From Tomocerus qinae (lineage: Eukaryota > Arthropoda > Collembola > Entomobryomorpha > Tomoceridae), in NCBI GenBank assembly GCA_020055645.1, contig CM034546.1, positions 91,140,001 through 91,204,000 on the forward strand: a DNA stretch of 64,000 bases, in the 5' to 3' direction. The position numbers and the translations under genes were made by a program. Under the pieces are notes generated by a model. The model ran no database searches. It was not told where the DNA came from and saw only the letters and a program-made list of their open reading frames with translations. Shown piece by piece: positions 1-64,000 of this stretch; within the stretch, counting starts at the first letter, position 1; every line of letters starts with the position of its first letter.

Positions 1-3000
1 ATTGGTAATCCACGAATTAACTAAAACAAAATATTATGTGTAAAAATACGCAAAGCACGAAAGCCATTTCAGTGGAAGTTATTGACAAACTAAATGGCCT
101 ACCTGTCTTTAAATTGAAATGAGGTAGGTTACGATATTTTGCAACTGGTTTAATAATATTTAGCTGTCAGAAATAATAGTTCAGTTTCGGAAATCGCGTG
201 TCCCAACTGACGAATGAAATGTTGTTTATGGTCAAGCAACACTTGTATGGCTGGAATGATAGTATTTGCATGGTGATGTGCAATTTCAGTGTAACGAAGA
301 AGGATACACGATGATGCAAAGGTGAATGTGAATGTGATTTAAAATGCAACCTTTATTTGTCACAATTCGCATAATATTTGGAATCACGCTAACTTTTTCT
401 GTATGCGCAAATGAAATGTTGTCCATTTCCAACATTCTCTTTTAGAAGTCTCAATACGAACGACTTACGTTTTTAGAATTTCATGCACGTAAAACATGCA
501 GTACAGTAATTCGTTGTTAAAAACATGTAAATAGGCACATCATGCCAACGTATATCTAATCGAATTCATTGATAATTAATTACTGAAACAACACTAAACA
601 AAATGCTAATATTTAAAGTAGCCGATTCAAGGAGTAAACTCTATAGAATGATTGACTGACAGCAATTTACATTTGGCACACATGTTAATTATGACTTTTT
701 GTTTCAATGCAAATACAATGGAATTATGTTCAAAACCGACGAGAGTAAGTATAATGTTAATGAAATTCAAACCATTAAAAGGGTAAGCAAGATTAGAGCA
801 ATTAAAACTTAATCGTAATAAAAGATAACTATTTATACGGTCATTGAATATGTTATAGAAGTATGCAATGTACTGCATTGCTTATACATGGAGCAAGACG
901 AATCAGATAATGAAAATTGTATTAAAAGTTGCCTTCTAGTAACAGTAACAATGCAACCTTCAGCCGTTAGAAGTATTACATACATTGTTGTGGTCACTGT
1001 AGGGCATTGTTGTATGTGAAGCAGGGCTCTGTCTGACTGAACTATTTTTCCACTTGTTTGAACTGCACAAAGATACTAGCACCGATTACTAGTACAGATT
1101 CTAATGATACAAATAGTACAAACAAGTAACTCAGCAGGCAAATCTGATTAATTTTTTTGTTTATCATTGTTTGCTTAGCAGATATTTCAGATTTTTAATT
1201 AAAGTTAAGTTACTTTAATATGCACAATGCAAAGTGCATCTTTATCTTACTAACAGGAATTCGTATTGATCGAGAAACTTTTAATTAGTTCGTGTGAACT
1301 GAGTGTTGTTCACACAGGGTAATCTCATAAAAATGAAGAAAAATTCACTAATGTTGAAACTCTGTTTTGAGAACGATTTACAGGATAGAAATGGAATAAA
1401 ATGACGATTTCTGCTGATATCTTTCTGACAGGCAACCTACAGTTATGGGAATAATTTTCTTCCGTTTCCATATTTTGTATGCCAATTGCATTCCTTTAAT
1501 GTAAAATGGCTTGCAATCTGACAGAAGCTCATGTGAGCAAAACTCATACACGACAGTGACAATTTGAATCATGAAAGCTTATTAGCAAATATTAAAATAC
1601 TGCAGAAAAGGTTTAATACAGAGAGTATTAATTTTATTTTATTGTTCTATATAGAAGTATTGACACAATTGCATTAAGTCACGCTGACGAACGAAGACGA
1701 ATAGGGTCAATTGCTGACCAATGAGGACGAATTAATTCGAGTTAAATGGAATGGAATTTATTGGACCAATGAGAACGAATACTTAGTGTAGGTAAGCTAT
1801 TTCTACATGAAGAAACTTAAAGATGAATAGCACAAATATTATAGACATTTATAAAAGAATATCATTACCATAATGATTATCATTGAGAAAAATGTTCATT
1901 GACTGTATTAGTCAAATCGGAATCAATGGTGGTTGGTAATATTTTGCTGAGGTGTCTACAATGTTACTCATCATGACAAATAAGCGATTTCATAAAAAGA
2001 AATCATTTAACAAATGATTAGGTTACTGAAGTTCATGAATGATGATTTGTTATTTCTATAATTGTGATGACCTAAATTCGTTACATTTAACTAAACATTT
2101 GTAATTATACATAACAGTACTATTGTCACTCAGTTAGTTAGCAATCTCCAATTTATTTACCAAACTTATTTCAAAATTTCATAGACGTCTTAGCGTTTTT
2201 AATAAAATGAGTCCATGTCATTCACTAATCACTAGTAACAGTAGACAAAGTGTCTAATAACAATGAGCAATAATTTCTCAAACCGTTCCATATCTCACAC
2301 TCTGTTTTCAACACAAAAATCACGTTAATTTCAATAGCAGCAACAATGTGAAGTGTAACCACTTTGTATGGAATCATTGATTAATCAGGGATTTTCGTAA
2401 ATAAACATTATCTAACAGGTCATTGCAATTGAAAACGCAAAGTTTCCCTCGTCTGCGTTCACTAAATGGGATATTTCCCTGTTATAATGTACACCATTAT
2501 GTAATGCAAGTTAAAAAAACTACCTATTTAATAAGGTACATGAACTTAGTTGTGGGATGTGTTGGCGTAGTTTTTGTTTGTTTCGTTTTTTATGTTAGTA
2601 GGTAAAGTTGAATGCAGTAGTAGACGTGTAGGCAGTAAATTATAACAGTTGTATCATATCTTGTTATGTCAAGTTGCTCTGAAACAGAATGACAGTATGC
2701 CCTGCTCCCAGTCGAGAAATATTCATGAATCAAAATACTGTGTGGGCAGTACCTAAATATTTACTTTTCAATTGGAGATACGTATCTATACTTTTGGTGC
2801 AGTTGTGTGAAGGCATATGCTAAATATGCATGCAGAATGATGCAAAGATGGTTTTGCTTGTTAACATGTTATGTTTTATCTGCAATTGTGGAAAGTAGAA
2901 CTGACGTGACTGAAAATGCCTCAAGTCAGTTCATTTATGCTTTGGCTCTTTCTGTGTTGCACTTCATTGGTTTGCAGTACATCAGTTATGAACTGCTACA

Positions 3001-3763
3001 TAAAATAAATTAAAGGAATTTTTAACAGAAACCAAGAATGTCATGTTATGCAATCGTTAGTCATTGTGTGGTAGTCAGTTTACAATTAAAACGTGATTTG
3101 GCACTACAGTGTTGAATTGAATTAGATTATGACTATGAGTTGTATATTTTGTATCAGATAACCAAAAAAGGGTTTCCTGATGTATTGTTAATCTCTTTAG
3201 TAAGATCTTAGTAGCTAACCATTAGAAAAACTACACGAAATAGATAAGTAGCGAAACTACAAGTAATTGGCATTTATTACAAAATTAGCATTTATTACTG
3301 AATACGTTGTTTGCTAAAGCTATTTAAACTTTAGTAAGTAAATGACTACAAGGCAGGCGATCTATTTGCTACATAAAACATAACAATAATGTACAATTCT
3401 CTTAAAAGGCATGTAAAACTACTAAAGATAAAACGGTATTTCCACATCCCTGCAAATAATGATTGGTACAACTTTTACAAGTATCCTTATATTATGCATA
3501 ATAAACAGAAAAACTTTATAAATCAAGTCAGGTTGCTGTGTTTTCAAACAAATTTCCATATCCCATCTCTTGTGTAGCCTAATGATACTGGTAAACAGAA
3601 GTGCAAGTGGAAAATGCAAGTTACAGTTAATTATGGGTTTAAACAAAACAAGGCGATTCACGCAGAAAATTTGATAAAGCGTAGCAAGGGCGTGTAAATA
3701 TACTTCTAGTATAATACTATGTGTAATGTGGCAGAGTTTCTACTTCGTACTAAAAAAGATTGT
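1..3763. other. Gene-free AT-rich stretch left of T1
   Basis: I see no supported gene here. Open frames are all under about 80 codons, rich in Ile, Phe, Tyr and Leu, and lack domain motifs or paired splice signals. The right end (about 3600-3763) should hold the 3' untranslated region of T1, which ends at 3764, but I found no clear AATAAA on the minus strand near the stop. No tRNA, rRNA or transposon ends were recognised. Confidence 0.6.
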
Positions 3764-5984
3764 TCATTCACTAGAACTTTTACTTTCGTTTGTCTCTTCA
3801 ATCTTTGCATCACTATTTTTCTGACTCTCATCTTCTCTCACTGGTTCTGCATGGCGTTTGTGATATCCTGAATTTGTTGTACTGTAGGAACTGTAACTCA
3901 TTTCAGGAGCATAAACACCTAAACTGCCGGGAGAAGAGTAAGACCCTTTAGTTGGCTGTTTTACCAAATTACCCGTGGGTATCGCTCCTCCAGAAGGAAC
4001 TCCATATTCACTATGTGGCGCATTAGCTGCGTATCTGATGAAGTACACCCTAAAAGAGAGAAAAATTGTATTCATAAATGCATGAATTTGATTTGGCATG
4101 ATTTGATTATCCACAAAAAACTTACTCTGGTGGAGATGGCTTTGTTGGTACTGGGCCTGAGATTTTCACTTCATGATTATTTTCTGGTGCCTTTGTCAGG
4201 ACATAGACTAGTGTCTTTTGAACCTAAAAATTCATGGTAAGGTTATAAGCACTGTATTCATTTATACTATAAGGTGGTATTGATAAAATTGCAAAGACAT
4301 ACCGCAGGGGGTGGTAACTGAATCTCGGTTCGCACTGGAGCTTGAGGAGTTGGTGCTCGGACAAATATAATTTGGTAATGCTGGAGATTAAGAAATAAAA
4401 TAGATTAAATAATTGACATTTAGCATGCATTAGCACATTTAAAATACCTTTTCTGGTTGCTGATTTATGGGTTGCAAAAGCCGCACTTTCGGGGAGTAGG
4501 CCTCTTGTGGAGCTGTATGCACATATATATGTTTATGTTCTTTTGGCACTTCTGGAACGCCATAAACTTGCCGAATTTCTTCGGGTGGGCCATAACTTTC
4601 AATAGGCTGCTCGGAAATCAAAGACTGAGATATTCTCAATATACTATCATCTGGATTTGGAGCATTGTAGTACGTATCTGTCATTTTCGCTGTAGGAATG
4701 TAGGTCTCGACGACCGCCGGAGGAGTATAGCCGGGTGGGCCGTAACCAGCTCCAAGAGACTTAAATTTTGCGAGCGAGGGAGCTCCATATTCGGAGGATA
4801 TCTTTACCGGAGCTCCATATTCGGAGGATATCTTTACCGGAGCTCCATATTCGGAGGATATCTGTGTCGGTGCTCCATATTCGGAGGATATCTGTGTCGG
4901 TGCTCCATAATCGGAGGATATTTTTACAGGGGCTCCATAACCGGAGGAAATTTTTACGGGGGCTCCATAATCGGAGGAAATTTTTACAGGGGCTCCATAA
5001 TCGGAGGAAATTTTTACAGGGGCTCCATAATCGGAGGATATTTTTGCAGGGGCTCCATAATCAGAGGATATCTGTTGTGGTGCTCCATAATCAGAGGATA
5101 ACTGTTGCGGTGCTCCATAATCAGAGGATATCTTTCCAGGAGCTCCGTATGAGCCACTTACTTCTTTTAAAACAGTTACTGGCTGCGTTGTAAATAGTTG
5201 GTTCCGGACAACTTTTGCTACAGGATTTGGAGCATCATATGTTTGTTCAAGATTTACCACAGGTGCAGCATTATCATAAGCGTCAGCAACTTGATTATTT
5301 TCCGGGATATTCTCTCTCAGTCTGACAATGGCTGGCTGTGTGTTGTATGATTCAACCGGAGCAGTATACGTTGTTTGAGATACGACAGGTGCTACTTTGA
5401 CTACCTGAGATACTGGTGCAGCATAAGTCGTTTGCTGTACAGGAGCAGCGATATACTGGGAAAATTGCTGAACTTGAGCAGGAATGTTAACAACAGTAGG
5501 AGTATCGGATTGACTGATATAATTTTGTTGGGAGAGAATTTGCGTCGGAGGGGCTACATATGCTTGCGATTGTAGAGGAACTGTAAAATACATTAACAAA
5601 TTAAACTTTATAGGTAACAGCTTTTAAATTCAAACGGTATTGCAAAAACAACTTCATCAATTTAATTTCTGTTTACCAGTGTAAGTTTGTTGTACTGGAG
5701 AATAATAAAGTTGCTGCGGCTGCTGATATACTACTTGTTGCTGTTGTTGAACAGGAGCAGTATAAATGTACTGAGGCGAAGCCCCACCGTCAGATTCCAT
5801 TGCGATTTGGTCAAAATATTGCCCTGAGGCAAGCATCATTGTCGATGCTAAAATCTATTACATTAAAAATTTTATCATAATGAATTGGGGAAGTCAGTTG
5901 AGATGAATAACAAAATACATTAAAAATATGGTAATAAGAATAAGCGGATATTAACAGGGCTTTACTCACCAGTGCAATCTTCAT
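3764..5984 (-). CDS. T1: Tweedle/DUF243 cuticle protein with YGAP decapeptide repeats
   Basis: Six coding exons (minus): 5984-5970, 5854-5677, 5580-4448, 4380-4303, 4223-4126 and 4049-3764, giving 595 residues; all introns are GT-AG. Exon 1 encodes only MKIAL, and exon 2 completes the signal peptide (cleavage likely near ASGQ). A Gln/Tyr-rich region follows. Residues about 206-334 are a tandem array of a ten-residue unit of the form SS(D/E)YGAPxxI. The DUF243 (Tweedle) domain covers about 415-507: the YVHTAP block, the HYQIIFVRAP block, LPPP, KTLVYVL, then KPSPPEVYFIRY. An acidic, serine-rich tail ends ESKSSSE. Tweedle proteins are secreted, chitin-associated cuticle components; the YGAP repeats are probably an extensible or cross-linked segment, which is inference. 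A TATA-like box lies about 180 bp upstream of the ATG. The family call is firm; the exact orthologue is not. Confidence 0.93.
4775..5155 (-). repeat. 30-bp tandem repeat array coding the YGAP decapeptides of T1
   Basis: About thirteen 30-bp units lie in frame in exon 3 of T1. Each encodes SS(D/E/G)YGAP followed by a three-residue linker (VKI, TQI, QQI, QQL, AKI or GKI). Neighbouring units are almost identical at DNA level and fall into sub-blocks with a shared linker and shared third-base choices, for example three VKI units in a row and two TQI units in a row. This points to recent unit-by-unit duplication or unequal exchange. The high identity opens long frames on the opposite strand that are not genes. 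Confidence 0.95.
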
Positions 5985-6143
5985 GGTATTATGAAATAAT
6001 GCGTTTGCACAATAGAGTTTCACAACAATGTCACAGAGCTAAGAAGTCATTTAAAATAGACTTTTCTTAACTGTTTAGTGCTATTTCGCTTCAGTTGCAC
6101 CTTTTTTAAAAAGTAAACAGCAAGTCTAAATAAACTTTGAAGA

Positions 6144-6174
6144 AGTGTCAGTTGCTCGAATTTCGCTTTTTATA
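6144..6174 (-). promoter_or_regulatory. T1 core promoter (TATA box)
   Basis: On the minus strand TATAAAAAG lies at 6174-6166, about 180 bp upstream of the T1 start codon at 5984. A start of transcription about 30 bp downstream (near 6145, in CAACTGACAC) would give a 5' leader of about 160 nt. This is sequence-based only; the same layout recurs in the other five Tweedle genes. Confidence 0.6.
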
Positions 6175-6179
6175 TGATC

Positions 6180-9100
6180 TACTTACTTATGTGAAAATAA
6201 TTGTTTCGTCTCGATCTGTAAAGATGAACAATGTGAGCGAGGAGATCATTGACGCTGGACGAGCTACTGTGTACTAGAGAGAAACAAGAGCAGATTCTTC
6301 CTTTAATATTACATCACCACTAACTAACTAACAATAATGTTTTTGATCTCATTGAGAGTATTGGTAATTGTTCTGAGCTAAAATTGTTTGGGGATGAGGG
6401 ATGTAGGATTGTTGTTTGGAAATGTATTGTTATCTGTCGTTGAATGACCAGCCTCTCAAATCTGTAACTGTAACAGTACCTGAATTGAATACTCAGTACA
6501 AAATCGAGAGTATTGGCACCAAAGGATTGTGTAGCATAGAATTCAACGAATGTGTTTTCAAAGACTGCTGGGACATTACATCACAAATACTTAATGCATA
6601 CTTTATCTGTAGGTACTTAGCGTTAGGTGGGGCAGGCAAAGAAATTAAGGTGTCTCTGCTTGCTTCCTCTTTCAACTTCCTTTCCTTCCTAATAATGTAA
6701 ACCTTATCAATGAATGTATTGAGAACGAAAGGAATGGACACCATTTTCTGCATATTTTCTGCCATGAGTGATCATTTTCTGTAATCAGTAATCTATAACA
6801 TATTTAATTTGCACGTGTGCGTGCTTTTGTCTTATACTTATAACTTCGTTGGGTTTACATATCGTTAGACTCCCCTGGTTTGATCTACTAGTGTATAGTA
6901 ATAATTACTGCACAGGATATACAGTATTTTGTGCAGTCCCTTCTCGTAGGTATCCTTTATTGCATTTGCCGACGACTGTGAGATAAACACAATGATCGTG
7001 TAGAAGCGTCTTGTAAGAATCATGTCAAATCAGTTCCTGTCTTCTGTTTATATGTATTACAATGCACTATGCCATAATTCTCAGAAACAAGTTCAGATCA
7101 AATGGAGGAACTGGTTCCTATCCTGTCTGAGAATTGTATCCCCTCTACATGGGCGACATCATATCATTGAGTCAAGTCAATATTGCATAACAGGTCATCA
7201 TAAAATTGTAGTAGTTCTACAGCACAAAATTGCACAATAAGTATGTTCAGACATTCAGTTTTTGCTAATCATATTTATGTAGAGCAAATAATATTTAAGT
7301 AGAGTAAAATCAGTGCGTATGCCTTATAAGGTTACTGAACGATAATTAAATCTGATTGAATTCCTTCCTGTCCGAAACAGGTGTCAATCTGTACTTCTGT
7401 TTACAGCATCTATACAGAAGTTTGTCTATAGCTAATAGATGTATATGCATGTACTCCTTGTTTGTACTACTAGCAGTAGACACAGTTAGTTGGTCCCGGG
7501 CCAAATTGAATTGTCATGTGTACTCGTTGTCAGTTGTCGATATTTTGTTGGCAGCTAGCAGTGTGTGATGTGTATCTGTCGGGTGTTAATTAATTTAAGT
7601 TGAATTAGAGCAAAATCATTAGCAATTAAATTGCTAATGAATTCACGTCACACTAAACATAATACAATTTTATTTTATTACGAAGAAATGTGATTGTAGG
7701 TTCAATCCAAACTTGTTTGTTAGTGGGTACATTTTCCAATTTTATTCCAATCAAAATTTTGAATTTCATTGTATGTAGAGAAGGAATATGGTGCTATTAG
7801 ATAGTAATTATCTGGTTCGCTATCTTTATTATTTCATTGACCTTTGCATTGTGTAGGATCATCCCATTGAGTATTAAATCAAGTTTTGTTTCTTCTTTAC
7901 ACTTAACTACTATATTTAATTTATGATGTGTATTAAATGAACTGTTGCAAGCTGCAATAGGCTTAATTGATTTCAATATCATTCTCTACTTAGTTAATGG
8001 GGATTAGATTGTGTATAAATTGTACCTCACAAGCACGCACTAGGCGTACTTAGTTGAAATCGTTTCGTTTAATGAGTGATAATCTGATAATACTGCAATC
8101 TAAATGTGAATCGAGTACTTTCATGAAAAAATAATAATAATAATGGTATGTGTGCATCATAAAGTGAGCTGATAAAGTCATAGACATTAATAACGACCAA
8201 TGCAGGCAGTAACGTGTAGTTCACAACTTTTTACGACTTCTCGTCTTCCCTGAACATCAAAAACGGGTTTAAGCTGTGAATCTTACTATGCGTAGATAAG
8301 TTCCACTTTTCCTTTTAGTTTCACTCTTTGACCCATATTGACATTTTTATCGTCAGTGAATTATTATAAGCTGAAGTCTGTAAGTCTATCAACCATTCAT
8401 CCTTTTTGTTGTCAACGAGCTCAACTATACGTGGTATATAAGTGCTTTGCTATAAATCATTCCTATCTGTATAAAAGTGATTTTCAATGTTTATTTCAAT
8501 GTTCTTCGTCCTCGCCATATTTTTGCTCTTGAATTGTGTAGGGAAGTAGTCGTAACCATTTAATAATAGCCATTTTCTATTTTGCCTTCTCAATTTACCC
8601 AAACAATGGGAAACGGTTAGTGAAGAAGATTTTATTTAAATACACTATGATAAAACTGAACCAAGTTTGTTCAAAGTAAATAGAATTGTGATGGCGAATA
8701 ATTGGAATGAAAATAGGTAAATTACTAAGATTTTTGTTTAAGATAAAAAAATTTAATGTCACTGGTTTTCATGTAGTTGGTGTTTAGTGTCTGTGGTCTT
8801 GTCTGTTGACATTAAGAAGGGAAAAGGTGTAGATGTGGTAATTAACATATTAATAGATCACATGCTGTTTTCCTGTAAAATCATTTGACCATGTTTGGTG
8901 TTATATTATGAAAGATGTATTCCATAGCTTAATCTCTCTGGTCATTTGTAATTCACTTCAGCTTGATATATAGAGACATACTATATTGTTTGAATAAGAT
9001 GTGAATGCTCTGCCCTGGAGACAAAGTAATTACTAAGAAAGAATTGCAAGTGTATATGTAAATCTGTGTAAACTACAGACAGCTTAAGAAAAGACTTCAC

Positions 9101-12100
9101 GATTTCCAGCTTAGGAATAGTCAGTCTATAGATCAAGATTAGGAGAAAACTCGTAGACAGTATTCTGTGACACTACAACGAGACATACAATAGGAACATG
9201 AGAGCGGCTTACGTTGCTAAATCCATGTAACAATAGATGCATAATGCGATTTAAAGTAATTCACCACTACAAAGAAATACAATAAAAGTTACACTGACCG
9301 GAGCCCCCAATAAAACTAATCTGTAGAAGATAAGCTGACTTAATGAACTGAGAGAAAATCCGCCCCAGTCAACCTGGAATACACAATTAATCTAAAAAGA
9401 TTAAACGAAATTGCATTAATTGTTCTTATGTGAGACTTTATGCTAATTGACAGTCGAATGGGGCATTTCTAATGAGCACAAACACTGTCAAACAAAAGGT
9501 AAACAGGAACTACTGTTCTTTCCCATACTTAGAGTCAGTATTGCATGCATGGATATGATAAAGGAAATTAATAGTATTACAACATAATTTGTTGCGGTAT
9601 TACTTATTCCTTCCAATCCTCATTTTCATGTCTACAGCAGCTACTGTACCGCAATCAGCCACCACTTATTATTACAATTTTGTATCATCATTCCTTCGTG
9701 TAAACACTAATTTAAGATAAGTTTGTTTACAGCTAGACAAATGCATTGTGCTCTACTTTTTCCTATTTTAATAATAGAGACCGTGTGTAATTGTGTCATG
9801 TCCGTGTCATGTCTTGCAAATACACGACAGAGAAAAGCAAGGAACTAACTATTTAAAACGTAGAATAAGTGAAGAAATCGTTGATTGAATTGCAATGCAA
9901 TTCTATGTAATGAAATGCAACAGCCGATATCTTTCAATTTATCAGTAACTAACCACCTTCCTTCCTATATTGTGTTGTTACCGCACCCGGCGTGACAAAA
10001 CAAGTTGATTCACCTGTCTTGAACTGCACTGTGAAATCTATAAACGTTTTTCCTTTGGCACAACTGCACTTTACGAAAACTAGCTCTAATAAAGCAAGAA
10101 AAGCTATCTTTGACTACTAAATATGAATATTCGTAACTTGAATGCACGTCATGCCTGCCTGTGGTCAGTTCATTATTCTTCAGGCGTTCTATTATACACG
10201 ATCATTAGATTTTGCTGCTGATTTCTTTTCAGAACAACATCAATTACCGTTCTGTACTTGCAGCTTTGAATATAAAGTTATTAGTAACAGCTTATATTTT
10301 TAATATGTACACTTCACCTCCAGGCTTCGTCCGCGTCATGAAAGAAAACCATTTATCTGATGCTATCTGGCTTTTGAAAATTAAGATTCCAATTTTGTGT
10401 CGTAAAATAAATGTTAATAAGTTGTTTCATACTTGCTAAATTGTAAATACTACTATTACAAGGTGTATCAAATGATGCTTCAATAATTTTTCATCCATTT
10501 CCGTTTGTACTAAGCATTGGTCATATACTTATCTGAGAAATTTTTCTAATCTCAAATCAGTGTACTTACTATTGGAATACTATAGGAACTTCGGCTTCGG
10601 CATAACTACTAATAATCATTAGTCATTGTTTAGCAGTTAAGTATATGCTCTATGAAACGAAAATATAAATGAGGAATAGACATTGATAAAAAACGTGAGT
10701 GCAAATGTTGGTACTCACGGCATGTCATTCCGTGTAGGACGGTAACACTATCCCGAGGCTGACAAATAACGGATGTAATGTGATAGATGAAAAATCACTT
10801 TCCAACTCATAAATTGAGCTAAATTAAACTGCAAAGTATAATAGTTGGACAGATGCTACAATTAAGTTGGTATATAGTCATAGTCTACCGTTGGTGTATA
10901 TCATCGTTAATGATTGAACGGAGACCTGCTTTATGCACTTGCTTATGTACAAGGATAACTGCGAATAGATGTAAGCTACTTACTTGACTTGTTGTTGGTA
11001 TAGGATGAGAAAATCATGTAGTTTAGTGTAAGTAGGTAGATATTATATTGCATACGTGTGTCCGTTGAGGCTGTGTGTAAATGAGTATGTCTCTGTCGCA
11101 TGCAAACCCAAGAAGAACGACTTTTATTGAAAAAGACACGGAAGTTGGCTAAATGAACTGAAGTAAATGGGCTGAACTCTTATGATCCTTTGGTTTGGTT
11201 CATTTAGCAATTTACACATTGTGGATTGGTAGGGCTACATCCTCTATTCTATAGCTTGTTAAGGGATATTGTTCAGCAGTAGTCGTCTGGTATGGTCAGT
11301 AGTAGTGAGTGAGTGAGTACATGGCTATCTATCTCCCTCTCTCAGTAAGTGTGCTTGTACAAGTTGCTAAATCTATTTCTTTGAATAATGTTCTCAGAGC
11401 TGTGTGACAAGAAATCTTCCGCGTTGATCGCTAATCTCCTTATTAGTTACAAAAAGGAATGTATATTGTTGCATTGCATTACCATAAACGTAATAAAAGG
11501 ATTTTATTACGCGATTTATTTACTATTTAGCCTTTAGCCTATTTATTTCCACTATTTACTTTTCACTACCTTCCTTTTATTGCACATGCTATCACTATAT
11601 GCAGATGCGCTACATAAATATTGCTATGCAGCGTTTATTAGCTTACATTAAACGATGTACTTTGCATTACTCACACTTTCGTTTAACACTGTTATGTTCA
11701 CTTAAATGCTGAGCGTGTTTGTATTAAATTACAATAAAATTGCTACATCGTTGTAACAAATACTATTATTCTTTTTGTAATGCAACGACAACTTTGTAGC
11801 TGCTTAGCTGAAAATATGAAAATTACAAACAATTGTCCTTATTTACGAACCGAGACACTATCATTACAGGATGTATTCATTTACTTACTTTTATTTAAGT
11901 AGAGTCAACATTACAGATTTAAATTAAATAGCTAATTTTGTCTATCACACAAATTCCTTACAGCAAATGAAAAGTTTTCTATACAAAATTTACGAATTTT
12001 TATAATGTTTAAAGCCAATTCGAATCAAGATACACACATTCATTAGAGTACATCATTTCACATTGCCTTGCATTGCAAATACATTACACAAGTGAAATAC

Positions 12101-12672
12101 AAAAGAATTACAAGTGATACACGAATTATTAATACAAAACTATGTAACTTCTATCAAAAATAAATCAATTGTACAAACACAAATTCAATACACAACTCTG
12201 GACGAATTAAATCTGTCTACTTTTTATTGTAACTTGTTGGAGTTTCTTAAGACTAGGTTTACTAGGTGAGTAGTACAATACAAGGCATTGACATTGACTG
12301 TGAGTCGAGTAAATAAAGTAAATGACAATGACAATACAACAAAAGCACATAGAGGCTTCTTCAAAGATACAATACACTATTGTGAGCTGGATACAATAAC
12401 ATAGTGTTTGGGTAATAGTGCATCCAAGCTATTTGATGGCATTTAATAAAGAAATATAATTAAAAACATGTCAGTTTGCATTGTATCTTTTGTATATAAC
12501 CAAATTCCTCACCAGATTGCTGAATCATACAACAGCAGCTTTCCACTATATCTCTACCGCATAACTAATACATGAGACAAGACTTTCTTGTAAAAATATA
12601 TACCATTTGATTGATTATTTACTTATATTTGCATTACACATTAATTAAGGAACTGAACTGACATAAGGTGAA
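6180..12672. other. 6.5-kb stretch with no supported gene
   Basis: The stretch lies between T1 and T2 and is AT-rich throughout. The longest open frames (6416-6700 plus, 94 codons; 10212-10439 plus, 75 codons) have random-looking composition and no domain or splice partner. The last few hundred bases before 12673 should include the T2 3' untranslated region. Nothing else recognised. Confidence 0.55.
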
Positions 12673-15600
12673 TTATGATTCTGATGTTACTTTATCGCCA
12701 TAATTGCTTTCCGACGAGGAGGACTTGCGACTTAAACCTTTCGATGACGAATCTGGTTTCGTTGGTGGTTCTACCACAACTGGTTCCACGTTTGTAGCTG
12801 CGCCATAAGATCCCGATGGTACTGAAGAATACGTTTGCTGTTGTCTAGCCTTCTTTGGGGCCTTGTACCTGATGAAGAAAACCTATAACGAACAGAAATA
12901 GGAATTAGGATATACATTTCATGTAGAATAAATATATTTTAGCTTTATAATTTCAATTACCTCTGGCTTGCTTGGAGGGGTTGGTGGGTGACTGCAAATC
13001 AAAAAATAAATCAAAGTTAGACCAAATAAATTAATAAAAATATGAAAATGATAGCAACTCTAAAATATCTTACGTTGGTACGATAATTGGTTCTGGAGGC
13101 TCCACTCGTGGGACAAGGATGTAGACCAAGGTCTATTAACAAGTAGAATGAATATTAGTACTGAAATAAAATTGTGTTTACTGATTATTGTGTATCAATA
13201 TAAAATTTACCTTCTGTTGTGGTGGAGGGGGTGGCAGAATCAAGTCTGGTTTGGGTGCCTTAGGTCCCTTGACATATACAACCCTGTATTCGACATTATG
13301 GTCGGGTCCTGCTCCTGTTACAACTGGAGGTGGGCCATATCCGATTGCTCCTTGAGGTAATTGAGGGGCTCCGTAAGAGACTTGGACATTAGTGGGTGAA
13401 GAGTATTGCTGAGATGATGAAACGGATGGAGCTGAGTACTGAGACTGTTGTTGTTGCTGACTTGGAGCAGAATAAGAATTCTGGGAAGAAGATGATGGAG
13501 CTGAGTATGATTGTTGGGATTGTTGAGATTGTTGAGATGGAGCATTGTAGGAATTTTGTTGGGATGAGTATTGGTTGGAAGGTGCTGCGTATTGAGATTG
13601 TTGCTGGGAAGAGGAAGCGTACTGCTGGGGTGCCGGGGAATATTGAGAGAGTTGATTGGAAGAAGAGGTCTGTTGCGTCGAGGACGAAGACGATGCTGCA
13701 GATGGAGAAGTATAATGGGAATTGGATGGAGAGTATACTATTTGAGGTCCTGGATTTTGCTTCTCCAGCGTTGAATAATACTGCGGCATGACATATTGAT
13801 GAGAATGTGTCTGACTCGACGGAGGAATGTGTATTTGAGCTACGGAGGGTACAGGTTGAAAATTCAAATCTGGGTTTGAACTTCGATGAGAATATCCGGT
13901 CGGAGATTCGGCTGAAGCTAGCATCGCTATCGATGCCAGAGCCTAATTGAGAAAGGAGAAACAGAATTTCAATTAGTGAATAAATAGATATTTGTTTGTC
14001 TTGCGAGAGTAGATTAAATAGTGTGAGAGTAGGAGTGAAGTGGTTGATTTATATTGTCAGGAAAAGTAAACTTTCCAATTGCGTCGTAAATAGATTGCTA
14101 AATTGCTTAGGTATAGGAAACAGAAAAGTGCATTAGATTTGATTTTCCTGTGGCCTAGACTGGACTGTAACAAAGCGGCTAATAATGACTAATGACTAAA
14201 GGAAAATTCCTGATGGGAAAATAAACATCTGCGGCATTGCAAACGTTGATTTGTGCAATTAATCAATCATTAGAGTGCAGGATGCTGCACGACAAAACAG
14301 CTCATAGTCCACACCGCCATTTTCATCTACCTTTCAAAATGTCCTTTGATTTGACAAACGGTGCAGGCAATCTTTTTGCTACTTTAAGTACTACTTTAGG
14401 TATCTGTAATAAAACATATTATTTCCACGTAGTCATAAACCAATAGGAAAGGAGATGGCAATGATGTGAAATAAAGTGGAATGGATTTACAGGAGTGAGT
14501 CACAATTAGTGGAAGCCATTCTTCTCCTACTTGCAACTTGCCTATTAATAATGTATAAGGTAAAGGGAAAGGAATTGTTGATTTGATAAGATTTTGTTTG
14601 CAGTCAAATCAATTGAGTTCTCTTCCTTTCCGTTCTCTTGTCTCTGTCTTTTATTTCTGTTATTATTATCGTGTTGTACTTGTACTTGTTTGTCATACTT
14701 ACTGTTCTATTTTGTTCTTTGACTTGGTTAGTAAAATACTTTCAACAATTTCATCTACTCTACCTTACCTTACTTGGCTAATTACTAATTCATTTTATTG
14801 TGGCAGACCGTTTTTGTTTGGTTTACTGAAAGTCTACTGCAAATGCATACAAATTACTCCTTCGTTCGTCTACCTCATATTTAATGCATTTTTTCAATTC
14901 ATACATTCGTGTCCTTATTTATGTCTTATCTCTACAGCACAGTCATCAATTAGTTATTTAGTATTATTCACTTAGGAAATATCCCAGATAGTGTAATTCT
15001 TAGAGAGATAATCATGGTAATGATGAAGATATCATCATTAAATCAATACACGCGCATGTTTAGCACAATATCCTGCTAATAAATAAAGAGGACGTACAAT
15101 ACAGGTACCTAATTCCTTTTATTGAATTCTCTTGACAAACATCTGATAATGACAAAATATCATTATTAGAGTTTTCTGTTTGTTGTATCTCTATCTCATT
15201 TGTATGTATATTATACATTGCGCTCTATTGTATAAACTGAATTTCATTTGGTCGTGCCAATCCACAAAAAAGAAAACAGGTTTTCATAACGTAATAGTTA
15301 AACTGTAGGTATTGTAAAGCATATTCAGCTGCATTGTTATGACTAGGGCATCAGTTACGAAATCAATATCTGTAGGTATCTATCTGGTTAGGTACAGACA
15401 GACTTCAGAGAGTGTTATTGTATGGTCAGGTATAACAAAGCCAATGTCCGGCATGAAAATAAAATTTTTATCTGAGTAATGTTCATTCACTACTCCACGT
15501 AATGCTCAAAAGGATACATTTCATATACATACATTACTCTACATTTTTTTCCCTCTGTAGAAAATGTTTTGTTGCATTCTCAAGTAAATTGTTGGTTTTC

Positions 15601-18600
15601 AAATACTTGAAAATGTTTTTTGTCTGGCCATTCTTTAGTTTGGTGGAGGAGAGAAGGGAATGTGCAGAATGAAAAGGAATGAGCATAATAATGATAATAT
15701 TATTATTGCTGAGGATTTTGTTTTGGCTGGCCAGGACCAGAATAGAATGGACTACCTCAGTTTGCTTTACTTTTCTTTTCTTTGGTTTTCGTGCTCCTAC
15801 ATTACATATGGGATTTTTGTTTATTCTGTCTGTTCTTCTTACTCAAGTCGAGTCAACATTTCAGTTCAATCTCGATTTGAGAATCTAACTAAACCAATGA
15901 AATTGCATCATCACTCCAACTCAAGTTTCACTGTCAGTCAACTCATCTCATCTTATCATGAGCTGAGTCCAACTTTCACTTTCCTAAGATGAGTTAAACT
16001 AAACTGAACTTACAACAAATCCACTGCCTTATAGAAATATATAAATCATATTATTAATTCGATATAGAGTCACTCTACTATATATAACCTATATTTATGT
16101 AGTATACAAAGTATAATAATAAACTATAGGCATACATAATATTTAATGAATTGTGTTACGAGTAATCTGCATACGTAATAACAATAAAATAGAATGCTGG
16201 AAGTGTCTAGAGCTAGATTGCTTTATTGCATGGACACGGTAAGGTAACTAAAGATAATACAAAGCAAGCAATCTAATGTAATCGAGTTAGCGTTGGGTAA
16301 ATCCCTTGCAGAGCAGATAAGGTACAAGAGTTTTACACATGTAGTAGTAGTGTACCTTAGATTAAGTAGCTAAGCTTGTATGTATGCTAAGTGTAAATCT
16401 TTAGGTACTTAGATGGCTATTATTGTAAGCAATGTATGTAAATTGTCAGAACATGGACATAACTTATATTCTTTAGCTCTGACTAATGAAATGTCAGAAA
16501 AGTATGACTGCAGATTGTAGTATGGCATAGTGTGCACAACAATGGATCATATTTCTGGTAATTTATTGCAAGCGTGCTTTGCTTCAATGCTCAACTTATT
16601 TTGTGAATCGAAAAGGTAAGTAGATGGAATGGGTTTTCCTACTTTGCAGCATTATTATCTTATTGCTACATTACATTATGGCATTAAAGCAAAAGACTAC
16701 CTAATGGGAATTGTAAATTATGAATTGAACACTATGCACATAAATACTTAGCCGCATGTAATGCTATGTGAATAAATATACACATTATGTATGTAGATAC
16801 ATGCAATTACCTACATAACATTTACACACACTTCGCACATAGGGATATTGCAAAAATATTCCAAGCATGAATCAACATTAAACGATTCATCACTCTAAAC
16901 TCATCTCTTACTTACAGCTTTGATTTCCGTTTGAGTGTGAACGCTCAACGTGCGACCACGGCCCATGCTCAGCCTAAGTGTTCATTATCATTTTATTTTC
17001 ACTGCATAGTTGGCAGTTGAGGCTACTGCTACTCACAAAGCACTTGAGATCTGCCTTCTTTACTTTACTAAACTTTAATTTACATTATGCGTCCGTTGAC
17101 TTAGTTGAAATGATGATGGGAACGGGACTGGCTGAGTGAAGCCCCGTCCAACAAGAAAAGATTGAACAGCACACATCAGAAATGATGTTAAGTTGTCTTG
17201 TCTCAGATTAGAAAATCATTTTTAAGCTTCTGTTCCATTCTATTGTGCTGTGTCTCCACTTCTGTTTAAATGAATTGCATTACTAAGAACAGTGTAGGAG
17301 GATTTACTATTTAAATGTGATTGCTGCCTGAATGGGTTCGGCTTGCAATGGTACGACTACTACTACTACTACCAATACTGCTATATCCTTTTATATGTTA
17401 TTATGAGTGGTTATAAATTATTATAATAATTCTAGGTACATGCTGTATGTACTTGCTGTACGAAGTTGTGCCACAGGTAGGTATGTAGTAGACCACAAGG
17501 CAGATAGACCCGTTATCTTCTCATTACTCTATCTCACTCTACCTTTATACGAGTTTATATTAATTCTTCCGTATACCATTATGATTTGAATTATATCAGT
17601 CTCTAGCTGAAGAAGTTTGTTCTTATAACATAAATTTGTAAGCTAATTCTTACGAATGCTTCCTTGGTCATATTGCAATGTCCGGTACTCACGAGATTCT
17701 GTTACGTACGTATATATACTTAAGAGAGTACAGCAGTGTGCAAATATATATCTACCATAAGTCACTTAGTTAGAAAAGATAAAACATTAGAGGGAAACTT
17801 TCACTGATGGTTCTTCTGTGTAATGTAATGTAATCACTGCGGTAGGTACCTAATCACTTGGCTTCGTCCACTACATCTGCAACACTGCACTAGACTGAAA
17901 GGGAATTCTATTGTATTTATTGTCAGGTGATTAAAGGCAAAGCCTCCGAGCTACTTACAACTCAAGTCTAGTACTCTGTGTACATTTCAAATAGGAAGGT
18001 TTAGCAGTCTCTCTAATAAGTTGTCATTATACTTTGGACAGACTTTGTGCATCTATATAAATAGATATGTAGCTATAGATAGATATGTGCATCTGTAGCT
18101 TGTGGCTCTGTGTGTGAATGGCCATAGATGGATAGCTCTATGCAATGACATTAAATTAACTTTGGTATTAAACTAGCAGGTGTTAATTTGCAGACCTAAT
18201 TTGAACATTTTTCTCATATGTGTGTCATTTCGTCAAGCGTGTCAAAATGAATTGAAATTTCTATTCGCAGCGAGTCTTTCTGTCCCTGCGTATACATACC
18301 CATACTTTGCGCCTTTTTCACAGTCTTTCCCTAACTTTTATCTTTAATCGTGGTTCATTTTATATGATTTTGAATCATTTTTCTTTGCCTGAGGAGATGA
18401 AATGAAAAATATTTCTAGTTCAGAGATTGGAAGATAGCCAGAGGTATTACGCTTTAAGGCTCTACTATATCCATGAATAACCTGACTTCTGTATGCCTGA
18501 TATCTATCTTAGACATGCACAGTCAATGCAAGTATTGACACTTGTGTTTTATGACTCTCTTGGCTACTTAGAGTTGGAACAGATTTGGTTTAAGTAATGC

Positions 18601-19205
18601 TAACATGTTCTGCTCTTGAAATACTATTTACATTTTCCACTACTTGTACGTAGAGAGCATTGAAGTTCTAATGCAGAACAATTTTCATTAAAATAGTTTA
18701 TTTCACTTTGTCGGTTCTGTACTGAAGAGTAAATCGTGTCATGTTGAGTCGTGTAAAATTTTATGCTTTACTAAGCTGGTAATGAAATGACATGACAGAT
18801 TAATGATAGAGATTAACCTCATTTGCCTTGCTTTGTTTCCTACGTACTTTCTTAGGGAGATGAGGGATTATTTATGTTATGGGATGTGTAAAGATGGGAT
18901 TTCCGTGTAATCCAACGCTTTCAATTTCACTAAAACGCAAACCTGGGACTCAACAACTCAACAAGAATCTATCATAGTAATAATTTCTTTGTTTATCTTT
19001 AATCTGCCGATTAAATTAGTTTGATATTTGATTTTATTACTATTAGTGTAACAACTGGCAGGTATGCCATGTTCTCTTGCTTTAATTTTCTAAAATATCT
19101 CAGAAATAAAAATCTAAGTACAGTAGGTAATGATGCGCTTTGAGAAGGCATTTAGGTACGTTAAAGTATTAGAAACGGAGAGTGACTTACCAAAAGGACT
19201 CGCAT
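12673..19205 (-). CDS. T2: Gln/Ser-rich Tweedle-like (DUF243) cuticle protein with a 5.2-kb first intron
   Basis: Five coding exons (minus): 19205-19191, 13942-13211, 13132-13074, 12991-12961 and 12882-12673, giving 348 residues. Exon 1 encodes MRVLL; joined to exon 2 it gives the signal peptide MRVLLALASIAMLASAE. I chose this distant exon because it has a strong donor (GTAAGT), the right phase, the five-codon size seen in all sister genes and a TATA box upstream. Residues about 50-200 are Gln/Ser/Tyr-rich with QQSQYSAPS-like repeats. The domain at about 224-290 reads YRVVYVKGPKAP, LPPPPPQQK, TLVYILVPR, then PPSKPEVFFIRYKAP. The first DUF243 block (YVHxAP) is missing, replaced by Pro/Gly-rich sequence, so this is a diverged member. 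Probably a secreted cuticle protein. Confidence 0.85.
13943..19190 (-). other. First intron of T2 (5.2 kb)
   Basis: The intron runs from the donor GTAAGT just below 19191 to the acceptor CAATTAG just above 13942. No gene is supported inside it. Two open frames (14583-14975 plus, 130 codons; 15660-15992 plus, 110 codons) are hydrophobic and AT-driven. A patch with higher GC at about 16940-16985 is unexplained. The first introns of the five sister genes are 72-421 bp, so the length is unusual and may hold regulatory sequence. Confidence 0.65.
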
Positions 19206-19464
19206 GATTGGTCTCAAGAAGTTGGCGTTGTACGAATGAAAAATGTAGAAAATAGGCACACTTCACTAAGGGTATCCGAATCCCAATCCAAAACTCGGAG
19301 GTTCAGGAGTCAACAAATCCAGAGTTTGGCTGAAAGGTGTAAATCCGAATGGAACTGGTAATTGACGGTGACGAAGAGTGTTGAAGTTGAATTAGATCAG
19401 ATTGACTGTTGGAAAAGAGAGAAATGGTAGTGTGACAATTGATAAAGAGTTAGTGGCTGAATGA

Positions 19465-19497
19465 ACTTATGCAACAGAGTTACACGGACTTTATATA
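19465..19497 (-). promoter_or_regulatory. T2 core promoter (TATA box)
   Basis: On the minus strand TATATAAAG lies at 19497-19489, 284 bp upstream of the T2 start codon. Transcription would start near 19460-19465, giving a leader of about 255-260 nt. The box supports placing the first exon of T2 here, 5 kb from the body of the gene. Confidence 0.6.
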
Positions 19498-19499
19498 CT

Positions 19500-22400
19500 T
19501 TCGTCCCGCTCCTCTTGTCTTGCCAAGAACAAGAAAATTTTATGATGACTTACCTAATCTTTATTTTATATGAATGAATGTTCTGGGGAAGAATCAACTC
19601 CTTATATTTGTAGGTTGACCAGAGCAGACGGAGTAGAGTGGAGCCACATCAGAAAGGATCTGAGAAAGATGTTTCTGATTGTTGCCCTGTCCTGTAGCTA
19701 TATACTTGTCTTCTTGCCTCTGCTTTACTTTACTTTGGATTGGATTGCTTGTGGAAATGGTTTGAACGAGCGAGGGGTCGGTCCCTAGGCTGCAGAAGAC
19801 ATCAGAATAACATTACTACCACAGTAAACATCGTTGTGAACACTTGCCCAGTTATACTTATGTAGAATACTCTGCCATGTCATGAAATCCCAACTAAAAG
19901 TACATTCATAACATAAACATCACTATAATATAATATAACGTATACTGTACGCATCATGCAATGTGATTAGTGGTGAAGAAGACGAAAGGATTGGTGCCTC
20001 TCTCACAGTTTTAAAGTGTTAAGATTACCTATGCTAAAGAACAATGTATTGTGCATATGAAAATGTCATACGGAGGAGAGGACAGAACTCTGAATTGTAC
20101 ATGGACACAGAAATTAGGATGCGACTTGGATTTACAATACGGACACACGTACTACATTGCACGCTGTGGCAATCGGCGAATGTTTTATTTGATTTGATGT
20201 GACAAGACAAGTCCGAAAGGCAAGGTAGACCAGACTGATTGTGCCAGAATAACTACTACCATACTAACTAAGATATTACAGTCTTTTCAATGCAAATAAA
20301 CGTGATTACACAGAGAATGAGGCAGAGGGTGTTCTGTTGACTAGTACACATCATCGCTCTGTACCCATCATTAGTACTCGGCCTTACGCATCTTATTTAT
20401 ACAGATGCTGTAAAAATAAATAATAATAATAAAATAGACTTTCTTAATAGGTATGCATTACTACTGTGTTGTGGCAATTTTGTATCTACAATTTTATACC
20501 ATCCCAGATAGAGTCAAATTATAATGATTATTGCTATGGCATGTGTAGGTAGGCATAGACAAGACAATTACGTGTGTAAGCGTAGAGAATCCGATTTCAA
20601 AAGCTCGCAAGCGTCTCAATGTAAAAAAAGAACGGTCAAACGAAACCAAATCAAACTAAACCACGCATTGCAATGTGCAATGTAGGTTCTTCAAATGTAG
20701 TTTTTAGTTCGTTTTCTATTGAAGAGAAGAAGATTGCACGGTGTTGGCTCAGATTGTTGAAGGGGTTACGTAACGATGGTAGATATAGATAATGTAGGTA
20801 AGCAAATAGACTATTGGCAGAGTAAAGAAAGACACAAAGTACACGCGCCTTCAAGAGCATTTTTGGAGAGACCGAATTGAGTTTTTTAAACTGTATATGC
20901 AATGTAAAATGTAATGTTTGTTTGACATGTAGCGTGGAGTACGTCTTCAAAGTAGAGAGATGTCATGCATATTTTGTGAAGAATTTCTTTGCGACACAAG
21001 AAATATGTATTTGGTTGCATCATCCATCGCCTTAGTTCTTAAGTACATAAAGACAGTTATTAAATATTCTTAAGTTACATCTCAATTATTCAAGACATCA
21101 CATAAGTTGCCGCGAGGGTTCAGACTGGGTGTGCTCGTTCTCTTTTCATTTCCTTTACTGCCTTCTTAAACATTTGTTTTCTCACTTTCCTTAATCAAGT
21201 CATGTCGGCTAATGTAATTATATCGAGGAATCTATCAATTAGTGTGTTATCTTTAAGTAGTTATGTATAAAGAAGCGTAGAGAATGCTTTGTTTACGGCC
21301 TGTCGATGTTCTGAAGTCTCTCTATACATAAACACTCAAGCACTCTGTGGTGTAGTAAACGAAGAGATTCTTACAATTAGTGTCTATTCTATCTGCAAGG
21401 AGTTATTAATGGTTTGTTTACTAACATTCTAGTACAGATAAATAAGTAGGCATAGGTAAGGTACACCTAGTATTTATGTTTGTACTATAGTAATATGTGT
21501 TTAGCCGAACATTAGAACAAGGAAACGAAGATGAGAATATTTCATCAGGCAGTCGAGGATAATTGAGTCAATAAAACAATGCAGATGGGACGGAGACGAT
21601 ATGGGATGAGTTGAATAATCTAGTAATCCAACTTAGAATGGAACACTGCAGAACACAATAAGTGAAAAAAACAGGAGAACACTTTGGTTAACATGTTTAG
21701 CATATTAATCACTGAACGTACAAGTAGAAGAAAGAAATCAACGAGTATACATGAGCAATAAATGTATTCATTGCTATGCTGCAGCATCAAAGGATTTTCT
21801 ATGAAACCTGGACGCCTTATCAGGATGTACTCTATGTAATTGCAAATTGTGCTATATAAGTGAGTATAAAATAAAGAAGACGCAACAGGCAAGTCGAATG
21901 GAGTCAATTGTAAGATAAATGAGAGTACCAAAGGAAAAGAGGGGAGTAGATCGCACAAAAGAGACTACTATGCTCATTGCATACACTTATCATTTCATTA
22001 TTATGTCTATCTGCAAATATATCCTTATTACCAACCAACACATATAGATTGATAAATAATACTGCAGATATTCCCCTTTTAATTTATAATGGCAATCAAG
22101 AAAGTTTACAATTTACTTATTGCATTCCGACACATTCTACACTCTTTCTATAGCAAATCGATACCTAAGTACTTAGTGTAGGTATTCAATTACATTTTAA
22201 ACTTACCAATCTGCAGATGAGACTATCACATTCTTTCCTCTTCCACAAATTCTTGTCTGCTATTGCATTGTGAATGCTATTATATACAAAACGAGATTTC
22301 TACTTCATGTTTTATGTATTCTATTCCACCTACGTGTCTCCCTGTATAATATACTGCGAAATAAAATTATGTCGTACTACTTATTTTGCAATCTGCCGAT

Positions 22401-25400
22401 CCTTTTCGCTAAAATCATATTATTATACGTTTCACCCACATCACACAAACCGATTAGTTTATCTGCTTTGAATGATTTTTATAATTCAATAGACAATTAT
22501 CTGATGTGGAAAAACATGTAATTATCATAAACTATACAACGAAATCTTTTAGTTATGTATGTCCAGTGCATACACAAGTCGGTATGATACTTGACATGGT
22601 TTTATAGACGGGATTTTATTAGAAAGTCATAATTGACTTCTTTTCTGTAGGTGAGATTTTTATTACATTTTGCTAATTAACATTTCCTGTTACTTTCAGC
22701 GTTTTTCAACTCCCAGAACATAATCAGCAATTAGATCATTAGAATCAATCAGACATTATAAAATTGTAGCTAAGTGGATAAAAGATAATTTTACATTAAC
22801 ATTTACACAGAAAAAATGGCACTGCAGACAATTAGTAAGAGAAACTGAATTTATAGTAAACTACTTAACTGCTAGTTGCAGAAAACTGTCATCATATATA
22901 ACACTTGAGTGGGAATGACTGCTTTTACGAAGAAATGTGATAATGATTTCAAAAAAAGGAATAGAGCTGGTGTTATCTTTTTGCCATATCCGACAGTAAT
23001 AATGCTAAAAATTGATATAGTAGTCAAGTAGATTACAGTAATAGTAGATTAATGTGAAAAAGGAAAAACAGATTAGTTAGAGAACTAGTTCGATTCAGGA
23101 AAAGAATGTTGTCTTGTCCTGTCTCGTTCGTTTTGTTCTTTTGCACCCTTTGCTGTTTTGTTTGGCTTACCTTGCCATGTAAGTACATGGGAAATAATAT
23201 TTAGCTGTATAGTCAGTGAATTTAATTGACTCCTGCTACTACTACGCGAAATGCAACTAATCGTCTATAAGTGCTGTAGATTTGACAATAACACAACAAA
23301 CAAGAACTATTTTATGGACAGAAGAGGACAGGTTGTGCACAATGGAGTAGGAATGCAAACACACATTTTGTCAACACTATAATGGTAGGAGAGCCACAAA
23401 TTAAAGACCCTGCTGCTCGCTGTCGATACTTAAGTATCTCTATATAGCATATTTTGGTATAACATGGGATCAGTAATGTAAGTAAGAGTGTAGGTTTTAT
23501 GTTAATAATAATGGTGATACTTTTGCCTAAATTGCTTTCATTACGGAATTTACTCCAATGCATTCAAGTCATTGTGTTACGATGTGATCTAAGTGAGTTA
23601 GTTGGTATTAAATATTAGAGAATACAAGACAGGAAAGAGTTTCTTCTATTATTCTATTCTTACCACTACGTATAATGATATGTCATGATATGATATCATT
23701 AGTGATCAAATAGTATCCTTTTGGTCTACAGGTACACACAGAATCTTTTATGACTTTTTGCTTCCTTTGTAGTTTTACTGCTTTATGAATAAATATTGTT
23801 CTACCATAGAATGTAGTGAGATAGGAGAACAGAGATTTGTGTACATAGCTTCTGGACTTTAAAATAGGCTGGGCTGGACTGAAAGGACTGAGAATAATAG
23901 GGAAGCTACCTACTGACCAAGTGATGCAGATATTTATGTATGTGACGAAGTAGATGGATCGCAAAGTACAGTCCGTAATTTAATATTAGAAAGTATAAAT
24001 TATTGAGATGTTGAGTAGTCTTGAGTTTTGTTAGTTTCATTAGACTAGGTAGTCGTTGTTGGGCCATTTTGCTTACTCTTCTCATTTGAAATCTCGACAG
24101 ACACATTTAAATAGCCAAGTTTACCTTTAAAAGCGAAACGGTAAAGGCATATACCTTGATATCATATACCTCTGAATTTGTATGCTGACAGTGTAATGTT
24201 CATTATATACTGAGTGGTCAAGGTTTAAAAATAAAATCATCCTCGTCATTTCGTCTAACAAGCCCTATAGGACTATTCTATCTGTACATCTGTAATCTTT
24301 ATTTACTTTACAAGACTCCAAGTATAAAAGTAATTTATTTGTGCTCTATTCTGTTTGTCTATCTGTGAATGACTGTATACTCCTTGGAGCCTGTGCCTAC
24401 GAGTTTTCCCTGCTTATTGTGATATAATGATATTTTATGATGCTGTATTGTAATTGCACATATACAAGAATTATGACTGTAAGTGTTCTGCCCATGAGTG
24501 GGAGGGAGTATGATGTTAGGTATATTGGAAAATAAGAAGAATAGCTATACTTAAGTATTTTCTTGAGCAATTGCATTTTTTCCGCGTTTTGCCACAATAG
24601 TAAGAGTACACCTTGCAGTGCTTAGTATCTTTTCTGTGTAATCTGCTTTACAAATGAGCTTTATGAAGACAGCTGTCATCACATTACAAAATCTGAACTA
24701 ATTTCCCCTTTTCAATCTGAAACAGTTGCGCTTATTAACAAGTTTTATTTCTGTGGTGGGTAATTTGCAATTTCTGAAATTGAGAATTATCTACCACTCC
24801 AAGAACCTATTATTATGTGCTATTGACTGAATTTTCCTAATAAAGGTTGTAGAAATGAGGAGCAAATACGTTTGAACCAATAAGTGGCCAGCATTCGAGT
24901 TATTACAGAATTATGCCGAATAATTTCAGTTCGATCACTCATCCAAACGGTGTAATTAGGTATACTCACATTTTATGTACCTACATAAATACAGTATTTA
25001 CCTGGGTTGCATTTCAATTGATTGCAAACTCATGGTTGTTGTTTGCCGCATTTAATATTCAGTTCTATTCAGGAAGGTTATATTATTATTGTTGTTTATT
25101 ATGCACCTGTCTGTTCTTTCGTTTGATTAGCGATTGACACATTGAAAAAGACACATTTGACATTTAGTACAGAATCTGACAAGAAGCCCAATCATTTGTG
25201 GTCTTGCCTTGTATTTATATAACACGTAGTGCAGTGTAGTAATTCATTCTAGAGTACGTGACAGCAGAAGAGATGCAGCAGGTAGTGAATTTTTCATTAA
25301 ATTTCGTTTTGAGCTTCATTATTTACTGTACTGCTTAGCAAACGTACTGTACAGACAGGCAGTTAATATTTGTACATATTAACTAGTGCGAAAAAAACAG

Positions 25401-28400
25401 TCACGATTTGAGCGAGTCGAAGCAAAGTGTAGAATAGTTGCAAAGTCAGTTAAATTGACGACAACGTGTTACAGGTAGCCAACTCGTAAAGCCAAGCCAG
25501 CCTTCTTCGTGAGCACCAACACACATTTACTCTATACTTGCATGGCACTATTATAACAATAACATAGAGTAGCAAATCTTGTCTTTACCAGGAAAATGTC
25601 AGCTTCTGTATCATCAACTCACTTTTGCTGCTATACTATTGCTATATTAGCTGTCATTCACGACCTGCGTACCTATTGTATTACAATTACAGTACTCTCA
25701 TATGATGCACCTTACCCCTGATTGAATATACAATCTTAATTTTACGTTGGAGACAAATCTAATGTACACAAGCAGAATACTAATCGATGTTAACGATGCT
25801 TTCCGAGTAAATTAACGACTACCTCATACCTGTAAACTATTTAAATCTCCAAACATTATGTAATGTACTTGAATATGTATATCCACAACAGTGTTGAAGA
25901 TGTAATGTCTTGTAAACTGGGTGCATTGTATACAAAACAGACCAGAGCGTGTACTCTAGCATTGCTTCACTTAATCTAAATGGGAGATAAATTGATTTTC
26001 ATGAGTTTACATATTGCATAAATCCCTCGATCGTTTACGTATTAATTACAAACGTGCTCTGTGTATGACACCTCATTCCTCAATTCGTGTCTTGTCCGTA
26101 AAATGCACGAACTATTTCAATCAGCATGACTTTTCTGCTATGCGTTTCAATGCTCACTCTGTATATGCATGTTGACATAATTTTCTAATTGTAATAAAGA
26201 AAAGGATGCGAGGTAAGTTACTAGCAGACCACCTCATAATGTAACTTGTACAAGGCAGCTAAAATCATTTATTTGCATGTTTGTGCATAGAAAAGGCGAG
26301 TTGGTGGGAGGATGTGAAATATTATACTGTTACCAATATTCTCTTTAATATTAATATAATGTACAAGTCAACAATTACTGGACTACAACCAACCTAAAAC
26401 CTAATCAAAGATCCAAGTATAGATTATTGCTTTATTACTACATATGGAATAGATAGTACTTAAATGTTGGGGATTTGAATTACTAGCATCCATATTAATG
26501 CGTGCTATGCCAAAGTTGAGGTGTTCTTTATGTGCATAAAGTCAAAGACTCATTGTAATGTCACGTCAGCGTAGACTAGAACAAACACCGCAAGAATCTC
26601 GAGAAGAAACTTGTCTATTATTTGTATTGTATAAGTGATGGTGGTGAAAAGCTTGGGCATTGTCCTGTCTCGTCCTAAGTTCAGTGTTACTTAAAATGAG
26701 CCAAAAGTGTATCTAATGCATTGGTTATAGACAAATGAATCTTTTCTAACCAGAGCGAATTGAATTCACATCATATTTACCACGTATGTACCTAATTTAT
26801 TGCAATATAATCTTTGCAGCTAAATAGTAAACTGTATCTAAGCTCCCAAATGCGAATTAATTTATGCCAACATGATCTAAGTCCATCTCTGTGTACATTA
26901 ATCAGTTTACTAACTCCTAGGTACGTACTCGTATGTAATTGCATTAGGCATTGTTTGTTCGTTAACTTGATTACATTTTTAAGACTTGTTCGCAAGAGTT
27001 AATAGTGTTTTCGTATTTTAGATAGCTTTATAATCTATGTCCTCCATAAAGATCTTTTGTAGCAGTAATACAGAAAGTGAACGATAAGCCTTGATATGTG
27101 GAATAGTTTAGGTACATGGAACAATAATATGCGTTATTGCAATGGATTGAAGTGGAATTAGCTATTGTGCTGAGTTGAGCTGAGTTCATTGCTAACAGAC
27201 TACATTCATCATGAATCATCGTATTAAATGAGAACAGTGCAACCGTCCTGTACTGAAAACTTCTACCTAAGGAGTTGTTGACAATGAGGATTTCGCTTCA
27301 AGAAGCTCTAGGATGAAGATTTCTTAATTACATTTATGTACATGTCGCTCTTGTGAATACATATTTAATGTTTGCACTACACAGAAAATAGAGTTTATGA
27401 AGTTTTTTTGCAATCGTTGATCTTTCATGTAGCAATCCGTCATAGAATAAGCGTACCTACTGAAATGTGTATGGAAATTGACAGGGAATTGCGCACTTTA
27501 TGACAGGGTAGTAAAACTTGGGCAAATTCATCTCGACCATGTGCCAATGTAGCGTAAATAAAAAATGGCTACATGAGTGGGGCTTGTTAGTAAACATTTT
27601 TATAGCAATTCTTGCTCTTCCTTTCTTTATAAACACTCATGATGACTTTGACTCTCGTAGGCATGTTAGCAATTAAAACGAATCTTGAAATGGAAATACT
27701 TTTAATGAAATCGAAAGCCTTCTCTGTCTTGAATGTTGAATAGTCCAACATTTTTTCGCTCTTGCATGTAATTGAATTCTCTGTCGGTGTTTTCTTTTGT
27801 ATTTTTCACGCTACGTGCTTAAGTGTGCCCTTGTGCAGCTATTTGCATGACTAACCGTTGTGTGCATATCTTATGTTACCTAATTTAAAGAGCTCATTAG
27901 CTTTGTTAACTAATTAGTCAGTGTGATCTGTCGCCTGCTGTCTGCTCTTGCTTTGCCTTGACATAAGGCAATTTGCTTTAAATGCCAAGTAATTAGTTTA
28001 GTTTCAGTAAAATGTCCTCCTAAAGAAGATTATTCACAAAATATTCTTTCGCAAGATTCCCACTTTAAAATTAATGCGGTTTAGTAATTCACTTGATTTG
28101 TATTGATGGGATTACCGTGTGCGAATGAACTTTACATACACATCTCTCTACCTAATTACAGATTGCTAAAAAGATTGGCATTGATTTCCTTTCGACTCGG
28201 TATTTGCCTTGTTAGCAGTTTCAATTGAGTGTGTGGGAGGGAGGAGGACCTTTTCCTCATTTGGATTTGTCTCTATTATTGACTTCTTGAGACAATAGAC
28301 TAATCTTCTGAATATTTTCCTATAGATAATTCTACGTCGGCCTCCTATTAGCAATAATATTTATTACTCATCCCTTCGCTTATAAATTTACATTTAGTGC

Positions 28401-29700
28401 GTAATTAACAGGCATATCAATCATAGTAATCACGCAACTTTACTCTAATAAATACACTTAAATGGAACTAGGTGTGGAAGAGGGGTGGCCAGGAGCAAGT
28501 GATTGAAGGCTATTGAATGAATTAAAAAAATCTAACGCGTTTAGGTATTGTTATTTACATGATTATAATATTATGACTATCCTAGCTAGTACATTAAGTT
28601 CATACCATAAAGGCACAGATTTATTAATTACACATAAATAGGCGAGAAAAGTTCACAGATTAATTTATGTCCATTTCTACACCTCCATATTAAGCACGCC
28701 AGAGCACTTTTTCAATTTCGTCATTTCATGAACATGTCCATAAGTGGGGAAATGCATTAAGTAAAAATATAATTGTTTTTCATGTGGAAAGTGCATGTGA
28801 AAATAAAAGGAGTGAATTAAATGAAATAAGAAATCCTATTTTAGGATGGGTGGCTATTTGAATGCTGCAACAATAAACATTTTTTCATGCTCTAATTAAT
28901 GTTCTGTATTACGGCAAAAATTATTTTCTTTTCTGAGGGATAGTGGCTTAGCTTTACTAATAAGCTGACAGACGGAGGTGGATGGAACTTTCGTTGAGGA
29001 TTAAACTTATTTTACCATATTTTAATCAGGACAAACCAATATCTTGAGAAATAATCAATCGTGAATGGAGCAATTAGAGAAATTGAAATTATAGCTAAGA
29101 AAAGATCAATGCTGAAATCTCAAAAAGTATTAAGTATCATGAATTTACAAGAATGCATTCCTGCATCAGCAGCTATTATTCTCCCCTATATTAATATTAT
29201 TATAAGCCTAACCGACTGATAATTAGAAATGTATTATTATTAAGTAATAGCGATAATCACTAGAGAGGCTTATGAGATCAGGCATCACGAAAACGGGCTT
29301 TAGCATGTCATGCAGATTTTCGTATGATAAGTGGAAAAGACTTTTGCATTCAATCTAACAGGTATGGTATTTGTACTACCTAAATGTAATAAGTAGTACT
29401 AATGATAAATCCCAACTTGTTAAGGTTAGTCTCCAATTTAAGTTGTACTTGTACTTTGTTAGGTCTTTTAATGCATTTGGTTTGGACTGTACCTATGAAA
29501 TAATGACACGTCTACACAGGTGAGAAATGCACTTCGGCCGTATCTTGGAAAAAGTAATAATAGCAAAAGGGATGTTTACATACTAATGGAGTGAGAAAAT
29601 TCGTTTCTTTCGTTTTCAATTTCTAATCCATAATTGACACGGTAGGACCGAGAGTCGTGCTTGTCTTGTTTCTCTTGGGACTCGTTTTTGTTGTCACTGC
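19500..29700. other. 10-kb stretch with no supported gene
   Basis: This is the divergent spacer between T2 (minus) and T3 (plus). Open frames reach only 112 codons (21620-21958 minus) and look like chance frames in AT-rich DNA. One frame at 28166-28354 (minus, 62 codons) has a more protein-like charged composition but no partner exon was found. No transposon ends, tRNA or rRNA were recognised. Confidence 0.55.
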
Positions 29701-29702
29701 TT

Positions 29703-29740
29703 TATAAGGAGCCACGACAATTTCTTAAGCTGTCAGTCGT
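29703..29740 (+). promoter_or_regulatory. T3 core promoter (TATA box and initiator)
   Basis: TATAAGG lies at 29703-29709, and a TCAGT initiator-like motif follows about 30 bp downstream (29733). The ATG is at 29889, so the leader would be about 155 nt. The spacing matches the other Tweedle genes of the window. Confidence 0.6.
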
Positions 29741-29888
29741 CCATCATCACATCTTCTACTAACCGAATACAAAATTTCTCTATGTCCTTCTTTGAATTCA
29801 ATTTTACTTCCCTGTAAAGTAACTGCGAGTCATAAAATTCAATTTTGACGGTGAATTTTCAGTTTTCAATTTAAAACGCTGGACAAAA

Positions 29889-31265
29889 ATGAAAGCCTTA
29901 ATGGTATTGTTTTCATTTTTTCTCATCCACAACTACTTCAAAAATCTTTGTTTATTGTAAATCGTAAGTAATTGATATTTACAGATTTTCAGCTCTTTGG
30001 TGTTTGTGTCCACGGCTCAATTAGGTTCTCCCCAGTACGGAGGTTTGGGAAGGTTCACCCGGGGTGGCTTCGGATTTGGTAACGGAGGAGGAGGAGGGAG
30101 TGGTGGTGGAAGAAGTTTTGGGATATTAGGAGGTGGTGGTGGTGGTTATGGAGGTCAACTAGGTGGGTCACAAGGGGGCAGTTTTGGGGGATCTTTTAGT
30201 GGTGGTTATAGTGGCAGAGGAGCTTCGGGAGGCTCTGGAGGTGGATATGGCGGTGGACAATCTGTCAGTTTGGTCAGTCAGTTTGGTCAACCCGAAGGAG
30301 GATTTCGTCCATCTCAGCAATCATTTGGTGGCGGACAACAAGGTAGATGTTAAGAAATTCTTTTAGTTTTATATCTATTCCACAAGTTTTGAATAATTTT
30401 ATTTAAAAGCAAGGAGAATTTCCATTTTCAGGCAGAGGAATTGATTTTCAAGAGGAATCCAGACCCAAGATTCACAAATACGTTTCAATTCATGTAGCAC
30501 CCGAGGAGCCACCTTCACAAAGATCGTCAAGACCAATTCAGCAAAAAGAAAGAGAAACTCACTAGTAAGTATCCATTCATTGGTTCCTTTCATTCACTAT
30601 AATCTCACTAATTGTGGGAGGTTTAATATGCAAAATGTATGCAAAATTTAAGATAAATTGATTTAAATTCCAGTCAAATTGTATTCATCAAAGCTCCACA
30701 CGCAGGGGCTGGTGAATCTGGAGAAATTCAGTTACCTCCACCTCCACAGGTAGAGTGCCTAAAATTAATAGTAAATGCTTAATATATTTGAAATCATGTT
30801 GAGGTAAACATAATCTTTTTAAATCCATATAGACGAAAACCCTTGTTTACGTTCTACTCAAAGTAAGTGATATCTTTAATTGACATGCATTATGAACTGT
30901 TGTGTTTCTGATAATTAGTAATCAAAATTACTTTATGCTAAAGAAACCGGAATTGGGAGATATGCTACGCTATCAAAAAGCCTCATCGGCTCGCCCTTCA
31001 AAGCCAGAAGGTAAGGACGAGGTACTGCTACTCAAAAAGTAGAAATAGCTTGTAGTACAAATATTTTTTTAATTTTTCAGTTTACTTCATTCGATACAAG
31101 GGAGGGGATAAAAACAAAAATGGAGGATCTCTTGGAGGAGCTGAGGGAGGAAAGGGTGGTGGAAGCGAAGATTTCGGTCCTGGCAGTGGTCCAGAAGGAC
31201 CAGGCGGGGCAGGTGGCCCTTCAGGAGAAAGTCAAAAGTACGGACCACCCTCAGGATCCTTTTGA
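29889..31265 (+). CDS. T3: glycine-rich Tweedle/DUF243 cuticle protein
   Basis: Seven coding exons: 29889-29903, 29985-30342, 30432-30564, 30674-30749, 30833-30862, 30944-31010 and 31081-31265, giving 287 residues. Exon 1 is MKALM; with exon 2 the signal peptide reads MKALMIFSSLVFVSTAQ. Residues about 20-124 are Gly/Ser/Tyr-rich. DUF243 runs from about 138 to 232: KYVSIHVAPEE, HYQIVFIKAP, IQLPPPPQ, KTLVYVLLKKP, then SKPEVYFIRY. A second Gly/Ser/Pro-rich tail ends in YGPPSGSF. It is the only Tweedle gene here on the plus strand. Likely a secreted cuticle matrix protein; glycine-rich arms are common in flexible cuticle, which is inference for this gene. The family call is firm. Confidence 0.93.
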
Positions 31266-31327
31266 CGAAAGAAATAGGACTAAGATTATAAGCCATACTA
31301 TTTTTGTAGTTTTGTATTTTTTCAAAA

Positions 31328-31333
31328 TAATAA
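31328..31333 (+). terminator. Polyadenylation signal of T3
   Basis: AATAAA at 31328-31333, 63 bp after the T3 stop codon. It sits in an AT-rich 3' region and is the clearest signal of this type in the Tweedle cluster. Confidence 0.65.
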
Positions 31334-31339
31334 AACTCT

Positions 31340-34300
31340 TCTGATACTTTCAAATTACTCTGGTTTGATTGGCTTGCTATCTGATGTCTGAAGGATATTA
31401 TTACCGTAGTGCTCGGGATACCAAATTGACAGTAAAATATATTGTTTGAACAGTCATAATATGTAATTTAATGTTTCTCAACATCATCGTAGGTAGGTAC
31501 ACGCTCTTCAATCTAGATCAAATAAATGTCAATATCTCTCATTTAGACAGAATATATACGCGATTGTATTGGATGTGATGTAAATGTATTGAGAAATTCC
31601 CTTCTTTTAAAAAAAGGAAAAACACACTGGCCTTTATAATTGACCGTAACATCTTTGTGTGGCATAAATTGTTTGGATTGTGTTTAAGGTTAACATTTTA
31701 AGGTAGAAACGTAAAAAAGGCGATGGTGATGCTCACGTTTGTGTAGATCTGGTTATCATTTTCATATCTATAGAAAAACAACTTTCAATGCTAATTAAGT
31801 ATAAAGACATATCTCCTACCTCACCGTTTTTCTTTTACTTAACTAGAATGTCAGTTTCAGGTCAGATATCAATAGTGATCTGCTATAATGCACTGTACAG
31901 TGATTCAAAAATATACGATGCAATTCTGATAATCTACTGTAGCGATGTACCTACTTTCTTTTTTTATTGTTGAACTCAAATATCAATGCACGGAGGCACG
32001 TATTAGTGAAAGGGATGGCAATAAACCCAAATCCATACTACAACTCATAGAGCAAATGTGATCTGTCTGCTAATATTATAATTCCCTTGGTTTACAAAAC
32101 AAAGTTGAGCAAATAAATCTAAATGAACGTGTTACATATTTCTCAGTTGACATTTACAAGTGATCATTATTTGATTACTATCAGCTTCATTACAATTGTA
32201 ATTTAATATTTATTGCTACATTCTAAATATTTGAAGCTCTCTGCTTGTCAGCATCATCACCATGTGAAGGCTATCGTATTACACCTTCGAAGCAAAAAGT
32301 ATTTTAATGGGTTCATTTTTCGGAGGCTCTGTGCTACTATGCTCAATGCTACAATTGCTCATCATAATTAGTATGTACATTGATACGCATTTTCTCGCTC
32401 TTTCGTTTGTAAATGATTTGCATTTGACATATCATTCATTTTAAATTGTCATAATTTATGATCCTTAAAGCCGAGTCCGCGCTTTAACATTTTTCGAAGA
32501 AAATCGGTATAAACACAATTTGTAGATTAAAATGCACATTCGTCTGATACAGTGGATAAATGGTGACTGTGTTTTCGAGATTTACTTAATGTTGTTTCTA
32601 ATTAAATAATTAAATATTTACTGGGAAATGATTTTGCCATGTTAAAAATGACAAGATTAATGTCCACTTTGTCGCTTACTGCTATTGGGCGATTTTTGCC
32701 AAGTTATGTAAATTCTACTTAACTATAGATATTACTTGTCAGTGATAGCCGTAATAGATAGTGTCTGTAATTGTAGTATACACAACTCAATAATTTGGTA
32801 AGAGGCAACATTTTCGTTTCCTCAGCCGTTTCGTTTTGCAAGGAGTATTAAGTATCAAGGAAATAATTCATCATATTTCAGGCATGTTTTTAGTTTAATT
32901 GATGGGTATCCCTCACTGCATCTCGTTAAATCGTACTTTGGCTACAAATTAATATTTAGAATTTGGACAGTTAAAATTGCAGCTACTAGAATGGAAGTGC
33001 AACGTAAGTGTGATTGTGCAAAGAGGGAGATCTTATTACTTATTAATGTTCATATTATTTCATTAAATGCACATGTACTAAAAGTTAAAAGGAATGCATT
33101 ATGCGAATCTGTACAAATCGTTATGATGGTGTTGCATCAGAAAAAGATACACATCTATCTATTTAAATACCAAAGTTGTAATTTGTTCTGGGTGAGTGAG
33201 GATCATCCTTTTATTGTATTTGTACAGAACATGACGAAGAAGCGACACTCCTAGAAATTAGTCCTTAACTGCTCATTGTTGTAATAATAGTGGAGGTAAT
33301 TTATGTAGTTTAATGAGATTTTGAGTAGATAGAACATTATAATCTTCCATCTCATTTAACAAGCATGAAATCTATACAAAAAGTAGGAATCCCAAGAAAT
33401 TTCAGAATATTCATGTTAAGTAGAGATACTATTTATGAGGGATGCATAAAATAGTAACCAGCCTCGCCGTAGGAGAACACAAAGTGACCAAAAGGTAAAA
33501 AAAAGATGTAAAACAAAGCAAAACAGGTTCAAGTTCCTGTGAGAGTGAAGATTATGCAATACTAGGTAGACATGCTGACAAGATTATATAATACTTCAAA
33601 GATAACAGAAAATAATAAACCATAAAGCATGTATACAGTGCCATACGACAACGAACGTTTCCTTTTACATCTATAACCTACAGTCAAACCATATTTTACG
33701 TTAGCTTCTGCACTCGTGCCCTGTCCTCAATTCCCATCTCCAACTGACTCATCATCATCGTCTTGTGTGCCAAATGTGTGAAATAAAGTCCTCTCATCAC
33801 ACTAAAGGGAAAGTTTTCATGATGATCAGGATATGCTGACGAAGATGAAATAGAATTTATTCCTTTGCCTATGCTACAACATTAAATAAGTTGCATAATA
33901 AAATCACATCTGTAAAGATGCACATTAATTCCAAACTTGATTATCAACTGGTGAATGCTCAATAATTTGTAAAGGGATCAATGCATAATGCTGTTATATA
34001 TTATTGGAAATAAATACATCCTGTTGAGTTCCTTCGTGAGATTGATATTATGTTATATGCTTTAATTTTGAGCAGAATTCAGGTTGAAAAATTCATAGAT
34101 TAAACAAGTAAGATATGTAGACTCGTGTTGGGAGGTAGATATATCAAGTAATAATAATATAGTTAACAGTAAGTGAGACAGCTTTTATAGTACATGTACA
34201 AAAATAACGAGACTTTATAATATGCTAGGATCTTTGCTGAACTCGATTAGGATTAATTTTTCACATGGAAAATCCAACCGAAATTCAGAGTCGGGCTTCA

Positions 34301-34602
34301 ATTGTATCACCACGGTACAGAGTACACGTCCAGCTTTTGTAGACTAGATTTCATTTGACAAATAAATATTCTGTAAGATACGATGCATCAGCATGCACGG
34401 ATTGAAACAAAAAGGACAGGAACATTAAGTGTGAAATCGCAATTCAGTTACGTTTCAAGTAGGAAAACTAGCAATACTGAAAAAGTAGTTAGTACATTCT
34501 AATATACCTAATAATATTAATGCTAAAGGGTAAATGCAGAGATTTGTGTTGAAGGGACGGAAAAGGTCGTATACATAAATTAACGTGATCTTGTTTGTTA
34601 GT
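31340..34602. other. 3.3-kb stretch between T3 and T4 with no supported gene
   Basis: T3 and T4 converge on this spacer. The longest open frame (32991-33254 plus, 87 codons) has no domain, repeat or splice support. The right end should include the 3' untranslated region of T4. Confidence 0.55.
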
Positions 34603-35638
34603 TTAAAATGGAGTTCCGTAAGTTCCAGATGGCTTCTGGACTTCGACTGGGACTGGAGCAGGTCCATATCCTCCGGCGGCTTGTTGCTTTTCCGCATCCT
34701 TGTAGCGGATGAAGAAGACCTCAGGCTTGCCTGAAATTTCAACAACAATTTTTAGAGTAAGCGACCAAATGAAAATAGACAAGGAAAATGTAGGACAATA
34801 AAGTGATTGGTTTACTTGGCCTAGTTGGAGCTGGTCCTCTAATCTTCAAGTCGGAAGCGGAGTCTGGTTTCTGTAAGTAAATATTGATATTAGTTTTCTG
34901 AAATCACATCTCATGAATCCCCTTGGGGGGTTTGTGACAACTATTTTCTACACTTTTCTACAATATTACTATCAACTTACCTTCAGCAAGACGTAGACGA
35001 GTGTCTTTTGTTCGTTCTGTTGAGGCAATTCAATCTCAGTGTTGGAACCTATAATGAATCATTATCATCAAGTATATTTATGAACATGTTAATCTACAAA
35101 TATTTGAGAGCATAAGCCTTCGGCTATAATATAATCTTACCGAAAGAGGTTGATGGTGCTTTAACGAAAATGATGTTTACCTATAGATAGATGGAAATAA
35201 TATAATTTTCATTTTTTGCATTTGAAATTACGTAGGCTTTAAAATTTGCATATAAATGAAGTGTACTTACATGTTTATCATGTCCACCTGGAACTCGGAT
35301 AACTTTGGTTTGGTTATCTTCTTCGTCTTGTGGAGCTACGTGAACTGAATTCAGATAAATAAAACAAAGAAAATTAATTTTTACATTGTTTAATAAAATT
35401 ATGAGTGTTTAAATTTTTTTACCATAGACATGTCGGTGTACTTTTCCAACCTCTTGGACAGGTTGTCCATAAATTGGTTTTGGGGCTTCTGGAACACCAT
35501 ACTGTGGAGCTGCTGCGGCGAGAGCTACCAGAGCCAAAATCTGAACGAAGATAAAAACGATTTAGTGTTATTTGGTAGCGGTAAATAATATATTGACGAG
35601 AGCACAAAGAATCCAAAACTCACCAGAATAACTTTCAT
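34603..35638 (-). CDS. T4: short Tweedle/DUF243 cuticle protein, nearly domain only
   Basis: Seven coding exons (minus): 35638-35624, 35540-35423, 35344-35271, 35180-35141, 35048-34981, 34870-34816 and 34730-34603, giving 165 residues. Exon 1 is MKVIL; the signal peptide is MKVILILALVALAAAAPQ. There is almost no spacer before the domain, which runs from about residue 38 to 133: RHVYVHVAPQD, HVNIIFVKAPS, IELPQQ, KTLVYVLLKKP, then PSKPEVFFIRYKD. The tail contains GGYGPAP and ends GTYGTPF. This compact form, with its introns spread through the domain, may be closest to the ancestral layout of the cluster. A secreted cuticle role follows from the family. It shares the intron after VLLK with T3. 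Confidence 0.93.
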
Positions 35639-35717
35639 TTTGATTAGATTGTCGGTTCTACTGAAGATTCACAGGTTTTTAGGAATGATGACGGTTTAGT
35701 GTCTAGTGATTGAATGA

Positions 35718-35748
35718 TAGATAATAGTTAAAGTGGTTACCTTTTATA
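35718..35748 (-). promoter_or_regulatory. T4 core promoter (TATA box)
   Basis: On the minus strand TATAAAAG lies at 35748-35741, 103 bp upstream of the T4 ATG, the shortest distance in the cluster. Transcription would start near 35718. Confidence 0.6.
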
Positions 35749-35999
35749 TCAAGCTGAAAAATGTAAATTAACCCTTAAATTGAGCTTACAAATGATGAGT
35801 AGTACCTAAATGCAATAATTGTGTGTAGTAAGAGATCACAGTATTGTCCATCGTGTTGATTTTCTTCGCTAAATGGGATGAATCTTCCTGCATAATTTGG
35901 CATCATTACCTTGTAATCTTTAGGAACAGAAAAACAGTCCGCGATATGAAGTAAACAATAAGTGGAATGACTGATGAAGTTATGAGTATTGCGTTTCAT

Positions 36000-36098
36000 T
36001 TAGTAGAACGCAGGTGGGAAGGGGTTAATATGTGGATATGCTTCACGTGAATTGACCAAAGAAAATGCCGAAGCGATGGCCAAAAGAAGCCAAAGCAC
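36000..36098 (-). CDS. Possible terminal exon of a tiny secreted peptide gene
   Basis: On the minus strand a good acceptor (CCAATTTCAG) is followed directly by a 33-codon open frame ending in TAA. It reads VLWLLLAIASAFSLVNS and then a 15-residue tail ending PFPPAFY. The hydrophobic run looks like the second part of a signal peptide, just like exon 2 of the Tweedle genes, which begins after a five-codon first exon. I could not identify the first exon; ATGAAATTACTT at about 36215 is in the right place but has a poor donor. It lies 250 bp upstream of the T4 promoter. It could be a short cuticle or epidermal peptide, a Tweedle relic or chance. Partial; the function is unknown. Confidence 0.4.
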   Translation of the reverse strand: MLWLLLAIASAFSLVNSREAYPHINPFPPAFY

Positions 36099-36099
36099 C

Positions 36100-38548
36100 T
36101 GAAATTGGTAAAATGCAGTAAGATTAAATTTAAGTGGACTCCAGTGCGAAGGAAAGGAGCGAGTCGTTCGATTTGTTTGTGCAAAAGCCTAAACGGTTTC
36201 GTGAAGTAATTTCATCTCATGACATAAATTGATCTGGCGCGTAACGCATCTCTACTTACCTTACCTACTTACTTAATTCTAACCTACCTACCTATATACT
36301 CATCACAATATTCATAATTCCACCATCCTCATTGGTATAATCATGTCCTATAGGCACACTCACACATTTATAATATTATATTTTTATGATTTCTTCCTTT
36401 TTTCTCGGCAAACATGCAATTTGTGAGATTTTCTACAATAAACAAATGATGGATTAGGATTACTCTGTCTAGTGTCTAGTCTCTACTAACTAGTTGTTTG
36501 CACGCTCCCTGTTATATAATATATACTGTACAAACTACTAAACAATATGGTACACTTTCCTCTTCTAGGCTGACCTGACTTACTTAATGGCATATATAGT
36601 ATCTACGACCCTTCTTGTACTGGGGATACCTACTTAATTACAGTCTGCATATTAAATGAGATGAAACTTTACACATTAGGACACGAGATAATGTAAAAGA
36701 TACTTATCCGCACTAGTTGATAATGCAATGCCGATGGTAATGCATAATGGCGTGGATATACTGGGTATCATGTGATATACAATATAGTTTCGTCCCAAGA
36801 GGATTATATAACATAAAATTAATATTTAATTCCACACTATCATCAAACATCTTCGCTCATCGGCTCATGTACCTCATAAAATATTAATTGTTAGCATTAT
36901 TACGGAATTTTACATCTTTTTGCTTTATTCTTTTATGCCATTACTTTTTATTGTACATACTTATTGGGCAAGATCTGAAATAAAATCTCCTAATTACTAT
37001 TAGTTTTGATACTATCATGCATTTGTGGCTGTGTCCCTGCAGTCTATCTATACATTACAGTAATTTAATACTATGCTTTATTTTTTTCTATTATATTCTT
37101 CTAATCTTTTGCATGCCAGCAACAAGCCATTGCTTTGTTTTAAGTGTCTATAATAGCTTTAAATCACAACAAATTTAATTTCTCAAACATTTTTAAGCCA
37201 AAGATCTTTTCTTTGACCAAAACATTAATTTCAGAGTCGTTACTTCACTTTGCATTGCAATTCTCAAGCTTTTCTGATCTGCACGCTATAACAGGTTACA
37301 TTTTTGTAACTTTATCATAATGAATGACGGAAAAATATGAATATTCAGATTAGGTCGAGTTTCACATAATTGACGGAACAGAAGCTTATGGTACCCCACC
37401 TGATAAATTATATTCAATTACTCACGTAAACACTAATAACAGGCTCGAGAAATCTCGTCTATTATATGCAACAGGGCTAATAATATTATAATGTATGTAC
37501 TTGCATAAGTGCAGCCAAAGTTCGTGTAAGTTACAGCAGTTTGAAAAACTACTTGCATGGTGATGATTTGAAATAAATGTAATTATGCGTAAAAACGGCA
37601 ATTGAAGTTAGTATTGGTAGCTATAACTTCGAGTGGGGGCATCAAGTGAAGCGTCATGTCATGTCAGGGGAAGCCGTGCCGTGTAGTGTCAGTCCACCAA
37701 AATTATTCTGCTGTACGAACTGAGAGAATGGCGTAATTGTTCAATTATGGACTCATCTTCTCACGTCATATCGTGGTCACTTCCAACATGAGGCAAGATA
37801 ATGAATGGGATAGGCTACGCAATGCCAGGCCACAGTTACACCTTACAATCTATAATTATTGATTTGCTTCATTAAATACTTGCGTACTTCTCTCATGAAA
37901 ATAATGGACAACCAAACATTATAAGGCAATTATTCCAACCAGTCATGAGTTCGGAAAATAAAAAATATTTCTAATTAGAGTGTAGGTATACTCAATGAAA
38001 TAAATATATATAATATTTCGTTTAATTAGGATTTAGGGATTTGTAAAGCTGCTCTGGAGCATCTCATGCAGCTACATATTTGAAGTAGATCAAACATCAA
38101 GGATAAGAATAATAATGATTCTTGAGGTGATGGTGAGAAATAAAATGGATCTCCATTTCTAGTCCACATAATACAGTAAACTAAAATGTTTCTATGCAAC
38201 TTGGTCTTTGATCAGGTGTAATATGACTCTTTGTAGCCAAAGCTATGGACATTATAAAAAGGTAAGAAGTTGAATACAATGGTGGCCCATGACCTGTTTA
38301 CTACTTGTGTTATAATTCTAAACAATTTATTCTGCGCTAAAAAATAGTAAATTCATATATTCTTCTAGTTCATTGTTAAAATCATCAATTAAAGCAACAC
38401 AACAACTAATTAATTGTTTACAACTTACCTACAGCTAATAACGTAACAATCACACACACTTAATAAATTCATTCAAATAGATTTTTGGTACTTCATGGCA
38501 TATATCAGCAACAAGTTCATTCAGCAGAGCCATTATAATTTAAATAAG
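36100..38548. other. 2.4-kb stretch with no supported gene
   Basis: This lies between the candidate small exon and the ZNFX1-like gene. There is no open frame of note on either strand. The right end should include the 3' untranslated region of the ZNFX1-like gene. Confidence 0.55.
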
Positions 38549-41505
38549 TCACTTATCCGCATTACCCTTAAAATCAAGTAGCTGGACGGAATTTGGGTAG
38601 AGAGGTTCCTCTGCTCCGTCCATTTCAGTAGCAAGGACGTTGTCGTGTTCCGCCCGATGCTGCATTCCTCCGATTGCCTCTCCACATTCGTAGCACACAC
38701 CTTGTTCAATAGCACCCCCGCATTCTGTGATGATGTAGACATGACCTTTCTTGCATTTGAACCAACGGCCAACTTGATTTCCGAAAGCTTGGAGAATTGT
38801 CATTTTCTCGTCCTCACTTATTCCCAAGTTAATATTTAAAAGTTGATCGTAGTACTAAATCACAGTGCAAATATCGAATCAGATGCCTGAATGAAAATTT
38901 TGTTTAATGTTGTAATTTTATAAGCAATGACTTGGCAATACCTTGAGATTTTCAAGAAATGTTTGTTCCCTTTCAACCGTGTAGGGTACTGGGTAAAGCA
39001 AATGGTTGTAAATTGTATCGAATTTGTCCCTAGTTTTCGTTAACCTAGTGAAGTTCTTGACAGCTTCGCTGGCGTCCTTTCCATGTCGCATTTGAATTTC
39101 AACTGCATGCTGAACTCTGATAAATTCTCGGTTGAAATCTTTTACTTCTATCTTACTTAAAGGAATTTTTCTTCCTTCAAGATGTTGAAACAGATCAAGG
39201 TAAAGCTTTTCAAGATGCTGCCATCGATTCTTTGGCAATTTAATACGGATTTCTTCTAATACTTTATCCGTTGACTCAATAAATTGCCAGTACTGCATTG
39301 CACCATCGAGCTCTGCTTTGGAAAGCTAAATGAAAGAAATAACGTACATATATAGTTCCTCAATATTTTGCAGTCATTCCAATTCATTTCATTGGAGTTT
39401 CATAAAACTTACTTCTTTGTTATCAGTCATAAAATTCAATAAAAAATCCTTCATGCTTTGAAAAATTGTATCCTTATAGCTATTTATCGTGGCCAGAAGA
39501 GAAATCCGTTTCTTCCGATTTTCATATTCATCTCCGTTTACTACAGTCATTATCTTCAATATATCATTTCTATTAGTGTACATCACGAGTGAATACCGCT
39601 TCAGTTGACGAATAACTGTACGACACAACGGACAAAAAATCGGAGTTATTTCTTCTTCGCTTTTCCTTGATGCCATCCAGCCATCCATTGAGTTACTTTC
39701 TATTACATGTTCACAATCTGGCAGGAAAACGTATCTGAACACAAAAAAGTATTATTCATAATTATGGGAGAGTAAAAATAATATTGCTAAATGTTTATTA
39801 CTAAACAAGAATATATTACCTGTCCGATTCTTCAGGAGAGTCTCCTAGTAAATTTCCTTCGGCCAGTTTGTCTTTACTGCAAATAAAACAGTAGGGTGGA
39901 CAGGGTTCCCCACAAAACCCAACACATGGATGTCCACATTCTGGGATTAATTCTTGGCACGGTTCGTAACATGGTTCCTTGTCACAGATTTCAAAACATG
40001 CTTTTGAGCAGGCACCGTGCAAACATTTGTAGTCACAGGGTTCCTGAAACGTTAGTCAACGGAACGTTATGTAATTCGCAATAAGTTTTCAGTGAAAAAA
40101 CGAAATTCAAAATTACTGCCTACCTCACAAGCGTTGCAAGTTTCACCGCATTTCAAATTGCATTCTCGGTGGACGCAAAAATTGTAGCATTTATTCTGGC
40201 AAGGTGGACATGGTTCTGAACAGGAAGCGAGGCATCTGTAAGGAATGAACGGAGTATTTATACTTTTTGAAAATTCGTATTCCTTATTTGAGATGTAAAT
40301 TAAGAAATACTAACTCACAGGTGACCACAGGGCAAGATATTAGTACAAGGCTTATTGCATCTCACGTGAAATCTGCCTTGTAAACACTGAGAACAAATCC
40401 CCACACAGGGATGGTCACAGCTTAAAATTGAATTACAAGGCGCATCGCAAATTTGTAGAAGTTCCCTATTGGGCTTAATATTTCGCCTTTTTCCTTTGCC
40501 ACAGGGAACTAGAACTTCATGACCACATGTTGAAGAAGGATAAGCCGGAACTAATTCCTCACAAAGAGCATCATATGCGTCTTCATAACATTCCGTGTAA
40601 ACTACATGAGGACAAACGCCCGGTCTCCGTTTTTTGACTATAATCTAAAAGTTGCAATCAAAAGAAAATTGAAAATATCAAATTGAATTGAAATCAAATC
40701 AAATCAAATCAAATTGAAAATATCAAAAATACGAAAAAGATACATATGCAGATAATGTGTAATTTAATATTTGGAGATTTAATGAATTACCGTGCAAGGA
40801 GTACACGGTTCTCCGCATTTCTTTTTGCATTTATGTCCACAGATGATTTTCCTGTTGCAAATTTGATTGCAGACGTATGCAGCAATGGAGGCTTCTTTAT
40901 TTGCACAAGGAACTTCCGTCTCGTGTCCGCAAGGAAGTTTTTCCTTGACCAACTTTAAGCAAGGTGGACAATAAAATCCATCTTTGAGGTTTTCTTCAAT
41001 TTCCGATATCCTTAACCCGGCATCTCCTTCAGAACTTGATGCTACACTTCTTGTCTCTCGAACAATTTCGTGACATACATTTTCGCATTGATGACCGCAT
41101 GGAAGAAGAAGATCACATTTAGTAACACAGGGCTTTGGGTTCAATGATTCGTGACATTCTCCTACATACTGTACAAATAATATAATTGTTTCTTCATTCT
41201 ACCTATTACAATATAAAACAAGAAAAAATTAGTCTTACCATATGACGACGGCATTTTTGGATGACATCAATCAGCTCCGAACATTTGACCCCTGGAGTTT
41301 CATTCGCATAAAGAGCCTGTTGATATAGAATTTCTGGTGGTAGACCGGAATTTAGAACGTAGCAAGGGACCCATCTTGAGTGTCCACAGGGTAGATTCCT
41401 TAGTACAGGCATAACACATAAAGATTTATTATTTGACACAAATGCGTCCGAAGACTGATGGCCACAGCCAAGTCGTCCGTTTCCGTACATTCCCCACATC
41501 TCCAT
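38549..41505 (-). CDS. ZNFX1-like zinc-finger protein lacking the helicase (NFX1-type plus RZ-type fingers)
   Basis: Eight coding exons (minus): 41505-41239, 41168-40791, 40644-40319, 40235-40124, 40043-39820, 39734-39413, 39325-38942 and 38854-38549, giving 772 residues. Residues about 30-430 hold a run of NFX1-type fingers built on LPCGHxC and CxxxC motifs (LPCGHSRWVPC, LPCGHQC, ICGHKCKKKC, SCDHPCVGIC, LPCGHLC, ECGHPCVGFC). Residues 437-671 are mainly helical. At 702-728 an RZ-type finger reads WFKCKKGHVY, ITECGG, then CYEC, with C-x3-H-x6-C-x8-C-x2-C spacing. This order is the carboxyl tail of ZNFX1, an RNA helicase of antiviral and small-RNA pathways usually near 1900 residues. Here an in-frame TAA lies directly before the ATG, and no helicase exons are seen upstream. 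It is a helicase-free paralogue, or a gene broken or badly assembled at its 5' side. Confidence 0.85.
40691..40710 (+). repeat. (AAATC)4 microsatellite in an intron of the ZNFX1-like gene
   Basis: Four AAATC units plus a near copy, inside the 146-bp intron 40645-40790. Simple repeat, no function implied. Confidence 0.75.
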
Positions 41506-43470
41506 TTAATCTCTTAAAATACAATTGTGTAGAAATTTATTGTCACTCAAGACCTATTAATAAATTGTAAATATTCATTGCAAACGTCCGGGGCTAAAAA
41601 TTTAAGATATGACGAATTTAAGAATTGACGAGCTCAGTTCTAGGAATGTACTGAGGCGATATCTAAATTGCTTGTAGGGTGGCTTCGCATAGTATTTGTT
41701 TACAAGGTATATTCCTAATTTTATTCTTCTTTGTCCCTAAACAAAGACAAGCGTATTGATATTGCTGTGTAGACTTTGCAATTGTAATGTTTTTCATTTG
41801 TGAGGGATACACTATTTTCTGTTTATGGTAGTAATATGTACATATTGAAAATCTAATTTCATAATGTATTAGATAAGTAAATAGAATTCTATTTGAATTA
41901 CTGCACTTTTCTGTAGATTGAAACAGGCACTTTTTGCATAATTATGTAAACCTTGTTATCATATGCTAATTTTAGACAATGCATCAATATAGGCTTTATC
42001 TGTTTTTCTCAATTCTGTGAATTACATGTCAAATATTGTAGCATAAGGGGACCTTGGTCATGAATATCATTCCAATGAATTATGTTTAGTGTGTTAGAGA
42101 AACTCTGCAAAAAGGAGCAGAGAGTAATTTAATGGTTAAATGAGTCTGAAAGTATACCAAACGTGGAAATTTTCTATAAAAACAATTTTCTATTTTAATG
42201 ATTAGATTGTTTTTACATGTTCATTTTCTATCAATTTATTACATTATTATGCTTTCTGGGCTTGTACAGTATAAATGTAAATTGAGTATAATATGCATTA
42301 TGCACATCTTATTAGACAACAACGAATATGAAACTACAACAAAAAATGTACAAAGGTAAATGCACGATTAAATATGTCGATAGTCTATGCAGATTTATCG
42401 ACATTTACATCTTGTTAGGTATCTAAACAAAAACTGAACAGCTAACAGTATTATGTGCCTGTCATCAGCGAGTACTCAAAAATATTAGAATGGATAAGTA
42501 GAATGTGTTTATATAGTAATTTAGTAGCTAGATGTATTGGTTTAATATTTATTGTATCAACATTGCCAATAATTGAAAAAAGATACACCTACCAAGAGGC
42601 AAGGTCTACTTGGGTTGAATTAATTTAATTGTCCATTTAACTCACTCTAATATTTATCATCATTGGCCACTTTCAACTTCTATAAGACTAGTTATTCCGG
42701 CTCATTGGTGTTCGCCTTTAATGTTACATTACTGTGGAATAATGTAATGCACATCATAGCACAGATAATAACAACTGCGCACAATTTCCCAAATTGTCAA
42801 ACCGCAGACGACATGAATAATAACAAGATTAACGCAAGTAAAGAAAACAAATACTTTCATATGCATTTCTAAAAGAACATAAAGAATATCATTGTAAAAG
42901 CGACAAAGCTACTCTTGCGTGCATATGTAAATGCTTATAAGGTAAAAACAAGAACAACTTAGGAAGATACACACATCTGAAAAATAAGTATACGTTTATG
43001 TCCAACTGGTGGATGAAAATTGGTTAATATAATACCTAGTCTTTTGGCAGTTGGCAAGTGAAATTAAAAACGCGTGCACAATGGCTGTCTTACAACTTCT
43101 TGTAATTATCACTTGAGGATTATATATCTTTACCGAGATTTCTTTTTTTCTTGTTCTTTAGAATTCCAATTGCATGGCACAAAATTATAGGTGCTGCTAG
43201 ATAAATAAATACAACTTTTTCTCCAGCTATACTGGGTAAACAATCTTCATACTTATATAGCTCAAAGTATGAATGAACTAGTCCAAATAGAACTACAATA
43301 ATCCTCGTGAATTGAAATAATAATTATTTTCCGATCTCACATGTCATTGTTGTAGAAAATTGTCAATTTTGGCACCATTTTGGTTTGGTATCATACCCAG
43401 ATGACATGAGAAGATTTACTTTTTGGTATGAAGATATCTTGTAAATGAGATAAGCTGTTCAGGTAACATT
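41506..43470. other. 2-kb spacer upstream of the ZNFX1-like gene
   Basis: I looked here for Walker, DEAD/UvrD-type or other helicase motifs that would complete ZNFX1 and saw none. The longest frame (42663-42872 plus, 69 codons) is not convincing. It also holds the 3' side of T5, which ends at 43471. Confidence 0.55.
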
Positions 43471-45114
43471 TTAGATACCACTAACTCCAGCATCTATTTC
43501 CGCAGGAGGTAAAGATCGAAGACGATTTTCAGAACCAGCTCCATGTCCGTAGCTTTCGTCCACATAATCTGGTCCCATTGGTTCACCTGAGTATTTAAGA
43601 AAATAATTTAATTTCGATTTAACATTTTGTAGTATTAGCAAAGAACGATACTGCCTTAGTCCACTCGTTGCAAGATATTGTACATTAAATTAAAACCAGA
43701 AGAAAGGTTAGAATTTCAATTTTGTGAGCATACACTTAAATGAACCCAAGTTGCTGAGTAGTTTTAAAGTGTAAAGCTAACTAAACGTCTACAACTTGTA
43801 CAAAATATAAAAATATAATCTAATTCAACGCACAATACTAACCTAATGGACCACCTGGAGGTCCGTAGTGAGATGGGCCATCGTGAACGGGATAATCATG
43901 ATGGATATCCGCTACAGGCGGTTCTCCATGTCCAAGATGATGGTGGTGATGTTTATTCATGTAGCGAATGAAGTATACCTGTGCATGCAATTTGTTACAT
44001 TATGTAAGTGCATATTATGTGTAAGTACAAATACAAGAATATGTGTAGTTAACAACCTCAGGTTTAGACGGTGGACGTGGTAGAGGCTTGATGACTTTAA
44101 TTGGCTTTGATTTCTCTGGCTTTTTAACTAACACGTAAACAAGAGTCTGAAACATAAAAACATGATGAGCAAGTTATTTACCAAGTTTACCTATGTTATA
44201 TTCATTTTCGACTAATTTGTTTCATTAGTGTTAACATCCATTAGTGTCACAGTACCTTTAATTCCGGATGAGGAGGTAATTCCAATTTGTGCTAGAATTT
44301 TAAAAGGAGTGTGATATAATATTCTTTGCTAATAATGAAATAATGTAACAAAATAATTTTAGTTCAGGAGATCCTACCTGTGGAGGAGGAGGTGGAGTTG
44401 GTGCATTTATGAAGACAACTTGGTAATGCTTTTGCTGTAAGAGAAATTATGAAACAGGTATAACATTTTTTCCAACAGAGAAACTTTTGAAAAAAGGTTT
44501 AATGAAATTACCGGTCTGGCAAAAGGTACTCTGCTGATAACAGTTCTTGGTCCCACATCACTTGGATCAGGAGGAGCAGAAAAGACGAAAACTGACTTGG
44601 AGATTTCTGGTGGAAGATCCAGTGGATTTCCAATGAGACCTGCTGGACCTGGATGACCTCCAGGGCCTTCTACAAGAGCCAATCCTCCTCCGAGTCCTCC
44701 TCCTAGTCCTCCTCCATGTCCTCCTACGAGTCCTCCTCCATGTCCTCCTCCATGTCCACCATGGTAATCGACTATTGCATGTGCATGTTTCACTCCACCT
44801 CCAGCGTAGTGGTTGCCTCCATGTCCAAGTTGAAGTGGTGCTCCATATCCAGCAATCTGGACATCTTCGTGGGCAACTAACTGAGAGACGGGAACTCCCA
44901 CTCCACCGTGGTGCCCCACATGTCCAGAGTATGCAACTTGTTCTCCATAGTCTGAAGCTTTGTGTTTTAAGTCATGATAGTGTCGTCTTGACTTGGCTGC
45001 AGCCAACGCCAATGCGCAGGCTAGAACCTAACTCACCCAAAATATGTATGAAAATCCATGATAAAAATCAATCCTCGAAAAATAAATTAAGTGCCTTACC
45101 ACGAATATTTTCAT
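43471..45114 (-). CDS. T5: Gly/His-rich Tweedle/DUF243 cuticle protein
   Basis: Seven coding exons (minus): 45114-45100, 45027-44512, 44434-44378, 44291-44256, 44146-44057, 43978-43843 and 43586-43471, giving 321 residues. Exon 1 is MKIFV; the signal peptide continues VLACALALAAAK. Residues about 30-140 are Gly/His-rich with GGHGGGLGGG runs. The domain spans about 150-244: a diverged first block VFVFSAPPDP, then KHYQVVFINAP, LELPPHPELK, TLVYVLVKKP, and PSKPEVYFIRYM. The tail is His-rich (NKHHHHH) and ends in VSGI. The His-rich arms could take part in pH-dependent or metal- or quinone-linked cross-linking, as proposed for His-rich cuticle proteins; this is inference. The donor after exon 5 (GAG/GTTGTT) is weak, but the phase and domain continuity support it. 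Confidence 0.91.
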
Positions 45115-45257
45115 CGTCCGATTTTATGAGATCCCTCCAAGTTTTCCGATTTTAATCAAAAAGTCTTGTAGAAAATGAAAAGTGCAAGTGATTGTCGCAA
45201 GCACAGAAAGAACGATAACTAGAGCTCCTGCTCTGAAAACAACACTTACACTAACTG

Positions 45258-45289
45258 ATGAACTGTAAGAAGGCCGTCTGAGCTTTTAA
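45258..45289 (-). promoter_or_regulatory. T5 core promoter (weak TATA-like box)
   Basis: On the minus strand TTAAAAG lies at 45289-45283, 169 bp upstream of the T5 ATG. It is a weaker match than in the sister genes but sits at the expected distance. Transcription would start near 45258. Confidence 0.45.
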
Positions 45290-45294
45290 GCATA

Positions 45295-48200
45295 CGAGAA
45301 TGAACACAAGTCACGTTCAAGGCAAGGATTGTACCTAGTTGCTTCAAGCTACAAATATGCACTTGCACCAATACACATAATGATACGACTACTCACATTC
45401 ACACATTAGTAATAAAACGACTTGCTGTTTCACTTCAGCAAAAAGTATATAGACTTAAATGGAAATGATATTATTATTATAGGAATGCAATAACACAGAG
45501 GAGACAGCGAGTGAGTAGTGAGTGTAATGTCTTAAGGAAGGAAGGAAGAAAGGGTAGGCCGATGATCTGATCTTGTTCACGATTTTCTACTGTGTTTTGC
45601 AGTAGCAGAGAGTCGCTGTCTTTCACGTTATCAGTATCAATACCTGCCCTCGTAATGTGTAAGTGGACGCGTAGCTCACTGTTTCCCTTTTGTCTCAAAA
45701 TGTCTATGCAATACTTAATATGAACTACGTGTCCCTTTTTTGTTGGCTAGACAAGATAGGGTCACATAATGCATTTGCAATGTTTTTGCACTATCTTGTC
45801 AATAGCTTACATATTTTTCGTACTCGAATCGATTTTAAGACATCATAGAGAGTCAATTAAAATCACGATATAAAAGGTGTGTACGATTTATTAGCTAAAT
45901 TATTTTTACTGACTATGAGTACCCATCTATTTTATCATAGTTGTATTCAGGCAATCTTCTTGCAAATAAATGCAGCCCTTAGCCAATTTTTTATGATGTT
46001 AATCAAAATATTCATTTAGAATAAGTCTTCAAGGCAGAGAGTCGTAAAGGAGCTAATGAACTAGTGCGGCTGCCGTAAGTAATATAGTAACAATGAAAGA
46101 TAATAATTGTGCAGTGCATGTGTTTAAAATTTAGGATAAATTGGTATCATTTTCTAACGCACGTCTAAAGACATTTAATTTTGTGCTCTAATCTCAATTA
46201 AAAATATGAACTAAGCTATCGAAAGTTGACAGGGATTTTCGATTTCGACTGACATAAGCATATATAGTTGCCATCATTTCATTAACGTTTTTTGCATTAA
46301 TATTCTGCGAGAGGAAGAAATGAATGGCCAACTATACGGACGTGAATGCAAACGGATTTCACTTTTCCTCCACCCAAACCGGTTTATCACAGTTTTTTCC
46401 ACAGTGCTTTGTTTGCCATATGAGAATGGCATTGTTAGAAAGAGCACGTACTTTACACTTTGCAACGGTATAGTGTGTAACTTCAGAGGAATATGAACAA
46501 TAGATTAGTTTTTTGCCTCTTAGTGTGTAACTAGACCAGAGCAGGTAACCGATACGAGATAAAGGAGGAAAAAGCTCAAAAAACTTGCAACTTTTGTAAA
46601 TGTATGGCTTTGTGGTGTTCTTTTGTCATTTTACCTCGTAACTCTTTGCTAAAGTGCAGATTCACATAATAATGTGTATGCACCTATCTGATGCTCTACT
46701 CAATCGAATCCGTAAGCTCGACCGTAATAATTTATTCGATGTAAGTGGGTAGACGTTTTTTGATCCATTATGTCAAAGTTGTTTAGCTAGGTTTTCATAG
46801 GCTTTAAGTTGTAATCTACATACTATTAGCTAATGCAGAAACTTTCTTACTGTCGATATGTAACATAAATTCATAATGTGTTATTATTTTTTTGTTGGTC
46901 TGTGTTTGATGAATTTCTAGTTCCTTCTCAAAAATTTCTAATTTTTTATGTTGTTATGTATAGTTGAATTATCTTGTTTTGCTTGCAATCTTCCGTAATC
47001 ATAATATTATGGTAACATCTAAATGCACAATTTGCAATTACCTAACTATTTGTGGTAGGGGCAAAGAATGCATGACACTCGTGATATATGATTTGAATGC
47101 ACTTACCGATTATTGACACGCTGACACTATATTAAATATTTAATTCTACACTCTAATTCTGCGATATTTGTAAAGATAAGGTGATTTTAATAGAGCTCTG
47201 TTAATATTCTTGCTCGAAACATTTGGACATGATTGTCATATTTATTAGCATATTTATAGCATGTAAATGTAGTAATGCCAAAATTTATTTTATTAAGTAC
47301 TTTCTGATAGGTTTAGATTAGATATTCAATTTTCACTTCTATTCTCGTCCATTTGCTTTCATTTTCCCAAAGCAAACACCTTCAGCTCTGCTGAATAATT
47401 CATTTAATGCTGAAATGCACTTGGTTGGCAATGTGTTGAAATACAGTAAAAAACAGAATTAAGAACTCTTTCCGAAGGAGTTAGTTTGTTATGGATTGGG
47501 CCCCCCATTAGGACTGATTATGTTATAACAACTAATAAAATAGAAAACGGATGTAATAGAGTGTAAGTGTAGGTAGCAGGTTGGGCTGGTTGGTCAATTA
47601 AACTGCATTTATGGCAATTGCATTATAATTTTTGTTGCATTTTGTTCTTTCGCGTGTTCCTTACTCGTGGAGTGTTACTCTTGTTGTTATTTGCCTATGT
47701 TGAACTGAATTGAGAAAGGGGATTCCATAAATAAAGGAAAAGACAATGATCTGAGTTTTCAATGATGAGATGACCATGCAGAACAACTAATCAACAATGT
47801 ATGTAATGGAAAAGGTAATGATAATTGCCAACTGAATGGTTGGAATTCGTGTATTTCTTACTTTGCCAAGAAAGCATTCCGGTTTCTTTGCATTTCAATC
47901 TCTTATGTATATAAGACCATTTTTATGACATATAGCATTAGAGAATTACATATTGTCGTAATAACAAATTGTTAGAAACCAGAAATGTCTTCAAAATGTC
48001 TTATCACATTAGACGATGATGCATTTTTTTTACAAAATATCAAAAGATCAGTTTTCTAAATTAAGTAGGTACATATTCTTGAAGTGAATGTCTTGTTCTT
48101 CTAGTTGACATTGTAGATTGTAGATAGCAAGAATCATTACAATGTTTGAATAGAAAATTAAGTAATTTTTCTGGGCTCTGGTCAAGGGTGTACACAAACA

Positions 48201-50302
48201 TGCCCTTTCAGGATGAACAAAACTAATCATCAATTTATAATTATAACGAACTCTTCTCATTTAAAACTTTCACAAAATAACAACAGCTGCATTCTCTATG
48301 ATTTTATTGCAAAGTTTTACTCGAGAATCATTACGCCACGATTGTAAAATTATCTGTAAAATATTTACTAGAAGTTGTCCTCTTACATATTACGTTATTA
48401 TGCATAACCTGATAGTGTTAAAATCCATATCATCATCTACATAACTACTGTTTGTTATCTTGTTTAAGTGTCTACCTGTAAATAATGCCGTGTAGAGTTT
48501 ATTAGCGTTCATAATGTGAAAAAATTTTCCCAGAGAATTATTTTTTCCTTTACTTAATCACAATGCAACGCATTACAATAGAGGAAGCAATAGAATTCGT
48601 TCCCCACATCTAAAGTTTAGAAGAAAAACTTCTTTGTACTTTGCAATTAATAGTTATTAATATTACATCTATTGTATTATCACTGTTCTCAGTACTTAAT
48701 TGTACTTTTCATACTACACTGCAGTCACTGCACTCGTTCTAAATTATGAATGGAGATACATCTGAAGGTTTCAAATAGGGAAGGACAGTAATACTAAGTC
48801 TTTAGTCTAGCATTAGAGTAATTGAGTCAACGGAAGCGTCATTTTTCGTTTACAAGAAACTAGCTATACATTATTACGAAGTTGATACACACAGTTAGTA
48901 AATGACACTACTGACACTTTTAGTCTCGCGTCTTAAAGAAAAGGAAAGTAAATTATGGTATTAATTAAGCATTAATTTATCTCTTTAACAATTTGTTATA
49001 ATATACTCAACTACACTGCTTTGCATTTGTAGAACAAAAGGGAAAATTGGTTTTGCCATTATTTTAGTATACTGAGAGATTTAATTTTATTGTATGTAAC
49101 ACCAATTTTGATATGATATACACCCCAACATTAGTTGAATAATTTACCAGCTAACAGCAGTTCATTAGTCATGATGAATTCTTACGTACTCGCAGAGATG
49201 ATTACATCTTTACCTGTAGCGGTAAATAATATTATGTAGACAGATCACAAAAATGCAGATAGAAAATAGCAGAAAATCTACTACTGTATTACAGTAATCA
49301 AGTTGTGATCACATTGTCGTGATTATTTAATTTTTATTATTTGTGTACAGAAAAATGAAAATCAATGGAAAAATAAACAGAACCAACTTTGGAAAGTTAT
49401 TGATTAAAAATTGCAGTTAAAATACCTACTTAGAAAAACAAGTCCATTTGATAATTTTTACACTTATTCAAACCCACAATACATAACTTTCTGATATAAG
49501 AGGTATCTGCCAAAAAAGTCAGGTCAAGTTAACTCAAGACGAGCCAAACAGCCAAATTAATTGTAAAATCAGTAAATAGCTTTCTATGGTAGAGACATTA
49601 ACAATGTGTGGTGGACTCTGGGCATGCATTGCATGATATATACATTACGTACCTTCCTATTGTTATCAAATTGAATCTAACTTCCAACTTTCTTTTCTTC
49701 TACTCAGCATAAAGGATGGTAAATTAGTACATAGAACGAAAGTCTTTATGATTTAATTATGTACATATCTACACACGTTGGGTAGGGTCATAAGGTTAGA
49801 TTGCACATAAAAAATTATTAACATAATCAATTTGATGCTCCAAGTGCTAGGAAAGGTCATTTATTAATAAAAACAGTTTTTCATCTACGATGACTCAACA
49901 TGGGACTTTTAATACTTATTAGGAAAAGGTACAACACCATACATGATTATGCTTAAAATATTTCACACTATAAGTGACTTATCCATTAAAACAGAAACAA
50001 GAAAATAAACATCACTACAAAATACTGAAAAACTATAAAAAATATCTGTTTAAATGCAAACTCACGATTAGTAGATACAAATACAACGAACGTAATACTT
50101 AACATGCTTAACCAGAATAATAAAAACAAAAATGCATCTTACAACATTAAGGAACTTAATCATACTGCCTACCTATTCGTAGGTTACATTCACGTACTCA
50201 CATACGTAGGTTTAATTGGTAGGGGTAAGTAAGCAGTTCAGGTAGATATTTGTATCTTGTTGAGATTATTTAAATGAGAGATAACAAAGTGTTCATCAAC
50301 AA
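45295..50302. other. 5-kb stretch between T5 and T6 with no supported gene
   Basis: No domain or splice-supported frame was found. A frame at 45477-45698 (minus, 73 codons) is charged and somewhat GC-richer but begins without ATG and has no partner exon. The right end should include the 3' untranslated region of T6. Confidence 0.55.
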
Positions 50303-52302
50303 TCAATATCCTCCGGATGAAGATTGATTCCTGGAGAGACTTCCAGCCTTTTTGGACACTGGTCGGAATGCAGACTCTTTTGGCTGAGTTTCAAAAGGCC
50401 GACTTCCAGGAGCGGTGTAGTGGCTGCTGCTTTTCGTAGATGACTTTCCTTTCGGCGATGACTTTTTTGGGTTGGATACTTTTTTATTTTCTGAGTAAGC
50501 CCCGACGAAGTCATTATTATTGTAGCCACCGTCTCCGTTGTTTCTCGGTGTGCCGTAGAATTCTGTGGGCTGAGCCAATCTATTATTGGGACCCAAATCT
50601 GCCTCTTCGTCATATTGCAATGGCCCTTGGTCATCATTGATTTGGGGACCTTTATTATCACTGTAGCGAATGAAATAAACTTCAGGTTTGCTGGGTTGCG
50701 TGGGTGGCGGTGCTGGAATTCGGATCTCTGGAGCAGGATGCGGTTTCTTCAACAGCACGTAAACCAAAGTTTTTTGTTGAGCTAAATTCAAAACAAAATG
50801 AGTAAATAAAATTTTCCCTGAACATAAATGCGTAAAATGTGGAATAATACGTACGGGGAGGTGGCAATTCAATTTCTTGAGGTTCCTCCCTGGGGGGACT
50901 TGGTGCTTTCACAAAAATGATATTGTAATGAGTTTCAGGAGCAGGGGCCTTCACTTTTTGAAGTCTGGGCCTTGGGGGCTGCTGTAATTCTGGAGGAGCT
51001 GTGTGGATATACACGAACTTTTTAATTTCTCCTACTTCTGGACCACCGTGGAAGGAGTTGATATTTTCTGAATATCCTCCGGGAGCATTACGTTGACTAT
51101 CTCTGTAATAACCTCCGGAAGATGCAGTTACTAAGTCATTTGAAACTGAATTTGTACGAACTGATTGTCTGCTATTTGCAGTGTAGCCTCGTTGTTGAGA
51201 TCTCCCTGAGAAACTTGACCTTTGAGGAGGGGAATTACTTTCTTCGCTTTCAAAATCACTTAATTCTTTCAATTCCTGTTGTTCTGGGACCCCAAATTCG
51301 TCTAAAACTGGATTCTGAATTATTGAGGGCTCATTGTTGTAGCCATTTCTTTGATTGTTACGAGCAGGAACATTATATTCATTTCGGACTTGATTTTTTG
51401 GGGTATTGTACTCTTTTCTCACTTGAGTTTGTCGATTCGGTAAGCCGTACTCTCTGCGGGGCTCACTTTGGAGATTTTGTTTAGTTGGAGCTGCATACTC
51501 ATTTCGAACTATATTTGGACTTGGACGTGATTTCTCTTGAATTGGGCGTTGTGGTTCAGGGACCACTTGACGCTGGGGTTCAGGTGCCCGATATTGTTCT
51601 CGGATCTGGTTGCTATCCCGCTGTCTCTCGAGTGGACCAAATTGTTCGGGATTTCTTGCAGGACTTACATACTGATTTTGAGAAGCTGATTGTAGTTGCG
51701 AGGAAGCAGAGTTTGCTTGCTGCTCAAATGTAAATTCCGGTTGAATGGCTGCAGCCTGAGTTAAAACTTGAGAAATTAAACGATTTAAGTCGTAATCGTT
51801 AGTTGCAGAAGGATCCACATTGAGATACTGAGCTGAAGCTAGCATCAGTGAAGATGCCAGTAGTACCTGCAAGATACATTTATGCATGAAATGAAAAATA
51901 AGAATTATTTACTTCGATATGCAATATATTTTTAACCATTGATGACATAATTTCTTTCTATCTATCTATCTATCATCTTATATTATTAGTTTGAGATACT
52001 ACAATAATAATTCATTCCATTCAATTTAAGAAGGGAACCGAGCTTAAAAAATGGTACACAAATCCTGATAAAATTAAGTTGATTTGACATTTGGTAGTAC
52101 TACAGTAGAAAGCACGGTACTTAATATCTGTGATAGTAAATACAAAGCTCGTGATATAAAATTTTCTGAGCAGAATCTTTGAATTTAAAGTCACGACTGA
52201 GATTAATTTTCTGATTCGTAACACTTTCAAAAAGATGACAAGCTAAAACAATATTAATTATCAATAGAAACTAAAGGATGAACTCACAAGAAGACACTTC
52301 AT
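50303..52302 (-). CDS. T6: Tweedle/DUF243 cuticle protein with reduced intron number
   Basis: Three coding exons only (minus): 52302-52288, 51866-50855 and 50781-50303, giving 501 residues. Exon 1 is MKCLL; the signal peptide is MKCLLVLLASSLMLASAQ. Residues about 60-270 are polar, Gln/Arg/Asn-rich, with loose repeats of the form (R/K)xEYxxP. DUF243 runs from about 283 to 382: FVYIHTAPPE, HYNIIFVKAPSPP, IELPPPPQQ, KTLVYVLLKKP, then PSKPEVYFIRYS. The tail is Asn/Ser/Lys-rich and ends SSSGGY. The domain introns present in T3-T5 are gone except one inside the LPPPP stretch. The family assignment is firm; a secreted cuticle role is inferred from the family. Confidence 0.92.
51957..51974 (+). repeat. 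(TCTA)n microsatellite in intron 1 of T6
   Basis: Four and a half TCTA units lie in the first intron of T6. A simple length-variable repeat; no function is implied. Confidence 0.8.
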
Positions 52303-52502
52303 TCCACAATATTTTGAGAGACTGGAAAGGTCAAACCGGAAACAGTCAGTCGGCACAAAGGAAAACTATCAAATTTCAAATCTCATTCACAATTTGACAA
52401 TTTGATCACACGAAATGAAACAGTTTTCTTAGGCAGCAGTGTTTCCCTTGTATGTGTCCTGCGGAAGACTGGATTCGTTCCGCATCGGCAAAGATGAACT
52501 AA

Positions 52503-52533
52503 TGCGATTAGAGGAACTTCTTCCGTCTTTATA
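52503..52533 (-). promoter_or_regulatory. T6 core promoter (TATA box)
   Basis: On the minus strand TATAAAG lies at 52533-52527, 225 bp upstream of the T6 ATG. Transcription would start near 52503. A 57-codon plus-strand frame begins only 46 bp behind the box. Confidence 0.6.
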
Positions 52534-52578
52534 AAGTTTTTGGTTAGTAATACATGGGATAGTAAATAGTGGAGTGAG

Positions 52579-52752
52579 ATGACAGTGAGAATAATTTTCA
52601 AGTGTGAAAAAAGATATAAGACAGAAGAAGGAGAGCATCATCCTGAGATTTCTTTATTTGCATTCGATGATTTCAACAGGCAAGTGCTACAGGAGAAGAA
52701 TAGGATGCCCCTCAGTCGAGATGAAGATGGAGGAGCACCCCAATATGTTTAG
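52579..52752 (+). CDS. Possible 57-residue protein, divergent from T6
   Basis: An ATG-started frame of 57 codons ends in TAG, with an in-frame TAG 12 bp before the ATG. The product is strongly charged and protein-like (YKTEEGEHHPE, FAFDDFNRQ, SRDEDGGAPQYV) and GC-richer than the surroundings. There is no signal peptide and no family I recognise. It starts 46 bp behind the T6 TATA box on the other strand, so it could be a divergent micro-gene, an exon of an unseen gene or a degraded copy. Low confidence. Confidence 0.3.
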   Translation: MTVRIIFKCEKRYKTEEGEHHPEISLFAFDDFNRQVLQEKNRMPLSRDEDGGAPQYV

Positions 52753-52759
52753 CGACCAC

Positions 52760-55361
52760 AATGGACATACGTTTTATTATAGTGTGATAGGGAAGGAGTT
52801 CTGGTAATGTATTATAATCATATTACACATTACGACGACCACAATATGATCTTGAAGCATGTTTTACCGTGAAAACAAATAGGCGCCTTCAGGTGAGCAA
52901 ATCCCCAATATGTACATACATTTATGAAAGTACAATATTGTCTCATTATTGCCCAAGGGATATATCTTGGATTTCATTGGACGTCCTCCCTTCATCTCCA
53001 AGATTTCTTCAGTAATAATTTGCTCGCTATCAGTTTTCCTTTTGCTAAGTAGATATCCTGCACTGTAATTTGGCTTGCATGCTCTTGCCATCTTCTCTGT
53101 TTTGTTTTGCTACGGTTCCTCGTACACAGAATCTTTCCTTTCTTGATTCATTTCATTTAAACTCATATCAATCATAGTTTCTTTTGCATTTTCTACACTT
53201 TGCGTCAATCATTTACTTCCCTTGGGTCTTCCGGTCGACCCTTTCGTAGAAGTGCATTAGTGCACTACTCTAGTACTCTAGTAGTAGTTGTAAAAACAGG
53301 ATGTGCACTATTATGTATTCTAATAAGTGTAGGCATTTTCTATTGTCATTAGAAAGATCGGCCATTCACGTTTGACAAGTAAAATAGTAAAGCACGCCAA
53401 ATTTTTTTCTCTAGGGATTTTAATCGCAATTAAATCTGTTATTGTTTTGCTCCTTTCGTGATTACTACATCAATCCAGATTGGCATTTCTACATCACTTC
53501 AGGTAAGGTAATGTAATAATGCATGCTAGTGCAAGGGAGAAACAGAGCAGTTCTTCCCAATATTTTACACAACTATCGCGAATGATATAACTGCCGACTT
53601 GAACCAACTTGACTACTTACATGTCGCTATAAGCATTGATCATGCAACATTTCTATTTCTTCACTCTTTTATTACTTGTGACTCTAGCCAGTAGGTTTAC
53701 TGTCTACCGGTTTATGGATTGTTTTAGAACGAATCGAAAGTGTACATAATATACTGAGTGCAAACATAAAAGTTTATATCCCCTCGCTGAGATTCTGCAG
53801 TGCTTGTTCACTGACAACTACACATGCCAGAGTTACATATCTAGACACTACGTTGTTGTTTGGTGTGATCATGACATGATACTACAACTGTTAAGTGGAC
53901 TTGGATGACACGACTTGGATTTCTTGGCTACAGACGATAAAAACGTGAGCTGTATTCCAAATGGAAATCATTTGCCTTTCAACATTCACAAAATACAATT
54001 CTTGTATTTATAAAAAAAGTACGAAAAGTTAATTTTCTACATCATTTTACGAGAGAGATTGAATTTAAATCTTCTTCCCTTAGATTGTTGTCTGGCTACT
54101 GGTCTCTATACTCCTCTTCTAAAATGTCCAACTACACTATTGACAGCCAACAATAACCAACAGCCCTGCCAAAGGCAAATTCTCATTTGAATTTGAGTTC
54201 CGGAAGTGTTTATTACACAAAATAAGTAAATGGAGAAAATTGTGATTACTATACTCGCCTTATCATGCAACCAATGATTACACTATTATGAAACGTTTGT
54301 AGCGTGATAACGAGTAGAGATTTCTTTGCCTACATGCACATCCCATTAAACTAATCAATATTCAATGTCTCCTAGACCCTAGGAACCATGTAGAAATCTC
54401 CAAAATTTATACTAGTCTGTTATTATCTAGTGTAATATTAGTTGAAAATTTTCTTCCACCCGTCAATTGTGTTAACAAACATTTAAATTTTAAATGTGTG
54501 GTCAAAGTCAAGTCAGAGCCACTGGGTCAAAGAAACCCAACATGTACCAAGCCTATGTTCATGTTTTATGTTAATTGTAAATACCAACTGTAACCGATTT
54601 CTTCACGCTTAACTTACGGTCATCGTACGCACTACGCATCTTCAGCAAATTACATAAAAAATGTTTGTTTCTTTTGTTTTTCGATTGCAAATAATATGAC
54701 TGCTATTTCAGATGTTCTCAAAGAGTCTGCGTTTGAGAGAGACCATTTGATATGTAAGTCTGAACAGTAAAGGGTCAGTTTAAAACTGTATCAATCTATC
54801 TCATTTGGATTTTGTGGAGTTGGGTTGAAAGAGTTTTAGTGAAAACCTTAATTTGGTACCAGTCCAAGTTGTGATCTTGAATTAGACACAGAGAAAGCTA
54901 TTATTTTTCTTGACTTTTATGCAGCAATAAGAATGTGTCAATGACTGAATGCGTCATCACAGATTTTCTAAATGTCCAATTACACCTTCGCTTGTATCCC
55001 AACCTTCGTCCATGAGCCATATTCATTTATCAATTTAATGCAAATTGCGCATAGAAAGGTTCATCAAGTCAAGCATATAAGGCTATTCTAATTTATCATT
55101 TAGGGAAGATTAACCAAACTTAAGATACACATACTAATTAATCAATTTAAGTATTATAATTTAGGTGTGTCTTTTTTCAGAATATGTGGTAAACATTCAA
55201 TTTTTTTTGCCAATTCACATGATTACAGGTTAAGTCTTTGTTAACAATTACGATTTTATACTTGCCAGTTAGGAGGAATTGTTGATGGAAGGATTCTTCA
55301 TATTAAATTGGCTTTACATCTTTAGTTTAATTTTCTGAGTTATTCAATGAATTTTGGGATA
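52760..55361. other. 2.6-kb stretch upstream of T6 with at most one small frame
   Basis: A minus-strand frame at 52864-53091 encodes 75 residues beginning MARACKPNYSAGYLL, with a charged middle (SKRKTDSEQIITEEILEMKG). It is the only frame here that looks coding, and it is unsupported by any family. The rest is AT-rich and featureless. The last few hundred bases contain the 3' untranslated region of the large repeat protein. Confidence 0.5.
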
Positions 55362-58300
55362 CTAAGCATGAAGTCTTCTTTTAACACCTTTGCGAACTAT
55401 CTGGGCTTTGTTTTGATACTGAACTGGAATTTGATTTTCGGTCCTTGTTCCATCATTACCGGCAGCACACTAGGAAAATAGACGAAAATTGGAAACTAAA
55501 AATTATGTATGGAATGGTGTTTATGTTAGAATGGTGTTTATGTTAGAATGGTGTTTATGTTGGTTAAAATCTACTCACATAATCAACATATTGCAATTTA
55601 TGATTAAATGCATCATCGTGATGCTCCAAACGAATCATGCAGTTGTCTTCGAACGGTGCCTTGTCCTGATTATGTGTAGAGCAATGTTGGGGCGGTTTCT
55701 TACTTAAAATGGAAGCATTGGTTTCCCGTATGGGGCAAGATGGCGGGAAAAGACTTAAAATCGGTTGTTGCCCACGACACGTAATTAGTCTTGGCGATTT
55801 ACAGTTTCTCAGGGGCACACATTGCGCAGTTTTACAATATCTGTTCTCGTTCCCACCATTCCTTCTACTATTTTCAGAATCATCGGTATTTCTGGGACGG
55901 TAAGTGTTAGTACCAGGAGGAGGCGGAGTTTGTCTGAATGAATTCGGACCATTTCCCCTTCCATTATTTCCTCTCCCGTCATTTCCTCTCCCGTCATTTC
56001 CTCTCCTATCATTTCCTCTCCCGTCATTTCCTCTCCCGTCATTTCCCCTGCCATCATTTCCATAATTTTTTCTATTGGTGTTTCTATCGTTTTGATTTTG
56101 ATAGGATGGAGAATGATCAGCATCGGAATTGGAATGAGTAATTTTAATTTCTTGTCCTTGATTCCCCTTATCGGTAATTTCTATTTTTGTTTGTGTTGTG
56201 GTTCTCCTTGCTTGAATAGGTTGGGGATGAGAATGCCTGCCCCTTGGATCAGCAGTGTGATGATCTTCAATATTACTACTTTTTTGGTTGAACGGTTTGT
56301 AGTTCATAGGTAAATGCGTGGAAGACACTTTGAAAGAGGGTTCTTGATCATGGTTACTGATGGTGACGGACTCTTGAGGTTGCAATGTGAAAGTCTGATT
56401 ACGATTTCCAGGGATTTGGCGATGAGTTATTTCCGTATCATCATGGTCTCCTAAATTGGTTATCTGTATTGAATCTGGAATATTATGAGTATTGTTGTAA
56501 ATGTCATAATCTCTCTGTGGAACAATTTCTATAGAGTTTTGTCCTCCATAATTATTAATTGGAGTATAATTTCTTTCTTCTGAGTATGGAATGTTGGTGC
56601 AATTCCTGCCATCCATGGAATTTTCTCTTCTCATGATCTCTTGGGTGGAAACTGAACAGTAAGTTACTGGTTCTTCTTTGGAAGTGGCAAAATAATTCTT
56701 GTGCTGCTCTTTGGGCCAATTTTGAGCCTGTTGAAAATTCTGCTCCTCTAATTGCTGTATATTTGCTTGATAATGTGGAGGAAATTGAGGTATATTAGTA
56801 GGGCCCTTGTCCTGATAATATTGTGTTGGTTTCTGACTATATTCTGGATATTGATCTCGATGATATTGTGTTGGCTGTTGACTATATTCAGGATATTGAT
56901 CATGATGATATTGTGTTGGCTGTTGACTATATCCAGGATACTCGTCCTGACAATATGGTGTTGGTCGCTGGCTATATCCAGGGTATTGATCCTGATAATA
57001 TTGTGTTGGTCGCTGGCTATGTCCATGACGCATGTTATCATCATGAAATGCAACTCGAATATGTTTTGTCTGACAAGTTTTAGTATTTTCAGCTGGGTCG
57101 CAACACTCATTTCGACGATTTCTATCGTTTTCCTGAACCAATTTTAAGATTTCATTAATCTCATCCATTTCCTCGGGACGGCAATTGCCAAGCACTCTTT
57201 GAATTTGCGTGGGCTGTGTGGTAGGAAATACGGGACGCGGAGTTGTTGTTGATGCTGGATGAGTCGTTACTGCATGTTGCAATTTCGTCTTTGTCTCCGG
57301 TTGTTCGTGGACAGTATAGACACTGAAATTATTAGAGACGTAATTTTGTGCCGGGACCCTATGCTTCAACTTTGGATCTCTTGCATTTGATTGCAATCTT
57401 TCCTGCTGCTGTGGTACACATTTTTTATCGTGACCCTTTTTTACGGTAATACGCTGAGTATGGTCAAATGGATTTTTCTGTATAATAATCTGTCGAATTT
57501 TTGATTTTTCTGGTGGGATAGGGTACGTGTGCAGTTGTTGTTGCCCTCGTTGTTGTGAAAAATCTTGATGGTCGGTGTAATAATGTTGCTGATTCGGAGG
57601 ACGGACTGCAGTGGCACCGATTTCAAGCATTGCACCTGTATTTCTGTCAATGCATGGTCGGTTAGCTACTGTCATTGCTGATCGAGCCCCATTGACCCTA
57701 TTCCATTGCCCAAGTCCACCTTCACGTTCCTTGCATATATGAGGTACACTTTGGGAGTGTTGAATACGAATATTGTGGTTTATGTTTATGGGAACAGCTA
57801 GTGTGCGGCTGCTACTGCAGGCTGGCTGTCCAGTAAAAAGTTGTTGCATACTATTGGCTTCACAGGGAATGGCGGAAGGAGCCCCTTCTACATTTACGGT
57901 GACATTAGATCCCGGCTCGAATGTTTTTTCACTCCTTGCTGGCACCGTACTTGTACTCATCGTTGTTTTACCAGATATTGCAGTCGAAAGATTATCATAA
58001 TTTTCCTCACTTTCATTTTCCAGCATACCTTGCGTTTCAGTTGCGGCAGTGTATACTTCTTTTTCCACTCGTCGATTATTAACGGTGCTTCTAGACGGAA
58101 TTGCTTTTCGATTTTGTCTTTCTGGAGGATCTGGCATTGGCAGCCCGCAATTAATCATATTTTGAGCAAATCTATCATGACATTTTTGGCACAGTGTTTT
58201 TAATCTTTGGGCTTTGGCTGGCATGCAGCAAGGACGCTTCCTTCTCCAAACTACCGGTTTGCAGATCCTGGGGGGCTTGTCTTGTGGAATACAATAATCT

Positions 58301-60248
58301 CCGTCGTCTTTGAATCGTTTCATTTCATTTCCAGGTCTGTTTGCTTGTTTTTGTGTTGGAAAACCATTATTCATTTCTCTATTTCCACCTTGAAATCTTG
58401 ATGGTGGCCTGTTCATTGGGTCGTAGCGATTGGAATTTTGGGGGATTGGTCTGGCAGATGAAGGTGGTCCACCTAAATTTCTATTACCTGGAATATTCCT
58501 ATTAGAATTTACGTTGGATTGTACCCGATTGCTTGGATATCCACTGGGTTGTGTTCGATTGCTTGGATATCCACTCGGTTGTGTTCGATTGCTGGGATAT
58601 CCAGTCGGTTGTGTTCGATTACTCGGATATCCACTCGGTTGTATTCGATTACTTGTATTTCCACTCGGTTGTATTCGATTACTTGGGTGTTCATTAGGTT
58701 GTGTTCTATTATCATTCAGTTTGTGATTACTTGGATAAACTCCGTGATCATTGTCGGCCCCTCGGCCATAATTTTGATTGTTTTGATTATTGCGGACACC
58801 CGTGTCATCGTAATTTCTACTGTTTTGGTTATTACGGGCAGCAGCACCATCGTAATTTCGATTGTTTTGGTTATTGCGGGCAGCAGCACCATCGTAATTT
58901 CGATTGTTTTGGTTATTGCGGGCAGCAGCACCGTCGTAATTTCGATTGTTTTGGTTATTACGGTTCCCTGTATCACCATAATTGCCAGTATTGTTCCTGA
59001 TTCCTGTATCGCCATAAATATTGTGCGGAGTGCCTCTGATTTCTACATCATTGACGCAAACGTCATTGCCATTGATTGGCAAGTTTGGGTATCCTCTATT
59101 GCCATAACCATTTGGCCCATGTGTTCCATCGTTGTTCATATTTGTTCTGTTGTTGGTTCTGGTATTCTGCGTTGGTGTGTTATTCCGCAGTGCTAGCTGT
59201 TGATGATTCGACCGAATAGGATTACTACTTTTATCGACATGTACACCTGCATCATCTATAGTTCCCCATAGTTTTCTGGTTGATCCAGGATAGCCTACTG
59301 GAGGGGGTATCGCTCTATCATTCAGATTGCCCATCCCCATTCCATACGCATCTCCTGAGTCTTCATCCATGCAGGCCTCGAGGCCGCCACAATTGCCCAT
59401 GGCAGTATTATTCCCATTGTTTTGATTAAAACCCTTCGGTAGTTCACTGACGTAGAAGTTGCAGTTATTAAACGATGCTGGTTGTTCCTTTTCAGTCGAG
59501 TTTGAAAATCCAGGAATAGGACATGGCTTTGGTGGTGGTACACATTGAGGAGGGAGTTGCCCTTTTGGCACACAGATGATTTTTCCAGCACCTCCGCATT
59601 TAGCGGCCTGGTTACGACCTTTCGCCATTTGACAAGGATCTGGAGGACAGCAGCGTGGGGGGCAAGGAGGACAGCAAGGAGGAGGACAAGGAGGAGGACA
59701 AGGAGGAGGACAAGGAAGAGTGCAAGGTGGTGGGCAAGGGGGATAAGGCATACAGCAAGGGGATGGCTGACAAGGATAATAGTACGGATATGGCGGACAA
59801 GGAGGAGGACACAATGGAGGCATTGGAACTGGACATGGATTGTAACACGGCTGTGGAGTTGGACATGGTTGAGGACAGCATTGCGGGATGCAATTTTGAG
59901 GGACACAACTCTGTGGACCACAATTTTGTGGGTAACAATTTTGGGGGCACATCGGCATTGGAGGAATGCATTGTGCTGGAAGAATTTTTGCTCCACGAAA
60001 ACGCTCTGGTAGATTTTCAATATTTAGAGCTGGTTGCATAAGATACGACCTAGGTGCTGTTGGGTAACAGAGAGATGCAAAGTGTGTTTCAGTTGATTAC
60101 AATATCTAATTTCTACAATTGCAGTACTTTATAATTGCTATTTATACACTTGCTAAGCTGTCATACCAAATGGAAAACTTTTGCGCGTACCTGCACTCCT
60201 AGCGTTAGCCTTTTTCTGTTGATAACTTGAATTAGTACTGCCGGACAT
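55362..60248 (-). CDS. Large Cys-Pro-rich, Asn/Gln-rich tandem-repeat protein of unknown function
   Basis: Three coding exons (minus): 60248-60191, 60056-55579 and 55469-55362, giving 1547 residues; the phases close exactly. I recognise no family. There is no signal peptide: it starts MSGSTNSSYQQKK. Residues about 53-190 are Cys-Pro-rich, with CPPPC and PQNC units. Four tandem blocks follow, each with its own period: 14 residues (RNNQNNRNYDGAAA, five copies), 10 residues (SNRTQPSGYP type, six to seven copies), 15 residues (SQxPTQYYQDQYPxY, five copies) and 5 residues (GNDGR, seven copies). A non-repetitive island at about 608-660 has WRRKRPCC and CQKCHDRF, a possible metal-binding or nucleic-acid-binding knuckle. 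The end is basic (VRKGVKRRLHA). Cys-rich low-complexity proteins without signal peptides occur in sperm tails and other keratin-like structures, but no role can be assigned. It is divergent from the F-box gene, 628 bp away. Confidence 0.85.
55512..55562 (+). repeat. 17-bp tandem repeat, three copies, in the last intron of the large repeat gene
   Basis: Three head-to-tail copies of GAATGGTGTTTATGTTA fill about half of the 109-bp intron 55470-55578. On the gene strand each unit contains TTCTAAC or close to it, a branch-point-like motif, so the array would multiply candidate branch points. Confidence 0.8.
55951..56060 (-). repeat. 15-bp tandem repeat coding GNDGR units
   Basis: About seven copies of a 15-bp unit (plus-strand form ATTTCCTCTCCCGTC) encode (GNDGR)n with single changes (GNDRR, GNNGR). 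In frame within the large repeat protein. Confidence 0.9.
56812..57030 (-). repeat. 45-bp tandem repeat coding a 15-residue Tyr/Gln-rich unit
   Basis: Five copies encode YPxYSQxPTQYxxDQ variants. They are well conserved at DNA level, in frame within exon 2 of the large repeat protein. Confidence 0.9.
58520..58705 (-). repeat. 30-bp tandem repeat coding SNR(T/I)QPSGYP
   Basis: Six to seven copies of a 30-bp unit, in frame within the large repeat protein. The third to fifth copies are nearly identical. Confidence 0.9.
58765..58970 (-). repeat. 42-bp tandem repeat coding RNNQNNRNYDGAAA
   Basis: Five copies of a 14-residue unit. Three central copies are almost identical at DNA level and the outer two are diverged, as expected for growth from the middle. 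Confidence 0.9.
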
Positions 60249-60876
60249 TACTTTTCAATGTAACATGTTATGTGAAAGGATTGCTCTGAAAGCACATTGA
60301 TTTTTAACTGTTTGATTTACCACTGAAATTTTGTTCCAAATTTATTGGCGGGCAGGAATTTGACAAGTTTCTAATTCTGATGACAGTCTTCGAATACTTT
60401 TGGCCTAATTGATAAGTGAAGAGAGGAATTTAAAACTATCTGATTAAAAATGTTCGTTTAGTCGGTACCATTAATTTGTACTTGTGGTGATCTCGATCTC
60501 CACAATTCCTTTGTCCTTTGTCAAAGTTGCTATGAAAACTGTCATTCGTGGTCGCAGTTTCCTGCAGATGTCTTGATTTGTTTCATAAAACAATGCATTT
60601 TCAATTCAATTTCTAAACTATTATTTGAAACAAGTAAGTTATTCACCTCACAACTTATGAAATAGCTTTTAGAGATCACGGACAGGAAGGTTGGGAGTCG
60701 AAGAATATCGCCTGCCCGAAGATGAGTACATCATTTACATCGATGATCCCGATCCCACGATATCGTAGTGGCAGCAGCAGGAATAGCATGTATTTGTAAT
60801 ACCCCTTGACTTATTGAATGAAACATACATTAAGAAATTGTTTGCATCTGTAAGTTCTTGAGTAAATCTTTCATGC
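60249..60876. other. 628-bp divergent spacer between the large repeat gene and the F-box gene
   Basis: Promoters of both flanking genes should lie here. I see no clear TATA box. A patch at 60673-60768 (plus) is coding-like: the acceptor GCTTTTAG is followed by 31 open codons including YRLPEDEYIIYIDDPDP and then TAG. See findings. Confidence 0.5.
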
Positions 60877-63294
60877 ATGATTTTACCATTTGATAGCCGT
60901 AGAAAGTCAGACGATCAGTTGAGCCGGAAAAAAAAAGTTCAAAATGTGGATCGAATGGAATTTGCTGCTCATGAAAATGTGCTCGTAAATAACCACAACA
61001 ATTTGCATTCGTTTTGCAAGAGTTTAAAAAAATGCTGAATCAAAATGAATTTTAATTTAGGACCGATTTTTAAGAAATATCATTACACATCTGCAAGTAG
61101 ATGAGTTAAAAATAGCAAGATTGGTTAGTAGGAAATGGAATTTAATTATATTTCCTATTCTCATGGAGAAGACATGCATAGCATTCACTGGAGAAAACGC
61201 AGTATGTTCCTTCGCGTCGAATGAATTCACAGAATTTATCCGTGCCACTCCCCGACAAGGATTTTCATGGAAAATAATCTGGTATATTTGGTACAAAAAA
61301 TGTAGAAAGATACGGTATCATTATGCAAGTTTCATAGAAGATTTTATTTTTATTTCAAGTGCATTATTCAAAAATAATGTTGAGGCAGGTATTCCTTCGC
61401 CTTACGTTATCCCTTGGTCCAGTATGAAAATCAGGAATGCCACAAAATACGAACTGACACCCTGGATTCATTACTCACACTTGGTGAACATTACTTCTCT
61501 GGAGCTTCAAAAGATTGACTTGAGTCCGAAACAACTTTATATTTATCTGAAACAATTCACCAATCTACTCGAATTTCGTGATATTTCTTTGAATTATATT
61601 TGTTCGGCTGAAGTAAGAGCAAGTATTGACGGGGACGATTTCTCTAAATCATCGAGAAGGAATTCAAGGACTTCATATCGACGAGACGAGGAAGATATTT
61701 TCCTGAAGTGCCCAAGAACTAAGCAGCCATTGACACATGTTGAGATCAGACGTTCGCAGTTAGAAGATATAATCTTACATCTCAAAGTTTTACAGTTACT
61801 TAATTGTCAAGAACTAGAATCTCTCAAACTGATTGCTGTGGACACTTTCATCAGCTCGGATTTCGTAGATAAAAAGCATAGAATTCAAGATATAAAAATC
61901 GATTTGTACAAAAACTTAACTGAAGTCTTGAGAAACAACCGAGAAACTCTTAAAACTGTTAAATTAGCCTTCCGTCACACGTCAATGGAAGAGTGGTTTG
62001 ATTTATCGGCAAGTCATTTCGATGATCAAATAGCCAATCGTTACAAACCCGAACTAGCACAGTTTTTCGCATATGTACACCATTTCGGTTGGAAGTTATT
62101 TAAAATGGATGCTCTCACTGATTTAGACCTCGAGATTGAAAATAAAAGATACATTACAGATACCGTAGGGATTTACTTCATTTTATAAAACTGATGCACA
62201 ATGTTTTTGCCGTTTTGATATGCAAATGATTTTTTATTGCAGGAAGCCACAAACTTCGCGTCTTTCTTGAGTAGCCTGCCGAATTTAAAGACATTGAAAT
62301 TAGCACACCTTCTTTTCTCTGGCGAAAGCTACCAATACATATTGAAAGTTATCGGGAAGCTTAAAGATGCCGTCCCAAAACAGTGTAAATGCAACTTCGA
62401 AACAATTTATAAAGGTGAAGCATTGGATATTCCTCTAAATATGAAGAACAAACTTTCCGACCACCTTTCTGCCGTGATCATTTACTCCGAACAGCCTATT
62501 CACACTAAATTCTCTCGTAGTACATTTTTAAATAATGTTAATAACAATACGGAAGAGGATGAATTACAAAATTACCCAAATGTTAAATATTTCTGGTACG
62601 GAGACAACATACACGGAGGGCTCGATGTGAAACGATTCAGAATTCGTGACATTGTTCAAGATTTCCCAAACTTAACCACTTTTGTAATTAGGGATTCCCT
62701 TCACGAATCATCGCATTGTTCTCCCGATGTGAAAAGATGGAATATCATTGACGATTTTAATATGCAATTAATTCTCAAGCACCTTCGTCATTTAAAATAT
62801 CTTTCTATATTTGGAAATCTTACCTATCTTACCGATAGTGGCATAACTGGAATATCTTTGGAAGGTTTAGAAAGAATGTATGCTACTAACGACTACACAC
62901 TTTGTCCGATTGATACTACCGGGTCTTCATTCTCATCATTAAAAAGTAAACCAGGACATTTAGCTCATTGCATAACTTTTCGAAACGTTTTTATTCAACC
63001 TTTTATATATTTGACTCCTCGCAGATCTTCATGTTTGCTGTTTGGCATTTCTGGGTAGTAAAATTACAGACGTGAGTCTTCAGCACGGATTTAACAATTT
63101 GAAGAAGCTGAAGATATTAGAATTGGGAGGGGCAATACAGGTAAGGTCTCGTTTAGATTGCATATTAAAAATCATTTGTGGCATTTTATTCGATCAAATG
63201 TTTTCTTTTGTGCCTATAGGTAACGCAAATGGCTACTGACCTCGCCAAGTTAGTTCTTCCGCAAACATCCATAGTTCTAAAGTCACCCGCCTAA
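60877..63294 (+). CDS. F-box/leucine-rich-repeat protein
   Basis: Five coding exons: 60877-60984, 61061-62164, 62243-62945, 63025-63140 and 63220-63294, giving 701 residues. The F-box is split by intron 1: ENVL, then DRFLRNIITHLQVDEL and KIARLVSRKWN (about residues 33-63). Leucine-rich segments follow, such as LQLLNCQELESLKLIAV, LPNLKTLKLAHL, LRHLKYLSIFGNL, SLKNLHVCCLAFLG and FNNLKKLKILELGG. Proteins of this type bind Skp1 through the F-box and choose substrates for SCF ubiquitin ligases through the repeats. The frame has a TGA before the ATG at 60877; an in-frame ATG at 60955 is a good alternative start that would drop a basic, Lys-rich leader. The 78-bp intron that joins SSLK to NLHVCC restores a repeat that would otherwise run out of frame. 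The substrate is unknown. Confidence 0.87.
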
Positions 63295-63477
63295 AGTAAA
63301 ACAATAATATCGGTAAGATTGACGAATCAACAATGTATGTTTTTATTTGTATTGTAATTAGGTAATTTTCTGTACCCACCTAAATTTATTGTCTTAACAA
63401 AAGGGTCTTTCTAGTTTCTAAATTGCATTAGTACAATTAAGTAAGTCGTGATGACTCCAATTATCTAAAGAAAGGGA

Positions 63478-63483
63478 AATAAA
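63478..63483 (+). terminator. Polyadenylation signal of the F-box gene
   Basis: AATAAA at 63478-63483, 184 bp after the stop codon at 63292-63294. Confidence 0.55.
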
Positions 63484-63546
63484 ATTTTCATTTGTCAATA
63501 CTAATACTGCTGATAATCAAGGTTTTTTGGGTGGAATAGTTTCTGT

Positions 63547-63946
63547 TCACTTGTAATATCTAGGTCTTACAGCTGTAATAGTAGGTCTGTGAATGGTGAA
63601 GAATCCCATTGCGGAAATATTTAGTTTGCTAATATGTATACTCTCATAAAGAGCCGTGAGAACTAATTTTTCGTTATCATCCATTTTTATAGCATGGAAA
63701 TTGGCAATCCAAAGAAACTTTAACTCAGCCAAACTTCTCTCGATTGATTTTAACTGAAAAAGACAAAAACTTGTTTTTGTACATTCAAAAACATTAGACA
63801 AACATGCAAGATATGACGCAGTGTTTGGCATTCACCTGATAGTAGAAGAAATGACTGCAGTTGGTAATAGTCACTAATTTGATGCAAAGAGAAATTACGC
63901 TAATTTGAAATCTCAAGGGTATTGGATGAAAAACATTGTCGAAATC
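63547..63946 (-). CDS. Last two exons of a gene entering from the right edge, possibly leucine-rich-repeat type
   Basis: Exons (minus): 63946-63836 (37 codons) and 63753-63547 (68 codons plus TGA), both phase 0, joined over an 82-bp intron with donor GTGAAT and acceptor TTTTTCAG. The product has spaced Leu/Ile residues (ISVISLCIKLVTITNC, LAELKFLWIANFHAI, ISKLNISAMGFF) that resemble diverged leucine-rich repeats and ends RPRYYK. It converges tail to tail on the F-box gene, 252 bp away. It may be a second F-box/LRR gene, but the amino-terminal part lies outside the window. Partial. Confidence 0.6.
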
Positions 63947-64000
63947 CTGGGAGGATGAAAGTACGTGAAAGGAATGAAGACTTAACGTTAGAGTAAAAAC

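Follow-up and report, generated by a model that had tools for sequence, protein, structure and literature searches.

A springtail gene for a 1547-residue protein with a cysteine-proline head and tandem repeat blocks

Introduction

Which kind of protein, if any, is encoded by a very long open frame that carries several tandem repeats and resembles no recognised family? This question is raised by a locus in a 64,000-nucleotide stretch of the Tomocerus qinae genome (hereafter, the window), for which the original prediction, made from the letters alone, proposed a 1547-residue intracellular structural or condensate-forming protein. The gene region lies at 91.14 Mb of the contig. Here, we analyse the gene model, the repeats, the possible relatives and the predicted disorder of this protein, and weigh the functions that have been or could be proposed for it.

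Results

A three-exon gene on the minus strand

Splicing of three minus-strand exons separated by GT-AG introns (Table 1) produces 4644 nt in frame and exactly 1547 residues, reproducing the protein predicted at 55362..60248. No stop-free frame in the window is longer than that of exon 2 (1510 aa), whereas the longest frame in 50 random 64-kb sequences, generated as a first-order Markov chain with the composition of the gene region, had a mean of 186 and a maximum of 286. The codon table was built without exons 1 and 3, both of which nevertheless scored as coding-type. Among 917 stop-free 19-codon windows of intergenic DNA, 1.6% attained the codon log-odds of exon 1 (+0.23 bits per codon), and none of the 299 intergenic 35-codon windows attained that of exon 3 (+0.36 bits per codon); these windows overlap, and hence are not independent, and come from the 3.3 kb downstream of the gene, the same stretch from which the codon background table was built, which favours a coding outcome. 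Both introns, in the three frames, scored from -0.52 to -0.96 bits per codon. Tandem repeats with lengths divisible by three are able to keep a frame open, so that the frame might in principle be repeat-driven, or open by chance, with no gene at all. Such a reading is exceedingly improbable, given that the 1510 open codons lie mostly outside the repeats and that codon usage and splice sites both speak against it; a chance open frame was rejected outright on the comparison with the random maximum. The locus is a real protein-coding gene, and its splice model of three exons is strongly supported.

Table 1. Features of the locus, with positions in the window and residues of the 1547-residue model
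Feature	Positions	Strand	Basis and details
TATA-like TATAAATA, candidate alternative promoter in intron 1	60139..60146	(-)	Weak
Exon 1	60191..60248	(-)	MSGSTNSSYQQKKANARSA + 1 base; splice model, start uncertain given the TATA-like site
Exon 2, almost the entire protein	55579..60056	(-)	Open frame of 1510 codons
Exon 3, final 35 residues and stop	55362..55469	(-)	Splice model and codon log-odds
Cys-Pro head, residues 47-198, PQNC-type 5-mers then CPPP 4-mers	59521..59976	(-)	Composition and self-comparison
14-residue block, residues 373-450, unit NRNYDGAAARNNQN	58765..58998	(-)	Tandem Repeats Finder and self-comparison
10-residue block, residues 468-537, unit SNRTQPSGYP	58504..58713	(-)	Tandem Repeats Finder and self-comparison
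Basic Cys-rich island, residues 599-665	58120..58320	(-)	Composition and AlphaFold2 model
Predicted helix, residues 980-1003	57106..57177	(-)	10-residue block means <=73 pLDDT
15-residue Tyr/Gln-rich block, residues 1031-1106, unit YSQQPTQYHRDQYPE	56797..57024	(-)	Tandem Repeats Finder and self-comparison
5-residue block, residues 1351-1389, unit GNDGR	55948..56064	(-)	Tandem Repeats Finder and self-comparison
C-terminal Cys-containing region, residues 1425-1512	55579..55842	(-)	Remainder in exon 3

The protein start and the signal peptide

The protein had been described as devoid of a signal peptide, and this claim is supported as far as hydropathy can show. No signal peptide was seen, by hydropathy or by eye, in the 1547-residue model or when starting from Met26. 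A scan of the 4 kb upstream for exons of up to 130 nt joined to the acceptor at 60056 produced six phase-1 candidates for a first exon and, judged by hydropathy only, revealed no signal-peptide exon. Exon 1, the best-scoring of the six, is hydrophilic, and the most hydrophobic candidate (60826-60739) has a poor donor, with a score of 5.3 vs 7.4. The TATA-like sequence in intron 1 provides a weak lead only, because shuffling the 1-kb region 500 times regenerates the same site in 20 cases. Were TATAAATA a promoter, translation would possibly start from Met26 (60039) and yield 1522 residues.

Repeat blocks and overall anatomy

From the N to the C terminus, the protein consists of a short N-terminus, the Cys-Pro head, a linker with 20% Asn+Gln, the 14-residue block, the 10-residue block, the basic island, a non-repetitive middle, the 15-residue block, another linker, the 5-residue block and the C-terminus. 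Tandem Repeats Finder detected periods of 42 bp (58769-58963), 30 bp (58526-58711), 45 bp (56810-57025) and 15 bp (55950-56061), equivalent to 14, 10, 15 and 5 residues, and the four blocks were seen at both the DNA and the protein level. The top self-match runs at periods 4, 5, 10, 14 and 15 were 13, 26, 33, 37 and 30, respectively, against maxima of 8, 8, 5, 6 and 5 in 500 local shuffles, with the proviso that the period-5 run of 26 may stem from the C-terminal block alone and not from the head. The predicted periods of 14, 10, 15 and 5 residues are thus borne out by Tandem Repeats Finder and by runs exceeding those in all 500 shuffles. As to their number, the four blocks of the original prediction are real, but four is an undercount: the head itself carries CPPP repeats with a period of 4 and PQNC-type 5-mers identified by self-comparison, with a 15-bp array at 59891-59951. 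Calling the blocks unrelated was fair, considering that among the best 40 self-pairs listed, they pair with themselves and not with each other, the exception being residues 321-345, whose Asn-rich sequence weakly resembles the 14-residue block.

Change between repeat units is mainly synonymous per site. The pN/pS between units was 0.22 for the 14-mer (4 units), 0.32 for the 10-mer (5 units), 0.30 for the 15-mer (5 units) and 0.11 for the 5-mer (7 units), calculated without the outer, less similar copies at residues 376 (14-mer) and 468 (10-mer); with small counts and pairs that share units, these values serve as support and not as a p-value test. The three best 14-mer units encode the same protein and are 1-2 synonymous bases apart. 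The low pN/pS is a per-site effect, and the raw counts of nonsynonymous vs synonymous differences favour the nonsynonymous ones in the 10-mer (18 vs 17) and the 15-mer (62.8 vs 47.2). Homogenisation between units could likewise lower both rates.

The long Cys-Pro region and the Cys-rich basic island, both proposed at the outset, are evident from composition. Of the 152 residues of the head, 31 are Cys and 38% are Pro, and the island contains 7 Cys, with a net charge of +8, a WRRKRP cluster and a CQKCH motif located in a low-confidence helix (635-655). A further 8 Cys are found in the C-terminus (1390-1547), out of 62 in the whole protein, which contains a single CGP. Asn and Gln together account for 44% of the 14-residue block and 20% of the protein, and aromatic residues make up 20% of the 15-residue block.

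Predicted disorder

The charge-hydropathy plot assigns the whole protein and 12 of its 13 regions to the disordered side; only the Cys-Pro head falls on the other. An AlphaFold2 model of residues 599-1026, a segment outside the head, had a mean pLDDT of 40.5 and a pTM of 0.19, with 342 of the 428 residues below pLDDT 50; the main helices were predicted at ~635-655 and 980-1003, along with a short one at 970-975. The model was computed from a single sequence with no alignment, and such models are often poor, their low confidence being no proof of disorder; with no relatives found for the protein in the libraries searched, the model constitutes weak evidence. Together with the plot, it suggests that the protein is probably largely disordered, a conclusion that is partly predicted.

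Searches for relatives

The absence of a known family, as originally claimed, holds for the Pfam, NCBIfam and PDB sequence libraries. Pfam yielded no family at E up to 1 when queried with the unspliced frame of 1491 aa that starts at Met26, nor at E up to 10 for the pieces 1-231, 599-720, 722-1034 and 1422-1547. The same was true of NCBIfam, a result of little weight given that its models are bacterial and archaeal. Neither residues 599-720 (E up to 10) nor the 1491-aa frame (E up to 0.1) matched a PDB sequence. A profile search with the island had been suggested as a check; the lack of Pfam and PDB matches to residues 599-720 was obtained with a single sequence and not a profile. Two ORFs next to the gene (50682-51908 and 50306-50908) match PF03103 (DUF243, cuticle-type). 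Membership of the 1547-residue protein in the Tweedle/DUF243 cuticle proteins was rejected on the basis of Pfam, which detected no DUF243 domain in it, unlike in these neighbours.

Within the own genome (334.4 Mb, 115 contigs), residues 1-231, 722-1034 and 1422-1547 matched only themselves at E up to 1, and residues 599-720 matched themselves and two places at chance level (E of 4.0 and 7.5); this search covered the four pieces, leaving out the repeat-bearing 232-598 and 1035-1421, and its handling of low complexity may mask other Cys-Pro genes. The island pattern had four matches among the IMG/VR viral contigs, none of them confirmed. Literature listings for Cys-rich proteins, Cys-Gly-Pro proteins, ODF1/SMCP and the proteins of insect sperm contained no mention of this protein, and six peptide strings of the protein did not occur in literature text. 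Judged by these sequence comparisons, the protein would be an orphan only relative to Pfam, NCBIfam, PDB and its own genome, in which the gene is apparently single-copy.

Discussion

The original interpretation is partly supported: a known family and a signal peptide are absent as far as these searches reach, and an intracellular structural or condensate role, in sperm or oocyte, would be consistent with the composition and the predicted disorder. Our preferred reading, tentative and held at somewhat less than even confidence, is that of an intracellular, largely disordered structural protein with a cross-linking Cys-Pro head and repeat spacers, possibly in a sperm setting. The head would form an extended, proline-stiffened strand with regularly spaced cysteines, which could cross-link to itself and to neighbouring molecules through disulfides, or through zinc prior to oxidation. 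The long Asn/Gln/Tyr-rich repeat blocks would act as flexible, weakly self-adhesive spacers, and the basic Cys island, together with the C-terminus and its cysteines, might supply additional cross-linking or anchoring points. Regularly spaced Cys in a Pro-stiffened strand and hydrophilic repeats would suit a network of cross-links and flexible spacers. Against this mechanism, the head on which it rests is the one region that the charge-hydropathy plot classes as ordered. We infer the cytoplasmic location and the cross-linking via cysteines; the most likely setting, a matrix around the axoneme or the mitochondrial derivatives of elongating sperm, is suggested by analogy only.

The location beside cuticle-type genes hints, if anything, away from sperm, and an extracellular matrix protein of cuticle, eggshell, spermatophore or gland, with the signal peptide on an unrecognised upstream exon, is a reading that we consider unlikely while granting it real weight. 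Tyr/Gln/Pro repeat-rich blocks are common in insect matrices, the adjoining ORFs are of the DUF243 type, and a TATA-like site is present within intron 1; however, the top-scoring of the six upstream first exons is hydrophilic, the codon usage of exon 1 is coding-type and no cuticle domain was detected by Pfam. Rather unlikely, in our view, is a germ-cell or oocyte condensate or RNP scaffold, Asn/Gln-rich and prion-like, in which the basic Cys island would bind RNA or zinc. The Asn+Gln content of the 14-residue block and of the whole protein, the aromatic residues of the 15-residue block and an island with WRRKRP and CQKCH would all fit, but Pfam revealed no RNA-binding or recognised scaffold domain and a scaffold of this kind does not need a head with 31 Cys.

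A fast-evolving lineage-specific gene of no sharp function, with repeats expanding and contracting neutrally while the frame remains open, would account for four different tandem arrays, for the lack of relatives in the libraries searched and for the absence of a second genomic copy of the four searched pieces. The per-site excess of synonymous substitutions between units, from small counts and non-independent pairs, argues against it, and we regard this reading as distinctly unlikely. Going further than the preferred structural reading, the protein could represent a previously undescribed single-copy family that combines a cross-linking Cys-Pro head, several independently expanded spacers rich in Asn, Gln and Tyr, and a zinc- or disulfide-capable basic island into a redox-cured elastic intracellular material, for example, in elongating sperm, a bolder proposal that is itself unlikely. 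If it is expressed in the proposed way, the protein would combine large size, several blocks and natural cross-linkability with the lack of a secretion signal. If true, it would be useful for understanding the stiffening of insect sperm tails and intracellular materials, as well as the repeated origin of tandem repeats within one gene; if insect proteomes yield relatives, it would be an ordinary fast-evolving structural gene.

Comparison with known Cys-Pro and sperm proteins

The Drosophila Mst(3)CGP proteins (Mst84Da-d, Mst87F and also Mst98C) are small, in contrast to the 1547 residues with long Asn/Gln-rich blocks described here. Cys- and Pro-rich repeats and the lack of a catalytic domain are common to both; however, the units here are CPPP and PQNC, as opposed to the repeated Cys-Gly-Pro of the family, and membership was rejected on the one CGP in the entire protein. 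Passages of PMC10645079 describe the Mst(3)CGP genes as male-specific, transcribed in primary spermatocytes and defined by the repeated Cys-Gly-Pro motif, and link deletion of the Mst84D genes to abnormal axonemes and nebenkern derivatives. Against the sperm reading, Mst and cysteine-rich names are absent from the main text of the Drosophila sperm proteome paper PMC9494239.

With ODF1 (alias HSPB10) and SMCP, the protein shares an abundance of Cys and Pro that could lend itself to disulfide networks, as judged from the composition of the head. SMCP is short and rich in both residues, and ODF1 bears a small-heat-shock-like domain; no domain of this type was detected here by Pfam in the 1491-aa frame and the four pieces, and membership in ODF1/HSPB10 was rejected on this ground. 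The late cornified envelope, small proline-rich and keratin-associated proteins are vertebrate families with CPP-type repeats that form intracellular cross-linked material; the repeats are the likeness, the lack of a Pfam match here the difference. ODF1 is described in a passage of PMC8471410 as Cys- and Pro-rich, and the dense-fibre proteins as disulfide-stabilised, with zinc-binding cysteines. S-Lap proteins, which a passage of PMC6388916 presents as abundant structural proteins of the paracrystalline material of insect sperm, are comparable only as an example of an abundant sperm structural protein: they are leucine aminopeptidases, and no Pfam match was obtained here. The sperm analogy is drawn from composition, and Mst(3)CGP and ODF1 may be taken as the closest working analogues of a protein that, by the CGP count and the Pfam searches, is a member of neither.

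Genes and repeats around the Cys-Pro repeat protein gene

Genes of the Tweedle-like cuticle type appear, from their sequences, to be grouped in the window. Among these apparent loci, PF03103 (DUF243, the domain of Tweedle cuticle proteins) was matched above the Pfam cut-off only in the two ORFs at 50306-51908, and a Pfam search with nine pieces from the five motif-only loci returned DUF243 for none at E-values up to 1. At 4439-5623 on the minus strand lie SSDYGAP-type repeats in tandem, in a cuticle-type protein; Cuticle_3 is matched weakly, under the Pfam cut-off.

Features in the window
Feature	Position	Strand	Evidence
Tweedle-like candidate	3767-5854		VYFIRY/VSIHVAP-type motifs by eye
Tweedle-like candidate	13181-13942		same motifs by eye
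Tweedle-like candidate	29976-31262		same motifs by eye
Tweedle-like candidate	34606-35561		same motifs by eye
Tweedle-like candidate	43841-45027		same motifs by eye
Tweedle-like candidate	50306-51908		ORFs 50306-50908 and 50682-51908, PF03103 matches
ZNFX1-like gene	38552-41198	-	RZ-type zinc finger PF20173, E 2.9e-19 (Pfam)
F-box/LRR-like gene	61061-63058	+	F-box (E 0.029) and LRR_4 (E 0.51), both under Pfam cut-off

The Cys-Pro repeat protein gene and the F-box/LRR-like gene are divergently transcribed, ~0.8 kb apart. Within inferred intron 2 of the former lies a tandem repeat (55503-55561; 17-bp unit, 3.4 copies), just past the stop codon of the unspliced exon-2 frame.

Upstream of its RZ-type zinc finger, the ZNFX1-like gene carries NFX1-like Cys/His repeats, recognised by eye; the pieces containing them gave no above-cut-off Pfam match.
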